From the NCBI RefSeq assembly GCF_014196845.1, contig NZ_JACIEM010000001.1, forward strand, positions 682,001 to 746,000: a stretch of DNA of 64,000 bases, given 5' to 3'. Positions 1 through 64,000 of the stretch are shown here, one piece after another. The number at the start of each line of letters is the position of its first letter. The first letter of the stretch is position 1. The translations under genes were made by a program, and so were the position numbers. This DNA is from Aurantimonas endophytica (GTDB lineage Bacteria; Pseudomonadota; Alphaproteobacteria; Rhizobiales; Rhizobiaceae). The notes under the pieces were generated by a model that made no database searches, had not been told where the DNA came from, and saw nothing but the letters and a program-made list of their open reading frames with translations.

Positions 1-700
1 TGAACAGCGCGCCTTCGCCGACAGTGACGTTCAGTTGGCCGAGATGGGTTGCGGCTGCGCCCTTCTCCTGGTCGACGATCCAGGTGACCCGGGCACCAGC
101 ACGGATTTCGAGATGCGACACGCCGGTGGACGGCGCAGAACCGCCCTCGCCTTCGAGCCGCTCCACGAACGTCGCCGTCGCCCCGGCACCCACCGTGCAG
201 CGCGCGAAGCCATGGGAGCGGCTGCCCGCCCGAGCCCGCAGTTCCACCGGCGCGGCAAGCGCCACGCCACTGTCGACGGAGATGTCGACTGCCGACGCGC
301 CGAAGGCGGCGTTCAGCATCCGCACCGTGTCAAGGCCGCGATCGAGATGGTTCGGCGTCGTCTGCCAGTCGGCCGTCTCGGCCGACGCGGTCACCGTCAG
401 GCCGTTGAGCGCATGGCCCGCCTCCGGCGCGTCGAAATCGACGACGTGGCTGTTCGCCAGCAACGGCGCGAGGATCGCGCCCGATGCGTCGGCGACCGGC
501 GGAACGGCCGTCTCGGCCTGCCGGCCCATCAGGCCACGCAGGTCGGTATAGTGCCACGCCTCGATGCGGCGATGCGGCAGGCCTTCACGGCGCAGTGCCT
601 CGGTGGCCGCCTGCGACGCGACGCTGGCCGCGCCACTTTCGGCACTCTCGATCAGCGCCGACTCGGCGGCTGTCCGGGGTCTCAGCTGATGAACCGTCAT
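1..700 (-). CDS. sufD: Fe-S cluster assembly protein SufD (C-terminal part outside window)
   Basis: SufD is the scaffold partner of SufB and SufC in the SufBC2D complex that builds Fe-S clusters in the cytosol. The first 233 residues are visible; the rest lies beyond the left edge. The start ATG is at 698-700, two bases after the sufC stop. The conserved SufD N-terminal signature LPHRRIEAWHYTDLR is present at about residues 38-52, followed by the beta-helical part. It is the fifth gene of a co-directional operon (cysteine desulfurase, sufB, ABM-like gene, sufC, sufD). Nothing looks broken in the visible part; the left end is a window cut. Confidence 0.95.
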   Translation of the reverse strand, partial: MTVHQLRPRTAAESALIESAESGAASVASQAATEALRREGLPHRRIEAWHYTDLRGLMGRQAETAVPPVADASGAILAPLLANSHVVDFDAPEAGHALNGLTVTASAETADWQTTPNHLDRGLDTVRMLNAAFGASAVDISVDSGVALAAPVELRARAGSRSHGFARCTVGAGATATFVERLEGEGGSAPSTGVSHLEIRAGARVTWIVDQEKGAAATHLGQLNVTVGEGALF

Positions 701-702
701 GG

Positions 703-1458
703 TCACGCAGCCTCGCCGATGATCTGGCTGTAGCCTTCGTTTTCCAACTGCAGTGCGAGGTCCTTGCTACCCGAGCGGATGATGCGGCCCTTGTAGAGGA
801 CGTGCACCGTGTCCGGCACGATGTAGTCGAGCAGGCGCTGGTAATGGGTGATGACCAGGAAGGCACGCTCCGGCGAACGCAGCGCGTTGACGCCGTCGGC
901 GACGATCTTCAGCGCGTCGATGTCGAGGCCGGAATCGGTCTCGTCCATGACGCTCAGCTTCGGCTCGAGCAGTGCCATCTGCAGGATCTCGGCGCGTTTC
1001 TTCTCGCCGCCGGAGAAGCCGACGTTCAGCGGCCGCTTCAGCATGGCCATGTCGATATGAAGCTCGGCCGCGGCCGCCTTGACCCGGCGGATGAAGTCCG
1101 GGGTCGTCAGTTCGCCCTCGCCGCGCGCCTTGCGCTGCGAGTTGAGCGCGGTCTTCAGGAACGTCATGGTCGGCACGCCCGGGATCTCCAGCGGATACTG
1201 GAAGGCGAGGAACACGCCGGTCGCGGCGCGCTCGGCCGGGTCCATCTCCAGGATCGACTGACCGTTGTAGAGAATGTCGCCCTCGGTGACCTCGTAGTCG
1301 TCGTGACCGGCGATGATGTAGGAGAGCGTCGACTTGCCCGAGCCGTTGGGGCCCATGATCGCGGCGACTTCGCCGGCGGCCACCGTCAGGTCGACGCCCC
1401 GGAGGATTTCGGTGCCCTCGTCGGCGACGCGGGCGTGAAGGTTCTTGATTTCCAGCAT
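703..1458 (-). CDS. sufC: Fe-S cluster assembly ATPase SufC
   Basis: ABC-type ATPase of the SufBC2D scaffold complex, 251 residues. Walker A is GPNGSGKST, the ABC signature is SGGEKKRAE, and the Walker B region reads MDETDSGLDID, the form typical of SufC. I chose the ATG at 1456-1458 (protein MLEIKNLHARV...) because it matches the usual SufC N-terminus and has AGGAACG just upstream; an in-frame ATG at 1476 would add six residues and overlap the upstream gene. The sufD start follows after two bases, so the two are almost certainly translated from one message. Confidence 0.96.
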   Translation of the reverse strand: MLEIKNLHARVADEGTEILRGVDLTVAAGEVAAIMGPNGSGKSTLSYIIAGHDDYEVTEGDILYNGQSILEMDPAERAATGVFLAFQYPLEIPGVPTMTFLKTALNSQRKARGEGELTTPDFIRRVKAAAAELHIDMAMLKRPLNVGFSGGEKKRAEILQMALLEPKLSVMDETDSGLDIDALKIVADGVNALRSPERAFLVITHYQRLLDYIVPDTVHVLYKGRIIRSGSKDLALQLENEGYSQIIGEAA

Positions 1459-1472
1459 TTTCGTTCCTGCGA

Positions 1473-1786
1473 TCAATAGCTGCGCAGATCGCGCAATTCG
1501 TAGTGTTGGGAGCGTTCGTCGTACCGTTTCAGGACCCGCCTCGCCTCGTCCGGGACGTAGCTGCGTTCGTGGTCGTCGCCGACGAAGGCCTTCACGTTGT
1601 CGATGGAATCGAACTCCATGATGGTGATGAACTCGACCTCGTCGGCAAGCGGGCGACGCAGCACCTCGATGCGGCTGAACCCGGGAATGGCCTTGCCTTC
1701 GATGCCTTTGATCACCTCCGAGCGGAGGAGAGATTCGTATGTGTCGGCGTTCTCCGGCGTCGTATATCCATGCCAGATCCGCTTGA

Positions 1787-1790
<4 letters not shown>
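1473..1790 (-). CDS. Small ABM/dimeric alpha-beta barrel-like protein inside suf operon
   Basis: A 105-residue protein beginning [20 protein letters not shown]. The N-terminus (RIWHGYT), the middle [11 protein letters not shown] and the stretch [19 protein letters not shown] look like the antibiotic biosynthesis monooxygenase (ABM)/dimeric alpha-beta barrel family; this is recognition by eye, not a search. The start ATG overlaps the sufB stop by four bases (ATGA), implying translational coupling, and sufC begins 14 bases after its stop. Some ABM proteins act on haem or quinols, so a role linked to iron or redox handling is conceivable, but the function here is unknown. It is an unusual extra member of a suf operon. 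Confidence 0.85.
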
Positions 1791-3310
<1,520 letters not shown>

Positions 3311-3450
3311 TCGTAAGTCTCCATCCTCGCCGGATTCAAGGTCCGGTGGTCGGTGCGGTCGTGGCCAGGCAGGCCCCGCCGCGACGCTGTACATAGCGAC
3401 GATGCACCCGTGTTTTTAGGGTGTCGCACCGTCACGCATAGTTGGCGGCA

Positions 3451-4641
3451 TCATGCCGCCCGATCCTGGCTCCCCTGCCCGCGCCGTCTCCCGGCGAGAG
3501 CGACATAGGCATCGACGAACCGGTCGAGCTCGGCTTCGCTCGTGTCGTAGCCGAAGCTGACGCGCAACGCACCCTCGTCCGCCGCGATGGCGAGGCCGCC
3601 GGCCACCATCGCCTCGATGACATGGCTGCGGCCGACCTTGCCCGAGGAGCAGGCCGAACCGGACGACACCGCGATGCCGGCGAGGTCGAGCGCCATCTGC
3701 GCCGTCTCGGCGCGAAGCCCCGGCAACGCCAGGCCAACGGTGTTCGGCAGCCGTTCGGCGCCGGCCCCCAGCACGGAGGCATCAGGCAATCGCTGCCGTA
3801 TCACCGCCTCCAGATGGTCGCGCAGGTCCCGCAGCCGATCGGGCTCGGCAGAGAGCCGTGCCATGGCGACCCGGATGGCGGTGCCCAGACTGACGATCGC
3901 CGTGACCGCTTCGGTGCCGGCCCGGCGGCCGCCTTCCTGGCCACCGCCGCGCAGCAGCGGCAGCGGCCGGGTCGATTCGTCCTGCAGGATCAATGCCCCG
4001 ACGCCCTTCAGGGCGCCCAGCTTATGGCCCGACAGGAGCAGCGCGTCGGCGCCTGTTTCGGCGATGTCCAAAGGAACCCGCCCGAGTGCCTGAACGGCAT
4101 CAACCACGAGCCGCACGTTCTGCCCGGCAAGGGCGGCGCGAATACCGTCCATCGGCTGCATCACGCCGGTTTCGGAATTGCCCAGCGTCAGAGCGAGCAG
4201 TCCAGGCCGATCCGCGTCGCACCGCGCCGCGAATTCGTTGACCGCGCCGAGATCGACGATGCCGTTCGCATCGACCGGAAGACGCGTCATGGCATCGGTT
4301 GGAAACTGCCCGCCTTCCCGGATGCAGGGATGATCGGTATCCAGCACGGCCAGTTGCGAAATCCGTGTATCGACCCCGTCGATCAGCCAATGCGGCGAGA
4401 GTGCCGTCGTTGCCGCCTCGGTGGCACTGCTGGTGAAGACGACATTCCGCGGCACCGCGCCGACCGCCTGTGCGACGGCCCGGCGCGAGTCCTCGACGAG
4501 CGCGCGTGCGCGCCGCCCTTCGACATGGACGGAAGACGGGTTTGCCGCATCCAGCGCCGCAATCGCGGCCGCGCGCGCTTCGGCCAGCAGCGGGGCGCCG
4601 GCATTGAAGTCGAGATAGAGGCGCGGCTCACCTGCGGTCAT
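3451..4641 (-). CDS. Cysteine desulfurase, NifS/IscS-like (class I), first gene of suf operon
   Basis: PLP-dependent enzyme taking sulfur from cysteine for Fe-S assembly; 396 residues. The PLP lysine is K207 in SGHKLGALKG, the ring-stacking histidine is H104 in DTDHPC, and the catalytic cysteine is C331 in SSGSACSSGK. The extended SSGSAC loop is that of the NifS/IscS group, not of SufS (which is normally found downstream of sufD, outside this window). It is the promoter-proximal gene of the suf cluster, with an Irr-type ICE box 109 bases and another palindrome 49 bases upstream of the ATG. The sequence starts MTAGEPRLYLDFNAGAPL, normal for the family. Confidence 0.93.
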   Translation of the reverse strand: MTAGEPRLYLDFNAGAPLLAEARAAAIAALDAANPSSVHVEGRRARALVEDSRRAVAQAVGAVPRNVVFTSSATEAATTALSPHWLIDGVDTRISQLAVLDTDHPCIREGGQFPTDAMTRLPVDANGIVDLGAVNEFAARCDADRPGLLALTLGNSETGVMQPMDGIRAALAGQNVRLVVDAVQALGRVPLDIAETGADALLLSGHKLGALKGVGALILQDESTRPLPLLRGGGQEGGRRAGTEAVTAIVSLGTAIRVAMARLSAEPDRLRDLRDHLEAVIRQRLPDASVLGAGAERLPNTVGLALPGLRAETAQMALDLAGIAVSSGSACSSGKVGRSHVIEAMVAGGLAIAADEGALRVSFGYDTSEAELDRFVDAYVALAGRRRGQGSQDRAA

Positions 4642-4689
4642 GCGCTCTCTCTTGCGGGTCTGATCAACCGAAACAACAGGCAGCAGCGC

Positions 4690-4705
4690 AAAATTCTTGA
4701 ATTTT
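4690..4705. promoter_or_regulatory. Perfect AT-rich inverted repeat upstream of suf operon
   Basis: The sequence AAAATTCTTGAATTTT is a perfect 7-2-7 inverted repeat, 49 bases upstream of the cysteine desulfurase ATG (minus strand) and inside an otherwise GC-rich intergenic region. Its position suits an operator near the transcription start. In rhizobia, suf genes can be controlled by Rrf2-type (RirA/IscR-like) regulators as well as Irr; assignment to any regulator is inference. Confidence 0.5.
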
Positions 4706-4749
4706 CACGAGCGGCCAGACTACAAGACGCCTTCAAGGACGCGCTGTAG

Positions 4750-4766
4750 TTTATAATCGTTCTAAA
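4750..4766 (-). promoter_or_regulatory. Iron control element (ICE box), probable Irr binding site
   Basis: TTTATAATCGTTCTAAA matches the rhizobial ICE consensus TTTAGAA-N3-TTCTAAA in 13 of 14 defined positions. It lies about 110 bases upstream of the first suf gene, in the 201-base gap to the divergent hydrolase gene. Irr, a Fur-family regulator that responds to haem status, binds such sites and represses iron-consuming pathways including suf when iron is scarce. The match is direct; the regulator is inferred from the family. Confidence 0.75.
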
Positions 4767-4842
4767 CTGGACTGTACGGGACCAGTTAGGCCGCGTCAAG
4801 CAGCGTCCCGCCGAGCAATGATGCTCGCCAAGGAAGAATAAT

Positions 4843-5517
4843 ATGCCCGAAGTGATCTTCACAGGCCCTGCCGGCCGCCTCGAAGGCCGTTATCAGGCCG
4901 CCAAGGAGAAGAACGCCCCCATCGCGATCGTACTGCATCCGCACCCGCGGTTCGGCGGGACGATGAACAACCAGATCGTCTACCAGCTGTTCTACATGTT
5001 CGTGGAGCGCGGCTTCACCACGCTGCGGTTCAATTTCCGCGGCATCGGCCGCAGCCAGGGCGAGTTCGACCACGGCAGCGGCGAACTCTCGGATGCGGCG
5101 TCGGCGCTCGACTGGGTGCAGAGCCTGCATCCCGATTCCAAGCAGTGCTGGGTCGCCGGCTATTCGTTCGGCGCCTGGATCGGCATGCAGCTTCTGATGC
5201 GCCGGCCGGAGATCGAGGGCTTCATGTCGATCTCGCCGCAGCCCAACTCCTACGACTTCTCGTTCCTGGCGCCCTGCCCGTCCTCGGGCCTGATCATCCA
5301 TGGCGACAAGGACAAGGTCGGCCCGCCGAAGGACGTGCAGACCCTCGTCGACAAGCTGAAGACCCAGAAGGGCATCATCATCACCCAGAAGACGCTGGAG
5401 GGTGCCAACCACTTCTACACGGACCACACCGAGCAGCTGATGGCGGAGTGCTCCGACTATCTGGACCGGCGCCTCGCCGGCGAGCTGTCGGACCCGCGGC
5501 CGAAGCGCCTGCGCTGA
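4843..5517 (+). CDS. Alpha/beta hydrolase (COG2945-like)
   Basis: A 224-residue cytosolic alpha/beta-hydrolase. The oxyanion region HPHPRFGGTMNN (about 27-38), the nucleophile elbow GYSFGAW (Ser about 108), the acid in HGDKDKVGPP and the catalytic histidine in GANHFYTDH are all present in order. The family is widespread in proteobacteria and called dienelactone hydrolase- or esterase-like; its physiological substrate is not established. It is divergent from the suf operon, so the ICE box region may also affect it, and it converges on anmK with 13 bases between stops. Start has GAAGAATAAT upstream, a weak to fair ribosome site. Confidence 0.9.
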   Translation: MPEVIFTGPAGRLEGRYQAAKEKNAPIAIVLHPHPRFGGTMNNQIVYQLFYMFVERGFTTLRFNFRGIGRSQGEFDHGSGELSDAASALDWVQSLHPDSKQCWVAGYSFGAWIGMQLLMRRPEIEGFMSISPQPNSYDFSFLAPCPSSGLIIHGDKDKVGPPKDVQTLVDKLKTQKGIIITQKTLEGANHFYTDHTEQLMAECSDYLDRRLAGELSDPRPKRLR

Positions 5518-5530
5518 CCCGGCAGCGGCC

Positions 5531-6685
5531 TTAAAGGGCGGCGCGTCGCGGTGCCGGCGCAGGCACCGCGAGCACGCCGCCGGAAGTCGGCACCCGGCAT
5601 CCGGTGGTCGTCGGCCAGGTCAGCGGGCGCCCGTCGAGCGAGCGGACCGCCAGATAGGCCCAGGCTTCGGCCTCCATCGCGTCGCCGTCGAAACCGGCAG
5701 CCTCGGCGCTGATCACGTCGGCGTCGGGGCCCGCTCCCTCGGCGAGATCGGCCATGATCGCCGGATGGCGGCGCCCGCCACCGCAGATGATCCAGAGCTT
5801 CGGCTTCTCCGGGAAATGCACGGCAGCCTTCAGGATGGCCTGCGCCGACACGAAGCAGAGCGTCCGCGTCACGTCCTCCAGCGACCCCGCGCCCGGCGAC
5901 GGGACGGCGAAGTCGAAGCGATCGAGCGATTTCGGTACCTTCCGGTCGAAGAAATCGGCCGTGAGATAGCCGTCGGCGAGCTTGCGCAGGATCCCGCCCT
6001 CGCTGGCGATGGCGCCGTTCTGGTCGAAGGCGATGCCGGCCTCGCGCTCGAGCCACTGGTCGAGCAGCGCGTTGCCGGGGCCGGAGTCGAAGGCGATGGG
6101 ATCATGCTCGCCGTCGAGATAGGTGACGTTCGAGATGCCGCCGATATTGACGAAGACGACGGGCAGCGCGGCATAGGTCGCCGGCCGGTTCGCCGCCAGC
6201 GCCGCGTGGTAGGCCGGGACCAGCGGCGCGCCCTGCCCGCCTTCCTGCATGTCCCGGGCCCGCATGTCATAGACGACGGGTCGGCCGAGCCGCTCGGCCA
6301 GCAGCTCGCCGTCGCCGAGCTGCACGGTCAGCGCCTGCTCCGGCCGGTGCAGCACGGTCTGTCCGTGGAAGCCGACGACGTCGATCGTGGCGGGGTCAAT
6401 TGCTTGGTCGGCGAGAAACCGCTCCACCGCGGCGGCGTGGCGAAGCGTGAGCTCGGTTTCCAGCGGCCCCATGTCGCCCGGACGTTCGTCACGGCGCGTC
6501 ATGCTCTTGGCCGTCTCCAGCCCGGCCGCGAGCCGCCGCCGGAAGGCAGCCTCATAGGGATAGACTCGCGCCGGCCCACGAATCACGCTCGCCGCGCCGT
6601 CGGTGTCGAGCAGCGCGACGTCGATGCCGTCGAGGGACGTGCCGCTCATCAGGCCGATCGCGCGGCGTTGTCTCGTTCCGGTCAA
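5531..6685 (-). CDS. anmK: Anhydro-N-acetylmuramic acid kinase
   Basis: Phosphorylates and opens 1,6-anhydro-MurNAc in murein recycling; 384 residues. The N-terminal ATP-binding motif [13 protein letters not shown], the central [26 protein letters not shown] and the C-terminal [14 protein letters not shown] and [13 protein letters not shown] are those of AnmK. Divergent from tyrS, with 99 bases between the two start codons. No truncation is seen. The C-terminal tail (about 15 residues after GGVLA) is alanine/proline-rich and variable. Confidence 0.96.
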
Positions 6686-6784
6686 AATCGGCTCCGCATC
6701 TGGAAATGTCGCTCAGGGCTGGTAAACGGCTTCGACCGACGAGGGAACCAGTCGTTCCCGTGAACCATACAGGATCATCATCCC

Positions 6785-8038
6785 ATGGCCCGCTTCAAGT
6801 CCGAGTTCCTGGCGACGCTCGCGGAACGTGGCTTCATCCACCAGGCTTCCGACGAGACCGGTCTCGACGACCTCTTCGCCCGCGAGACGGTGACCGGCTA
6901 TATCGGCTTCGACCCGACGGCCGCCAGCCTGCATGTCGGCTCGCTGATGCAGATCATGATGCTGCACTGGATGCAGAAGACCGGCCATCGCCCGATCGCG
7001 CTGATGGGCGGCGGCACCGGTATGATCGGCGACCCGTCCTTCAAGGACGAGGCGCGAAAGCTGCAGACGCCGGAGGGAATCGCCGAGAATCTCGCCGGGA
7101 TCAAGCGCTCCTTCGAGCGCTACCTGCGCTTCGGCGACGGGCCGCAGGATGCGCTGATGGTCGACAACGCCGACTGGCTCCTCGACATCAACTACGTTGC
7201 GTTCCTGCGCGACGTCGGGCGGCACTTCTCCGTCAACCGCATGCTTTCCTTCGATTCGGTGAAGCTGCGGCTCGACCGCGAGCAGTCGCTGTCGTTCCTC
7301 GAATTCAACTACATGATCCTGCAGGCCTACGACTACGTCGAGCTGAGCCGGCGCTTTGGCTGCCGGCTGCAGATGGGCGGCTCCGACCAGTGGGGCAACA
7401 TCATCAACGGCATCGATCTCGGCCACCGCATGGGCACGCCGCAGCTCTATGCCCTGACCTCGCCGCTGCTTACTACCTCGTCCGGCGCCAAGATGGGCAA
7501 GACCGCCAGCGGCGCCATCTGGCTGAATGGCGACATGCTGAGCCCGTACGATTTCTGGCAGTACTGGCGGAACACCGAGGACGCCGATGTCGGGCGCTTC
7601 CTCAAGCTCTACACCACCCTGCCGCTGGACGAGATCGCCCGCCTCGAGGCGCTCGGCGGCTCGGAGATCAACGAGGCGAAAAAGGTGCTGGCGAGCCAGG
7701 TGACGGCCATGCTGCATGGCGAGGCCGCCGCGCAAGAGGCGTCGGAAACCGCGCGCAAGACCTTCGAGGAGGGCACGGTCGCCGACACGCTGCCGACCAT
7801 CGAGGTCGATGCGGCGGAGCTGCGGAATGGCATCGGCATCTTGTCGCTGATCGTCTCGGCGGGTCTCGCCGCATCGAACGGCGAGGCGCGCCGCTCGATC
7901 AAGGGCGGGGCCGTCCGCCTCAACGATCAGCCGGTGGCGGATGAACGTCTCACCATTGGTCCCGACGACCTGAACGACGGCGTTGCCAAGCTGTCGGTCG
8001 GGCGCAAGAAGCACGTGCTCGTCCGCCCTGCGGGCTGA
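6785..8038 (+). CDS. tyrS: Tyrosyl-tRNA synthetase
   Basis: Class Ic aminoacyl-tRNA synthetase, 417 residues. The HIGH-like motif is in [15 protein letters not shown] (about 42-56), the KMSKS-like motif reads KMGKT, and the tyrosine site motif DQWGNI is in between. The C-terminal third ends in an S4-type RNA-binding domain ([13 protein letters not shown]...). The ATG at 6785 follows ATCATCATCCC with little Shine-Dalgarno signal, but it begins the conserved frame ([12 protein letters not shown]). Monocistronic; the next gene is convergent 11 bases away. Confidence 0.97.
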
Positions 8039-8049
8039 GACGCCGTCGA

Positions 8050-11000
8050 TCAGTACTCGAAGATCCGCCGGAAGATTCCCGGCGCGATCGCCGAGATCGG
8101 GTTGACGGCGAGCGTCGGGTCGCCGAACGGACCGGCGAGGCGGTAGGTGATCCCGATCAGCCCGCCTTCGGCGCCGTTGCCGAGAATGCCGCCGACGAAG
8201 GGTATCGCGCCGAACAGCCGGTTGACCCCATAGGCCGGCATGAACGAGCCGGACATGTCGATCTGCCGGGCGGTGTCGTAGAGCACGCCTTCGAAGCTCG
8301 AGCCGAAGATCGGACCGCGCAGGATCCCGTCGTAGGCGACCAGCCGGCTGCCGTCCCAGGAGAGGCCCATCGAGGCCGTGTCGAAATAGGCCTGCGAGAC
8401 TTCAAGGTCCCGCCCCAGCGCTCCCGCCAGACTGTTGGGGTCCGCGCGCGACGTCCCGACAAGGCTGGCCAATCGGGGTTCGTCCACGAGCGTGAAGTCG
8501 CGCAGCTGCAGCGGCCCGCTGATCCGGCCTTCCGGGTTTCCCGTCAGCCGGAGGCCGAGGGAGCCGCCCGCCATGCGCTTGTAGAGCCCGGCGAAGCGCA
8601 GCAAGGCACCCGCATCTCCGGCGTCGAGTCGGATGGCGCGGCCCTGCTCCCCGGGTTCGATCGTCAGGTTCACCGGGTTGCCGCGCGGCGTCGTGCCGGT
8701 CAGCGAAGCCGCGAGGCCCCCCCGGCCACCGTTACGGTAGCTGATGGCGGCGTCACGCAGCTCCTCGCCATCGAAGCCCAGAAGTCGATCGACCTTGACC
8801 GAGACGGTCAGATTGCCGGCGGAGCCGCCGCCGCTCGAACCCGACCAATCCGTCTTCAAGCGTCCCAGCATGGCGCGGGCATCGAGGCTGCTGCCGGACA
8901 CCGCGATCGCGTAGCCAGAGTCGCTGCGCTCGATCGTCGCCGCCACCGAGTCGTCGCGGTTGAAGGAAGCGCGTTTCAGGTCGAGTCGACGCAGGCCGGC
9001 AGAATCCGCCTCGACCGTGCCCTGCGCGGAGAAACCCTCGCCTTTCAGTTCGGCGGTCGGCAGCACGATGCGGTCGCCTTCCATCGCCAATTCGAAATCG
9101 AGCGTTGCCGGCACGCCCGGGCCCTTGCTCCAGCCGATCGTCGGCACCGAGAGACGGGCGGAGCCGAGATCGACCGAGCCGATGAAGCGCTCGCCGGATC
9201 TGGTCAGGCGGGCCGAGACCGGTCCGTCCAGCATCTCGCCGAGTTTTGGCAGCAGTGCTTTGACCTCAGCGCCTTCGAGCGAGGCTGTCAGGGTCAGGCT
9301 GGGTTCGCCCACCGGGTTCGGCGCCAACGGCTGCGAGAAATTGATGGTCGCCGGAACGCCGTCGACCAAAGCATCGACCTCGCCGATAGCCGAACCCGGG
9401 GCCAGGCTGACGATACCGGAGACGGCCGAAATGGCGTGTCCGGCAATCTTGCGCTTCAGCTCGACGGAATCGAGATCGGCAACGACGGACCAGCTTTCGA
9501 GCCTGACCGGGCTGGGCGCCGGGTGCGCGGCCAGGTCGGCCCGCAAGGGTGGTCTCGGCAAGTGAAAGGCGACACCGACACCCAGTTCGGCACGCCCGGA
9601 AACTTCATCGGCGCGCCAGTCGAGTTGCCGGAGCGCCCGCACCGGTTCGCGGTTTGCCAGTCCCACAAGCGCTGTGGCGTCGCCAGCGAGGTTCAGCGAA
9701 AGCAAGGCGACGGTGCCCTCATCCGTCCGTCCGAACTCGATCGAGGATGGCATGAGGGCGACCTTGGCTTCGTCGCGCAATGCCGCCGATTCGATGCTGA
9801 CGACGGTCGTGCTTCCCTTGGCCTCGATGCGACCGGACGCAGCTTCCACCGTCGGCATCTCGCCGATGGTGCGAAAGGACACGCCCTCGAGATCGAGCGC
9901 CAGTTGGAACTCCTCGTCGGTCGGTCCGGTGTCCGGCGTCATGATCGCAGCCAGCCGCTTCATGCCGAGGTCAAGCCCGACCGAACCGCTTGTCACCGTT
10001 CCGTCAGCTTCGAGATGGGCCAGCACCCAGTTTCGGGCGCCGTCGGCAAGGAAGAACGGCCAGAATGCCTTGACGTCGGGGACGGTGAGGTCGCGCGCGA
10101 CCATCTTGAGTTCAAGCCGGTCGGTGGCTTCGAAACCGCTGACTTCGGCATGGCCCGAAAGCTCTCCGGCGCCAACCTTGAGGGCCAGGCGTTCCAGGTC
10201 GATCCCGCCGGTCGTCGGATGCACCCGGCCCGCAAGGTCGAACGCTGCCGATCGCACCTCCCCCGTCTCGCTGCCCACTGTCGAAGTCAGCCGGGTCGTT
10301 GCCACCTGTACCGGCAATGCGCCATTCTCGTCGGCGACGAGGTGGATCCTCCCGCCGAATTCGGCATGTGCGTCGCCGAAATCGAAAGCGCCGTCCTGCA
10401 GGACGATCTCGTCGCCGCTCTCCTTCATGACGAGCGTTACCGACCCCGACGGGATCTGCACCGTCTGACGACCCGTGAACGTGCCGTCCCGCATGGCAAT
10501 CGTCGCATCGAGCTGGCGACCCACCGCATCGGTTCGCATCGTCACGCGCAGCGTCGCGGGGATATCAAGCTCTGGACCGGGTGGCTCGGCTGACGGCTTT
10601 CGCGTCGCGGTGCCTAGCGTCACCCGCGATGTCTCGAAACTCAGCGCCGTGACGGACTGGCCCGCCGCATCGAGTTGCGCCTCTCCCGACGCGGCAACGT
10701 CCTGCCCGCCAAACGTCCCGCTCGTCTCCAGCGTGAAGTGCCCGTCGGCGGTTTTCCGGATCGTCAGATCCACGATCCCGCCGGCTTCCGGGGCATCGAT
10801 GATAGAGAGGTCGGAAACCCGGAGCCGCCGCAGGCCCGTCTGGTCGATGTCGCGGATCGAGCGGTCGAGGGCGGCGAAGACCGCCGCGGGAGTGGGCAGC
10901 GCGCCCGACGGGCGATTGGCGGTGACCTCCGGTGCGATGCGTACGCCCGAAACGCCGACCCTGTCGACGACCAGCCCATCCGTGAAAATCGCGCCCAGAC

Positions 11001-11301
11001 CGATGCCGACGCCGATCTGCTGTGCGGTGGCCATCACCGCCCCGCTGTCCCGGTCGCGCAGCGTGACGTCCGCGAAGCGCAAGCCGAGCCCGGCGTTCGG
11101 ATCGAAGCCCACCCGTTGCCGGTCCATCTCGACGATGAAATCGGGACCGAGCGCCGTCGAGACAATCCTTTCGGTCTGCGCCTCAAGCAGTTCCCGGCCC
11201 GTATCCGTCCAGAGCAGCAGGCCGATGGCCCCTGCCGCGACGACGAGCAGGATGCCCCCGAAACTGGCAACGCCCGCCATCAGGCGGACGGCGCGCCTCA
11301 T
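8050..11301 (-). CDS. Large AsmA-like/DUF3971 envelope protein (YhdP-type)
   Basis: A 1083-residue protein with one N-terminal membrane anchor (about residues 8-31, GGILLVVAAGAIGLLLW) and a long beta-rich periplasmic part. The DUF3971-like middle and AsmA-like C-terminus (ending LAGPFGDPTLAVNPISAIAPGIFRRIFEY split over about 30 residues) place it with the YhdP/TamB/AsmA repeating beta-groove proteins that are thought to bridge inner and outer membranes for phospholipid transport. It is divergent from bcp (254-base gap) and convergent with tyrS. Function in this lineage is inferred from the family only. Confidence 0.85.
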   Translation of the reverse strand: MRRAVRLMAGVASFGGILLVVAAGAIGLLLWTDTGRELLEAQTERIVSTALGPDFIVEMDRQRVGFDPNAGLGLRFADVTLRDRDSGAVMATAQQIGVGIGLGAIFTDGLVVDRVGVSGVRIAPEVTANRPSGALPTPAAVFAALDRSIRDIDQTGLRRLRVSDLSIIDAPEAGGIVDLTIRKTADGHFTLETSGTFGGQDVAASGEAQLDAAGQSVTALSFETSRVTLGTATRKPSAEPPGPELDIPATLRVTMRTDAVGRQLDATIAMRDGTFTGRQTVQIPSGSVTLVMKESGDEIVLQDGAFDFGDAHAEFGGRIHLVADENGALPVQVATTRLTSTVGSETGEVRSAAFDLAGRVHPTTGGIDLERLALKVGAGELSGHAEVSGFEATDRLELKMVARDLTVPDVKAFWPFFLADGARNWVLAHLEADGTVTSGSVGLDLGMKRLAAIMTPDTGPTDEEFQLALDLEGVSFRTIGEMPTVEAASGRIEAKGSTTVVSIESAALRDEAKVALMPSSIEFGRTDEGTVALLSLNLAGDATALVGLANREPVRALRQLDWRADEVSGRAELGVGVAFHLPRPPLRADLAAHPAPSPVRLESWSVVADLDSVELKRKIAGHAISAVSGIVSLAPGSAIGEVDALVDGVPATINFSQPLAPNPVGEPSLTLTASLEGAEVKALLPKLGEMLDGPVSARLTRSGERFIGSVDLGSARLSVPTIGWSKGPGVPATLDFELAMEGDRIVLPTAELKGEGFSAQGTVEADSAGLRRLDLKRASFNRDDSVAATIERSDSGYAIAVSGSSLDARAMLGRLKTDWSGSSGGGSAGNLTVSVKVDRLLGFDGEELRDAAISYRNGGRGGLAASLTGTTPRGNPVNLTIEPGEQGRAIRLDAGDAGALLRFAGLYKRMAGGSLGLRLTGNPEGRISGPLQLRDFTLVDEPRLASLVGTSRADPNSLAGALGRDLEVSQAYFDTASMGLSWDGSRLVAYDGILRGPIFGSSFEGVLYDTARQIDMSGSFMPAYGVNRLFGAIPFVGGILGNGAEGGLIGITYRLAGPFGDPTLAVNPISAIAPGIFRRIFEY

Positions 11302-11555
11302 CGGGCCTGCGCCGGCAAGGGCGACGGGATGCCGTAGGCAGGCAGCGCGGTATTCAGGCTTGGCCGCACTCCGGCAGTTCCTTTCATCGCCGGCCTGAAC
11401 GCGTCAGGCATCGGACGGCAACTGACAGAACCCGGGTGAAACGGGTCGCTTCGACGCCGGTGACCGCATGTCGCCCCTTTCGCGACTTGCGGATCGGGGT
11501 CGATCTGTCCGACATGACCTTCCGTCGTTCCCCATTATGCCGAAAGGATGACATC

Positions 11556-12032
11556 ATGGTGCTTTCCGTGGGCGATCCCTGTCCCGCCTTCTCCCTGCCC
11601 GACGACCGCGGCGAGATCGTCTCGCTCGAACAGATGAAGGGCAAGGGCTTCGTCCTCTATTTCTATCCCAAGGACGATACGTCCGGATGCACGCTCGAAG
11701 CTGTCGAATTCGGTGCCCTAAAGCAGGAATTCGACGCGATCGGGGTGCCGGTCTTCGGCGTGTCGCCCGATCCGGTCAAGAAACACGGCAAGTTCCGCGA
11801 CAAGCATGATCTGCAGGTTCGGCTCCTGTCTGACGAGGAGAAATCGCTGATCGGCGCGTTCGGCCTGTGGGTCGAGAAGAGCATGTACGGCCGGAAGTAT
11901 ATGGGCGTCGAGCGGGCGACGGCGCTGATCGATTCGAACGGAGTCATCGTTCGTTCGTGGCCGAAGGTGAAGGTGCCGGGCCACGCCGAGGACGTGTTGG
12001 AAGCCGCGCGTCAGATGGCCGCTGACGCATGA
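11556..12032 (+). CDS. bcp: Peroxiredoxin, Bcp/PrxQ type with single catalytic cysteine
   Basis: Thiol peroxidase of 158 residues. The peroxidatic cysteine is C45 in the motif DTSGCTLEAVEF; the usual resolving cysteine five residues on is replaced by V50, so it would act as a one-Cys enzyme or use an external thiol. The only other cysteine visible is C9. I chose the ATG at 11556 (MVLSVGDPCPAF), preceded by GAAAGGATGAC, over an upstream in-frame start 40 codons earlier because only the shorter form matches Bcp. It overlaps the DUF455 gene by four bases. Confidence 0.93.
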   Translation: MVLSVGDPCPAFSLPDDRGEIVSLEQMKGKGFVLYFYPKDDTSGCTLEAVEFGALKQEFDAIGVPVFGVSPDPVKKHGKFRDKHDLQVRLLSDEEKSLIGAFGLWVEKSMYGRKYMGVERATALIDSNGVIVRSWPKVKVPGHAEDVLEAARQMAADA

Positions 12033-12865
12033 GCGATACCGGCGCCATCGACCGGATGCCGTCGACGCTGCGCCAGGCGGCGATCGAGGCGCTGCAGGAG
12101 GCCGATCTCGACCGCAAGGTCGCCCGGACCAACACCGCCTGCCGGCTGTGGTTCGGGCGGCGGCTGGGCGTTCACGCGCCGTCCGACCCGGCGCTGCCCG
12201 ACCGTCCCGGACGGCCCGCCGAGCCCCATCTCGTCTCGCCCCGCACCGTCAAGCGCCGTTCCGTCCATACGCCGGAGGGACGCATCGCCCTGATCCATGC
12301 GCTGGCACATATCGAGCTGAACGCCATCGACCTCGCGCTCGACATCGTCGCGCGCTTCGCCTCCGAGAAAGTGCCCCGCTCCTTCTTCGACGGCTGGATG
12401 ACGGTGGCGCTGGAGGAAGCCAAGCACTTCGGATTGCTGTCCCGGCGGCTGGCGAGCCTCGATTCGCACTACGGCGCACTGCCCGCCCATGACGGCCTAT
12501 GGCAGGCCGTGGAGGCGACGTCGCACGATCTCGGCGCCCGGCTGGCCGTCGTGCCGCTGATCCTCGAGGCGCGTGGTCTCGACGTGACGCCGTCGCTGCT
12601 CGAAAAGCTCCACGCCGTCGGAGACGTCGAGACCGCGGCGATCCTCGAGATCATCTATCGGGACGAGAAGAAGCACGTGGCCATCGGCGCCAAATGGTTT
12701 CGCTTTCTCTGCGCCCGCCAGGGCCACAATCCCGCCGACCGATTCCAGGAGCTGGTGCGCGCCTGTTTCCGCGGCGAGGTGAAGGCCCCGTTCAACGACC
12801 GGGCGCGCGCCGAGGCCGGACTGACGCCGACCTTCTATCGTGCTCTGTCGCCACTTTCGCGCTGA
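12029..12865 (+). CDS. DUF455 ferritin-like domain protein
   Basis: A 278-residue COG2833/DUF455 protein. It carries a ferritin-like di-iron pattern: HALAHIELNAIDLALD (helix with E-x2-H-type ligands), EEAKHF, and RDEKKHV near residue 212. Members resemble MiaE-like carboxylate-bridged di-iron proteins, but no substrate is firmly assigned. The start codon overlaps the bcp stop (ATGA), so the two are likely co-expressed; pairing with a peroxidase fits a redox or iron-related role, which is inference. Confidence 0.88.
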   Translation: MSDTGAIDRMPSTLRQAAIEALQEADLDRKVARTNTACRLWFGRRLGVHAPSDPALPDRPGRPAEPHLVSPRTVKRRSVHTPEGRIALIHALAHIELNAIDLALDIVARFASEKVPRSFFDGWMTVALEEAKHFGLLSRRLASLDSHYGALPAHDGLWQAVEATSHDLGARLAVVPLILEARGLDVTPSLLEKLHAVGDVETAAILEIIYRDEKKHVAIGAKWFRFLCARQGHNPADRFQELVRACFRGEVKAPFNDRARAEAGLTPTFYRALSPLSR

Positions 12866-12884
12866 TCGGGCGGCCCCGCAGACG

Positions 12885-12904
12885 GATTGTTAACCCTAAC
12901 AATC
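12885..12904. promoter_or_regulatory. Perfect inverted repeat upstream of M23 peptidase gene
   Basis: GATTGTTA-ACCC-TAACAATC is a perfect 8-4-8 inverted repeat in an AT-rich patch, 20 bases after the DUF455 stop and 56 bases before the peptidase start. It is too AT-rich and lacks a T-run to be a good intrinsic terminator, so an operator is more likely. The regulator is unknown; the TTAAC core resembles CtrA half-sites but not the TTAA-N7-TTAA spacing. Confidence 0.5.
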
Positions 12905-12960
12905 TCTAATCCAACCGTCAGGCGCGGGGCCTATCCCCTGCATCGACACTGGATTGGGCG

Positions 12961-14241
12961 ATGGCGGCAGCACGACACGAACGGACATTCGGCGCGTTCC
13001 GGCAGCCCCACACCGTGATCATCGCTCGCGGCGAGCAGGTCCGGCACTTCACGCTCACCCCGCGTCGTCTGGCCGTGGGCATCGTGCTTGCGGCGACGCT
13101 CGCCGCCTCGGCCGTCGCGACGCCTGCCTGGTATGTGCTGCAGGCCCAGAAGGGCGCACCTGAGAGCGATGCTCCGACCGTCCTGCAGCGCGAATACGAG
13201 CAGCGGATAGCGGCCCTGCGGACGCAGGTCGATTCGCTCACCAGCCGCCATGCCCTGTCGCAACGGCTGGTGGAGACCAAGGTCGATGTCCTGCTCGAAC
13301 AGCAGGAGGAACTGGCGGCCCGCTACGACGCGCTGCGGCCACTTTTCGACCGCGCCGAGGCAACAGGCCTGATCGCCAAGCCCATTCCGCTGCCGACGGC
13401 AAAGCCGACCGCGCCAGGCGAACAGGAGCTCTCGGCTGACCTCGTCCCCGTATCGGACGACACCGCGGCGGCCACGCCCCATGGCGACGATATCGATAAT
13501 CAGCTGCGCACGGGACCGATCACGGAACGTCCTTTGGCGGGGCGCATCGCCGAAGCCACGCTGCGCGAGATCGGCCGCTCCATCGACATGGTCGAGTTTC
13601 GCCAGATCGCCGAGCTGCAGCGGCTTGCCGATGAAGCCCGCGTACGGACGGTGAAGATTGCGACGGTCCTCAAAACCGCCGGCATCGCGCTCGGCGACAG
13701 CGAACCGGAGGCGGCGACCGGTGGCCCCTTCGAGCCGGTTCCCGCCGGTTTCGATTTCGACGCAACTGTCTCCGAACTCGACACGGCGCTGACGGCGCTG
13801 CATGCGGTCGGATCACTCGCTGCCAGCCTTCCGCTCAACCCGCCGATGGCGCGCCGCTACGTCTCCAGCACGTATGGCGTCAGGCCCGATCCCTTTCTCG
13901 GGCGGACGGCGCTGCACGCGGGCGTCGACTATGCCTTGCCCCAAGGCACGCCGGTCACCGCTTCTGCCCCTGGCAAGGTTGTTCGGGCCGGCCGTGCCGG
14001 TGGCTACGGCAACATGGTCGAGATCGACCACGGACGCGGCATCACCACCCGCTACGGGCACATGGCGCGTATCGATGTTCGGGTCGGCGAGTCAGTGGCA
14101 AAGGGCGCGCCGATCGGAGCGGTCGGCTCGACGGGCCGCAGCACGGGTCCGCACCTGCACTACGAAATCCGCCGCGGCGGCAAGGCCGTCGATCCCGAGC
14201 GCTTCTTCCGCATCGGCGACCGGATCGGCAATCTCACCTGA
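12961..14241 (+). CDS. M23 family peptidase with transmembrane anchor and coiled coil
   Basis: A 426-residue envelope protein. A single membrane span sits at about 37-60, followed by a coiled-coil stretch (75-130), a linker, and a C-terminal LytM/peptidase_M23 domain from about 300. Zinc ligands H319, D323 (LHAGVDYA) and H400 (GPHLHYE), and the H367 in RYGHMARI, are present, so the domain should be catalytically competent against peptidoglycan cross-links, unlike EnvC/NlpD-type activators. Probable role is murein hydrolysis in growth or division. It faces prfB convergently; a GC-rich hairpin lies between them. Confidence 0.9.
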   Translation: MAAARHERTFGAFRQPHTVIIARGEQVRHFTLTPRRLAVGIVLAATLAASAVATPAWYVLQAQKGAPESDAPTVLQREYEQRIAALRTQVDSLTSRHALSQRLVETKVDVLLEQQEELAARYDALRPLFDRAEATGLIAKPIPLPTAKPTAPGEQELSADLVPVSDDTAAATPHGDDIDNQLRTGPITERPLAGRIAEATLREIGRSIDMVEFRQIAELQRLADEARVRTVKIATVLKTAGIALGDSEPEAATGGPFEPVPAGFDFDATVSELDTALTALHAVGSLAASLPLNPPMARRYVSSTYGVRPDPFLGRTALHAGVDYALPQGTPVTASAPGKVVRAGRAGGYGNMVEIDHGRGITTRYGHMARIDVRVGESVAKGAPIGAVGSTGRSTGPHLHYEIRRGGKAVDPERFFRIGDRIGNLT

Positions 14242-14243
14242 AC

Positions 14244-14268
14244 GAAGGGGGCCAAACCGGCCCCCTTC
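14244..14268. terminator. Strong hairpin between convergent M23 peptidase gene and prfB
   Basis: GAAGGGGGCC-AAACC-GGCCCCCTTC forms a perfect 10-bp stem, starting three bases after the peptidase stop and ending 12 bases before the prfB stop. No T-run follows on either strand, so it may act as a weak bidirectional terminator or a 3'-end RNA protector. Confidence 0.5.
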
Positions 14269-14279
14269 TGATGCGTCTG

Positions 14280-15408
14280 TCAGTCGAGGTCGCCGGCGGC
14301 TTCGTCGCCGCCACGGACGCGGTGCGCAAGCGCAGCTTCCATGAACTCGTCGATCTCGCCGTCGAGGACATCCTGCGGCGAGGTGCTTTCCACTCCGGTC
14401 CGCAGATCCTTCACCATCTGGTAGGGCTGCAGCACGTAGGAGCGGATCTGGTGACCCCAGCCAATGTCGCTCTTCGACGCTTCGGTCGCGCTCGCCGCCT
14501 CCTCGCGCCGCTTCAGCTCTTCCTCGTAGAGCCGTGAGCGCAGCATTTCCCAGGCCTTGGCCTTGTTCTTGTGCTGCGACCGCTCGGCCTGGCACGAGAC
14601 CGCGATGCCGGTCGCCAGATGCGTGATGCGCACCGCCGAGTCGGTGGTGTTGATGTGCTGCCCGCCCGAGCCCGACGCCCGATAGGTATCGATGCGCACG
14701 TCGGATTCCGACACGTCGATCTCGATCGAGTCGTCGACGACCGGGTACACCCAGACCGACGCGAACGAGGTATGGCGACGCGCCTGGCTGTCATAGGGCG
14801 AGATGCGAACCAGCCGGTGGACGCCGGATTCGGTCTTCATCCACCCGTAGGCATTGTGGCCCTTGAACAGGAGCGTCGCGGACTTGATGCCGGCTTCTTC
14901 GCCCGCATGCTCCTCCAGCACCTCGACCTTCATGCCGGAGCGTTCGGCCCAGCGCATGTACATGCGCTCGAGCATCGCCGCCCAGTCCTGGCTCTCGGTC
15001 CCGCCGGCGCCGGAATGCACTTCGACATAGGTGTCGTTCGCGTCGGCTTCGCCGGACAGCAGGGTCTCGATCTGGCGCTTGGCGACCTCGGCCTTGACGT
15101 CGCGGATCGCCTTCTCGGCCTCGGAGACGATCTCCGGGTCGCCCTCCTCCTCGCCCATGGCGATGAGTTCGACGCTGTCGGCAATGGTCTGTTCGAGACG
15201 GCGGATGGACGCGATGGAGGTCTCGAGCTGCTGGCGCTCGCGCATCAGCGCCTGCGCCTCGGCCGGATCATCCCAGATTGTGGGATCCTCCGCCTTGTTG
15301 TTCAGATGGTCGAGACGCCTGAGGGAGCTATCCCAGTCAAAGATGCCTCCTCAGCAGGCTTATGGCCTGCTTGGTCTCGTCGACAATGGTCTCGATCTCG
15401 GCTCGCAC
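14280..15408 (-). CDS. prfB: Peptide chain release factor 2, with +1 programmed frameshift
   Basis: RF2 reads UAA and UGA stops. The gene is in two frames: GTG at 15406-15408 opens 23 codons ([14 protein letters not shown]...) ending CTT TGA; a +1 shift at CTTTGAC leads into the main frame (15338 to 14280), giving about 375 residues in all. The main frame has the GGQ motif ([13 protein letters not shown]) and [13 protein letters not shown], where SPY replaces the enteric SPF tripeptide, as commonly seen in alphaproteobacteria. GGAGACTGCGGC before the GTG supplies a ribosome site. It is the last gene of amiC-mrcA-prfB on this strand. Any annotation from the main frame alone would be truncated at the N-terminus. 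Confidence 0.96.
15336..15351 (-). promoter_or_regulatory. prfB programmed +1 ribosomal frameshift site
   Basis: On the minus strand the site reads AGGAGG-CAT-CTT-TGA-C: a Shine-Dalgarno-like AGGAGG three bases before the slippery CTT, then the in-frame UGA at 15337-15339. This is the same arrangement as E. coli prfB, where low RF2 lets ribosomes shift at CUU and so autoregulates RF2 supply. The element is fully visible; its activity is known from the family. Confidence 0.93.
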
Positions 15409-15536
15409 GCCGCAGTCTCCTAAGGTTCTGGTGGGGGCGTGACGCGGGCTTCGTGCCGCGGCCGCGCTTCGATCCGGCGACACCAGCCGCAGCGCGCGTC
15501 GCCGGCGGCGTCTATAACGCCGTTCGCTGCCTGTGG

Positions 15537-17987
15537 CTAGAACAGGCCGCCGCCGCCGCCCTGGACGATCGCCTGCTCGGCTTCCGGCGAGACTTCGCCG
15601 GTGCCGAAGTCCGATGCGACCTCGTCCATGCCGATGATCTCGTAATCGTCGGCCGGCCCCGTCCCGGGCTTGAAGGCTTCCATGATCACGTCCGGTCCGC
15701 CGTCTGATCCGGCGCGCATGCCGGTCGTGCGGTTGACGGCGAGGAGTTCCATGCCCTCGGGGGCCTTGAACTCCACCGGTGTCTTGCCGTCGACGGCGTG
15801 CTTCATGAACTCGACGAAGACCGGTGCTGCCAGGCCACCGCCCGTAGCGCCTTTACCCATGGGCTGCGGATTGTCGTAGCCGATGAAGACGCCGGTGACG
15901 AGATCGGGCGTGAAGCCGACGAACCAGACGTCCTTCTCGTCGTTGGTGGTGCCGGTCTTGCCCGCGACCGGCACGCCGACGTCCCTGACCTGAGTCGCGG
16001 TACCGCGCTGCACGACGCCTTCCATCATCGAGGTGATCTGGTAGGCGGTCATCGGATCGAGGACCTGGTTGCGCTCGTCGACCAGCTCGGGTTCCGCCTG
16101 GCCGTTATAGTCGCGGACATTGCACTCGGCGCACTGGCGCTGGTCGTGCTTCAGGATGGTGCGCCCGTACCGGTCCTGCACCCGGTCGATGAGCGACGGC
16201 TGCAGGGAACGACCGCCATTGGCGATGACCGCGTAAGCCGAAACCAGGCGTAGAACCGTCGTCTCGCCGGCGCCAAGCGCCATGGGAAGATAGGGGGCGA
16301 GCTTGTCGTAGATGCCGAATCGCTCCGCATACTGGGCGACGAGATCCATGCCCATGTCCTTGGCGAGGCGGACAGTCATCAGGTTGCGGCTTTTCTCGAT
16401 GCCGAGGCGCAGGGTGGAGGGGCCGGCCGAGCCGCCGCCATAGTTGGACGGCTCCCAGAACCCGCCATTGCCGTCCGGCAGCGAGATCGGTGCATCCAGC
16501 ACCACCGAGGCCGGCGTGTACCCGTTGTCGAGCGCCGCCGCGTAGACGAACGGCTTGAACGAGGAGCCCGGCTGGCGATAGGCCTGCGAAGCGCGGTTGA
16601 ATTCGGACTCGGCAAACGAGAATCCGCCGACCATGGCGACGACGCGGCCGGTCTTCGGCTCCATCGACACCAGGGCACCCTGGACCTTCGGCGGCTGGCG
16701 AAGCAGCCATGCCGACCCCTCGCCTTTCGACTCCACGTAGACGACGTCGCCGCGCGACAGAACGTCGGCAGCAGTCCTGACGTTGCCCTTGCGCTCCTCA
16801 GTGTCCAGGCGGAGCGCCCATTTCATGTCGGGCAGCGCGATCGTGCCGATCTCGCGCTCGGAGCCTCTTGCTCCTGACGCGCCGCGCGCGGCCTGCAGAC
16901 CGATGTCGACCCGGTCCGAATCCGTCGAGAGCACCACCGCGAGGCGCCACTCGGGCACGTCTGCGAGCGGCTCGACCTTGCCCAGCGCCGCGCCCCAGTC
17001 GCTGCCGACATCGACATGCGTTACCGGTCCACGGAAACCGCGCGCCTGGTCGAACGTCACCAGCCCGTGCTGCAGAGCCGTCCGGGCATGTGCCTGGAGA
17101 TCGGGATCGAGCGTGGTCCGGACCGAGAGCCCGCCTTCGTAAAGCGCGTCGACACCGTAACGCTGGACGATCTCCCGGCGCACGTCCTCGGTGAAGAATT
17201 CCGAAGAAGCGAGATAGGTGCCGGTCGGACGCGGATTGACGTCCAGCGGCTTGTCCTGTGCCTCCTGCGCCTCGGCCACTTCAATGAAGCCGTTCGAGGT
17301 CATCTGGTCGATGACCCAGTTGCGGCGCTCGAGCGCGCTGTCGGTATTGCGGAACGGATTGTAGTTCTCGGGCGCCTTGGGGAGCGCCGCCAGATAGGCG
17401 GCCTCCTCGATGGTCAGCTCGTTCACGGACTTGTCGAAATAGGCCAGCGAGGCGGCGGCGACGCCGTAGGCGCCGAGGCCGAGATAGATCTCGTTGAGAT
17501 AGAGTTCGAGAATCTTGTCCTTGGAATAGGCCTGCTCGATCCGCAGCGACAGGATCGCCTCCTTGATCTTGCGATCGAAGGTCCGCTCGTTGGTCAGGAG
17601 AAAGTTCTTCGCGACCTGCTGCGTGATCGTCGAGGCGCCCTGCATGCGGCCGCCCTTGGCCAGCACCAGCACGGCGCGGGCCACACCCTCGATGTCGATC
17701 CCGGGATGGCTGTAGAAATTCTTGTCCTCGGCGGAGAGAAAGGCGTTCTTGACGAGATTCGGGATGGCCTGGATCGGCAGGAACAGCCGCCGCTGGCGCG
17801 CATATTCGGCCATCAGGGACCCGTCCGACGCATGCACCCGTGTCGTCACGGGCGGCTCGTAGTTCGCCAGCACCTGGTAGTCGGGGAGGTCCTGCGCCGT
17901 CCGCTCCAGGTACCAGGCGATGCCGCCGGCGACGAGGAGGAAGAACACCGCGCCTATCCCGAAGAAATAGCCGAGCAGTCTGATCAT
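15537..17987 (-). CDS. mrcA: Penicillin-binding protein 1A, bifunctional transglycosylase/transpeptidase
   Basis: Class A PBP of 816 residues. A membrane anchor lies at about 4-25, then the glycosyltransferase domain (SAEDKNFYSHPGID with the catalytic Glu; STITQQVAKN), an OB-like insert, and the transpeptidase domain with SxxK in QPGSSFKPF, SRN, and KTGTTNDEKD. The start was taken at 17987 (MIRLLGYFFGIG) with GGAG upstream; the open frame extends 15 codons further. The short C-terminal tail ends in a run of glycines. Sits between amiC and prfB on the same strand. Confidence 0.96.
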   Translation of the reverse strand: MIRLLGYFFGIGAVFFLLVAGGIAWYLERTAQDLPDYQVLANYEPPVTTRVHASDGSLMAEYARQRRLFLPIQAIPNLVKNAFLSAEDKNFYSHPGIDIEGVARAVLVLAKGGRMQGASTITQQVAKNFLLTNERTFDRKIKEAILSLRIEQAYSKDKILELYLNEIYLGLGAYGVAAASLAYFDKSVNELTIEEAAYLAALPKAPENYNPFRNTDSALERRNWVIDQMTSNGFIEVAEAQEAQDKPLDVNPRPTGTYLASSEFFTEDVRREIVQRYGVDALYEGGLSVRTTLDPDLQAHARTALQHGLVTFDQARGFRGPVTHVDVGSDWGAALGKVEPLADVPEWRLAVVLSTDSDRVDIGLQAARGASGARGSEREIGTIALPDMKWALRLDTEERKGNVRTAADVLSRGDVVYVESKGEGSAWLLRQPPKVQGALVSMEPKTGRVVAMVGGFSFAESEFNRASQAYRQPGSSFKPFVYAAALDNGYTPASVVLDAPISLPDGNGGFWEPSNYGGGSAGPSTLRLGIEKSRNLMTVRLAKDMGMDLVAQYAERFGIYDKLAPYLPMALGAGETTVLRLVSAYAVIANGGRSLQPSLIDRVQDRYGRTILKHDQRQCAECNVRDYNGQAEPELVDERNQVLDPMTAYQITSMMEGVVQRGTATQVRDVGVPVAGKTGTTNDEKDVWFVGFTPDLVTGVFIGYDNPQPMGKGATGGGLAAPVFVEFMKHAVDGKTPVEFKAPEGMELLAVNRTTGMRAGSDGGPDVIMEAFKPGTGPADDYEIIGMDEVASDFGTGEVSPEAEQAIVQGGGGGLF

Positions 17988-18179
17988 CGAAACTCCGTCC
18001 GGTCGGGCCTGATGGCTCCTGCCGGTCCCCAACGTGTCGACCCATCAGGGATCGACCGGCTGCTCCGTGACCCGGCATCGCTCTCGACGCGGATCATGCA
18101 CTCCGTTGGCTAACCTGTGGGCGCCAAATACGGCAAGCCCATGGATGCCACTGTGTTCGGCAATCGCAAAGCTGCGATC

Positions 18180-18195
18180 GTGATGAATTTATCAC
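18180..18195. promoter_or_regulatory. Imperfect palindrome between amiC and mrcA
   Basis: GTGATGAATTTATCAC is a 16-base palindrome with one mismatched pair, in the 236-base gap upstream of mrcA. It could be an operator or part of a promoter for mrcA. No regulator is recognised. Confidence 0.3.
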
Positions 18196-18223
18196 AGACG
18201 GACAGCTTCCCGCCACGACCGGC

Positions 18224-19459
18224 TCACTCTGTGCCGGCAGCACGCGCTGCCTCTTCGCCGCGAAAGAAACCGACGATCGCGTCGGCGATCGCCGCCGACA
18301 CATCGGCACGCCAAGCCGCGTCCGTCAGCAGCTTTTCGTCCTCGCGGTTCGAAAGAAACCCCATCTCGACCAACACCGAAGGCACGTCCGGCGCCTTCAG
18401 CACCTGGAAACCCGCCGAACGTTTCGGGTTCTTGATCAGCCGGACGTCGTTGCGAGCCAGGTCCCTGACCAGAGAAGCGGCAAAGTGCTCCGAGAAGCTC
18501 ACGGTCTCGCGGCGCGTCAGGTCGACCAATATGTCCACCACGTCCGGCGCACCCCCTTGCCACTGTGCGCCCGCGAAGCGATCGGCAGCGTTCTCGTTCG
18601 CCGCGATCTGGCGTGAGAGCTCGTCCGAGGCGTTTTCCGACAGCGTGTAGACCGTGGCTCCGCGCAGCGCCGCAGCCCTGATCGAATCGGCATGGATGGA
18701 GACGAACAGATGCGCCTGCTCCCGCCTGCCGATGGCGGCCCGTTCGTCGAGCGGAATGAACACGTCCGACTCACGGGTGAGAACGACCCTTACCTTTGGG
18801 TGCGTCAGAAGCGCGTCGCGCAGGGAGAATGCCGCGGCAAGATTGATCTCTTTCTCGTAGGTGCCGGACTTCGACACGGCGCCATTGTCCACGCCGCCAT
18901 GACCCGGATCGATGACGATCGTCAGTTCCCGGTCGGCGTCGATGTCGCGGCGCGGCGACGGCGGATCCTGCGAAGGCTCTGGCGCGGCATCGGCAACCGG
19001 CGCGGACGATGGGGCGGCACTACCCCCGGGTCCGATCTTCAGCGTCACGATCTCGCCGCCGGATCGCTCCTGCCGCTCGATGGAACCCACCGCGTCCCGC
19101 TTCAGCCGGTAGATGAACCGGTACCGGTCGGCCGCGGCCAGCCCGTGACGGACGGTATCGACGAAGGCGTTGTCCGGGGGCGAGACGACTTCTACGGCTG
19201 GCAGCGCGTCGATGAAGTCGATGGCGACCCGATCCGGGTTGACGAGCCGGAGGAGCCGCGTCTCGACGGCCCCGTTCAGGTCGAAACTCACGATGTACCC
19301 TGAAGCATCCACGTTCTGGTCGATCCGGGTGATGACCCGCTCTTCAGCGTGCGCCTGTGTTGTAGGCGCTGAACCGGCAGCGATGAGCGCCAGCGCGATT
19401 GCGATCGCGTAGCCGAAGCGGGTGGCACAGGAGCGGATATACGAGGTCATTCCCACCAT
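18224..19459 (-). CDS. amiC: N-acetylmuramoyl-L-alanine amidase, AmiC-type with AMIN domain
   Basis: Periplasmic zinc amidase that splits septal murein; 411 residues. A signal peptide covers about 1-41 (ends AHA-EE), an AMIN domain binding peptidoglycan follows (about 42-140), then a Pro/Ala-rich linker and the Amidase_3 domain: DPGHGGVDNGAV, YEKEINL, VSIHADS and the catalytic glutamate in VLVEMGFLSN. Two ATGs (19459 and 19450) are possible; neither has a strong ribosome site, and the choice does not affect the signal peptide call. It precedes mrcA on the same strand and is divergent from rne. Confidence 0.94.
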   Translation of the reverse strand: MVGMTSYIRSCATRFGYAIAIALALIAAGSAPTTQAHAEERVITRIDQNVDASGYIVSFDLNGAVETRLLRLVNPDRVAIDFIDALPAVEVVSPPDNAFVDTVRHGLAAADRYRFIYRLKRDAVGSIERQERSGGEIVTLKIGPGGSAAPSSAPVADAAPEPSQDPPSPRRDIDADRELTIVIDPGHGGVDNGAVSKSGTYEKEINLAAAFSLRDALLTHPKVRVVLTRESDVFIPLDERAAIGRREQAHLFVSIHADSIRAAALRGATVYTLSENASDELSRQIAANENAADRFAGAQWQGGAPDVVDILVDLTRRETVSFSEHFAASLVRDLARNDVRLIKNPKRSAGFQVLKAPDVPSVLVEMGFLSNREDEKLLTDAAWRADVSAAIADAIVGFFRGEEAARAAGTE

Positions 19460-20143
19460 TACGTCGGATCGCCGCGGACGCCGGCGTCGAATCGCTCGGC
19501 CTGGCCATCTCCCGAAACCCGATAAAGATGATCGGACTGGGGCGGACGACGCATCAGCGAACGGGATCGAGCGCCACCCCGGCAGCCAGTACCCACCGGA
19601 ACTTGCCCCGGGCTTGGCTTCCCGGCCTTCACGCCAGCCCCGTCACGGGATCGCCCTTGTCTCTTGGTGCTGCGCAGCCTAAAAGCGGAAGTGAGGCTTA
19701 GTGTGACACGGATATGTGTCGTCGCCGAGTCGGAGGCCCTGCCGCAACGGATTTCCAACTGTCCGACGGCGAACTTTCTGGGCGCTACGACCCCCCGCGG
19801 CATTCGACCACGTCATCGGGCCTCGTGGAAGATTTTCGATCGATGCTGGGGCCTTCATCCAGCCGATTGTTCAGCGATGCGGACATGCACTGTGCCAACA
19901 GCAACGGTCCGCTCGTTCCGTCGGCCGCTTCAGCGGCCATCCAGTTGTTGCAGGTCGTGATTTTGTCGCCAGCCTCCAGAACCCCATCGACGCAGCCAGC
20001 CCGGACCTCACGGCCGGTTCTCGCGTCTTGTCGGGGACGGACGCGGTTGACCCTTGCGGCCGATACGGGCTCGCGCCCAGCGATCGACGGTCCGGCACGC
20101 ATTGCCAACCCGCGATCCCGCGCGAGCGCCCGGGAGAATTTGC
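19460..20143. other. 684-base intergenic region; probable long rne leader
   Basis: No convincing coding sequence on either strand. It holds the amiC promoter and the rne control region. A possible plus-strand promoter is TTGTCT (19657-19662) with CTAAAA 16 bases on (19679-19684), which would give a leader of roughly 450 nucleotides. A small hairpin GACAC-6-GTGTC lies at 19705-19720. Long structured leaders that mediate RNase E autoregulation are known in enterics; whether this one does so is inference. Confidence 0.5.
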
Positions 20144-22930
20144 ATGGCAAACAAGATGCTGATCGACGCTTCCCATCCGGAGGAGACCCGCGTCGTCGTC
20201 GTACGCGGTAGCCGGATCGAGGAATTCGACTTCGAGTCGGAACACAAGAAGCAGCTCAAGGGAAACATCTACCTCGCCAAGGTGACGCGGGTCGAACCGT
20301 CGCTCCAGGCCGCCTTCGTCGAGTATGGCGGCAACCGCCACGGCTTCCTCGCCTTCAACGAGATCCATCCCGACTACTACCAGATCCCCAAGGCCGACCG
20401 GCAGGCGCTGATCGAGGAAGACCTCGCTCGGGCCGAGGAAGAGGAGATCGCCGAGGACGCCAAGGTCGCCCGCAGCCAGCAGAACAAGCGCCCGCCGCGC
20501 AGCCGCGCGGCCGAGCGCGATGACAGCGACGGCGACAGCGTCTCCGAGGAGGTCGAGGAGGCCGGCAACGCGTCCGAGACCGGCCATTCCGGCGAGGACC
20601 ATCGCGACGGCGAGGACCACGAGCCGGGCTCCAGCGACGCCGAAGAGAACGGCGGCGAGGAAGCGTCGGGCTCGAACGAGGCCGATACCGAATCCGGCGA
20701 CCTTGGCGGCGAACGCGAGCAGCGCAACCGTCGGCGTGGCCGCGGTCGTCGCAACCGTTCGCGCAACGGCGACGATGATCATGCCGATGAGAACGGCGAG
20801 GAAGAGGAGATCGACGAAGTCGGCTCCGAGGACGCGATGGAGGAAGTCCCCGTCCGCCAGGTCCGCCCGCGCCGCCAGTACAAGATCCAGGAGGTGATCA
20901 AGCGCCGCCAGATCCTGCTGGTGCAGGTCGTCAAGGAAGAGCGCGGCAACAAGGGCGCCGCCCTCACCACCTATCTGTCGCTGGCCGGACGTTATTCGGT
21001 GCTGATGCCGAACACCGCACGCGGTGGCGGCATCTCCCGCAAGATCACCAACGCCGTCGACCGCAAGCGCCTCAAGGACGTGGTGCGCGAGCTCGAAGTG
21101 CCGCGCGGCATGGGCATCATCCTGCGCACGGCCGGTGCCAACCGCACCAAGGCCGAGGTCAAGCGCGACTACGAATATCTGATGCGGCTGTGGGAGACGG
21201 TCCGCAACGTCACGCTGTCGTCGATCGCCCCTGCCCTCGTCTACGAGGAGGGGAGCCTGATCAAGCGGTCGATCCGCGACCTGTACAACAAGGACATCGA
21301 CCAGATCCTCGTCGCCGGCGAAGGTGGCTACCGCGAAGCCAAGGACTTCATGCGGATGCTGATGCCGAGCCAGGCGAAGGCCGTGCAGCCCTACCGCGAC
21401 CCGACGCCGATCTTCGCGCGCCAGGGCATCGAGGGACAGCTCGACCGCATGCTGCAGCCGCATGTGACGCTGAAGTCCGGCGGCTACATCATCATCAACC
21501 AGACCGAGGCGCTGGTCGCCATCGACGTCAACTCGGGCCGCTCCACCAAGGAGCACTCGATCGAGGACACCGCCTACCAGACCAATCTGGAAGCGGCGGA
21601 GGAAGTCGCACGCCAGCTGCGGCTGCGCGATCTCGCGGGCCTCATCGTCATCGACTTCATCGACATGGAAGAAAAGCGCAACAACCGCGCCGTCGAGAAG
21701 AAGATGAAGGACTGCCTGAAGAGCGATCGCGCCCGCATCCAGGTCGGCCGGATCTCGCATTTCGGCCTGATGGAGATGAGCCGCCAGCGCATCCGCGCCA
21801 GCGTGCTCGAATCGACCATGCAGACCTGCCCGGTCTGCGAAGGCACGGGGCATATCCGCTCCGCCTCGTCGCTGGCGTTGCACGTGCTGCGCACGATCGA
21901 GGAGCACCTGCAGAAGCATTCCAGCCATGACCTCATCGTCAAGGTTCCGACGGCGACGGCGCTCTACGTGCTCAACGAGAAGCGCAAGCGCATCGAGGAG
22001 CTGGAGCGGCTCTATGGCCTGCGGATCATGATCGAGGCGGACGAGAGCGCCGGACGCCAGGGCATCCAGATCGACCATGGCGCCGAGGCGCCGAGGGCGC
22101 CGATGCCCATGGAAGCGATCCGGTCCGACGCGGTCGCAGCGATCGATGCCGCGGAAGAGGCCGCCGATGAAGAGGCCGCGCGCGCCGCGGCGGTCGACAT
22201 CGCGGCCTCGGATGAGCCCGGAGCCGAGGGCGAGATCGAGCAATCGGCCGACAGCGCCGAGAGCGGCAGGCCGCGGCGCCGCAGGCGCCGGGGCCGCCGG
22301 CGGGATGGCGACAAAACCGAGACGGCGGCTGCCTCGTCGGACGACAACGGCGATTCCTTCGCAGAGGACGACGAGACGGAGGCCGACTCGGGCGAGCCGC
22401 ACCATGCGGTGAGCAGCGACGATGACGAGCGCGGGCGGCGTCGGCGTCGGCGCGGGCGCCGTGGCGGCCGCCGCAACCGCGACGATCTGCCGGAGAACGG
22501 TGAAGAGGGCGAATCCGAAACGCCGCTAGCCGCGACGGGCTTCGTGGCGGACGCGGCAGAAGATCGGGCCAATGCCGACCAGTTCTTCCCGGAAGCTTCG
22601 GTCGCGGTCGAACGCCAAGCCGAACCGGCTCATGCCTTGGCGGCCGAAGCCGCGCCTGCGGCAGCCACGCAGGAGGTCGACGAAGCCCACGCCGAGATCG
22701 CGGCTGAACCGGTCGTCGAGGACGATCGCGCAGATGCTCCGATCGCATCGCCGTCCGGCGAGCATGACGGCGATGCGACTGCCGCCAATGATGACCTGCC
22801 GGCCGTCGAAGCCGCGCCGACATCGACCCCGAAGGAGCCGGTCGTTACCTCCGGAAACACTGCCGAACCCGGCCAGGAAGAAGAAAAGCCACGCCGCACC
22901 GGCTGGTGGGCACGGCGCAGCTTCTTCTGA
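20144..22930 (+). CDS. rne: Ribonuclease E
   Basis: Degradosome endoribonuclease, 928 residues. The ATG at 20144 (MANKMLIDASHPEE) has CGGGAGAA upstream; a longer frame of 30 codons before it is not conserved. The S1 domain starts at about 38 and is split by an acidic/arginine-rich insert (about 95-240) before resuming at RPRRQYKIQEVI. The catalytic core has INQTEALVAIDVNSG and VIDFIDMEE (Mg-binding aspartates), the zinc-link CPVCEGTGH, and ends near 650. The rest is a disordered scaffold of alternating acidic and arginine-rich blocks ending in RRTGWWARRSFF, a typical alphaproteobacterial tail. A strong terminator follows. Confidence 0.96.
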   Translation: MANKMLIDASHPEETRVVVVRGSRIEEFDFESEHKKQLKGNIYLAKVTRVEPSLQAAFVEYGGNRHGFLAFNEIHPDYYQIPKADRQALIEEDLARAEEEEIAEDAKVARSQQNKRPPRSRAAERDDSDGDSVSEEVEEAGNASETGHSGEDHRDGEDHEPGSSDAEENGGEEASGSNEADTESGDLGGEREQRNRRRGRGRRNRSRNGDDDHADENGEEEEIDEVGSEDAMEEVPVRQVRPRRQYKIQEVIKRRQILLVQVVKEERGNKGAALTTYLSLAGRYSVLMPNTARGGGISRKITNAVDRKRLKDVVRELEVPRGMGIILRTAGANRTKAEVKRDYEYLMRLWETVRNVTLSSIAPALVYEEGSLIKRSIRDLYNKDIDQILVAGEGGYREAKDFMRMLMPSQAKAVQPYRDPTPIFARQGIEGQLDRMLQPHVTLKSGGYIIINQTEALVAIDVNSGRSTKEHSIEDTAYQTNLEAAEEVARQLRLRDLAGLIVIDFIDMEEKRNNRAVEKKMKDCLKSDRARIQVGRISHFGLMEMSRQRIRASVLESTMQTCPVCEGTGHIRSASSLALHVLRTIEEHLQKHSSHDLIVKVPTATALYVLNEKRKRIEELERLYGLRIMIEADESAGRQGIQIDHGAEAPRAPMPMEAIRSDAVAAIDAAEEAADEEAARAAAVDIAASDEPGAEGEIEQSADSAESGRPRRRRRRGRRRDGDKTETAAASSDDNGDSFAEDDETEADSGEPHHAVSSDDDERGRRRRRRGRRGGRRNRDDLPENGEEGESETPLAATGFVADAAEDRANADQFFPEASVAVERQAEPAHALAAEAAPAAATQEVDEAHAEIAAEPVVEDDRADAPIASPSGEHDGDATAANDDLPAVEAAPTSTPKEPVVTSGNTAEPGQEEEKPRRTGWWARRSFF

Positions 22931-22950
22931 CCGCATCGGACATCGAAACC

Positions 22951-22979
22951 AAAAGGGCGGCCCGTGGGCCGCCCTTTTT
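22951..22979 (+). terminator. Rho-independent terminator of rne
   Basis: AAAAGGGCGGCC-CGTG-GGCCGCCCTTTT gives a 12-bp stem with a four-base loop and a T5 run, 21 bases after the rne stop. Because it is flanked by A and T runs it can also work for the convergent aminotransferase transcript. Confidence 0.9.
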
Positions 22980-23026
22980 CGTTGCGCCGTCGGCGCTGAG
23001 CGCCGTGGCCCCCGCACGGCCTCCGG

Positions 23027-24196
23027 TCAGCCGCGCAGCATCGCCTGCATGCGGTCCAGCGCCTCGCCGAGGCTTGCATGGTCGCAGGCATAGGAAATCC
23101 GCACGAAGCGTTCGCCCCGGCGCTGGTCGAAATCCGTGCCCGGCGTGATCGCGACGTGGCATCCTTCGAGGATTGCTCTGGCAAACTCCGTAGAGCTCGT
23201 CGCGCCGCCGGGGATCTCCGCATAGGCGTAGAAGGCGCCGTCGATCGGCGCGATGTCCTGAAAGCCAAGCACCGGCAGACGTGCCGCCAGGAGATCGCGG
23301 TTGCGGACATAGCCCTCGCGGACCGCGTCGAGCTCGTTGCGCGAGTCGAAGGCCGCGGTGGCCGCCACCTGCGACATCTCCGGCGCCGAGATGTAGAGGC
23401 TCTGGCCGATCCGCTCGGCGGCCCGCACAAGGCTCGGCGGCAGCACCAGCCATCCGATGCGCCATCCGGTCATGCAGTAATATTTCGAGAACGAGTTGAC
23501 GACCAACGGGCTGTCCGAGAACGCCAACGCCGTCTCCTCCGCCTGGCCATAGCTCAGGCCGTGATAGATCTCGTCGGAGATGAAGCGGATGCCGGCGCCA
23601 TCGGCATAGTCCACCAGCCGCCGCAGTTCGTCGCGCGGTGTCATCGTACCGGTCGGATTGGCCGGGCTGGCGACCAGCACGCCGGCGACGGGGCCCGCCT
23701 CGTGCAGATGCCGCAAATGGTCGGCGGTGAAGACGTAGCCGGTCGAGGCATCGACCTCGTACTCCACGGGAACGAGCCCCAGCGCCTTCAGGATATTCCG
23801 GTAGGCCGGATAGCCGGGCGCGGCGATGGCGATCCGGTCACCGGGATCGAACGCCGCGAGAAACGCCAGGTTGAAGCCGGCGGAGGAACCCGTCGTCACC
23901 ATGATTCGCTCGGGTTCGATGCCCAGGCCGTACGCGTCCCGATAATGCCGGGCGATCCGCTCGCGCAGGTCCGCGCGGCCGAGCGCGTCGGTGTAGGCGA
24001 CGCGGCCATGGTCGAGCATCCGCCTCGCCGCATCGCGCGCGGCCTGCGGCGCCGGAGCGGCCGGCTGGCCGACTGCGAGCGAGATCACCTTCTCGCCGCG
24101 GGCGATCATCCGGTTCGCCTCGGCGAGCACGTCCATCGCCCGGAATGGATCGATCTCGGAGCGGCGGGAGGCGGTGAGCGCGCGGGCTGGGGTCAC
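23027..24196 (-). CDS. Class I/II pyridoxal-phosphate aminotransferase
   Basis: Fold-type I aminotransferase, 389 residues, AspC/AvtA-like. Key features are TTGSSAGFNLAF for phosphate binding, SPANPTGTM (Asn), ISDEIYHGLSYG (Asp, Tyr), the PLP lysine in NSFSKYYCMTGWRIGW, and the C-terminal arginine in RFVRISYACD. Substrate cannot be told from sequence. Convergent with rne and divergent from the M48 protease gene. The start GTG/ATG region reads MTPARALTASRRSEIDPF, with no conflicting overlap. Confidence 0.9.
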   Translation of the reverse strand: MTPARALTASRRSEIDPFRAMDVLAEANRMIARGEKVISLAVGQPAAPAPQAARDAARRMLDHGRVAYTDALGRADLRERIARHYRDAYGLGIEPERIMVTTGSSAGFNLAFLAAFDPGDRIAIAAPGYPAYRNILKALGLVPVEYEVDASTGYVFTADHLRHLHEAGPVAGVLVASPANPTGTMTPRDELRRLVDYADGAGIRFISDEIYHGLSYGQAEETALAFSDSPLVVNSFSKYYCMTGWRIGWLVLPPSLVRAAERIGQSLYISAPEMSQVAATAAFDSRNELDAVREGYVRNRDLLAARLPVLGFQDIAPIDGAFYAYAEIPGGATSSTEFARAILEGCHVAITPGTDFDQRRGERFVRISYACDHASLGEALDRMQAMLRG

Positions 24197-24417
24197 GGGG
24201 CGGTTCCTGTCGGATTGATGGCGATCGCGGCGGATGCCGACGGGCCGAGTTCATAGACGCGATCGGTCATCGTCAGCTAGGGTAGTGGCCGACAGACCGC
24301 GCCATCCGCCCTGCCTCCCCTCAAATTTGCCGGATTGCCGTGACGAAACATCGAAAGACGCTGCGTGCTCAAGCAGCAAACGTCGTTCGAAAAACGGCCG
24401 ACATCGAGGTCCTTTTG

Positions 24418-25797
24418 ATGAAACGCCCTCTGCTTCGCCTCTGCCGGCACCTCGCCGTGTTCTTCACGGCGCTTTCGGTCACCTTGACGCCGGTTGCTGC
24501 CCAGTCCCGCAGCGAAAAGACCAGACTGCCGGTAGTGCGCGACGCCGAGATCGAGGCGCTGGTCGCCGACTATGCCCGCCCGCTACTCCAGGCGGCGGGG
24601 CTTTCGCGATCCGGCATCCAGATCGTCCTGATCAATTCCTCCGGCTTCAATGCTTTCGTTGCGGGGCGCCGCATCTTCATCAACACCGGCGCGATCACCG
24701 CGACGGAGACGCCGAACCAGCTGATCGGCATCATCGCCCACGAGATCGGCCATCTGGCCGGCGGGCACCAACAGCGGCTGCGCGAGCAGCTCGAACGATC
24801 GCAGACGATCGCCATCGTCGCGGGCCTGCTCGGTGCCGGCATCGCCGTGGCGGGCGCCAGCACCGGCGCGGGGGGCGCCGCGCAGGCCGGCGCGGGCCTG
24901 ATGACCGGCGGCAGCGCGGCGGCCCAGCGCAGCCTCCTGAGCTACCAGCGGGGCGAGGAATCGGCTGCCGATCGCACCGCCCTCACCTATCTCGACCGAA
25001 CCGGCCAGTCCGGAAAAGGTCTGCTCGAAACCTTCTCGACGCTCGACCGCAACAACCTGTTTGCCTCCGCGCGATCGAACTATCTGTCTTCGCACCCGAT
25101 GCCGCGGGACCGCATTGCGGCATTGGAGGCCGCAGCCCGCGAAAGCCGGCATTTCGGCCGCGCCGACCCGCCTGCCCTGGTCGAGCGACACAATTTCGCC
25201 CGCGCGAAGATTGCCGCTTACAACGGCGGCATGGCCGACGTGCGCCGGCTGTTCGCCCGCGACCCGCGGGGATTGCCAGCGCTCTATGGCGACGCCATCG
25301 CCACGCAGCTTGCCGGCTCGACCGCCTCGGGTCTCCAGAAGATCGATGCGCTGATTGCGGCTCGTCCGAACAATCCCTGGTTCCACGAGATGCGCGGCGA
25401 GACGCTGATGGCGGCTGGCAGGGCTTCGGAAGCTGCTGCCGCCTACGCCAGGGCCGTCCAGCTCGACGGCACCAACTCCGGCATCCTCAAGGCGCAGGTC
25501 GGCCAGGCTATCGTCTCCAGCGGCGACCGGTCGCAGATGCCGAAAGCCATCGAGATGATCCGCGCCGGCCTTCAGTCCGACCCTGCCAACGCGGCGGCCT
25601 ACCGCTTCCTCGCCATGGCGTACGGCCACCTGGGCGAAGTCGGACAGGCCGAGCTCGCGACGGCCGAAGGCTATTGGCACGGCGGCAACATCCGTCAGGC
25701 ACAGATCTTCGCCACCCGGGCGCAGCAGAAGCTCAAGCGCGGCTCGCCCTCCTGGCTCCAGGCCCAGGACATCATCCAGACCAAGCCGCGGTCATGA
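24418..25797 (+). CDS. Periplasmic M48 metalloprotease with TPR region (BepA/YfgC-like)
   Basis: A 459-residue secreted protein. The signal peptide (about 1-28, ending PVAAQS) is followed by an M48 domain with the zinc motif HEIGH and downstream EESAADRTAL, then a TPR-like helical C-terminus (about 260-450). This arrangement is that of BepA, which acts in outer-membrane protein quality control. Start taken at ATG 24418 with CGAGGT upstream; a GTG 26 codons earlier would bury the signal peptide. The stop overlaps the next ATG (ATGA), coupling it to the DsbA-like gene. Confidence 0.92.
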   Translation: MKRPLLRLCRHLAVFFTALSVTLTPVAAQSRSEKTRLPVVRDAEIEALVADYARPLLQAAGLSRSGIQIVLINSSGFNAFVAGRRIFINTGAITATETPNQLIGIIAHEIGHLAGGHQQRLREQLERSQTIAIVAGLLGAGIAVAGASTGAGGAAQAGAGLMTGGSAAAQRSLLSYQRGEESAADRTALTYLDRTGQSGKGLLETFSTLDRNNLFASARSNYLSSHPMPRDRIAALEAAARESRHFGRADPPALVERHNFARAKIAAYNGGMADVRRLFARDPRGLPALYGDAIATQLAGSTASGLQKIDALIAARPNNPWFHEMRGETLMAAGRASEAAAAYARAVQLDGTNSGILKAQVGQAIVSSGDRSQMPKAIEMIRAGLQSDPANAAAYRFLAMAYGHLGEVGQAELATAEGYWHGGNIRQAQIFATRAQQKLKRGSPSWLQAQDIIQTKPRS

Positions 25798-26582
25798 CCA
25801 CAAGGAATTCACCCCACGTGACACGAAAGACCCTTCTCGCGGCCGCCGCAGGCCTCGCATTCGCCCTGCCTGCCGCGGCCCAGACCGCCCAGTCTCGGTT
25901 CGACGCCGAAGCGACGCAGGAAATCGAATCGATCGTCCACCAATATCTGGTCGAGCACCCGGAAGTGCTGCTGGAGGCGCTCGACTCGCTGGAGGCCAAA
26001 CGCGCGACGGAGCAGATGGCGTCGCAGAAGACCGCGATCGAGGAGCACGGCGCCGAACTCTTTGCCTCACCCGAAGGAACGGTCCTCGGCAATCCCGAGG
26101 GCGACGTCACCCTAGTCGAGTTCTTCGACTACAATTGCGGCTACTGCAAACAGGCTCAGGCGGACATGGACGCCCTTCTGGCGGCGGATCCCAACATCCG
26201 CTTCGTACTCAAGGAAATCCCTGTTCTCGGCCCGCAGTCGCTGGCGGCGTCGCGGGTAAGCCTCGCCGTCCGGGAAGTGGCGCCGGATCGCTACGCCGAG
26301 TTCCACCGCACGCTGCTGGGATCGCGCGGCGTTGCCGACGAGGCTGTCGCGCTCGGAGTGGCCGAGGATCTCGGCATAGAGACTGCCGCCTTGCGTGCCG
26401 CCATGGACTCCCCCGCCGTCGCCGAAGCCCTCGCCGAATCGAACGAACTCGCCGAAGGGTTGGCGATCAACGGCACGCCGACTTACGTCGTTGCTGACGG
26501 TATCCTGGCCGGTGCGGTCGGCAAGGATGCGCTCGCCGCCGGGATTGCCAATGTCCGCGAATGCGGAAGCACCGCCTGCTGA
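25794..26582 (+). CDS. Periplasmic DsbA-family thiol-disulfide protein
   Basis: A 262-residue secreted thioredoxin-fold protein. Signal peptide at about 10-30 (LAFALPAAAQT), a helical N-terminal extension (EIESIVHQYLVEHPEVLLEA) typical of the Com1/BcsS-like DsbA group, active site C115-GY-C118, and the cis-proline loop NGTPTYVV. The ATG at 25794 overlaps the protease stop; a GTG at 25818 preceded by AAGGA is an alternative start that also keeps the signal peptide. A C-terminal cysteine pair (ECGSTAC) is unusual and could be a second redox site. Probable oxidase or isomerase/reductase partner for envelope proteins. Confidence 0.9.
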   Translation: MTTRNSPHVTRKTLLAAAAGLAFALPAAAQTAQSRFDAEATQEIESIVHQYLVEHPEVLLEALDSLEAKRATEQMASQKTAIEEHGAELFASPEGTVLGNPEGDVTLVEFFDYNCGYCKQAQADMDALLAADPNIRFVLKEIPVLGPQSLAASRVSLAVREVAPDRYAEFHRTLLGSRGVADEAVALGVAEDLGIETAALRAAMDSPAVAEALAESNELAEGLAINGTPTYVVADGILAGAVGKDALAAGIANVRECGSTAC

Positions 26583-26693
26583 CGCCCGACCCGGCAAACC
26601 CGCAGCTGGCGCTTTCCCCAGCGCCGCTATGGCTCTATAGGACAGGCAAGCGCGTCCGCGACGCGCGGCCGATCCGCAACCGAACGAGGGTCG

Positions 26694-27131
26694 ATGACCT
26701 CGACGATCTACATCCTCAACGGACCGAACCTCAACACGCTCGGCCGGCGCGAACCTGCGATCTATGGCTCGGCCACGCTCGCCGATGTCGAGCGTCGCTG
26801 CATCGAGGTCGGCAAAGCTGCCGGGTTCGAGATCGTCTTCCGGCAGTCCAACCACGAGGGTGAACTCGTCGACTGGATCCAGCAGGCCCGCGAGGAAGCG
26901 GTGGCGATCATCATCAATGCCGCGGCCTACACCCACACGTCCCTCGCCATCCACGACGCGCTTCGTTATTTCGACAAGCCGATCGTGGAAGTGCACATCT
27001 CCAATATTCATGCGCGCGAAGAGATCCGGCACAAGAGCCTCATCGCGCCGATCGCGCTGGGCATGATCGTCGGGTTCGGGCCGGTTGGCTACGAACTCGC
27101 GATCGCCGCCCTCAAGTCGCGCCTCACCTAG
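26694..27131 (+). CDS. aroQ: 3-dehydroquinate dehydratase, type II
   Basis: Third step of the shikimate pathway; 145 residues, the usual size. Motifs are [14 protein letters not shown], the flexible loop with R18-R19 and Y24, [22 protein letters not shown] and [13 protein letters not shown]. Start has ACGAGGGTCG upstream. It precedes accB by 31 bases, an arrangement seen in many alphaproteobacteria (aroQ-accB-accC). Confidence 0.97.
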
Positions 27132-27162
27132 AGCATCGGGTCCGAGCGGCCGAAGGAAAAAG

Positions 27163-27627
27163 ATGTCCAGAGAAGATCACAATCTCGACCCCGCGCTGGT
27201 GCGCGAGCTGGCGACCATCCTCAACGACACCGATCTGACGGAGATCGAGATCGAGCGCGGGTCGGTACGGGTGCGCGTGTCGCGCCAGAAGGACTATCCG
27301 CAGCCGATGCATTACATGCAGGGTCCGGCGCCGACACAGGCGGCTCCCGCCCCCGTTCCCCTGCCAGGGCCGGCAGCGCCCGCCGGTCCGGAGGTCGGCA
27401 CCGTCCCCTCGCCGATGGTCGGCACGGTCTATCTCGCCTCCGCACCGGGAGCCAAGAACTTCATCGAGGTCGGGCAGCAGGTCGCCGAAGGCGAGACGCT
27501 GCTGATCATCGAGGCGATGAAGACCATGAACCAGATCCCGGCGCCGCGTGCCGGCCGGATCACCCGCATCTGCGTCGAGAATGCCCAACCCGTGGAATAC
27601 GGCGAAGCGCTCGTCGTGATCGCTTGA
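27163..27627 (+). CDS. accB: Biotin carboxyl carrier protein of acetyl-CoA carboxylase
   Basis: Carries biotin between AccC and the carboxyltransferase in malonyl-CoA synthesis; 154 residues. The N-terminal dimerisation part ([20 protein letters not shown]) is followed by a Pro/Ala linker and the biotinyl domain with the lysine in EAMKTMN. Start ATG at 27163 has GAAGGAAAAAG; a longer frame opening inside aroQ is not conserved. accC starts ten bases after its stop. Confidence 0.97.
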
Positions 27628-27637
27628 GGAACCGGGC

Positions 27638-28987
27638 ATGTTCAAGAAGGTCCTGATCGCCAACCGCGGCGAGATCGCGCTGCGGGTCCTGAGGGCCTGC
27701 AAGGAACTCGGCATACCCACCGTGGCGGTCCACTCCACCGCCGACAACACAGCGATGCACGTGCGCCTGGCCGACGAGAGCGTGTGCATCGGCCCGCCGC
27801 CATCGCGCGACAGCTATCTCAACATTCCCTCGATCGTGGCGGCCTGCGAAATTTCCGGCGCCGATGCGGTGCATCCCGGCTACGGCTTCCTGTCGGAGAA
27901 TGCCCGCTTTGCGGACATTCTCGACGCCCACAACATCACCTTCATCGGCCCGACCGCGGAGCACATCCGGATCATGGGCGACAAGATCGAGGCCAAGCGC
28001 ACGGCGATGCGTCTCGGCATCCCGGTCGTGCCGGGCTCGCCCGGTGCCGTGACCAACGACGACGAGGCGCTGCGGATCGCCGACGAGATCGGCTTCCCGG
28101 TACTCGTCAAGGCATCAGCCGGCGGCGGTGGCCGCGGCATGAAGGTCGCCCGTTCTCGCGAGGATCTCTCGGTGGCGCTGTCGACCGCCCGTACCGAAGC
28201 AGGCGCCGCTTTCGGCGACGACGCCGTCTATATCGAGAAATATCTCGAGAAGCCGCGGCATATCGAGGTGCAGGTCTTCGGCGACGGCAAGGGCAACGCG
28301 ATCCATCTCGGCGAACGCGACTGCTCCCTGCAGCGCCGCCACCAGAAGGTCTGGGAAGAGGCCAACTCGCCGGCCCTGACCGAAGAGCAGCGCGCCTCGA
28401 TCGGCGGGATCTGCGCCGATGCGATCGCCAAGCTCGGCTATCGCGGCGCCGGCACGATCGAATTTCTGTACGAGAACGGCGAGTTCTTCTTCATCGAGAT
28501 GAACACCCGGCTCCAGGTCGAGCATCCGGTGACGGAAGCCATCACCGGCCTCGATCTCGTTCATGAGCAGATCCGCGTCGCCGCCGGCCAGGGCCTGTCG
28601 ATCACGCAGTCGGAGATCGTCTTTTCCGGTCACGCCATCGAGTGTCGGATCAATGCCGAGGATCCGAAGACCTTCGCCCCGTCGCCGGGCACGATCACCC
28701 ACTACCACACGCCGGGTGGCCTCGGCGTTCGCGTCGATTCGGGCGTCTATCAGGGCTATGCGATCCCGCCCTTCTACGACAGCCTGATCGGCAAGCTGAT
28801 CGTGCATGGCCGCAACCGGGCGGAGTGCATGATGCGCCTGCGCCGGGCGCTCGACGAAATCGTCGTCGACGGGGTCAAGACGACGCTGCCGCTGTTCCGC
28901 GATCTCGTCGACAATCCCGACATCGGTACCGGCGACTACGACATCCACTGGCTGGAGAACTATCTGGCCGCAGGCGGAGCCGGGTAA
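27638..28987 (+). CDS. accC: Biotin carboxylase subunit of acetyl-CoA carboxylase
   Basis: ATP-grasp enzyme carboxylating the AccB biotin, 449 residues, full length. Visible are [18 protein letters not shown], the glycine-rich ATP lid [25 protein letters not shown], and the active-site stretch [14 protein letters not shown]. The start is preceded by GAGGAACCGGGC. The aat gene begins two bases after its stop. Confidence 0.98.
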
Positions 28988-28989
28988 TC

Positions 28990-29658
28990 ATGGTTCGGCG
29001 GGGTGGGCAGCGGTTCGAGATCACGCCGGCCATCCTCCTGAAAGCCTATGCGTGCGGCATCTTCCCGATGGCCGAAAGCGCCGACGATCCGCGCATCTTC
29101 TGGATCGACCCGACGGAGCGCGGCATCCTGCCGCTCGAGCAGTTCCATCTGTCGCGCAGCCTGCGCAAGACGATCCGCCGGCAGCCGTTCGATATCCGGG
29201 TCGACACGGCGTTGGCCGCCGTGGTCGATGCCTGCGCCGAGCCCGCGCCCGGGCGAACCCAGACATGGATCAACAGCCAGATCCGCTCGCTGTATCTGGC
29301 TCTTTATCGGGAAGGCTTTGCGCACTCCGTCGAGGCCTGGGAGGGCGACCATCTGGTCGGCGGACTCTACGGCGTGTCGCTGGGCGCGGCGTTCTTCGGG
29401 GAAAGCATGTTCTCGCGCCGCACCGACGCCTCGAAGGTCACGCTTGCGTATCTCTGCGACCGGCTGAAGCGCGGCGGCTACCAGCTGCTCGACACACAGT
29501 TCCTGACCGAACACCTTGCGAGCTTCGGGGCGATCGAGATTCCCCGGGACGACTATCAGCTATTGCTCGAGGATGCCGTCGCCGCCGACGCGACGTTTCA
29601 CCCTTCCGGCGCGGGAACCGCCGAATCGGTCTTACAGTCCTTCAGCCAGACGTCGTAG
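28990..29658 (+). CDS. aat: Leucyl/phenylalanyl-tRNA-protein transferase
   Basis: N-end rule enzyme that adds Leu/Phe to N-terminal Arg or Lys; 222 residues. The hallmarks [42 protein letters not shown] and [16 protein letters not shown] are all there. The ATG at 28990 lies two bases after the accC stop, with GCCGGGTAATC in front; a frame opening inside accC is not real. Its last 61 bases overlap the convergent DUF2155 gene. Confidence 0.95.
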
Positions 29659-30002
29659 ACCGGGTGCTCCACGGCATTGAGACCCGGGGAATCGGCGAAC
29701 ATCCAGCCGGAGAAGATCTGCCGGATCTCGCGGTCGAGCGTGATCTCGTCCACCTCGATGAACGCATCGGTCCGGGTCGCCTCGCCTTCGGCGCTGGTGT
29801 AGCAGACCTTCGGCGTCACCTGCAGCGAGCCGAACTGCACCGTCTCGTCGATATAGACGTCGAAGCTGGTGATCCGGCCGGTGATCTTGTCGAGCCCAGA
29901 GAACACCGCGACGGGGTTCTCGACGCGCTGCTGCGCGCCGACAGGGGCGCATGCCATGGCCATCAGCGCGGCGAGGATCGAGGTCGATAGGCGGCGGTTC
30001 AT
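29598..30002 (-). CDS. DUF2155 domain secreted protein
   Basis: A 134-residue protein with a signal peptide ([18 protein letters not shown]..., cleaved near GAQQ) and the conserved DUF2155 core: [35 protein letters not shown] and the [24 protein letters not shown] stretch (given in parts). The family is restricted largely to alphaproteobacteria, is found beside NDUFA12-type genes and has no proven function. The two cysteines in the mature chain (VCYTS and KDCKT) could form a disulfide. Start at 30002; its 3' end overlaps aat by 61 bases. Confidence 0.88.
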
Positions 30003-30169
30003 CAGATGACCTTCAGTCGGCACGGGCCGGTGAGGCCTGCGTCAAGGGCGTGCCACGCAATTGCGGCGGAGGCTGGGACGGACAGTCCGAAGGCGTGGCC
30101 TCGAACCGGAACGAACCGCTGCCCTGCCCAAAAGGGTTCTGCGTCCATTCTGTAAAGCAGCCAGCCTAG

Positions 30170-30550
30170 TCAGGGCGTCCAGGCGTCGTAGTCGCCGGTG
30201 ACCCGCGGACGATCCGCCGGGTTGAGCAGCGAGCCCTTTGGCCGATAGGCCTTGCCGGTGCCGGTGAAGTTCGGCAGATGCGGCTTCTCCCAGGCGTGTG
30301 GGCGATAGTCTTCGACGGTCGGCGGCGTGTCGACGCGGTGATGCATCCAGCCGTTCCAGCCGGGGGGGATCATCGAGGGCTCCGCCGGACCGTTGTAGAT
30401 GACCCAGCGTTTCGAGCCGTCGGCATTCTCGTGGTAGACGTTGCCGAACTCGTCGGTGCCGACATTCCGGCCGAACCGCCAAGTGTAGAACCTCGTGCCG
30501 ATCGTCTGACCGTTCCACCAGGTGAAGATCTGCAGCAGCCAGTCTTTCAT
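30170..30550 (-). CDS. NADH:ubiquinone oxidoreductase subunit NDUFA12-like
   Basis: A 126-residue accessory subunit of respiratory complex I, homologous to mitochondrial NDUFA12/B17.2 and found in alphaproteobacteria. It has TWWNGQTIGTRFYTWRFG, VGTDEFGNVYHE and WVIYNGPAEPSMIPPGWNGW (the family signature). Start at 30548-30550 (MKDWLLQIF) was preferred over a 61-codon extension rich in arginine. It is separated from DUF2155 by 167 bases. The nuo operon itself is not in the window. Confidence 0.95.
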   Translation of the reverse strand: MKDWLLQIFTWWNGQTIGTRFYTWRFGRNVGTDEFGNVYHENADGSKRWVIYNGPAEPSMIPPGWNGWMHHRVDTPPTVEDYRPHAWEKPHLPNFTGTGKAYRPKGSLLNPADRPRVTGDYDAWTP

Positions 30551-30626
30551 GGCGATCCCAATCCGTCTCGATGCCGGGACCTTATGCTGCCCCGTCGGTG
30601 AAATGTCCATCGCCGGGCGCGTTGCC

Positions 30627-31127
30627 TCAGCCGAGCGGCTTCTCGTAGATCGCCGCCGGAATGCCCGAATCCGCGGCGCCGCAATTTGCCGTCGAGCCGG
30701 TCTTTGTGAACCCCTTGGCGCGGTAGAAGGCAATCGCCGGTTCGTTCGCCTCCTCCACCTCGAGCCGCAACCGCTCCGCCTGCGGAAACGACTCCATGAT
30801 CTCGGCGAGAAGCGCGCTGCCCAACCCGCTGCCCTGGCAGTCGGGGTGGACGTAGAGCTGGTGCAGCACGACCGTCTTGCCGTCGGCTCCGGCAGCCGCG
30901 GCGAATGCCATGCCGCCGATCCGCTCGCCGTCGTCGCCGACGACGAACTCGGCGTTCAGCCTGCCGAGGCGCGGCTTGAGCACGTCCACAGAGTGCCACG
31001 AGCCGGTGATCTCCGCCACGCGCTCGGCGCCATAGATGCCGTCATAGGTGGCGTGCCAGGTCTCGCCGAGCAGCGCGCTTACGGCTTCCAGGTCGCGCAG
31101 GCCGGCGGTGCGGACGTAGAAGGTCAT
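30627..31127 (-). CDS. GNAT family N-acetyltransferase
   Basis: A 166-residue acetyl-CoA-dependent acetyltransferase. The acetyl-CoA motif A is [20 protein letters not shown], followed by [19 protein letters not shown] (motif B with the tyrosine). Substrate unknown. The ATG overlaps the gatB stop by four bases, so it is likely translated with gatB. Ends with a cysteine/glycine-containing tail (NCGAADSG) not typical of the domain. Confidence 0.88.
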
Positions 31128-32623
31128 TCGACGCCGAGCTTCGCCTTGACCAGCGCGTTGACTGCGCCCGGGCTTGCCTTGCCACCGGTCGCCTTCATCA
31201 CCTGGCCGACGAACCAGCCCGCCAGCGACGGCTTCGCCTTCGCCTGCTCGACCTTGTCCGGGTTGGCGGCGATCACTTCATCCACCGCAGCCTCGATGGC
31301 GCCGGTGTCGGTGACCTGCCGCATTCCCCGCGCCTCGACGACTTCCCGTGGGTCGCCGCCTTCGGCCCAGACGATCTCGAACAGCTCCTTGGCGATCTTG
31401 CCGGAGATCACGTCCTCGCGGATGAGATCGAGTATCGCGCCGAGCTGATCCGCGGAGACGGGGCTCGCCTCGATCGACTTGCCGTCCTTGTTGAGCGCCC
31501 CGAGCAGGTCGTTGATCACCCAGTTCGCCGCCTGCTTGGCATCGCGGCCCTTGGCAACCTTCTCGAAGAAGTCCGCGATCGCCTTCTCGGAAACGAGGAT
31601 TGAGGCGTCGTAGGGAGACAGGCCGGCATCGGCGATCAGCCGGTTTCGCTTGTCGTCCGGCAGTTCCGGCAGTTCCTTCAGCAGCGCGTCGATATAGGCC
31701 TGGTCGAATTCCAGCGGCAGAAGATCGGGATCGGGGAAGTAGCGATAGTCGTGGGCGTCTTCCTTGGTGCGCATCGCGCGCGTCTCGCCCTTCACCGGGT
31801 CGAACAGGCGCGTCTCCTGGTCGATCGTGCCGCCGTCCTCGATGATCGCGATCTGCCGACGTGCCTCCGATTCGATCGACTGGCCGACGAAGCGGATCGA
31901 ATTGACGTTCTTGATCTCGCACCGCGTGCCAAAGGCACCGCCGGGACGGCGCACCGACACGTTGACGTCGGCGCGCATCGACCCTTCGTCCATATTGCCG
32001 TCGCAGGTGCCGAGATAGCGCAGGATGGTCCGCAGCTTGGTGAGGAAGGCCTTGGCCTCGTCGGCCGAGCGCATGTCCGGCTTGGAGACGATCTCCATCA
32101 GCGCGACGCCGGAGCGGTTGAGATCCACGAAGGACATGGTCGGATGCTGATCGTGCAGCGACTTGCCGGCGTCCTGTTCGAGATGCAGCCGCTCGATCCC
32201 GACCTCGATCGTCTCGAACTCGCCCTTGGAATCGGGGCCGACCGCAACGGACACGATCCCTTCCCCTACGATCGGATCCTTGTACTGCGAGATCTGGTAG
32301 CCCTGCGGCAGGTCCGGATAGAAGTAGTTCTTGCGGTCGAACAGCGAGCGGTGCCGGATCTCGGCCTTCAGGCCGAGGCCGGTGCGGATCGCCTGGCGCA
32401 CGCATTCCTCGTTGATAACCGGCAGCATGCCGGGCATCGCCGCATCGACGAGGCTGACATGGTCGTTCGGCGCGCCACCGAAGCTCGTCGAGGCGCCGGA
32501 GAAGAGCTTGGACTCCGACAGGACCTGGGCGTGCACCTCCATGCCGACGATGATCTCCCAATCCCCGGTGGCACCGGAAATGAAGTTCTTGGGTTCGGGC
32601 GTACGGGTATCGACGAGGGTCAT
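31124..32623 (-). CDS. gatB: Aspartyl/glutamyl-tRNA(Asn/Gln) amidotransferase subunit B
   Basis: GatB is the kinase/tRNA-binding subunit of GatCAB, which amidates mischarged Glu-tRNA(Gln) or Asp-tRNA(Asn); 499 residues. The N-terminal [51 protein letters not shown] and the C-terminal YqeY-like tail domain ([19 protein letters not shown]) are intact. It is separated from gatCA by the MocR/DUF1127 pair. Weak ribosome site (CCGGACC). Confidence 0.97.
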
Positions 32624-32729
32624 GAGCTTGGTCCGGAAACCTATGAAATTGGCTTGCCGTTTGGCTAGAGCAAAGCCTCGGGGGGTTCAAGCGGCCGACG
32701 GTCTCCTCGCTGCCCCAACGGCGGCCGGT

Positions 32730-34148
32730 TCAGGCGACGCTGTCATAGGAGATGCTGCCACTGTCCATCAGGCCCTTGAGCGTCGTCAGGGCATTGGAGA
32801 GCGTCTCGCGTTCGCGAACGGCGGAAAGGCCGATCCTGACACAGTGACGCGCCCGATCATTTCTGACGCTTTGATACTCGTCCTCGCCATCGATGCGGAT
32901 CCCGTGGTTGCGTGCCGCAAGCAGGAAGGCCGGCGAAGTCCAGGGCGACGGCAGTTGCAGCCACCGATAGGGAACCGGCGCGAGCTCCTCGGCCGTGCCC
33001 AGGCCGAAGATCAGGTCGAACGTGGCGATCCGCGCCTGGATTTCCGCCGTCACCTTCTGTCGCACCTGTTCGGCCTCACCCGACAGGACCAGCCTTGCCG
33101 CGACTTCCATGTTCAGGAAGGGCCGCCCCCCGGTGAGCTGGTTGTGGGCGACGGTGACGCGAACCGCCTGGCCGCGCGGACAGACCGCCCAGCCGGCGCG
33201 CAATCCCGCCGCCACGCTCTTCGACAGCCCGCCGAGGAAGAAGGTCCGCTCCGGTGCAAGCGACACGATGGGGGCAAGGTCGCTCGGCGTGATCTTGCCG
33301 TAGACATTGTCCTCTATGATGAGAAGATTGTGCCGCCGGGCGATCGATACAATCTCTTCCCGGCGCTTCGACGACATGACGCGCCCGGTCGGATTGTTGA
33401 CTGCCGGCATCAGAAAGATCATCCGCGGATGTTGTCGGGCGGCGCAGCGATCAAGTTCATCCGGCAGCATCCCCTCCTCGTCCATGCCGACCGTCAACGG
33501 CAGGCGGCCGATCATCGTCGCGGCGCGCGCCACCGCGGCATAGGACAATGCTTCGAAGACGATCCGATCGCCCGGATGAGTCATGGCCGCGATGATGCCC
33601 TGAATGGCCGCGTTGACGCCGAGGGTCGGAACGACGTGGCTCGGATCCGGCGACCACCCGCCCGTCGCCAGCCATTCGGCGCCGGCCTTCGGCCAGCTCG
33701 CAGGAACGCCGCGCACGTAGTCGAGCACGCGGCCCGGCGAGTCCGTCATGACGGCCGAGAACGTCTTCGAGACGATCTCGCTCTGCCCGATGTCAGCCGC
33801 AGAGGTTGAATCGAGCTTGGCATCGCTCGTCTCCTGGCCCGGCCGAGGATCAACGACGGCGTCGCGGGCTGCCACGGCAGCTCCCGCCTTTTCCGTGATC
33901 CCGTCGATCCGGCGGACATAGGTCCCGCGACCGACTTCGCCGGTTGTCAGGCCTCGCTCTCGGGCGATCTTGTAAGCTCGTCCGATCGTGCCGACGGTGA
34001 CCTTCAGGTCGAAGGCGAGGTCCCGCTGGGGCGGCAGCTTCGCGCCCGGTTCGAGGTGGCCATCGACGATAGCCCGGTCGATGGCGTCGGCGAGCCGCAG
34101 ATAGAACGGCAGATCGGCGTCTTCCGCGATCTTCAGCTGCAATGTCAC
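32730..34148 (-). CDS. MocR-family transcription regulator (GntR winged helix fused to aminotransferase domain)
   Basis: A 472-residue MocR/PdxR-type regulator. An N-terminal GntR winged helix (about 10-75: GAKLPPQRDLAFDLKVTVGT, RGLTTGEVGRGTYV) is joined by an acidic linker to a fold-type I PLP domain with NNPTGRVMS, IIEDNVYGKI and the PLP lysine in GGLSKSVAAGLRAGW. I took the GTG at 34148 (TLQLKIAEDADL follows) because AAGGAAGG sits seven bases upstream; a GTG at 34175 would add nine residues. Divergent from the DUF1127 gene, which it probably controls along with itself. Effector unknown. Confidence 0.92.
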   Translation of the reverse strand: MTLQLKIAEDADLPFYLRLADAIDRAIVDGHLEPGAKLPPQRDLAFDLKVTVGTIGRAYKIARERGLTTGEVGRGTYVRRIDGITEKAGAAVAARDAVVDPRPGQETSDAKLDSTSAADIGQSEIVSKTFSAVMTDSPGRVLDYVRGVPASWPKAGAEWLATGGWSPDPSHVVPTLGVNAAIQGIIAAMTHPGDRIVFEALSYAAVARAATMIGRLPLTVGMDEEGMLPDELDRCAARQHPRMIFLMPAVNNPTGRVMSSKRREEIVSIARRHNLLIIEDNVYGKITPSDLAPIVSLAPERTFFLGGLSKSVAAGLRAGWAVCPRGQAVRVTVAHNQLTGGRPFLNMEVAARLVLSGEAEQVRQKVTAEIQARIATFDLIFGLGTAEELAPVPYRWLQLPSPWTSPAFLLAARNHGIRIDGEDEYQSVRNDRARHCVRIGLSAVRERETLSNALTTLKGLMDSGSISYDSVA

Positions 34149-34184
34149 CCTGACACCTTCCTTTGTCACCCTCACTTCATTTGC

Positions 34185-34212
34185 ATTGTACCCGTTCCCG
34201 TCATGGGTTCAA
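34185..34212 (-). promoter_or_regulatory. MocR promoter and candidate autoregulatory operator
   Basis: On the minus strand TTGAAC (34207-34212) and TACAAT (34185-34190) are separated by 16 bases and form a good sigma-70-type promoter for the MocR gene. The same stretch contains an inverted repeat, TTGTACCC (34186-34193) and GGGTTCAA (34205-34212), with one mismatch and 19-base centre spacing. A MocR dimer bound there would cover both promoter boxes. Promoter and repeat are seen; binding is inferred. Confidence 0.6.
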
Positions 34213-34251
34213 GTAGATCAACGGTCACAATACAGAGATTGGATGGTTGCC

Positions 34252-34530
34252 ATGTCAGGGCATTATTCGAAGATCGCTCAGAACGCGGATCGCTCCCCTT
34301 GGCGGAAAGATCGGCCTCGCACGTCTGCCGAACTGCTGGAAGCGGTCGGCCGCAAGATCCGCGAGGCAAGGGCTTCGCTCGCTTTCCGCCTGCGCGCTCT
34401 ATCGGGGCGCGCCAGGATGCGGCGCGACCTTCTCGATCTGGACGATTTCCAGTTGAAGGATCTGGGGCTGACGCGGGACGAGGCGCTCAGAGCCGCCGAG
34501 CGCATAGAATGGCGCTGCGACTGGAAGTGA
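34252..34530 (+). CDS. DUF1127 domain small basic protein
   Basis: A 92-residue basic protein with a C-terminal DUF1127 domain: RARMRRDLLDLDDFQLKDLG then LTRDEALRAAER. DUF1127 proteins are common in alphaproteobacteria, often stress-induced, and some bind RNA. The start is uncertain: ATG 34252 (MSGHYSKI), ATG 34243 or ATG 34186; the last would overlap the operator and is unlikely. Divergent from the MocR regulator with about 100 bases between. The N-terminal half (about 45 residues) is longer than in the shortest family members. Confidence 0.8.
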   Translation: MSGHYSKIAQNADRSPWRKDRPRTSAELLEAVGRKIREARASLAFRLRALSGRARMRRDLLDLDDFQLKDLGLTRDEALRAAERIEWRCDWK

Positions 34531-34632
34531 GCGCTCGCCATCCGGCCGGCAGCTCGACAACCTCAGGAGGGACGACGACCCAAGGAGCGGCAGTCGATAA
34601 GCCGTCCCGTCTCAATTAGTGCTGACGAGAAC

Positions 34633-34659
34633 CGGTGCCGCTCCACGGGAGCGGCACCG
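34633..34659 (-). terminator. Hairpin downstream of gatA
   Basis: CGGTGCCGCTCC-ACG-GGAGCGGCACCG is a perfect 12-bp stem with a three-base loop, 11 bases beyond the gatA stop on the minus strand and about 100 bases beyond the DUF1127 stop on the plus strand. The T-run is poor (GGTTCTCGTC), so termination efficiency is uncertain. Confidence 0.6.
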
Positions 34660-34670
34660 CTCGCGCGTCT

Positions 34671-36152
34671 TCACCACCACTTGGCCGGCTCGAACCGGCC
34701 GGCCGCCTGCTCGATGACCGAACCGAGCGAGAACAGCGTTTCCTCGTCGAAAGGCCGGCCGATCAGCTGCAGCCCGAGCGGCAGCCCCTCCTCCGTCAGC
34801 CCGGCCGGCACCGCGATGCCGGGCAGGCCCGCCATGTTCACGGTGACGGTGAAGATGTCGTTCAGGTACATCTTGACCGGGTCGGACGCCATGTCCTGGT
34901 CGGCGATGCCGAAGGCCGCCGAGGGCGTCGCCGGCGTCAGCAGCGCGTCGATGCCGTCCGCATAGACCGTCTCGAAGTCGCGCTTGATCAGCGTCCGGAC
35001 CTTCTGGGCCCGCAGGTAGTAGGCGTCGTAATAGCCGGCCGAGAGGACGTAGGTGCCGATCATGATGCGGCGCTTGACCTCGCGGCCGAAGCCCTCGGCC
35101 CGCGTCCGCTCGTACATCTCCGTCAGGTCCTTGCCGGGCACCCGCAGGCCGTAGCGCACGCCGTCGTAGCGCGCGAGGTTGGACGAGGCTTCGGCCGGGG
35201 CGACGATGTAGTAGGCCGGCAGCGCGTATTTCGTGTGCGGCAGCGATACGTCGACGATCTCGGCGCCGGCGTCTTTCAGCCAGGCGATGCCCTGCTGCCA
35301 GAGCGCCTCGATCTCGCCGGGCATGCCGTCGACCCGGTACTCCTTCGGCACGCCGATCCGCAGCCCCTTCACCGAGCGGCCGATGGCGGCTTCGTAGTCC
35401 GGCACCGGCCGATCGACCGAGGTCGTATCCTTGGCGTCGACCGAGGCCATCGAGCGCAGCATGATGGCCGCGTCGCGGACGTCGCGAGCGATCGGGCCCG
35501 CCTGGTCGAGGGAGGAGGCAAAGGCGACGATTCCCCAGCGCGAGCAGCGCCCGTAGGTCGGCTTGATGCCGACCGTGCCGGTGAAGGCGGCCGGCTGGCG
35601 GATCGACCCGCCGGTGTCCGTGGCCGTGGCGCCTGCCGCGAGATGCGCCGCGACGGCGGCCGCCGAGCCGCCCGAAGAACCACCAGGCACGAGGTCGAGA
35701 TTGGAGCCCTTCCGGCGCCATGGGTTCTTCACCGGTCCGTAGCACGAACTCTCGTTGGACGAGCCCATGGCGAATTCGTCCATGTTAAGCTTGCCGAGCA
35801 TGACCGCGCCGTCCGCCCAGAGATTGGCCGTCACGGTGGATTCGTAGCGTGGCTCGAAGCCTTCGAGGATCCTGCTGCAGGCCTGCGTGTGGACGCCTTC
35901 CGTGGCGTAGAGATCCTTGACGCCGAGCGGGATGCCTTCGAGAGCGCCTGCCTCGCCTTTCGCCAGACGAGCGTCGGACTGCGCCGCCATCGCCATCGCC
36001 TTCTCGGGCGTCGGCATCACGTAGGCGTTGAGCTGACCGTTGGCGGCCTCGATAGCCGAGACATAGGCCTGGGTGAGTTCGGTCGCGGAGAACGCTTTCG
36101 CCTTCAGCTCGTCGCGTGCCTCGGCGATGGTCAGGGAGGTCAGATCGGTCAT
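34671..36152 (-). CDS. gatA: Glutamyl-tRNA(Gln) amidotransferase subunit A
   Basis: Amidase-signature subunit of GatCAB that releases ammonia from glutamine; 493 residues. The Ser-cisSer-Lys triad is visible: Lys in [12 protein letters not shown], cis-Ser in [15 protein letters not shown], nucleophile Ser in [15 protein letters not shown]. The C-terminus is GRFEPAKWW, standard for GatA. The start ATG overlaps the stop of the GNAT gene by four bases; the conserved N-terminus ([14 protein letters not shown]) supports it. Confidence 0.97.
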
Positions 36153-36619
36153 CGGGGCAGCATCATCTCGTAAAAGCGACTGTATTCTGAATCGGGATAG
36201 TCGAGGACGACCCCGCAGCGGGTAAAGCCGGCACGCTCGTAAAGCGCCCAGGCGGGCTCGAACCCCTCCGTGCCGCCGGTCTCCAGGACGAGTCGTTCGA
36301 GCTTCTGGCGCCCTGCCTCCGCCTCGATCGCCTGCAGCAGACGCCAGCCGATCCCCGTTCCGCGTGCCGCGGGGATCGAGAACATCCGCTTGACCTCGCC
36401 GAGCGAGGCATCGTGGCGGCGCAGCGCGCCCATTCCAACGACGGTCCGGGTGTCGTCACGGGCGACGAAGACGGTCGTGTCATCCCCCGCCATCTGTTCC
36501 GCCGTCATCTGGAATTGAAACTCCGGCGGCGACAGCGGTTCGAGATGGGCATTGAGATCGGCAACCAGCGCCCGGATTGCGTCCTGCAAGGGCGTCTCGA
36601 CGGCGATGGTCACGGCCAT
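36149..36619 (-). CDS. GNAT family N-acetyltransferase between gatC and gatA
   Basis: A 156-residue acetyltransferase with [20 protein letters not shown] as the acetyl-CoA binding motif and [12 protein letters not shown] near the C-terminus, followed by [10 protein letters not shown]. It resembles the YsnE/PhnO-like GNATs; substrate unknown. It starts six bases after gatC and its stop overlaps the gatA start by four bases, so it is embedded in the gatCA operon, which normally has no gene in this position. Confidence 0.9.
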
Positions 36620-36625
36620 GCGGCG

Positions 36626-36913
36626 CTACTCCACCACCTTCGGCACGACGAAGAAGTGATCCTCGCTCGCCGGCGCATTGGCGACGATGTCGTCCGCCTT
36701 GCCGCCGTCGGTCACCATGTCCTGGCGCTTCTTCATCGCCATCGGGGTTACCGACGTCATCGGCTCCACCCCCTCGACATCGACCTCGCCGAGCTGTTCG
36801 ACGAAGCCGAGAATGGCGTTGAGTTCGCCCTCCATGGCCGTCACATCCTCGTCGGTGACGGCGATGCGGGCCAGGCGGGCGACCCGGCGGACGGTGGCTG
36901 TATCGACGGACAT
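36626..36913 (-). CDS. gatC: Glutamyl-tRNA(Gln) amidotransferase subunit C
   Basis: Small stabilising subunit of GatCAB, 95 residues. It has the family pattern [36 protein letters not shown] and the C-terminal [16 protein letters not shown]. Start at 36913 (MSVDTATV); a 29-codon upstream extension in the open frame is arginine-rich and not conserved. First gene of gatC-GNAT-gatA. Confidence 0.97.
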
Positions 36914-37011
36914 GGCGCCCCTTGCGAACTGTCTGATGATGTCGCGCGAGCTATAGCGACGCGGCCGGGGCGAGGCAACGCCGGCTGCGGACGCTATCAC
37001 CGCAGCTGCCG

Positions 37012-37713
37012 TCAGACCTCGAAGGGAACGCCGATCGTCGGGTTACGCACCTTGCCGGCATCGCCTTCCATCGCCTCGACGAACTTGTCGGGACTGGCGT
37101 CGAGCGGCGGAAACGTCCCCCAGTGGATCGGGATGATCGTGTCGAAGTTGAAATAGCGGCGGCAGGCGAGCGCGGCGACGGCCGCCCCCATGGTGAAGCG
37201 GTCGCCGACAGGCACCATGGCGATCTTCGGAGCATGCAGTTCCTCGATCAGCGCCATGTCGGAGAAGATGTCCGTGTCGCCCATGTGGTAGACGGTCGGC
37301 GCGTCATTGAAGTGGAAGACCAGGCCGTTCGGCATGCCGAGATAGGTGACGTTGCCATCCTCCTCGATATTTCCGGACGAGTGGAAGGCCTGCGTCAGGG
37401 TGACGGTGAAGTCGTCGAAGCTGACGGTGCCGCCGGTATTCATCGGCTCGACAGCTTCGACGCCCTTGGCGTTCAGCCAGCTCGCCAGTTCGAAGGTCGC
37501 CACCACCTTGCAGCCGTGCCGCCGGGCGATGTCGACCGTGTCGCCGACGTGATCGGCGTGGCCGTGGCTGAGGACGATGTGGGTGACCCCGCGGGCCGCT
37601 TCCTCGACCGAGCTCTTGAAATGCGGATTACCGGTGAGAAAGGGGTCGATCAGGATGACGGCAGACCCCGCCTCGATCCGGAAGGCGGAATGGCCGAAAT
37701 AGGTGATCTTCAT
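37012..37713 (-). CDS. Metallo-beta-lactamase-fold metal-dependent hydrolase (UPF0173-type)
   Basis: A 233-residue MBL-fold protein. Metal ligands sit in [10 protein letters not shown] (HxHxDH), the FHSSGN loop, [10 protein letters not shown] and the C-terminal [10 protein letters not shown]. Members are annotated as UPF0173 metal-dependent hydrolases; substrates are unproven. Start ATG 37713 has GGGAGCACCCCC upstream. Divergent from ruvX. No sign of truncation. Confidence 0.92.
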
Positions 37714-37855
37714 GGGGGTGCTCCCTGCGGCTGGTCGAGGCGGGCGCCCTGTCCGAGCCGCCGCTGCGCGTGCTAAGTGCGCGCCAGGGGCCTGGCGTCA
37801 AGGCGAACGGGCCCGTTCTGGCGTCTTCGCCGACCAGACGGAGACAGTGCGTCCC

Positions 37856-38326
37856 ATGCCGGTACTGACGCTCGATGAATTCGCCGCCACCGTGCCGTCC
37901 GGCCGGACGATCGCGGGATTCGACCTCGGCACCAAGACAATTGGCCTCGCCATCTCCGACCTGGGCCAGCGGTTTGCCACTCCGCGCAAGGTGATCGCGC
38001 GTACGAAGTTCACCGCCGACGTCGCCGCGCTGCAGGTGGCTCTCGCGGCCGACCGCGTCGCCGGCATCGTCATCGGTCTGCCGCTCAACATGGATGGGTC
38101 GGAAGGCCCCCGCGCGCAATCGACGCGGGCCTTCGTGCGCAACTATGTCCGGCTGGACGAACGGCCCCTGATGTTCTGGGACGAGCGCCTGTCGACCGTG
38201 GCGGCCGAGCGCGGCCTGTTGGAGGCGGACGTATCGCGCGCCAAGCGGGCGACGCGAATCGACTCAGCTGCGGCGGCATTCATCCTGCAGGGCGCGCTGG
38301 ACCGCCTTACGCTCTTGAGGTCCTAG
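37856..38326 (+). CDS. ruvX: Putative Holliday junction resolvase RuvX/YqgF
   Basis: RNase H-fold protein of 156 residues, linked in other bacteria to rRNA processing and Holliday junction resolution. The first acidic motif is [16 protein letters not shown], then [17 protein letters not shown], the [11 protein letters not shown] motif and the final acidic residue in [12 protein letters not shown]. Start ATG 37856 with GACGGAG about 12 bases upstream; a 51-codon extension is not conserved. Its stop overlaps the stop of the convergent membrane protein gene (CTAG). Confidence 0.93.
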
Positions 38327-38610
38327 GCGACTGGCTCCGCCGACCGGCGCTGACGCCACCAGTCCGCGATGCGGCGGCGGCGGCGGAACGCGATGATCGC
38401 GCCGAGGATCAGACTGTCGACCAGGAGTGCCTTGGCGATCATCGGCGGGATCGCCACGGGGTCGATGCCGAGCATCTCGCCGTAGACGCCGAACACGTGA
38501 TCATGCAGCGCTCGTGAGAAGACCAGGTCGCTGGCGTCGTTGAGCGAGAGGAAATACCAGCTCCAGAAGATCGCGAGCGGTGCCAGCCAGAGAACGAGGA
38601 GGGTGCGCAT
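38323..38610 (-). CDS. Small membrane protein, DUF6105-like
   Basis: A 95-residue protein with an N-terminal hydrophobic segment (about 3-20, [17 protein letters not shown]) and a second at about 55-74 ([18 protein letters not shown]), then a cluster of arginines ([15 protein letters not shown]). It resembles proteins called DUF6105 in rhizobia, as far as I can judge by eye. Function unknown. Its start overlaps the stop of the upstream gene (TGATG), so the two are translationally coupled. Confidence 0.75.
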
Positions 38611-39152
38611 CAGCCTTTGTCGCTTTCGCTGGAGTGACGCTGTTCGCGCCGCGCCAGCGCATCGCGCCGCGCGGCTTCGATCGCCCGCATGGCGGCTTCG
38701 AATTCCCGGTCCCCCGTGTCGTCAGGGGCGACCAGATGATCGAACAACAGCGCGCCGAAGCTCAGCGCCAGAGCAAACAGGAAGCCGGGGCCATCGCCGA
38801 ACAGGCTGGCAAGCGGCGAGCCGGAGACCGAGGCGGCCACATAGAGGCCGAATATCGCGGTCAGCAGGCTTGCCGCGACCGTCTCCGCCGGTCCAGCCGG
38901 CCCTCCCGACTCGGCATGCAGCCAGGCTATGGTCGCACCCAGTCCGACCACAAGAGCGGCGAGAATGGCCGCGAAGGCGGCGGCATCCGGCGTAGCCAGC
39001 CCGAGAGGAAGCGGCAAAGCTGCGGTAATCGTTCCGGCAGCGCCGCCCGAACCCTCAGCCAGGAGACCTGCCTCGCGCAGCAGGAGCGCGGAGCTGACCG
39101 CGCCGAAGCCCGCCCAGGCGCTGAGTGCGAGGGTGGACGGCATGCGCTGCAT
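38610..39152 (-). CDS. Hypothetical multi-span membrane protein
   Basis: I do not recognise this 180-residue protein. It is rich in Ala, Gly and Leu with about four hydrophobic segments (roughly 8-28, 55-78, 92-112, 120-140), then a charged cytosolic-looking tail (EFEAAMRAIEAARRDALARRE). Start at 39152. It is coupled to the DUF6105-like gene by a one-base start/stop overlap. CtrA-like and palindromic sites lie just upstream (39174-39246). Confidence 0.7.
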   Translation of the reverse strand: MQRMPSTLALSAWAGFGAVSSALLLREAGLLAEGSGGAAGTITAALPLPLGLATPDAAAFAAILAALVVGLGATIAWLHAESGGPAGPAETVAASLLTAIFGLYVAASVSGSPLASLFGDGPGFLFALALSFGALLFDHLVAPDDTGDREFEAAMRAIEAARRDALARREQRHSSESDKG

Positions 39153-39173
39153 GGGACCCTCCTGCCGACATGG

Positions 39174-39188
39174 TTACCGATCCGTTAA
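39174..39188. promoter_or_regulatory. CtrA-like box upstream of membrane protein pair
   Basis: TTAC-N7-TTAA matches the CtrA consensus TTAA-N7-TTAA in seven of eight positions. It is 22 bases upstream of the start codon of the 180-residue membrane protein. A perfect palindrome CGTTAA-CC-TTAACG lies further up at 39233-39246. Both are in an otherwise ordinary 165-base gap. CtrA control is a guess from the motif. Confidence 0.35.
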
Positions 39189-39317
39189 CGACAGTCTCGT
39201 CGCCAGTCGGCCAGGCCGCAATCGAAACCCTTCGTTAACCTTAACGGCCACTTCGCGTGGTGAGATATCTGCAGGGTCGTTGACGCCGCTGCGTCGGAAA
39301 AGTTCCCCGATCGCCGC

Positions 39318-40967
39318 TCAGCGGATCGGCGGGAACAGATCGTCGATCAGGGCGCGGGAATCGTGCCGGAGATCAAGCATGCCGTAGGTGTGACGGAAGA
39401 CCCCGCCAAGTCGCGTCTCGGCAAAGGCTTCGGCAGCTCGGCCCAGGCCCAGCCGGCGCATCGCCGCGGTGGCGGCCGCCAGCGCCATCTGCTCCGCCAG
39501 CAACCGGCAGGCACCCTCGTCCGACGCCGCCATGGCCATGGCTGCCCTGAGCACGCCTGGCGTCTGGCCCGCCGTCTCCCCCATATCCGCATCGATCGTC
39601 GCGATGACCGCCTCGAAGGCGGCGGGATCGCGCCGCAGGATCCTTGCCAGATCGAGCGCGATGACGTTGCCGGAGCCTTCCCAGATGGCGTTCACCGGTG
39701 CCTCGCGATAGGCCCGGGCGAGCCGCCCGTCCTCGACATAGCCGTTGCCGCCGAGGCACTCCATCGCCTCGTAGGTCAGGGCCGGCGCCATCTTGCAGAT
39801 CCAGTATTTGGCGACCGGGGTCATGACCCGCGCATAGGCGACATCGGCTTCATTCCGTGCCGCCGCCCCGTCGAACGCCTCGGCGAGGCGGAACGCCAGC
39901 ACCGATGCGGCAGCGACATCGAGCGCCATGTCCGCGAGCACGCGGGTCATTTGCGGCTGGTCGATGAGCACCTTGCCGAACACGCTGCGCTCGCGGCAGT
40001 GATGGACCGCTTCGCTGAGCGCGCCGCGCATCAGCCCGGCCGAGGCCAACGCGCAGTCGAGGCGGGTCAAGGTCACCATCTCGATGATCGTCCGGACGCC
40101 GGCGCCCTCCGCCCCGAGCCGGGTCGCGTCGGCATCGACGAACTCGACTTCCGAGGAGGCGTTGGAGCGGTTGCCGAGCTTGTCCTTCAGGCGCTGGAAG
40201 TGCAGCCCGTTGAGCGATCCGTCGTCCCGCCGTCGCGGCATCAGGAAGCAGGTCGGCCCCTCCCCGGTCTGCGCCAGGACCAGGAAGCCGTCCGACATCG
40301 GCGCGGAGGTGAACCATTTGTGGCCGGTTATGCGGTAGTGGCCGTCGCCGTCCGCCACTGCCGTCGTGGTGTTCGAGCGCACGTCCGTGCCGCCCTGCTT
40401 CTCGGTCATGCCCATGCCGAGCGTCACGCCCGCCTTGCTCAGCGGCGGCTTCACGCCCGGATCGTACTTCCGGGTCGCGATCACCGGCATCCAGGCGGCG
40501 CGCACCGCCGGCGTGGCGGCTATGGCGGCGACGGAGGCGCTGGTCATCGTCACCGGGCAGAGGTGGCCGCATTCCACCCCGGCAGTCATGTAGAAGCGGG
40601 CGGCGCGGGCACGATGGCGGCAGCCCTCCTCCTCTTCGGGTCCGCTCCAGACCGAGGCGTGCAGCCCGTCGGCGATCGAGCGGCGCATCAGCGCATGGTA
40701 GGCGGGGTGATAGTCGACGAGTTCAAGACGCCGGCCCTTCTCGTCGAATCGCCGCAGCTTCGGAATCTCGGTGTTGGCGAGCCGCGCCAGATCGTGCGCC
40801 TCGAAGGAGCCGCAAAAGCGGCCGTGTTGTGCCAGCGACTGGCGCGTCGGCTCCGCAAGGTCCGCCGTCAGCAGTTGCAGCAGCGGGTCGCTCCGATAGG
40901 CATTAAAGCCGGGATAGTCCGACGACTGGTTGAATACCTTGTGGGTCTGGAATTCCGTCTCGGCCAC
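39318..40967 (-). CDS. Acyl-CoA dehydrogenase, AidB-like
   Basis: FAD-dependent acyl-CoA dehydrogenase family protein of 549 residues, longer than the usual 380-400 and matching the AidB subgroup. The N-terminus [15 protein letters not shown], the FAD motif [32 protein letters not shown] and the C-terminal [16 protein letters not shown] with [10 protein letters not shown] are the AidB pattern. AidB in E. coli is part of the adaptive response to alkylation. No ada or alk gene is nearby. Upstream is pyrB, divergent with 72 bases between starts. Confidence 0.93.
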
Positions 40968-41039
40968 GCGCTCTTCCCTTCGGATGTAACAGCGCGATCC
41001 TTGCCGCTAATCCCGCAATTGCCTATAGGCGTCGTTCTG

Positions 41040-41993
41040 ATGAACGCGCCAGACACCCCCCCGATCTTCCCGCACCGCCACCTTCTCGGCATGGCCAATC
41101 TGTTGCCCCACGAGATCGACCAGTTGCTCGATCTTGCCGAGTTGGAGGTGGAGGTGAGCCGGCGGCAGGACAAGAAGAAGAGTGTCCTCAAGGGGCGCAC
41201 GCAGATCAACCTTTTCTTCGAGGCTTCGACCCGCACCCAGGCCTCGTTCGAGCTCGCCGGCAAGCGTCTCGGCGCCGACGTCATGAACATGTCGGTCGCC
41301 AATTCTTCGGTGAAGAAGGGCGAGACCCTGCTCGACACGGCGATGACGCTCAACGCCATGCGCCCGGACGTGCTGATCGTGCGCCACCATGCCGCCGGTG
41401 CCGTGGCGCTGCTGGCGCAAAAGGTTGGTTGCTCGGTCATCAATGCCGGCGATGGCGCGCATGAACACCCGACCCAGGCCCTGCTCGACGCGCTGACGAT
41501 CCGCCGCCACAAGGGCAGGATCGCGCGCCTGACGGTGGCGATCTGCGGCGACGTGCTGCACAGCCGCGTCGCCCGCTCGAACATCCTTCTGCTCAACGCG
41601 CTCGGCGCCAGCGTCCGCGTCGTCGCACCGTCGACGCTGCTGCCGGCCGGCATCGAGCAGATGGGGGTCACGGTGTTTCGCGACATGCGCGAAGGGCTGA
41701 AGGACGCCGACGTGGTGATGATGCTGCGACTGCAGCGCGAGCGCATGGCCGGTTCCTTCGTGCCCTCGGTGCGCGAGTATTTCCATTATTTCGGCCTCGA
41801 TGCCGAGAAGCTCGCCTTCGCCCGACCGGACGCTCTGGTGATGCATCCGGGCCCGATGAACCGCGGCGTCGAGATCTCCTCCGAGGTTGCCGACGGGCCG
41901 CAGAGCGTCATTGAGGAGCAGGTCGAGATGGGCGTCGCCGTCCGTATGGCGGTGATCCAGGCGCTGCTGCCGGGCCTTGGGAGCAACGCATGA
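41040..41993 (+). CDS. pyrB: Aspartate carbamoyltransferase catalytic subunit
   Basis: Second step of pyrimidine synthesis, 317 residues. Carbamoyl-phosphate site [15 protein letters not shown], then [23 protein letters not shown] (signature), and [12 protein letters not shown] near the C-terminus. The start ATG is at 41040 within TCGTTCTG, without a clear ribosome site; an open frame runs far upstream through the opposite strand gene and is not coding. The stop overlaps the start of the dihydroorotase-like gene (ATGA). Confidence 0.96.
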
Positions 41994-43291
41994 CGCGCCC
42001 GCTCGTCATCGAGGGCATCCGCATCGTCGATCCCGACCGTGGCATCGATGCCTCCGGCACGATCGTCGTCCTCGACGGCATGATCGCGGCGGCCGGCGCC
42101 GAGGCGCTCAATCAGGGGCATCCCGAGGGAGCGGAAGTCGTCGACGGGCGGCGGCTCACCGCCCTGCCCGGTCTGATCGATGCGCGCGTCTTTATCGGCG
42201 AGCCCGGCGGCGAGCACCGCGAGACGATCCGCTCGGCGAGCCGCGCCGCCGCCGCCGGCGGCGTCACCTCGATCCTGACCATGCCGGACACCGATCCCGT
42301 GGTCGACCACGTCGCGCTCGCAGAATTCGTCATGCGCACGGCGCGCGAGACCGCCGACATCAACGTCTTTCCCGCCGCGGCGCTGACGCGCGGCCTGCTC
42401 GGCCAGGAGATGACCGAGATCGGGCTTCTCGGCGCTGCCGGCGTCCGGGCCTTCACGGAAGGGCGCAAGACCATCGCCAACCCCGCGCTGCTGCGCCGGA
42501 TCATGACCTATGCGCGCGATTTCGACGCGCTCGTCATGCACGAGACGCAGGATGCCGACCTCACCGGCGCGGGCGTGATGACCGAGGGGCTGCTCGCCTC
42601 CTGGCTCGGACTGCCCGGCGTGCCGCGCGAAGCCGAGGTGATCCCGCTGGAGCGCGATCTGCGCCTCGCCGAACTCACCGGCTGCCGCTACCACGCCGCA
42701 AAAATCTCGGTCGCATCCTCGGCCGATGCGATCCGGCGCGCCAAGCAGCGCGGCCTTGCCATCACCGCCGGCGTCTCGATCAACCATCTGGCGCTGAACG
42801 AGAACGACATCGGCGAGTATCGCACCTATTTCCGCCTGTCGCCGCCGCTGCGCTGCGAGGACGACCGCGTCGCCATGGTCGAGGCGGTCGCCGACGGGAC
42901 CGTCGACATCATCGTCTCCTCGCACGACCCGCATGACGAGGACGGCAAGCGCCATCCCTTCGCCGAGGCCGAGGTCGGCGCGATCGGGCTGGAGACACTC
43001 TTCGCCGCGGCGCTGCGCCTGCACCATGACGGGTCACTGCCGCTCATGCGGGTGGTCGAGACGCTGACGGCAGCGCCGGCCCGGCTGCTCAAGCTCGATC
43101 GCGGGACGCTGCGGCCCGGTCGTCCGGCCGACATCGCGATCGTCGATCTCGATGCGCCGTTCATCTACGGCAAGGCCGACATCCGCTCGCAGTCGAAGAA
43201 TACCGCGTTCGAGAATGCCCGCTTCCAGGGCCGGGTCTTGCGGACGATCGTCGCCGGCCGCACAGTCTTCGACGCGACAGGCGGGGACTGA
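41990..43291 (+). CDS. Dihydroorotase-like protein, degenerate (PyrX/PyrC' type)
   Basis: A 433-residue amidohydrolase-fold protein coupled to pyrB. True class I dihydroorotases have the metal motif DxHxHLREPG; here it reads [17 protein letters not shown], lacking both histidines. Later parts of the fold remain, including [21 protein letters not shown] and [10 protein letters not shown]. This matches the inactive PyrC' proteins that in pseudomonads and other bacteria serve as structural partners of aspartate carbamoyltransferase. An active pyrC is then needed elsewhere in the genome. Residue loss is seen; the structural role is inferred from family knowledge. Confidence 0.88.
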
Positions 43292-43312
43292 GCGTTGGGG
43301 AGCGGGGAACAG

Positions 43313-43900
43313 ATGTGGCTGATCGCGCTGGCGTGCCTCGCCGGCGGTTACCTTTCCGGCTCGATACCGTTCGGCTTGGTCTTCGCCCGGCTGTTCGGCC
43401 TCGGCGATTTGCGCAAGATCGGCTCGGGCAATATCGGCGCGACCAACGCGCTGCGCACCGGCAACAAGGCGATGGCAGCGCTGACGCTGGCCGGCGATGT
43501 CCTCAAGGGCACCGTCCCCGTGCTCGTCGCCTCGCGCTGGGGCAACGAGGCGGCCGCCATTGCAGGGCTGGGCGCCTTTCTCGGCCATATCTTCCCGGTC
43601 TGGCTCGGCTTCAAGGGCGGCAAGGGTGTCGCCACCTATCTCGGCATACTGCTCGGCATGGCACCGATCGGCGTTCTCGTCTTCGCCGCCGTCTGGCTGT
43701 CGGTCGCCGCGATCTGGCGCTACTCCTCGCTCGCCGCGCTTGCCGCGACGCTGGTCGTGCCGCTCGCCTGCCTCCTCCTCGGCTACAACGCCGCAGCGGT
43801 ACTCACCGCCGTCCTGACGCTCATCGTCTATCTGAAGCATCACGCCAACATCCGTCGGCTGCTGGCCGGCACGGAGGGCAAGATCGGGGCCAAGGGATGA
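43313..43900 (+). CDS. plsY: Glycerol-3-phosphate acyltransferase PlsY
   Basis: Integral membrane acyltransferase using acyl-phosphate for lysophosphatidate synthesis; 195 residues from the ATG at 43313, which has GCGGGGAACAG upstream (a TTG at 43295 would add six residues). Conserved loops are [44 protein letters not shown] and [16 protein letters not shown]. About five hydrophobic spans. Its stop overlaps the dprA ATG. Confidence 0.96.
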
Positions 43901-45027
43901 GCGGGGATGCGGCCTCGCGGCGCGGCGTCCGGTTGCCGGACGAGACGCGCCTGGCATGGCTGCAATTGATCCGCAGCGAGAATGTCGGCCCTGTTACCTT
44001 CCGCACCCTGATCAACCGCTTCGGCGGCGCCGAAGCCGCCCTGGCGGCTCTCCCCGACCTTGCCGCGCGCGGCGGCCGGCGCGTCCGCGTCGCGAGCCGC
44101 GGCGCAGCCGAAGAGGAACTCGCACGGGCGACGCGGCTCGGCGCACGCTTCGTATGCCTCGGCGAACCCGACTATCCAGCGCTGCTGCGATCATTCGATC
44201 AGGCCCCGCCGGTGCTGGCCGTCATGGGCGACCTGGAGACCGCCCAGCTTCCTGCGGTGGCGATGGTCGGCGCCCGCAACGCCTCGCTCTCCGGCATCAA
44301 GCTGACCCGTACGCTGGCATCCGAACTCGGGGCAGCCGGCTACGCGGTGGTGTCGGGCCTTGCCCGCGGCATCGACGCGGCTGCCCACGAGGCAGCGCTC
44401 GATACCGGCACGATCGGCGTCTTCGCCGGCGGCCTCGACAAGCCCTATCCGAGCGAGCACCGCCCCCTGATGCGGCGGATCGTCGACGGTGGCGGCTGCC
44501 TCGTCTCCGAGATGCCGTTCGGGTGGGAGCCGCGCGCCATCGATTTTCCGCGTCGCAACCGGCTGGTCGCCGGCCTCTGTCTCGGTCTGGTCGTGGTCGA
44601 GGCGGCGATGCGGTCAGGCTCGCTGATCAGCGCCCGCCTCGCCGCCGAGATGGGCCGGCTGGTCTTCGCCGTTCCCGGATCGCCGCTCGACCCCCGGGCC
44701 GCCGGAACCAACCGGCTGCTGAAGGATGGCGCCACGCTGGTCACGGAGGCGGCCGATATCATCGCCGCTCTGCGGCCACTCGACGAACGCATGCGAAGCG
44801 ATGACGTGGCTCTTGAGGAGCCGGGCGGTCATGAACCGCCGGACGAGCCGGCGCAGGGCGAGCGCGAGCGGATCGTCGAGACCCTCGGGCCCACGCCCAT
44901 CGCCGTTGACGACATCATTGCCCATACTGGCGCTCGGCCCGGCGCCGTCCAGCTGGTGCTGCTCGAACTCGACCTGGCAGGGCGCCTCGAACGTCACGCC
45001 GACGGAAAGGTCTCGCTACTGCTTTGA
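43897..45027 (+). CDS. dprA: DNA processing protein DprA (Smf)
   Basis: RecA-loading and ssDNA-binding protein used in natural transformation, also kept in non-competent species; 376 residues. A helix-hairpin-like N-terminus precedes the Rossmann core ([59 protein letters not shown]), followed by a winged-helix C-terminal domain ([19 protein letters not shown]). Start ATG overlaps the plsY stop. Its last 12 bases overlap the convergent small ORF. Confidence 0.95.
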
Positions 45028-45192
45028 TCGTTTGCTGCGAGCAGCGAGCTGTCGCTCTGCCTCCAGCCGCGCCATATCCATGAGATATCCGAGGACCGAA
45101 CCCTCGGGGGCGCCGGATACCACCCGAAGTTGCTCCAGCATGTCGCGTACATACTGGAGATTCGCTCGCGTATCACGGGAGTTCGATGACAT
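45016..45192 (-). CDS. Small hypothetical protein
   Basis: A 58-residue, largely helical, charged protein with the block YVRDMLEQLRVVSGAPEGSV then LGYLMDMARLEAERQL and a basic tail. I recognise no family, though similar short helical proteins are seen in rhizobia. The ATG at 45192 has AGGAAG about 14 bases upstream; the frame stays open to 45249. Its 3' end overlaps dprA by 12 bases. No membrane span or signal peptide. Confidence 0.6.
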   Translation of the reverse strand: MSSNSRDTRANLQYVRDMLEQLRVVSGAPEGSVLGYLMDMARLEAERQLAARSKRSKQ

Positions 45193-45437
45193 GGACGGTG
45201 CAACTTCCTGAAACGAGGGGTTCCCGGTGCGCCGGTTGCGGCGGCGCAATTACGCGCCATGGTTATATACTTAAGGTTATTCGCCTCTAGGTTGCAACCG
45301 GAATCGGGGCTCGCAAGCGGCGGGGTTGACCCTGCGGCCGCGACTGTCCATGTGACGGGGCGGCGCACGCCTTCCATCATTCGGCAGCTTAGCTCGCTGT
45401 CACGCGTCGCCTCCTCAGCTCTCGGGACCGTTTTCTC

Positions 45438-48182
45438 ATGGATGTCGTCATCGTCGAATCGCCGGCCAAAGCGAAGACGATCAACAAGTATCTCGGCGGC
45501 AACTTCCAGGTTCTCGCTTCCTACGGACACGTGCGCGATCTTCCCGCCAAGGACGGCTCCGTCCGGCCGGACGAGGATTTCGCCATGGACTGGGAGGTGG
45601 CCAAGCTCTCGCAGAAGCGGCTGAACGAAATCGCCCAGGCGGTGAAGAAGGCCGACCGGGTCGTCCTCGCCACCGACCCTGACAGGGAGGGCGAGGCGAT
45701 CTCGTGGCACGTGCTCGAGGTGCTGCGCCAGAAGAAGGTGATCGGCACCAAGCCGGTCAGCCGCGTCGTCTTCAACGCCATCACCAAGAAGGCGGTGCTG
45801 GATGCGATGGCAAACCCGCGGGAGATCGACGAGCCGCTGGTGGACGCCTATCTCGCCCGCCGTGCCCTCGACTATCTCGTCGGCTTCACGCTTTCCCCCG
45901 TGCTCTGGCGCAAATTGCCTGGTGCGCGCTCGGCCGGCCGCGTCCAGTCCGTGGCGCTCCGCCTCGTCTGCGACCGCGAGGCCGAGATCGAGGTCTTCAA
46001 GCCGCAGGAATACTGGCAGCTCAGCGCGCTGCTGGCGACGCCGCGCGGCGACGAGTTCCGCGCCCGGCTGACGGCGTTCGACGGCGACAAGCTACAGAAG
46101 ATGTCGATCGGCGACGAGACCCGGGCGGCGCTGATGCGCACCATGCTGGAAGGCGCGACCTACCGAGTCGACAGCATCGAGGCGAAGCCCACCCGCCGCA
46201 ATCCCGGCCCGCCCTTCACCACCTCGACGCTGCAGCAGGCGGCCTCCGCCAAGCTCGGCTTCTCGGCTTCCCGCACCATGCAGGTCGCGCAGCGTCTCTA
46301 TGAAGGCATCGATGTCGGCGGCGAGACCGTCGGCCTGATCACCTACATGCGAACCGACGGCGTGCAGATCGCCCCGGAGGCGATCGAGTCGGCGCGCCAG
46401 GCGATCGCATCGACCTTCGGCCCCCGTTACGTCCCGGACAAGCCGCGCTTCTACGCCACCAAGGCGAAGAACGCTCAGGAGGCGCACGAGGCGATTCGCC
46501 CGACCGAGTTCAGCCGCTCGCCGAAGGACGTCGAGCGCTTCCTCGATCGCGACCAGGCACGGCTCTACGACCTGATCTGGAAGCGCACCATCGCGAGCCA
46601 GATGGCGGCGGCCGAGATCGAGCGCACCACCGCCGAGGTCGTCGCCGAGGGTGACGGCAAGACCGCGCGCCTGCGCGCCACCGGTTCTGTCATCAAGTTC
46701 GACGGTTTCATCGGCGCCTATGTCGATCATCGCGACGACAGCGTTGCACCGGCGGCCGGCGAGGACGACGACGAGTCGGCGCGGCTGCCCGAGATCCGCG
46801 CCGAGGAGGATCTCGACCGTCGCGCGGTCGATGCCTCGCAGCATTTCACCGAGCCGCCGCCGCGCTATTCGGAGGCGTCGCTGATCAAGAAGATGGAGGA
46901 GCTCGGCATCGGCCGGCCTTCCACCTATGCCGCGACGCTGCAGACGCTGGAGGACCGCGACTACATCGTCCAGGACAAGCGGAAGCTCTTGCCCCAGGCC
47001 AAGGGCCGGCTGGTCACCGCCTTCCTGCATAATTTCTTCGAGCGCTACGTGGAGTACGACTTCACCGCCGGGCTCGAGGAGAAGCTCGACCGCATCTCCG
47101 CCGGTGAACTAGCCTGGAAGGACGTCTTGCGGGAGTTCTGGCTGGACTTCTCCTCGCATGTCGACGGCACCAAGGAACTGCGCGTCTCCAACGTCCTCGA
47201 CGCGCTGAACGTCGAACTCGGGCCGCTGGTCTTCCCGGCGCGCGAGGACGGCACCGATCCGCGCGCCTGCCCGCGCTGCGGCCAGGGCCAGCTGTCGCTG
47301 AAACTCGGCAAGTTCGGCGCGTTCGTCGGCTGCTCCAACTATCCCGATTGCGGCTTCACCCGGCAGCTCGGCACCAGCTTCTCCGCTGATGCGGCGGGCG
47401 AGGATCAGCCGGACGGGCCGAAGGAACTCGGCGCCGATCCCGCCACCGAAGAGATGGTGACGCTGCGCAGCGGCCGGTTCGGCCCCTATGTCCAGCGCGG
47501 CGAGGGCAAGGAAGCCAAGCGCTCGTCCCTGCCGAAGGGCTGGGAGGTCGCCGACATGGACCTCGAGAAGGCGCTGCGGCTCCTGTCGCTGCCGCGCGAG
47601 GTGGGACTGCATCCCGAATCCGGCAAGCCGATCCTCGCCGGGCTGGGCCGCTACGGTCCGTTCCTGCAGCATGACGGCATGTACGCCAACCTCGAGACCA
47701 TCCAGGACGTATTCGAGGTCGGTCTCAACCGCGCCGTGACGGTGATCGCCGAGAAGAAGGAAAAGGGCGGCCGCGGGCGTGGCACCCCGGCTGCGCTGGC
47801 CACGCTGGGCGAGCATCCGGATTTCGGTGGCCAGATCACCGTCCGCGACGGCCGCTTCGGCCCCTACGTCAATGTCGGCAAGATCAACGCGACACTGCCG
47901 AAGAGCAAGGACCCGGCGAGCGTCACGCTGGCCGAAGCGATCATCCTCTTGAACGAGCGCGCCGAGAAGACCGGCAAGGGCGGACCGGCCAAGAAGGCCG
48001 CCGCGAAGAAGCCTGCGGCGAAGAAGCCCCCTGCCAAGAAGGCGGCCGCGACGGATCGCAAGGCGCCGGCGAAGAAGGCTGCGGCCAGGGCACCTGCCAA
48101 GACGGCCGGCAAGAGTGCGGCTAAAAAGCCGGCCAAGGTCGCTGCCGTCGGCGGCGACACCGTGCCCTGGGACGCGGATTGA
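45438..48182 (+). CDS. topA: DNA topoisomerase I
   Basis: Type IA topoisomerase that relaxes negative supercoils; 914 residues. TOPRIM motifs VIVESPAKAKTINKYL and ATDPDREGEAISWH, catalytic tyrosine in GLITYMRTDGVQ, one intact four-cysteine zinc motif (CPRCGQ...GCSNYPDC), and three C-terminal repeats with GRFGPYV/GRYGPF. The last 60 residues are a lysine/alanine/proline-rich tail (KKAAAKKPAAKKPPAKK), common in actinobacterial and alphaproteobacterial TopA. Preceded by a 245-base gap containing an AT-rich patch (45260-45282, GGTTATATACTTAAGG) that likely holds the promoter. rnr starts three bases after its stop. Confidence 0.97.
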   Translation: MDVVIVESPAKAKTINKYLGGNFQVLASYGHVRDLPAKDGSVRPDEDFAMDWEVAKLSQKRLNEIAQAVKKADRVVLATDPDREGEAISWHVLEVLRQKKVIGTKPVSRVVFNAITKKAVLDAMANPREIDEPLVDAYLARRALDYLVGFTLSPVLWRKLPGARSAGRVQSVALRLVCDREAEIEVFKPQEYWQLSALLATPRGDEFRARLTAFDGDKLQKMSIGDETRAALMRTMLEGATYRVDSIEAKPTRRNPGPPFTTSTLQQAASAKLGFSASRTMQVAQRLYEGIDVGGETVGLITYMRTDGVQIAPEAIESARQAIASTFGPRYVPDKPRFYATKAKNAQEAHEAIRPTEFSRSPKDVERFLDRDQARLYDLIWKRTIASQMAAAEIERTTAEVVAEGDGKTARLRATGSVIKFDGFIGAYVDHRDDSVAPAAGEDDDESARLPEIRAEEDLDRRAVDASQHFTEPPPRYSEASLIKKMEELGIGRPSTYAATLQTLEDRDYIVQDKRKLLPQAKGRLVTAFLHNFFERYVEYDFTAGLEEKLDRISAGELAWKDVLREFWLDFSSHVDGTKELRVSNVLDALNVELGPLVFPAREDGTDPRACPRCGQGQLSLKLGKFGAFVGCSNYPDCGFTRQLGTSFSADAAGEDQPDGPKELGADPATEEMVTLRSGRFGPYVQRGEGKEAKRSSLPKGWEVADMDLEKALRLLSLPREVGLHPESGKPILAGLGRYGPFLQHDGMYANLETIQDVFEVGLNRAVTVIAEKKEKGGRGRGTPAALATLGEHPDFGGQITVRDGRFGPYVNVGKINATLPKSKDPASVTLAEAIILLNERAEKTGKGGPAKKAAAKKPAAKKPPAKKAAATDRKAPAKKAAARAPAKTAGKSAAKKPAKVAAVGGDTVPWDAD

Positions 48183-48185
48183 GCC

Positions 48186-50450
48186 ATGGCGAGGCGACAG
48201 CCCGGGGCCGATGCCCGGCCGGAACTGACCCGCGAGGCCGTGCTGCGCTTCATCGCGGAGAACCCCGGCCATGCGTCCAAGCGCGATATCGCCAAGGCGT
48301 TTGGCATCAAGGGTGACGACCGGCTGTTCCTGAAGAACCTCCTCAGCGACCTGCAGGCCGAGGGCGTGCTGGCGGGCGGGCGCAAGCGCTTCATAACCCC
48401 CGGTGCGTTGCCCAGCATCGCGGTCCTCGAGATCCGCGGCCGCGACGAAGACGGCGGGCTTCTGGCCGAACCGGTGACTTGGGACGAAGCACAGGACGGC
48501 GAACGCCCCCGCATCGCCGTCATCCAGCAGCGTGACAAGGGTCCCGCGGCGGGTCTGGGGGAACGCATCCTCGCGCGCATCGAGACCGACGAGGCCGGCC
48601 TTCGCAGCGCCCGCGTCGTGCGCGTGCTGGAGCGCCGCAAGTCGCTGTCGGTCGGCGTGTTCCGGTCGCGCCCGGGCGGCGGCGGCAGGATCGAGCCGGT
48701 CGAGCGCAAGCAGCCGGAATATACCGTCGCGCCAGGCGACGAAAAAGGCGCCAAGGACGGCGACCTGGTCGAGGTCGAGCCCGGCCAGCGCACCCGCATC
48801 GGACTGCCGACGGCGTCCGTCGTCGCAGTTGTCGGCTCGATGAACTCCGAGCGTGCGATCTCGACGATCGCGCTCCACGTCCATTCGATTCCCCATATTT
48901 TCCCGCAGAGTGTCCTGGCAGAAGCCGACAAGGCCGGCCCCGCGTCGATGCAGTCGCGCGAGGACTGGCGGGACCTGCCGCTCATCACAATCGACCCGGC
49001 GGACGCCAAGGACCACGACGACGCCGTCCATGCGACCGACGATCCCGACCCGGCCAATCCCGGCGGCATGATCGTCACCGTGGCGATCGCCGACGTCGCC
49101 TATTATGTCAGATCCGGCTCGAAGCTTGATTCCGAGGCGCGGCTGCGCGGCAACTCGGTCTATTTCCCCGACCGCGTCATCCCGATGCTGCCCGAGCGGA
49201 TCTCCAACGATCTCTGCTCGCTGAAGGAGGGCGTCGATCGCCCTGCCCTGGCCGTGCGGATGGTGATCGGCGCGGACGGCGAGAAGCGCAGCCACGACTT
49301 CCACCGCATCATGATGCGCAGCCACGCCAAGCTCGCCTACGAGGAAGCCCAGGCGGCAATCGACGGTCAGCCGGGCGACGCAGCGGCACCGATGCTCGAG
49401 CCTGTCCTGAAGCCGCTGTGGAAGGCCTATGGGCTGGTCGGCCGGGCGCGCGAGCGTCGCCAGCCGCTCGACCTCGACCTGCCGGAAAAGAAGATCAAGC
49501 TCGACGAGAACGGCCGCGTCGATCGCGTTCTCGTCCCGGAGCGCCTCGACGCCCACCGGCTGATCGAGGAGTTCATGATCCTCGCCAATGTCGCGGCGGC
49601 CGAGACGCTCGAGCAGAAGCGCCAGGCGCTGATCTACCGCGCCCACGACTCCCCCTCCTTGTCCAAGCTCGAGGCGCTGCGGGACTTCCTGCGGACGCTG
49701 GAGATCTCGCTGGCCAAGGCCGGCTCGCTCCGGCCGTCGCATTTCAACAGCATCCTGCGGCAGGTAAAGGCCAGCGAGCACGAGACCCTGGTCAACGAGG
49801 TGGTGCTGCGCTCGCAGTCGCAGGCCGCCTACTCACCCCAGAACATCGGCCATTTCGGCCTCAACCTGGTACGTTACGCGCATTTCACCTCGCCGATCCG
49901 CCGCTATGCCGACCTCATCGTCCACCGGGCGCTGATCACCGCGCTCGACCTCGGCGACGGCGGCCTCAGCCGCGAGGACGAGGAGAGCCTGGAGCAGACC
50001 GCCGAGGAGATCTCGCGCGCCGAGCGCCGCGCCATGGCGGCGGAACGCGATACGGTCGACCGGCTGATCGCCCATCATCTGGCCGAGCGGCTGGGCGAGG
50101 AATTTGCCGGGCGCATCACCGGCGTGACGCGGGCCGGGCTGTTTGTCGTGCTGCCGGCCTACGGTGCGGACGGGTTCGTACCTATATCGACGCTTGGGGC
50201 GGAATATTTCCACCACGACGAGGTTGGCCATGCGCTGATCGGCGAACGCAGCGGCCATGGCTACCGGCTGGGCGACGCGGTCGAGATCAAGCTGGTCAAC
50301 GCCCTGCCGCTGGCGGGCTCGATGCAGTTCGAGATGCTCACCGAGCCGCGCCGGTTGCCGGGATCGACCGCGTCCTTCCATAAGGCCCAACGGCGGGGCC
50401 CCAAGGGACGCGACAAGAACGTGGCCGCAAAGACGAGGAAAAGACGATGA
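48186..50450 (+). CDS. rnr: Ribonuclease R
   Basis: 3'-5' exoribonuclease of the RNB family, 754 residues. An N-terminal winged helix (VLRFIAENPGHASKRDIAKA), cold-shock domains, the RNB catalytic block TIDPADAKDHDDAV with ADVAYYVR, and FTSPIRRYADLIVHR, then an S1 domain (GRITGVTRAGLFVVLP) and a basic tail (RRGPKGRDKNVAAKTRKRR). Likely co-transcribed with topA (three-base gap) and with the DUF983 gene, which overlaps by four bases. Confidence 0.97.
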   Translation: MARRQPGADARPELTREAVLRFIAENPGHASKRDIAKAFGIKGDDRLFLKNLLSDLQAEGVLAGGRKRFITPGALPSIAVLEIRGRDEDGGLLAEPVTWDEAQDGERPRIAVIQQRDKGPAAGLGERILARIETDEAGLRSARVVRVLERRKSLSVGVFRSRPGGGGRIEPVERKQPEYTVAPGDEKGAKDGDLVEVEPGQRTRIGLPTASVVAVVGSMNSERAISTIALHVHSIPHIFPQSVLAEADKAGPASMQSREDWRDLPLITIDPADAKDHDDAVHATDDPDPANPGGMIVTVAIADVAYYVRSGSKLDSEARLRGNSVYFPDRVIPMLPERISNDLCSLKEGVDRPALAVRMVIGADGEKRSHDFHRIMMRSHAKLAYEEAQAAIDGQPGDAAAPMLEPVLKPLWKAYGLVGRARERRQPLDLDLPEKKIKLDENGRVDRVLVPERLDAHRLIEEFMILANVAAAETLEQKRQALIYRAHDSPSLSKLEALRDFLRTLEISLAKAGSLRPSHFNSILRQVKASEHETLVNEVVLRSQSQAAYSPQNIGHFGLNLVRYAHFTSPIRRYADLIVHRALITALDLGDGGLSREDEESLEQTAEEISRAERRAMAAERDTVDRLIAHHLAERLGEEFAGRITGVTRAGLFVVLPAYGADGFVPISTLGAEYFHHDEVGHALIGERSGHGYRLGDAVEIKLVNALPLAGSMQFEMLTEPRRLPGSTASFHKAQRRGPKGRDKNVAAKTRKRR

Positions 50451-50884
50451 ACCAGCCCATGAGCGCCGGCACCTTCGAGACGCGCGCCAACAGCCGCGAG
50501 GGCGAGCGGCCGCTCTGGCCGGCTTTGGTCAACGGCTTTCGCAGCCGCTGCCCGAACTGTGGAAAGGGCAAGCTCTTCAAGGGCTTCCTGAAGAGCGTTG
50601 ATTCTTGCTCCGAGTGTGGGCAGGAGATCCATCACCACCGCGCAGACGACCTGCCGCCCTACCTCACGATCTTCATCGTCGGCCACGTCGTCGTCGCCGG
50701 CTTCATGGCGCTGGACGAGACGGTCGCGTTGTCGATGTGGACGCAGCTGGCGATCTGGGTCCCGATCACGGTCGCGATGTCGCTGGCCCTGATGCAGCCG
50801 CTGAAGGGCGCAACGATCGCCCTGCAATGGTCGCTGCGCCTCGGCGGCTTCGGCGGCGAGGAAGACGCGGACCGGGTCGGGTGA
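50447..50884 (+). CDS. DUF983 membrane protein
   Basis: A 145-residue protein with an N-terminal zinc-ribbon-like pair of CxxC motifs (RCPNCGKGKLF and SCSECGQEI), two predicted membrane spans (about 74-92 and 99-118), and the family motif HHRADDLPPYLTI. DUF983 is widespread in alphaproteobacteria without known function. Coupled to rnr by a four-base overlap and to the NUDIX gene by GTGA. Confidence 0.9.
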   Translation: MNQPMSAGTFETRANSREGERPLWPALVNGFRSRCPNCGKGKLFKGFLKSVDSCSECGQEIHHHRADDLPPYLTIFIVGHVVVAGFMALDETVALSMWTQLAIWVPITVAMSLALMQPLKGATIALQWSLRLGGFGGEEDADRVG

Positions 50885-51636
50885 CCACGGAGGCGGCGCT
50901 GGAATCGCTCGAAGCCGAGCGTGCGCGCCTGAGCCTGATCCGCCCGAACGGGCCGCTTCTGCGGCCCCGCGATGCCGGCACGCTGATCGTCGTCGACCGA
51001 ACCGGGCCGATGCCTCGCCTGCTGATGGGCAGACGATCTCCCGGTCACGTCTTCATGCCCGGTCACTACGTCTTCCCTGGCGGCGGGGTCGACCCGGCGG
51101 ATCTGCGCCTTGCCGCATCGTTCGCGCTCTCCGACGACGCCGTGGGACGCCTCTGTGCCGGACCGCCGTCGCGCTTCGATCCGCGCCGCGCCACGGCCGT
51201 CGCGCTGGCGGCCATCAGGGAAACCTTCGAGGAGACCGGCACGATGGTGGGCGCGCCAGGATCCCTGGTCATCGGATCCGGCTACTGGCGGCCCTTCGCT
51301 GAGCGTGCGATTCGGCCGAGTCCGGAGATGCTGGTGCCGCTGGCTCGTGCGATCACCCCTCCCGGACCGCCGCGTCGATATGACACCCGCTTCTTTTGCG
51401 TCGATGCGACCGCCCTCGCCCACGGCCCTGTTTCGGAGACTCCGCCGACCGACGAACTCGAGGCCGTCGGCTGGTTCACACTCGACGAGATAAGGCAATT
51501 GCCGATCGCGACGATCACGCGGCGGGTGCTGGTCGACCTGGAGCAACGGCTCGCCAACGATTCCTGGCTGGACGCGTCGCGTCCAATGCCGTTCTACCGT
51601 GTGGTGCGCGGTCGGTTCGTCCGCGAATTGCTCTGA
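50881..51636 (+). CDS. NUDIX hydrolase
   Basis: A 251-residue NUDIX protein starting with GTG at 50881, overlapping the DUF983 stop. The N-terminal GTLIVVDRTG and VFPGGGVDPAD precede the Nudix box, whose core reads AAIRETFEETGTMVG. A C-terminal helical part (ITRRVLVDLEQRLAND) resembles the NUDT7/COG0494-type coenzyme A pyrophosphatase-like long forms. Substrate unknown. Part of the topA-rnr-DUF983-NUDIX run. Confidence 0.88.
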   Translation: MTTEAALESLEAERARLSLIRPNGPLLRPRDAGTLIVVDRTGPMPRLLMGRRSPGHVFMPGHYVFPGGGVDPADLRLAASFALSDDAVGRLCAGPPSRFDPRRATAVALAAIRETFEETGTMVGAPGSLVIGSGYWRPFAERAIRPSPEMLVPLARAITPPGPPRRYDTRFFCVDATALAHGPVSETPPTDELEAVGWFTLDEIRQLPIATITRRVLVDLEQRLANDSWLDASRPMPFYRVVRGRFVRELL

Positions 51637-51653
51637 ACGAGGGCCCACGGGCG

Positions 51654-52853
51654 ATGGACAAGTGGACGCCGGCCGACATCGTCGCCGAGGCAGAGGCGGA
51701 GATTACCGAGATCGACTGGATCGCGGCGGGCGCCGCGATCGCCTCGATCAGCGCTGTCGGTATCGCGCTCGGTCTCGGCCTGCCGCTGCTCAGCGTCATC
51801 CTCGAGCGACGCGGCATCTCGGCGACGATGATCGGTGCGAACACGGCGGTCGCTGGTGCGGCCTCGCTCCTGGCGGCCCCGCTGATCACGCCGATCGCGC
51901 GGGTGATCGGCGTGCGCGTCGCGATGCTCGCGGCCATCGTCCTCTGCGGCGTCTCGGCCATCGGCTTCTATCTGGCTACTGCTTTCTGGATGTGGTTCCC
52001 GCTGCGGCTGGTCTTCCACTTCTCGATCACCGCCCTGTTCGTCCTGTCCGAGTTCTGGATCAATGCGGCCGCGCCGCCCGGCAGGCGCGGTTTCATTCTC
52101 GGCATCTACGCCACCGTCCTTTCGCTCGGCTTTGCGGCCGGTCCGTGGATCTTCTCGCAGGTCGGCTCCAGCGGCTTCCTGCCCTTCGGGATCGGCGCCG
52201 GCGTGATCTTCGCCTCGGCCATCCCGCTGTTCTTCGCCTGGAATCGGCAGCCGCTTCTGGGAAAGCACCGGAGCGGCGCCTTCTGGCGCTTCATCTTCTC
52301 CGTTCCCACCGCCACCGGCGCCGTGCTGGTGTTCGGTGCGGTCGAGGCCGGCGGATTCGCGCTCTTCCCGATCTATGGCGAGCGCATCGGCTTCACCGAA
52401 GGGTCGGCGGCACTGCTGCTGACGGCAATCGGCCTCGGCAACGTCCTCATGCAGATCCCGATCGGTCTCGTATCGGACAAGGTCGCCGACCGGCGGACGC
52501 TGCTTTCGCTCTTCGCCTTCGTCGGACTGGCGGGAACGCTCTGCCTGCCGCTGCTCGCGGAAAACTGGTGGCTGATGGCGGGCGTCCTGTTCGTCTGGGG
52601 CGGCGTCGTAGCCGGCCTCTACACGGTCGGGCTGGCGCATCTCGGCTCGAAGCTCTCGGGCTCGGAACTCGCCTCCGCCAACGCCGCCTTCATCTTCTGC
52701 TATTCGGCGGGCATGCTGATCGGCCCCCAGGCGATCGGCTCCTCGATGGACCTCTTCGGCAATAACGGCTTCTCCTGGGCTCTCGCCGTGTTCTTCACCG
52801 CGTACCTGCTGCTGACGCTTGCTCGCCTCGCCAATAGCCGTTACCGCACTTGA
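51654..52853 (+). CDS. Major facilitator superfamily transporter
   Basis: A 399-residue membrane protein with about twelve spans. The MFS loop motif appears as GVRVAM after span two and as LVSDKVADRRTLLSL between spans eight and nine. Resembles the YcaD/UMF-type alphaproteobacterial MFS proteins. The N-terminus (first 25 residues) is acidic and cytosolic. Substrate not predictable. Start ATG 51654 with ACGAGGGCCC 12 bases before; 17 bases after the NUDIX stop. Confidence 0.88.
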   Translation: MDKWTPADIVAEAEAEITEIDWIAAGAAIASISAVGIALGLGLPLLSVILERRGISATMIGANTAVAGAASLLAAPLITPIARVIGVRVAMLAAIVLCGVSAIGFYLATAFWMWFPLRLVFHFSITALFVLSEFWINAAAPPGRRGFILGIYATVLSLGFAAGPWIFSQVGSSGFLPFGIGAGVIFASAIPLFFAWNRQPLLGKHRSGAFWRFIFSVPTATGAVLVFGAVEAGGFALFPIYGERIGFTEGSAALLLTAIGLGNVLMQIPIGLVSDKVADRRTLLSLFAFVGLAGTLCLPLLAENWWLMAGVLFVWGGVVAGLYTVGLAHLGSKLSGSELASANAAFIFCYSAGMLIGPQAIGSSMDLFGNNGFSWALAVFFTAYLLLTLARLANSRYRT

Positions 52854-53044
52854 CTTGGCGGCGCGCGTGGCTATGGTCCCGCTGAAATCCGCCGGCGCGT
52901 CGCGACGGCGCATTGGCGCGTGGCGCGCCCGCCGTATCTGCGGCGCGCGCACGGGTCGACAGAAGTTTTCAGCCGCGCTTTCGGCAAACGGGCGGGACCT
53001 TGGGGTCCAGTCGGCGCGGCGCGCATCAGCGAACGGACAGGGCG

Positions 53045-53212
53045 ATGGCCAAGGCAACGACGATCAAGATCAAGCTCCTCTCGACGGCCGACACCGGCTT
53101 CTTCTACGTGACGAAGAAGAACAGCCGTACGATGACCGACAAGATGACCAAGACGAAGTACGACCCGATCGCGCGCAAGCACGTCGAGTTCAAGGAAGCC
53201 AAGATCAAGTAG
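53045..53212 (+). CDS. rpmG: 50S ribosomal protein L33 (zinc-free form)
   Basis: A 55-residue ribosomal protein: [20 protein letters not shown], then [13 protein letters not shown]. It has no cysteines, so it is the zinc-independent (C-minus) form. Start at 53045, preceded by GGACAGGGCG. The frame is open further upstream but the extension is not L33. A good terminator follows at once. Confidence 0.97.
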
Positions 53213-53237
53213 GGCCTCTTTCGTCTGCCAGATCATG

Positions 53238-53268
53238 GCGCCGCTCCGGCAACGGGGCGGCGCTTTTT
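53238..53268 (+). terminator. Rho-independent terminator of rpmG
   Basis: GCGCCGCTCCG-GCAA-CGGGGCGGCGC followed by TTTTT. The stem is 11 bp with one T-G wobble and the loop is GCAA; it begins 26 bases after the rpmG stop. Confidence 0.9.
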
Positions 53269-53681
53269 CGTGCGCCGACGATGGAGCAGGCGTTGCCTTT
53301 GAGCCGGTTCGGCGGCAGCAGGCGACGCACCGGGTCTGGGCGTGGCCATCGGGCGCCATGGCACAGGGCGATGCGTCGTTGGTCGGGAAGGCAGTCCCAC
53401 GCTCCAGCAGGGTGGAGCGAAATGGCCGGCCGGCCTCATTGCGACGGTACGAGGAAACCGTCATTGCATGAAGCCGACCGGCCCCCCACGGGACCCAGGA
53501 GATGCGGCGGACCTGAGCATTCCATGGGGTAGCTGTGAAGATCAGGGGATGGACCTTGACCTCCGATTTCGAGTGACACTCGCCCAGAACCGAATCGAAT
53601 GCAACGAGATTGGTCGCTCTGTCGTGTGAACTTTAATTAATGGTTAAGGACGTTTCAGCGCGCCCAATCCGTGGGTGAGGC
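53269..53681. other. 413-base intergenic region between rpmG terminator and pleD 3' end
   Basis: No convincing gene is present; short open frames on both strands lack ribosome sites and conserved look. The last 50 bases are AT-rich and contain TTAA-TTAATGG-TTAA at 53633-53647, an exact match to the CtrA consensus TTAA-N7-TTAA. Both flanking genes point toward this region, so a conventional promoter role would require an unannotated transcript. Confidence 0.5.
53633..53647. promoter_or_regulatory. Exact CtrA-consensus site downstream of pleD
   Basis: TTAATTAATGGTTAA fits TTAA-N7-TTAA in all eight fixed positions. It is 34 bases past the pleD stop on the minus strand. CtrA is the cell-cycle master regulator whose activity PleD/DivK-pathway proteins help set, which makes the location curious, but no start codon lies suitably downstream. 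Confidence 0.35.
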
Positions 53682-55049
53682 TCAGGCGGCGTCGCGGACT
53701 TCCACGCGGTTGCGCCCTGCCCGCTTGGCGGCGTAGAGCGCGGCATCCGCCCGCTTCAGCAGCGACAGGTTGTCGTCGCTGCCGGGCTCGAAGACCGCCA
53801 GCCCTTCGCTGACTGTGACCGTGATCGCCTTGCCATCGACGATGAAGGGCCTTTCGCAGACGCTCTGGCGGATGCGCTCGGCAATGCCGACCGCAGTGTT
53901 GGCGTCTGCCTCGATCATCAGTATGGCAAATTCTTCGCCACCGAAGCGGCAGGCAAGGTCGCTGGAGCGCAGGCACTGCGACAGGCGCGTGGCGAACTCC
54001 TTGAGCACGCGGTCGCCGGCGTCGTGTCCCCAATTGTCGTTGATACGCTTGAAATGGTCGATATCGGCCATCAGCAGGGCAAAGCCGACGCCGTTGTGCT
54101 GCGCTGCGGCCACGGCCCGCGCCATGTGGGTTTCTAGGAACCGCCGGTTGTGCAGACCGGTGAGCGGATCGGACACGGCGAGCTGGATGGTCCGCTGGAC
54201 AGAGTTGCGCAGCCCGTCGTCGTAGCGCTTGCGCCGGATCTGCGTCCTGACCCGGGCGACGAGTTCGTTGCGGTCGATCGGCCGGTGGATGTAGTCGTTG
54301 CCGCCGAGTTCGAGGGCACGCGCCAGTTTCTCCTCGTCGTCCGGTCGCGCGCTGGCGAGGATCGGAGTCAGCCGGCTGGCTTCGTTGGAGCGTAGCTGCG
54401 AGATCAGCCGCAGCGGATCGACCCCCTTGCCGTCCATGTCGATCAGCAGAACGTCCGCCAGGCCTGCGGCGGCGGCATCGCCGAACCCCGCGACGTCATC
54501 GATGATGCCGACGGATGCTACGCCCCTCAGATGCCGGCGGACGCGCTGCCCGTGCTCGGCCGATTCGCTGAACAGCAGCACGTGCGGCGGCGGCTCAAGG
54601 AGGTCGGGCCGGAAGTGCGTATCGGCGGCCATCAGGCTGACCGCGGTCTCGGCGCGGCGACGCAGCTCGTCGGTGACGAATTTCAGCCTCGTCAGGCTGC
54701 GGACCCGCGAGAACAGCGCAAGGTCGCGCACCGGCTTGGTCAGGAAGTCGTCGGCGCCTGCCTCGAGCCCGGTCAGCCGGTCGGATGCCTGGTCGAGAGC
54801 AGTGATCAGAACGACCGGCAGATGCGCCGTGCGGGGATCGGCCTTCAGCCGGCGACAGACCTCGAAACCGTCCATTTCGGGCATCATCACGTCAAGGAGC
54901 ACGAGGTCGACGGTTTCGGTCTGGCAGATCCGCAGTGCATCGGGACCATTCGTGGCGGTGACGACCTGATAGTATTCCGCCGTCAGACGCGCATCGAGGA
55001 GCTTCAGGTTCAGCTCGACGTCGTCGACGAGGAGAATACGGGCCGTCAT
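53682..55049 (-). CDS. pleD: Diguanylate cyclase response regulator PleD
   Basis: A 455-residue REC-REC-GGDEF protein that makes cyclic di-GMP in polar development. The first receiver domain has acidic D9/D10 and phosphoacceptor D53 (VLLDVMMPEMDG). The second receiver (about 155-285) has lost the N-terminal acidic pocket and is an adaptor. The GGDEF domain has the active motif FGGEEFAIL with the inhibitory RxxD site RSSD five residues before it. Follows divK by eight bases on the same strand. Confidence 0.97.
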   Translation of the reverse strand: MTARILLVDDVELNLKLLDARLTAEYYQVVTATNGPDALRICQTETVDLVLLDVMMPEMDGFEVCRRLKADPRTAHLPVVLITALDQASDRLTGLEAGADDFLTKPVRDLALFSRVRSLTRLKFVTDELRRRAETAVSLMAADTHFRPDLLEPPPHVLLFSESAEHGQRVRRHLRGVASVGIIDDVAGFGDAAAAGLADVLLIDMDGKGVDPLRLISQLRSNEASRLTPILASARPDDEEKLARALELGGNDYIHRPIDRNELVARVRTQIRRKRYDDGLRNSVQRTIQLAVSDPLTGLHNRRFLETHMARAVAAAQHNGVGFALLMADIDHFKRINDNWGHDAGDRVLKEFATRLSQCLRSSDLACRFGGEEFAILMIEADANTAVGIAERIRQSVCERPFIVDGKAITVTVSEGLAVFEPGSDDNLSLLKRADAALYAAKRAGRNRVEVRDAA

Positions 55050-55057
55050 CGCAGATC

Positions 55058-55429
55058 TCAGCTCTCACCCAGGAACGAACGGATCGTCTCGATGAACTTC
55101 ACCACCGAGATGGGCTTGGAGATGTAGGCTTCGCAGCCCCCCTGGCGGATCCGCTCCTCGTCGCCCTTCATGGCGAAGGCCGTGACGGCGATGATCGGGA
55201 TCTTGAACAGCTCCGGATCGCTTTTCAGCTGGCGCGTGACATCCAGCCCCGAGATTTCGGGGAGCTGGATATCCATGAGGATCAGGTCGGGCCTGTGCTC
55301 CCGTGCCAGGTCGACAGCGGTCAGGCCGCTGCGCGTCTGCACCGTCGCGTAGCCGTGCGCCTCGATGAGGTCACGGAAGAGCTTCATGTTGAGCTCGTTG
55401 TCTTCGACGATCATCACGGTCTTGGCCAT
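55058..55429 (-). CDS. divK: Single-domain response regulator DivK
   Basis: Cell-cycle response regulator of 123 residues, a lone receiver domain. Acidic pocket E9-D10, phosphoacceptor D53 ([13 protein letters not shown]), T83 and K105 (YISKPIS) are present. DivK is phosphorylated by PleC/DivJ-type kinases and acts through CckA on CtrA. Start ATG 55429 preceded by GAGGAGTGCCCG. Co-transcribed with pleD. Confidence 0.97.
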
Positions 55430-55504
55430 CGGGCACTCCTCGCCTCGACCCTCACATGGTCTTCGGCTATCCAGGGTCTCTTCTAGCGGAAACTGATTTA
55501 AGAA

Positions 55505-55852
55505 GTGGGAATCGATCGGTTGCGGTCTCTTAACGATAACAATCGGTTACGCGGCGCTTCCCGACCAGCCTCAATTAGTCGCGAGGATGCTGATTCCGTT
55601 GCGGTTCAGGCACTTGGCTTCATCGCCGCGGACCGCCCCCTGCTCGACCGCTTCCTGGCCGTGACCGGCATCAACGTCGCCGAGCTGCGCGCCGCCGCCG
55701 CGACTCCGGGTTTCCTGGCGGGCGTGCTGGACTTCGTTCTCGCGCACGAGCCGACGCTCATGGCGTTCGCCGCCGACCAGTCGCTCGACCCCGCCCGCGT
55801 GGCCGCCGCGCGCGAGGCCCTTGCCGACAGCTTCGGCGTGCCGTCCCGATGA
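55505..55852 (+). CDS. DUF3572 domain protein
   Basis: A protein of up to 115 residues with the DUF3572 core: [40 protein letters not shown] and [15 protein letters not shown]. The start is uncertain: the frame has no ATG before the core, and the GTG at 55505 is the first possible codon with only a weak ribosome site; TTG at 55520 is another option. Divergent from divK. Function unknown; the family is confined mostly to alphaproteobacteria and commonly sits next to divK. Confidence 0.8.
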
Positions 55853-56532
55853 GCCGTCGCAGCGTAACGGAAGGACCGCGAGTCGACGAGCTCTCGCAGG
55901 CACACAAGGCGCTGCTTGTCCTCGACATCGACGAGGTGGTTCTGGAGTTCATCGCGCCGTTCCAGGAGCTCCTGGCCGAGTATGGAGCACGCTTGCAGGC
56001 CGACAGCTTCCGGCTGACCGGCAATGTCCGCTCGCTCTCGACCGGCGCGGCGCTGAGTGGCTCCGAACTCGACCAAGTCACGATGCGGCTCTACGAGGAC
56101 CAGGAGGCGCGCCAGAAGGTCGTGCAAGGCGCGGCCGAATCGCTCGGGCGTCTCGCCGGCATGGCCGACATCGTCTTCCTCACCGCCATGACGCCCTCGT
56201 TCTATCCCCGCCGTCGGACGCTGCTCGATCGCGAGGGGCTCACCTTCCCGATGATTGCGACGGAGCGCTCCAAGGGTGCCGTCGTCGCCGAGCTCGGGGC
56301 GCGTTGGGACGGCCCGCTGATCTTCGCCGACGACCTGCCGCCCAATCTCGTCTCGGTGCAGCGCAGCTATCCGGCTGCCCACCTGATCCATCTGATGGCG
56401 AACGAAGCCTTTCGCCCGCATCTGCCGCCGCTGCCGAACGGTGCCCTCGCCGCCGCCGACTGGGGTGAGGCCGAATCGTTGATCCTCGCGATCCTCGACG
56501 GCAAACCGGCCCGGACCCGCGGCGCCGCATAG
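55849..56532 (+). CDS. HAD superfamily-like protein
   Basis: A 227-residue protein with HAD hydrolase features: motif I region LLVLDIDEVVLEF (DxD), motif II-like FLTAMTPSFYPRR, and the acidic motif IFADDLPPNLVSV. Substrate unknown; probably cytosolic, no signal peptide or membrane span. The ATG overlaps the DUF3572 stop by four bases, suggesting co-translation. I infer phosphatase-like activity from the fold only. Confidence 0.78.
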   Translation: MSRRSVTEGPRVDELSQAHKALLVLDIDEVVLEFIAPFQELLAEYGARLQADSFRLTGNVRSLSTGAALSGSELDQVTMRLYEDQEARQKVVQGAAESLGRLAGMADIVFLTAMTPSFYPRRRTLLDREGLTFPMIATERSKGAVVAELGARWDGPLIFADDLPPNLVSVQRSYPAAHLIHLMANEAFRPHLPPLPNGALAAADWGEAESLILAILDGKPARTRGAA

Positions 56533-56610
56533 CAGCGCTGCCCTCGCCGCGATTTCCCTCCGGAGGCGGCTGGGCTATCCTGCCGGCCAGCAACTCGCCC
56601 CGAGTCGACC

Positions 56611-57957
56611 ATGTCCGCCCCATCCCCCTTGCGCTTCTGCCGGGACTGCCTCGTCCGCCAGGGCGCGGTCGGAAGGCGCTGCATGTCCTGCGGCAGCCCG
56701 CGGGTCGCGGATCACTCGGAACTCGCCGATCTCGCCATCGCCCATCTCGACTGCGACGCATTCTATGCCAGCGTCGAGAAGCGCGATCGGCCGGAATTGC
56801 TGCACCGGCCGGTGATCATCGGCGGCGGCCAGCGCGGCGTCGTCTCGACCGCCTGCTACATCGCCCGCATCCGCGGCGTGCGCTCCGCCATGCCGATGTT
56901 CAAGGCACTTAAGCTCTGCCCAGACGCCGTAGTGCTATCGCCCGACATGGCGAAATATGCCGGCGTCGGCCGCGAAGTCCGGGCGATGATGCTGGCGGTC
57001 ACGCCGCTGGTCGAGCCACTGTCGATCGACGAGGCGTTTCTCGACCTGTCCGGAACGGAGCGCCTGCATGGCGAGCCCGCGGCGATGACGCTCGCCCGCC
57101 TCGCCGCCCGCGTCGAGAAAGAGCTCGGGATCACCGTCTCGATCGGCCTCTCGCACAACAAGTTTCTCGCCAAGGTCGCGAGCGATCTCGAGAAGCCGCG
57201 CGGCTTCTCGGTGATCGGCCGGCAGGAGACCCTCGCCTTCCTTGCCGACAAGCCGGTGACGAAGATCTGGGGCGTCGGCGGCGCCATGGAGCGCTCGCTC
57301 GCCGGCGACGGCATCACCAGCATCGGCCAGTTGCAGACCATGGACGAGGCCGGACTGATGCGGCGCTACGGCCAGATGGGCCAACGCCTGTATCGGCTGT
57401 CGCGCGGCATCGACACGCGCAAGGTCGATCCGAGCAGCGAGATGAAGAGCATCTCCGCGGAGACCACCTTCAACAGCGACCTGTCCGCCGCCGCCGACCT
57501 GGTGCCGCTGTTGCGCGCCCTCAGCGAAAAGGTGGCGCGGCGCCTGAAGGCGACGGACCTTTCGGCGACGACGATCGTCCTGAAACTGAAGAGCGCTGAC
57601 TTCCGTATCCGGACGCGCAACTTCAAGCTCGGCCAGCCGACCCGCCTTGCCGACCGGATCTTCGCCACCGGCCGGATGCTGCTGGAAAAGGAGATCGACG
57701 GCACCAGATTCCGGCTGATCGGCATCGGCTGCTCCGATTTCCACCCTGCAGTAATGGCCGACCCCGACGATCTCGTCGATCCGGGCGCCGCCAAGCGCGC
57801 CAAGGCGGAAGCGGCGCTCGACCGTCTTCGCGACCGCTTCGGCCAAAGCGCCATCGAGACCGGCTACACATTCGGCCGGACGGCACGAAAGCACGTCGCG
57901 ACCTCGGGCACCTATCGCTCGAAGCCCGTCGAAGTGCCGGACGACGACGTGGATTGA
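56611..57957 (+). CDS. dinB: DNA polymerase IV (Y family) with N-terminal zinc-finger-like extension
   Basis: Translesion polymerase of 448 residues, about 90 longer than E. coli DinB. The first 30 residues hold two CxxC motifs ([15 protein letters not shown]), probably a zinc knuckle, typical for alphaproteobacterial DinB. Catalytic acids lie in [12 protein letters not shown] and [13 protein letters not shown]; the finger region reads [13 protein letters not shown] rather than the usual YEAR. The little finger domain and an acidic tail (EVPDDDVD) complete it. No canonical beta-clamp motif was obvious, and no LexA box is seen in the 78-base upstream gap. Confidence 0.94.
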
Positions 57958-58006
57958 CGCCTGGCGGCGCGGCCCAAACCGTCCCGCGTCCTCGGAATGA
58001 CTGCGC

Positions 58007-61477
<3,471 letters not shown>

Positions 61478-61612
61478 CCGGTTGCTCCTGGGTCATCGAG
61501 ACTACCCGGCGGCGTACCGAGGAGCCCGCTGCGGCATTGGTGTCAGCAGTCCTACCCGCTCAACCTTCGGCCGGTAAGAGTGGCGGCCAACCCGTCCCCA
61601 GGAAAGCGGCGA

Positions 61613-61699
61613 TCAGACGGCGTGGACGAGAAGCGTCAGGCTGAACACGAAACCGGACATGACGACCAGCGACAGGAGATCCTTGGCGAAATCGAGCAT
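61613..61699 (-). CDS. 28-residue single-span membrane protein under LexA-type control
   Basis: A short ORF with protein sequence MLDFAKDLLSLVVMSGFVFS, then LTLLVHAV. The N-terminal seven residues are charged and residues 8-25 are one hydrophobic span. A clear ribosome site (GAGAGGGAACGAAG) precedes the ATG at 61697-61699. Upstream lie an exact LexA box (61722-61736) and a TTGACA -35 hexamer. Size, single span and SOS control match the design of Caulobacter SidA (29 residues), an SOS-induced inhibitor of late division proteins; I see no residue-level evidence of homology. It could instead be a leader-like ORF for dnaE, 135 bases further on. Confidence 0.7.
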   Translation of the reverse strand: MLDFAKDLLSLVVMSGFVFSLTLLVHAV

Positions 61700-61721
61700 C
61701 TTCGTTCCCTCTCTGTTCTAT

Positions 61722-61736
61722 GTTCGTGATTTGTTC
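61722..61736 (-). promoter_or_regulatory. LexA (SOS) box, alphaproteobacterial type
   Basis: GTTC-GTGATTT-GTTC (GAAC-N7-GAAC on the minus strand) fits exactly the direct-repeat LexA consensus of alphaproteobacteria. A further GTTC sits three bases away (61715-61718). The box covers the expected -10 region of the promoter for the 28-residue protein and dnaE, the standard place for repression. Confidence 0.8.
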
Positions 61737-61757
61737 CTATCCTAGCGGAAATGTCAA
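61729..61757 (-). promoter_or_regulatory. Promoter for small membrane protein (and possibly dnaE)
   Basis: On the minus strand a perfect TTGACA (61752-61757) is followed after 17 bases by ACAAAT (61729-61734) as a plausible -10. Transcription would begin near 61722, giving a leader of about 23 bases to the small ORF. The LexA box overlaps the -10. Confidence 0.6.
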
Positions 61758-61758
61758 G

Positions 61759-61787
61759 CGCCGGGCGCGAAAAGGCGCCGCCCGGCG
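61759..61787 (-). terminator. Hairpin between lolD and LexA-controlled promoter
   Basis: CGCCGGGCG-11-CGCCCGGCG forms a perfect 9-bp GC stem, 68 bases after the lolD stop and directly before the TTGACA hexamer. It lacks a following T-run, so it may separate the lol transcript from the downstream unit only partly, or act through Rho. Confidence 0.45.
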
Positions 61788-61854
61788 AGAGGCAGGATTT
61801 TCTTCGAGGGATTTCTTGCGCCGGCAACCCCGGCAGCGCCTGGGGACGCAGGCT

Positions 61855-62550
61855 TCAGCCGAACCGGTGGGGCACGATCCGCCCCTGCTCGATCGTGATG
61901 GAGCGGTCCATCCGGGCAGCCAGCTCATGGTTGTGGGTCGCGATCAGTGCCGCGACCCCCGACTGGCGGACCAGCGCGGTGAGTGCGTCGAAGACGTAGC
62001 CCGCCGTCGTTGGATCGAGATTGCCGGTCGGCTCGTCAGCGAGCAGGACATGCGGCGAATTGGCAACCGCCCGGGCGATCGCCACGCGCTGCTGCTCGCC
62101 GCCGGAAAGTTCGGCGGGGCGGTGCAAGGCGCGCTTGCCGATCCGCATGTAGTCGAGGAGCTCCTGCGCCCGAAGCTGCGCGTCGCTGCGACCGAGGCCG
62201 AGAATCATCTGCGGCAGCATGACGTTCTCGATGGCTGAGAACTCCGGCAACAGGTGGTGGAACTGGTAGACGAAGCCGATCGACCGGCGCCGCATCTGGG
62301 TCCGACGATCATCGCCCAGACTGCCGCACGCCTCGCCACCGACATACACCTCGCCGGTGTCGGGCCGCTCGAGCAGGCCGGCAATGTGCAGGAGGGTCGA
62401 CTTGCCGGCGCCGGACGGCGCGACGAGCGCGATCATCTCGCCAGCGCGGACCTCCACCTCGGCGCCGTCGAGGATGGTGAGCTTGCCCTCGCCCTCCTTG
62501 AAATGCCGACCGACCGCTTCGAGCCGCAGCGCAACGTTGTCCGTCATCAT
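61855..62550 (-). CDS. lolD: Lipoprotein-releasing system ATPase LolD
   Basis: ABC ATPase powering release of outer-membrane lipoproteins from the inner membrane; 231 residues. Walker [14 protein letters not shown]-loop [12 protein letters not shown], signature [14 protein letters not shown], Walker [14 protein letters not shown], and the H-loop in IATHNHEL. Its start overlaps the lolC stop by four bases. Confidence 0.96.
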
Positions 62551-63851
62551 TCGTACCGTAATGCCTCGACCGGATCGAGCCGGGACGCCTGCCAGGACGG
62601 CAGGATCGTCGCGACGAAGGAGAGGCCGACGGCCATCAGGACGACCAGCACGACCTCGGAGGCGTCGATCTCCGCCGGCAGCTGGCTGAGGAAATAGAAC
62701 TCCGGGTTGAACAGCGTCGTCCCCGAAAGCCAGGAGAAGAACAGCCGGATGTTCTCGATGTTGAGGCAGAAGGCCGTGCCGAGGATCAGTCCGGCCAGCG
62801 TGCCCGCCAGCCCGATCGAGGCGCCGGTGATCAGGAACACCCGCATCACCGCGCCCTTGGTGGCGCCCATCGTGCGCAGGATGGCGATGTCCCTGCCCTT
62901 GTCCTTCACCAGCATGAAGAGACCGGAGATGATGTTCAGCGCCGCGACGAGGATGATCAGCGTCAGGATGATGAACATCACGTTCCGCTCGACCTGCAGC
63001 GCCGAGAAGAACGATTCGTTCTGGGTTTGCCAGGTGACCGTATAGGCCGGTCGTTGCGCCGCGGCCTCGATCTGCGGCTGCAACAGTCCCACCGCGTCGG
63101 GATCGTCGACAAAGAGCTCGATCGACTGGGCCTGCTCTTCCTGATTGAAGAACAGCTGGGCTTCGGTAAGCGGCATGTAGACATAGGCCGCGTCGTATTC
63201 CGACAGGCCGATCTCGAAGATCGCCTTGACCGGATAGGCCTTGACCCGCGGGGTCGTCCCGAGCGGCGTGACGTCGCCCTCCGGCGAGACGAGGGTGATG
63301 TTGTCGTCGAGGCGCAGTCCGAGCGCCTCCGCGAGACGTATGCCGATGGCGACGCCGCCGCCGGTATCGAAATCCGCCAGCGTTCCCTGGCGGATGTTCT
63401 CGGAGATCGGTGCCAGTTCGTCGAGATCGTCACCCCTCACACCCTTCACCAGGGCGCCCGTGCTGGTGGTGGCGGGACCGGACGCGAGCACCTGCCCCTG
63501 TACCAGCGGCATGGCGAAATCGACGCCCGGGACCGTCGCGACGCGCTGTGCGACGGCGTCGAAGTCGCGCAGCGGCTGGTCGATCGGATAGAGGATGACG
63601 TGGCCGTTGACGCCGAGGATGCGGGTCAGCAGCTCGCCGCGAAAACCGTTCATCACCGACATGACGATGATCAGCGCCGCAACGCCCAGCATGATGCCAA
63701 TGAAGGAGAAGCCGGCGATCACCGAGACGCCGGCGTCCCGCCGACGGGCGCGCAGATAACGCCCGGCGATCATCCACTCGAATCGCGAGAACGGCCGCGT
63801 CGAGCCGCGCTTTTGTGTCGAGCTCGCCGGTGCGAGGGTTGCTTCCGTCAA
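62547..63851 (-). CDS. lolC: Lipoprotein-releasing system transmembrane protein LolC/LolE
   Basis: FtsX-like permease of the Lol exporter, 434 residues. Four spans: one N-terminal ([20 protein letters not shown]), then a large periplasmic domain, then three near the C-terminus. Contains [14 protein letters not shown] and the closing [18 protein letters not shown] single LolC/E-type gene followed by lolD is the usual alphaproteobacterial set. The start is a TTG at 63851 overlapping the proS stop; an ATG 26 codons later would cut conserved sequence ([17 protein letters not shown]), so the TTG, or a start close to it, is favoured. Confidence 0.93.
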
Positions 63852-64000
63852 GCCAGCACCCGGTCCAGGACCGAGGCAATCGGCAGGGTCTCTCGCTCGC
63901 CGGTCGCCCGGTTCTTGATCTCGGCCTCGCCCGCCTTGGCGCCGCGCGGTCCGACGATCAGCTGCAGCGGCAGGCCGATCAGGTCCATGGTCGCGAACTT
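63848..64000 (-). CDS. proS: Prolyl-tRNA synthetase (C-terminal end only)
   Basis: The last 50 residues of ProRS, cut by the right edge of the window: [39 protein letters not shown]. This is the anticodon-binding domain end of the short alphaproteobacterial ProRS type. Its stop overlaps the TTG start of lolC (TTGA), so proS-lolC-lolD form one transcription unit. Confidence 0.93.

What the first reader, a model, noticed from the sequence alone, without database searches (positions are those of the whole stretch)
61613..61757. SOS-controlled 28-residue membrane micropeptide upstream of dnaE, a candidate SidA-like division inhibitor
Seen: on the minus strand TTGACA, an exact GAAC-N7-GAAC LexA box over the expected -10, a strong ribosome site and a 28-codon ORF encoding one hydrophobic span with a charged N-terminus. 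Known: alphaproteobacterial LexA binds GTTC-N7-GTTC; in Caulobacter the 29-residue inner-membrane peptide SidA is LexA-controlled and blocks division after DNA damage. Inference: this ORF may be an independent or diverged SOS division checkpoint peptide, of a size gene finders miss, linked to the replicative polymerase gene.
Basis: partly seen in the sequence, partly recalled or inferred. Interest (0 to 1): 0.8.

Follow-up and report, generated by a model that had tools for sequence, protein, structure and literature searches.

The report
SidA-type SOS division-inhibitor micropeptide gene
A 28-residue membrane peptide gene with DNA-damage control signals sits just before the replicative polymerase gene; sequence, signals and neighbours make it a probable distant relative of the Caulobacter cell-division inhibitor SidA.

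Summary
In detail: on the minus strand of an Aurantimonas genome, between lolD and dnaE, lies a 28-codon ORF with ribosome site, TTGACA and a LexA-type operator; a second operator 18 bp downstream was missed. The ORF is in 8 of 8 genomes of the genus and evolves as a protein (pN/pS 0.24; 0 of 500 column shuffles as low). Related ORFs occur in 137 of 199 family genomes at E<=0.05; 46 of 49 loci examined carry the box (37 of 40 distinct).

Class-wide, 20 of 95 genomes have a LexA box 150-450 bp before dnaE (0-1 of 92-95 in control windows). In Caulobacterales the ORF there has 29 residues and matches NCBIfam's SidA model (72.3 bits, cut-off 35). The two groups' profiles align without gaps (hhalign 94%, E 1.6e-7). 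The window peptide gets no hit to that SidA model, so it is a diverged relative, not an equivalog. A S. meliloti study names an orphan sORF25 in the dnaE1 5'-UTR, perhaps the same gene. Best reading: SOS-induced brake on FtsW/I/N. Induction and division arrest are inferred, not shown.

The parts
61613..61699 (-). 28-codon ORF, MLDFAKDLLSLVVMSGFVFSLTLLVHAV (stop included in coordinates); SidA-type micropeptide
   Evidence: present in 8 of 8 genus genomes, pN/pS 0.24, family profile hits in 137 of 199 family genomes at E<=0.05
61722..61736 (-). LexA-type operator 1, GAACAAATCACGAAC, over the expected -10
   Evidence: intact in 7 of 8 genus genomes
61704..61718 (-).
   Evidence: intact in 7 of 8 genus genomes; the same 18-bp tandem offset is in 13 of 30 Caulobacterales loci
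61752..61757 (-). TTGACA, putative -35 element
   Evidence: TTGAC within 110 bp upstream in 46 of 49 family loci
61707..61711 (-). GAGGG ribosome-binding site, 7 nt before the ATG
58007..61477 (-). dnaE (DNA polymerase III alpha, 1156 aa), 135 bp downstream of the ORF stop; no terminator-like site found between them
   Evidence: (PF07733 match lies in it); a second PF07733 gene lies on another contig
61855..62550 (-). lolD, upstream neighbour (231 aa)
   Evidence: the name is recalled from the family and gene order, not tested with a family search

Best explanation
The ORF is the Aurantimonas representative of a dnaE-linked, LexA-controlled family of about 27-47-residue single-span peptides that includes Caulobacter SidA. 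Proposed working: LexA bound at two tandem operators over the -10 and the start of the message keeps the gene silent; DNA damage activates RecA, LexA is cleaved, and the strong ribosome site gives a burst of peptide; it inserts as one helix in the inner membrane and holds the late division complex (FtsW, FtsI, FtsN) inactive until repair is done. Shown here: gene, operators, selection on the protein, locus and sequence relationship to SidA. Inferred from SidA: LexA repression in vivo, membrane location, the FtsW/I/N target, division arrest.
For: Conserved ORF with operators in 8 of 8 genus genomes. Protein-type selection. LexA box in 46 of 49 family loci, 37 of 40 after removing 9 repeat fetches. 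Class-wide: a forward box 150-450 bp before dnaE in 20 of 95 genomes against 0 of 95, 1 of 93 and 0 of 92 in the next three windows; 19 of 20 boxes are followed by a short single-span ORF against 99 of 1900 random positions. The Caulobacterales ORF at this place is SidA by NCBIfam. Profiles of the two groups match: hhalign probability 93.9%, E 1.6e-7. The Caulobacteraceae HMM gives the window peptide 12.2 bits and the 24 family peptides a median of 12.35, reached by 4 of 9600 block shuffles. SidA is a 29-residue inner-membrane protein that interacts with FtsW and FtsN (PMC4211646, passages). A sORF in the S. meliloti dnaE1 5'-UTR is reported (PMC10117765, passage).
Against: The window peptide and all 24 scanned family members get no hit to NCBIfam's SidA model. 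The FVW that is invariant in the 14 Caulobacteraceae members is FVF here, so the contact surface may differ. Conservation does not fall on one helix face (permutation p 0.13). pN/pS over 22 wider members is only 0.55. Presence is patchy: 75 of 95 class-wide genomes have no forward box in that interval, and the interval was chosen. No expression or phenotype data for Aurantimonas.
Confidence: 0.8

Rival explanations
1. The ORF is a regulatory upstream ORF (leader peptide) whose translation tunes SOS expression of dnaE; the peptide itself does nothing.
For: It lies 135 bp before dnaE with no terminator-like site found between; the S. meliloti authors suggested a uORF role for sORFs in 5'-UTRs in general (PMC10117765).
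Against: The amino-acid sequence, not just the frame, is under selection. In 24 of 49 family loci dnaE was not found in the roughly 3-kb stretch held, and in the five of these followed further (L294-L298) not in the 5 to 7 kb downstream, yet peptide and LexA box are kept. The Caulobacter homologue SidA acts as a division inhibitor. The leader RNA has no special fold: 199 of 200 shuffles fold at least as well.
Confidence: 0.07
2. It is an SOS-induced toxic membrane peptide of the TisB/DinQ kind that lowers membrane potential and slows growth, without a divisome target.
For: Same general anatomy: SOS-controlled short single hydrophobic span; DinQ is described as a toxic single transmembrane peptide (PMC3567139, start of abstract seen; TisB is recalled).
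Against: Sequence and locus tie it to SidA, which interacts with FtsW and FtsN. An antisense RNA antitoxin was not searched for.
Confidence: 0.1
3. Chance ORF beside chance operators.
For: One GAAC-N7-GAAC match in 64 kb is not rare.
Against: Conservation of frame, start, operators and place across many genera.
Confidence: 0.01

Closest known systems
SidA of Caulobacter (NCBIfam NF033228, div_inhib_SidA)
   Same: SOS-boxed single-span micropeptide of 28/29 residues directly before dnaE; ungapped profile alignment over the N-terminal 19 residues, 42% identical there; shared pattern A[KR][DE]xLxLVxxxGFV
   Different: 9 of 28 residues identical to the G885 SidA; no hit to NF033228; FVF instead of the FVW invariant in the Caulobacteraceae set; lolD directly upstream, where the Caulobacter-like genomes have a nucleoside hydrolase in between
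Sinorhizobium meliloti sORF25 (PMC10117765, passage read)
   Same: Small ORF reported in the dnaE1 5'-UTR; same GTDB family (recalled)
DidA of Caulobacter (PMC4211646, passages read)
   Same: Small single-span damage-induced division inhibitor acting on the same complex
   Different: 71 residues, SOS-independent, binds FtsN
YneA / SosA / ChiZ (PMC13396833, passages read) and SulA (named; rest recalled)
   Same: SOS-induced division inhibitors of other bacteria
   Different: No sequence or locus comparison was made here; YneA, SosA and ChiZ were modelled on the other side of FtsW TM7 than SidA, at low confidence

Membership tests
SidA | Curated sequence model NF033228 (cut-off 35 bits) | tested here: not met
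   Window peptide: no hit at E<=10. For comparison, 14 of 14 Caulobacteraceae members hit the model at E<=10, not all over the cut-off: of three scored one by one, 72.3, 30.9 and 22.2 bits
SidA | Homology at profile level | tested here: met
   hhalign A3 against A6: probability 93.9%, E 1.6e-7, 19 columns; HMM tests in both directions with shuffles
SidA | About 29 residues, one hydrophobic span | tested here: met
   28 residues, best 15-residue Kyte-Doolittle mean 2.45
SidA | LexA operator in the promoter | tested here: met
   Two exact boxes, conserved; binding itself not tested
SidA | Locus directly upstream of dnaE | tested here: met
   Window; NF033228-positive 29-aa ORF before dnaE in Caulobacter-like genomes. 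Published tags: dnaE CC1926, sidA CCNA_02004, nucleoside hydrolase CCNA_02005
SidA | Induced by DNA damage in a RecA/LexA-dependent way | not testable with these tools
   needs RNA-seq or a reporter
SidA | Blocks division through FtsW/FtsN | not testable with these tools
   needs overexpression, deletion, two-hybrid

The most novel reading that the evidence does not exclude
SidA is not a Caulobacter speciality but the Caulobacterales branch of an old alphaproteobacterial SOS checkpoint encoded in the dnaE leader. One LexA-controlled transcript may deliver both a septum-blocking peptide and the replicative polymerase, with rhizobial sORF25 as the unrecognised symbiont version; lineages that lost the dnaE link kept the peptide and the box.
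Probability: 0.55. Interest if true: 0.7.

Novelty: new variant of a known kind. Interest (0 to 1): 0.57.

Why it matters
Known SOS division inhibitors of different bacteria are described as unrelated (PMC4211646, passage), and in my scans NCBIfam's SidA model picked up only Caulobacterales members (14 of 14, 1 of 15, 0 of 24). The same dnaE-linked, LexA-controlled peptide in most sampled genera of this family (81 of 109 at E<=0.05) and in several other families would make it a widespread SOS checkpoint, would give a testable function to an orphan sORF of Sinorhizobium, and raises the question of how bacteria that grow from the pole (recalled for this order) use an FtsW-directed brake. It also shows a class of genes that size limits and family cut-offs can miss.

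Tried and rejected
A single-sequence search in 40 relatives found only the genus (8 of 40); this was a limit of sensitivity, overturned by profiles. The class-wide profile search with A3 gave mostly noise (78 of 385 at E<=0.5), though two hits lay beside dnaE (G591, G542), so I anchored on dnaE instead. Plasmids: no match. Pfam, PHROGs and NCBIfam: nothing for the window peptide. RNA structure in the leader: less than in shuffles, z +2.5. Conserved helix face: not significant. Modell et al. 2011 and Erill et al. 2004 are not held, so what they say on SidA conservation or the alphaproteobacterial LexA regulon I could not check. Structure prediction was not run: the peptide is under the 30-residue minimum. 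In the listings that I saw, no paper linked SidA to rhizobia or to the dnaE leader (several listings were capped, for example 10 of 486 papers); 'SidA' hits in PMC9638019 were the Sidak test, and PMC6473078 has no mention of SidA or dnaE. This is not proof of absence in print.

Full report
What is there. The minus strand between lolD and dnaE carries TTGACA (61757-61752), an exact GAAC-N7-GAAC box (61736-61722), a second exact box 18 bp downstream (61718-61704), GAGGG (61711-61707), ATG at 61699 and a 28-codon ORF ending at 61613; dnaE starts 135 bp further on. Boxes alone mean little in this window (4 found, 1.5 expected), and the consensus promoter scan is empty.

Which organism. The named records with this ORF are Aurantimonas (7 of 8) and Fulvimarina (1 of 8). 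Contig lengths of six of the seven other genomes of the window's genus equal those of the named Aurantimonas records. The family name Rhizobiaceae (GTDB sense) is recalled; the tools give only 'f1'.

It is a gene. All 8 genomes of the genus that were searched have it, with ATG, TTGAC and at least one LexA box in 8 of 8 and both boxes in 6 of 8. In-frame pN/pS is 0.24, against 0.63 to 2.9 in the five other frames; without the start codon it is 0.25, and 0 of 500 column shuffles are as low (mean 0.91); variable columns by codon position are 11, 6 and 23 of 28. Over 22 wider members the ratio rises to 0.55.

It is a wide family. A profile from 24 members finds it in 137 of 199 genomes of the GTDB family at E<=0.05 (81 of 109 genera); 95 of the 199 are at E<=1e-4 by my count of that table. 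The profile's own members are among them, and about ten chance hits are expected at the 0.05 limit. Of the 56 family loci fetched I left out 7 weak hits in which or their place showed no such ORF (L022, L027, L030-L032, L034, L035). Of the remaining 49, 46 have the LexA box within 110 bp of the start, 46 have TTGAC there, and 40 have dnaE or lolD in the held stretch. Nine of the 49 are repeat fetches of the same place; counting each place once gives 37 of 40 with a box.

It is tied to dnaE across the class. I fetched DNA upstream of dnaE from 99 genomes, out of 297 with a dnaE match in a sample of 385. The choice aimed at spread over families but some families have two to four genomes, and two (L105, L106) were picked because a profile hit lay beside dnaE. 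Of the 95 with enough sequence, 20 have a forward LexA box 150-450 bp before dnaE, in 13 families by my count; 3 of 95 have a reversed one there. The next three 300-bp windows give 0 of 95, 1 of 93 and 0 of 92 forward boxes; shuffled sequence gives 0.3 on average, at most 2. The interval was set after looking. 19 of the 20 boxes are followed by a short single-span ORF (99 of 1900 random positions); the twentieth (L146) has a 29-residue ORF of lower hydropathy (1.35 against my limit of 1.6). Many of the peptides share an N-terminal [WF]x[KRQ][DE] motif. In two smaller orders the profile A4 finds it in 37 of 40 (E<=0.2) and 3 of 4 genomes (E<=1), in a third in 53 of 96 (E<=0.5). Of the 64 loci fetched by these three calls, 58 had a hit in my positional rescan; of these, 55 carry the box and 55 have dnaE in the held stretch. 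Some of them seeded A4, so this figure is not fully independent. The other 75 of 95 class-wide genomes have no forward box in the interval: the gene is widespread but patchy.

It is related to SidA. SidA is a 29-residue SOS-induced inner-membrane division inhibitor that interacts with FtsW and FtsN (PMC4211646, passages read). In the order of genome G282, 107 of 398 genomes have a match at E<=0.1. One contig there is 3,445,263 bases long, which I recall as the length of Brevundimonas subvibrioides; the order and family names rest on this and on the SidA match below. In genomes G885, G994 and G974 the order is a divergent nucleoside hydrolase (PF01156, E 5e-79 to 3e-78), a LexA box, a 29-residue ORF, dnaE. 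In C. crescentus the published tags are CCNA_02005 nucleoside hydrolase (PMC3667746), CCNA_02004 sidA (PMC10769358) and CC1926 dnaE (PMC1839093); recN is CC1983 and ccna_02062 (PMC12700426), an offset of 79, which puts dnaE next to sidA or within a gene or two. That the old tag of sidA is CC1927 I only recall. The 29-residue ORF of G885 matches NCBIfam NF033228, cell division inhibitor SidA, with 72.3 bits (cut-off 35), and 14 of 14 Caulobacteraceae members hit that model at E<=10. The family and Caulobacteraceae profiles align without gaps at hhalign probability 93.9%, E 1.6e-7, 19 columns. With the family HMM the 14 SidA-type peptides have a median of 8.45 bits (range 4.3-16.0), reached by 15 of 9800 full shuffles and 27 of 9800 block shuffles. 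With the Caulobacteraceae HMM the window peptide scores 12.2 bits and the 24 family members have a median of 12.35, reached by 4 of 9600 block shuffles. Of the 30 best Caulobacterales loci, 28 have the box, 29 have dnaE, and 13 show the same 18-bp tandem boxes as Aurantimonas.

What counts against plain membership. NF033228 gives no hit for the window peptide or any of the 24 family members, so by the curated equivalog rule it is not SidA. I therefore call it a diverged SidA-type peptide.

Function. By analogy with SidA I propose SOS-induced braking of the FtsW/I/N complex. Shown are the gene, the operators, selection, locus and relationship; LexA repression in vivo, induction, membrane insertion and division block are inferred. 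A ribosome-profiling and proteogenomics study of Sinorhizobium meliloti names sORF25 in the dnaE1 5'-UTR (PMC10117765, passage read); its letters were not available, so its identity with this family rests on position. The rival that it is only a dnaE leader ORF is weakened by family loci where dnaE is not nearby (24 of 49 within the held stretch; five followed 5 to 7 kb downstream) while peptide and box persist.

Verdict.

Noticed in passing
L299 (same place as L020), L301, L303: Further copies of the peptide in some family genomes, with no GAAC-N7-GAAC or GTTC-N7-GTTC box within 300 bp and no dnaE or lolD match in the held stretch: possible SOS-independent paralogues.
   Followed up: partly
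L294-L298: Peptide kept (its LexA box seen in L275, L278, L023-L025 at the same places; lolD upstream in L294, L295, L298) but no dnaE match in the 5 to 7 kb downstream, so the link to dnaE was lost or moved while SOS control stayed.
   Followed up: partly
61592-61606: CTTTCCTGGGGACGG shortly after the ORF stop, with variants (CTTTCCTG or TTTTCTGGGGAT) at about the same place in the other genus genomes; function unknown.
   Followed up: no
L213-L242: In the order of G228 many copies have an added N-terminal part (44-47 residues in all in L106, L110, L122), a longer form of the same family.
   Followed up: no
L274, L277, L285, L289, L292: Some family loci carry two LexA boxes offset by 11 bp (three GAAC in register), another tandem arrangement than the 18-bp one in Aurantimonas.
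   Followed up: no
window 3742-3756 and 34720-34734: Two further GTTC-N7-GTTC matches with G+C-rich spacers, about the number expected by chance.
   Followed up: no
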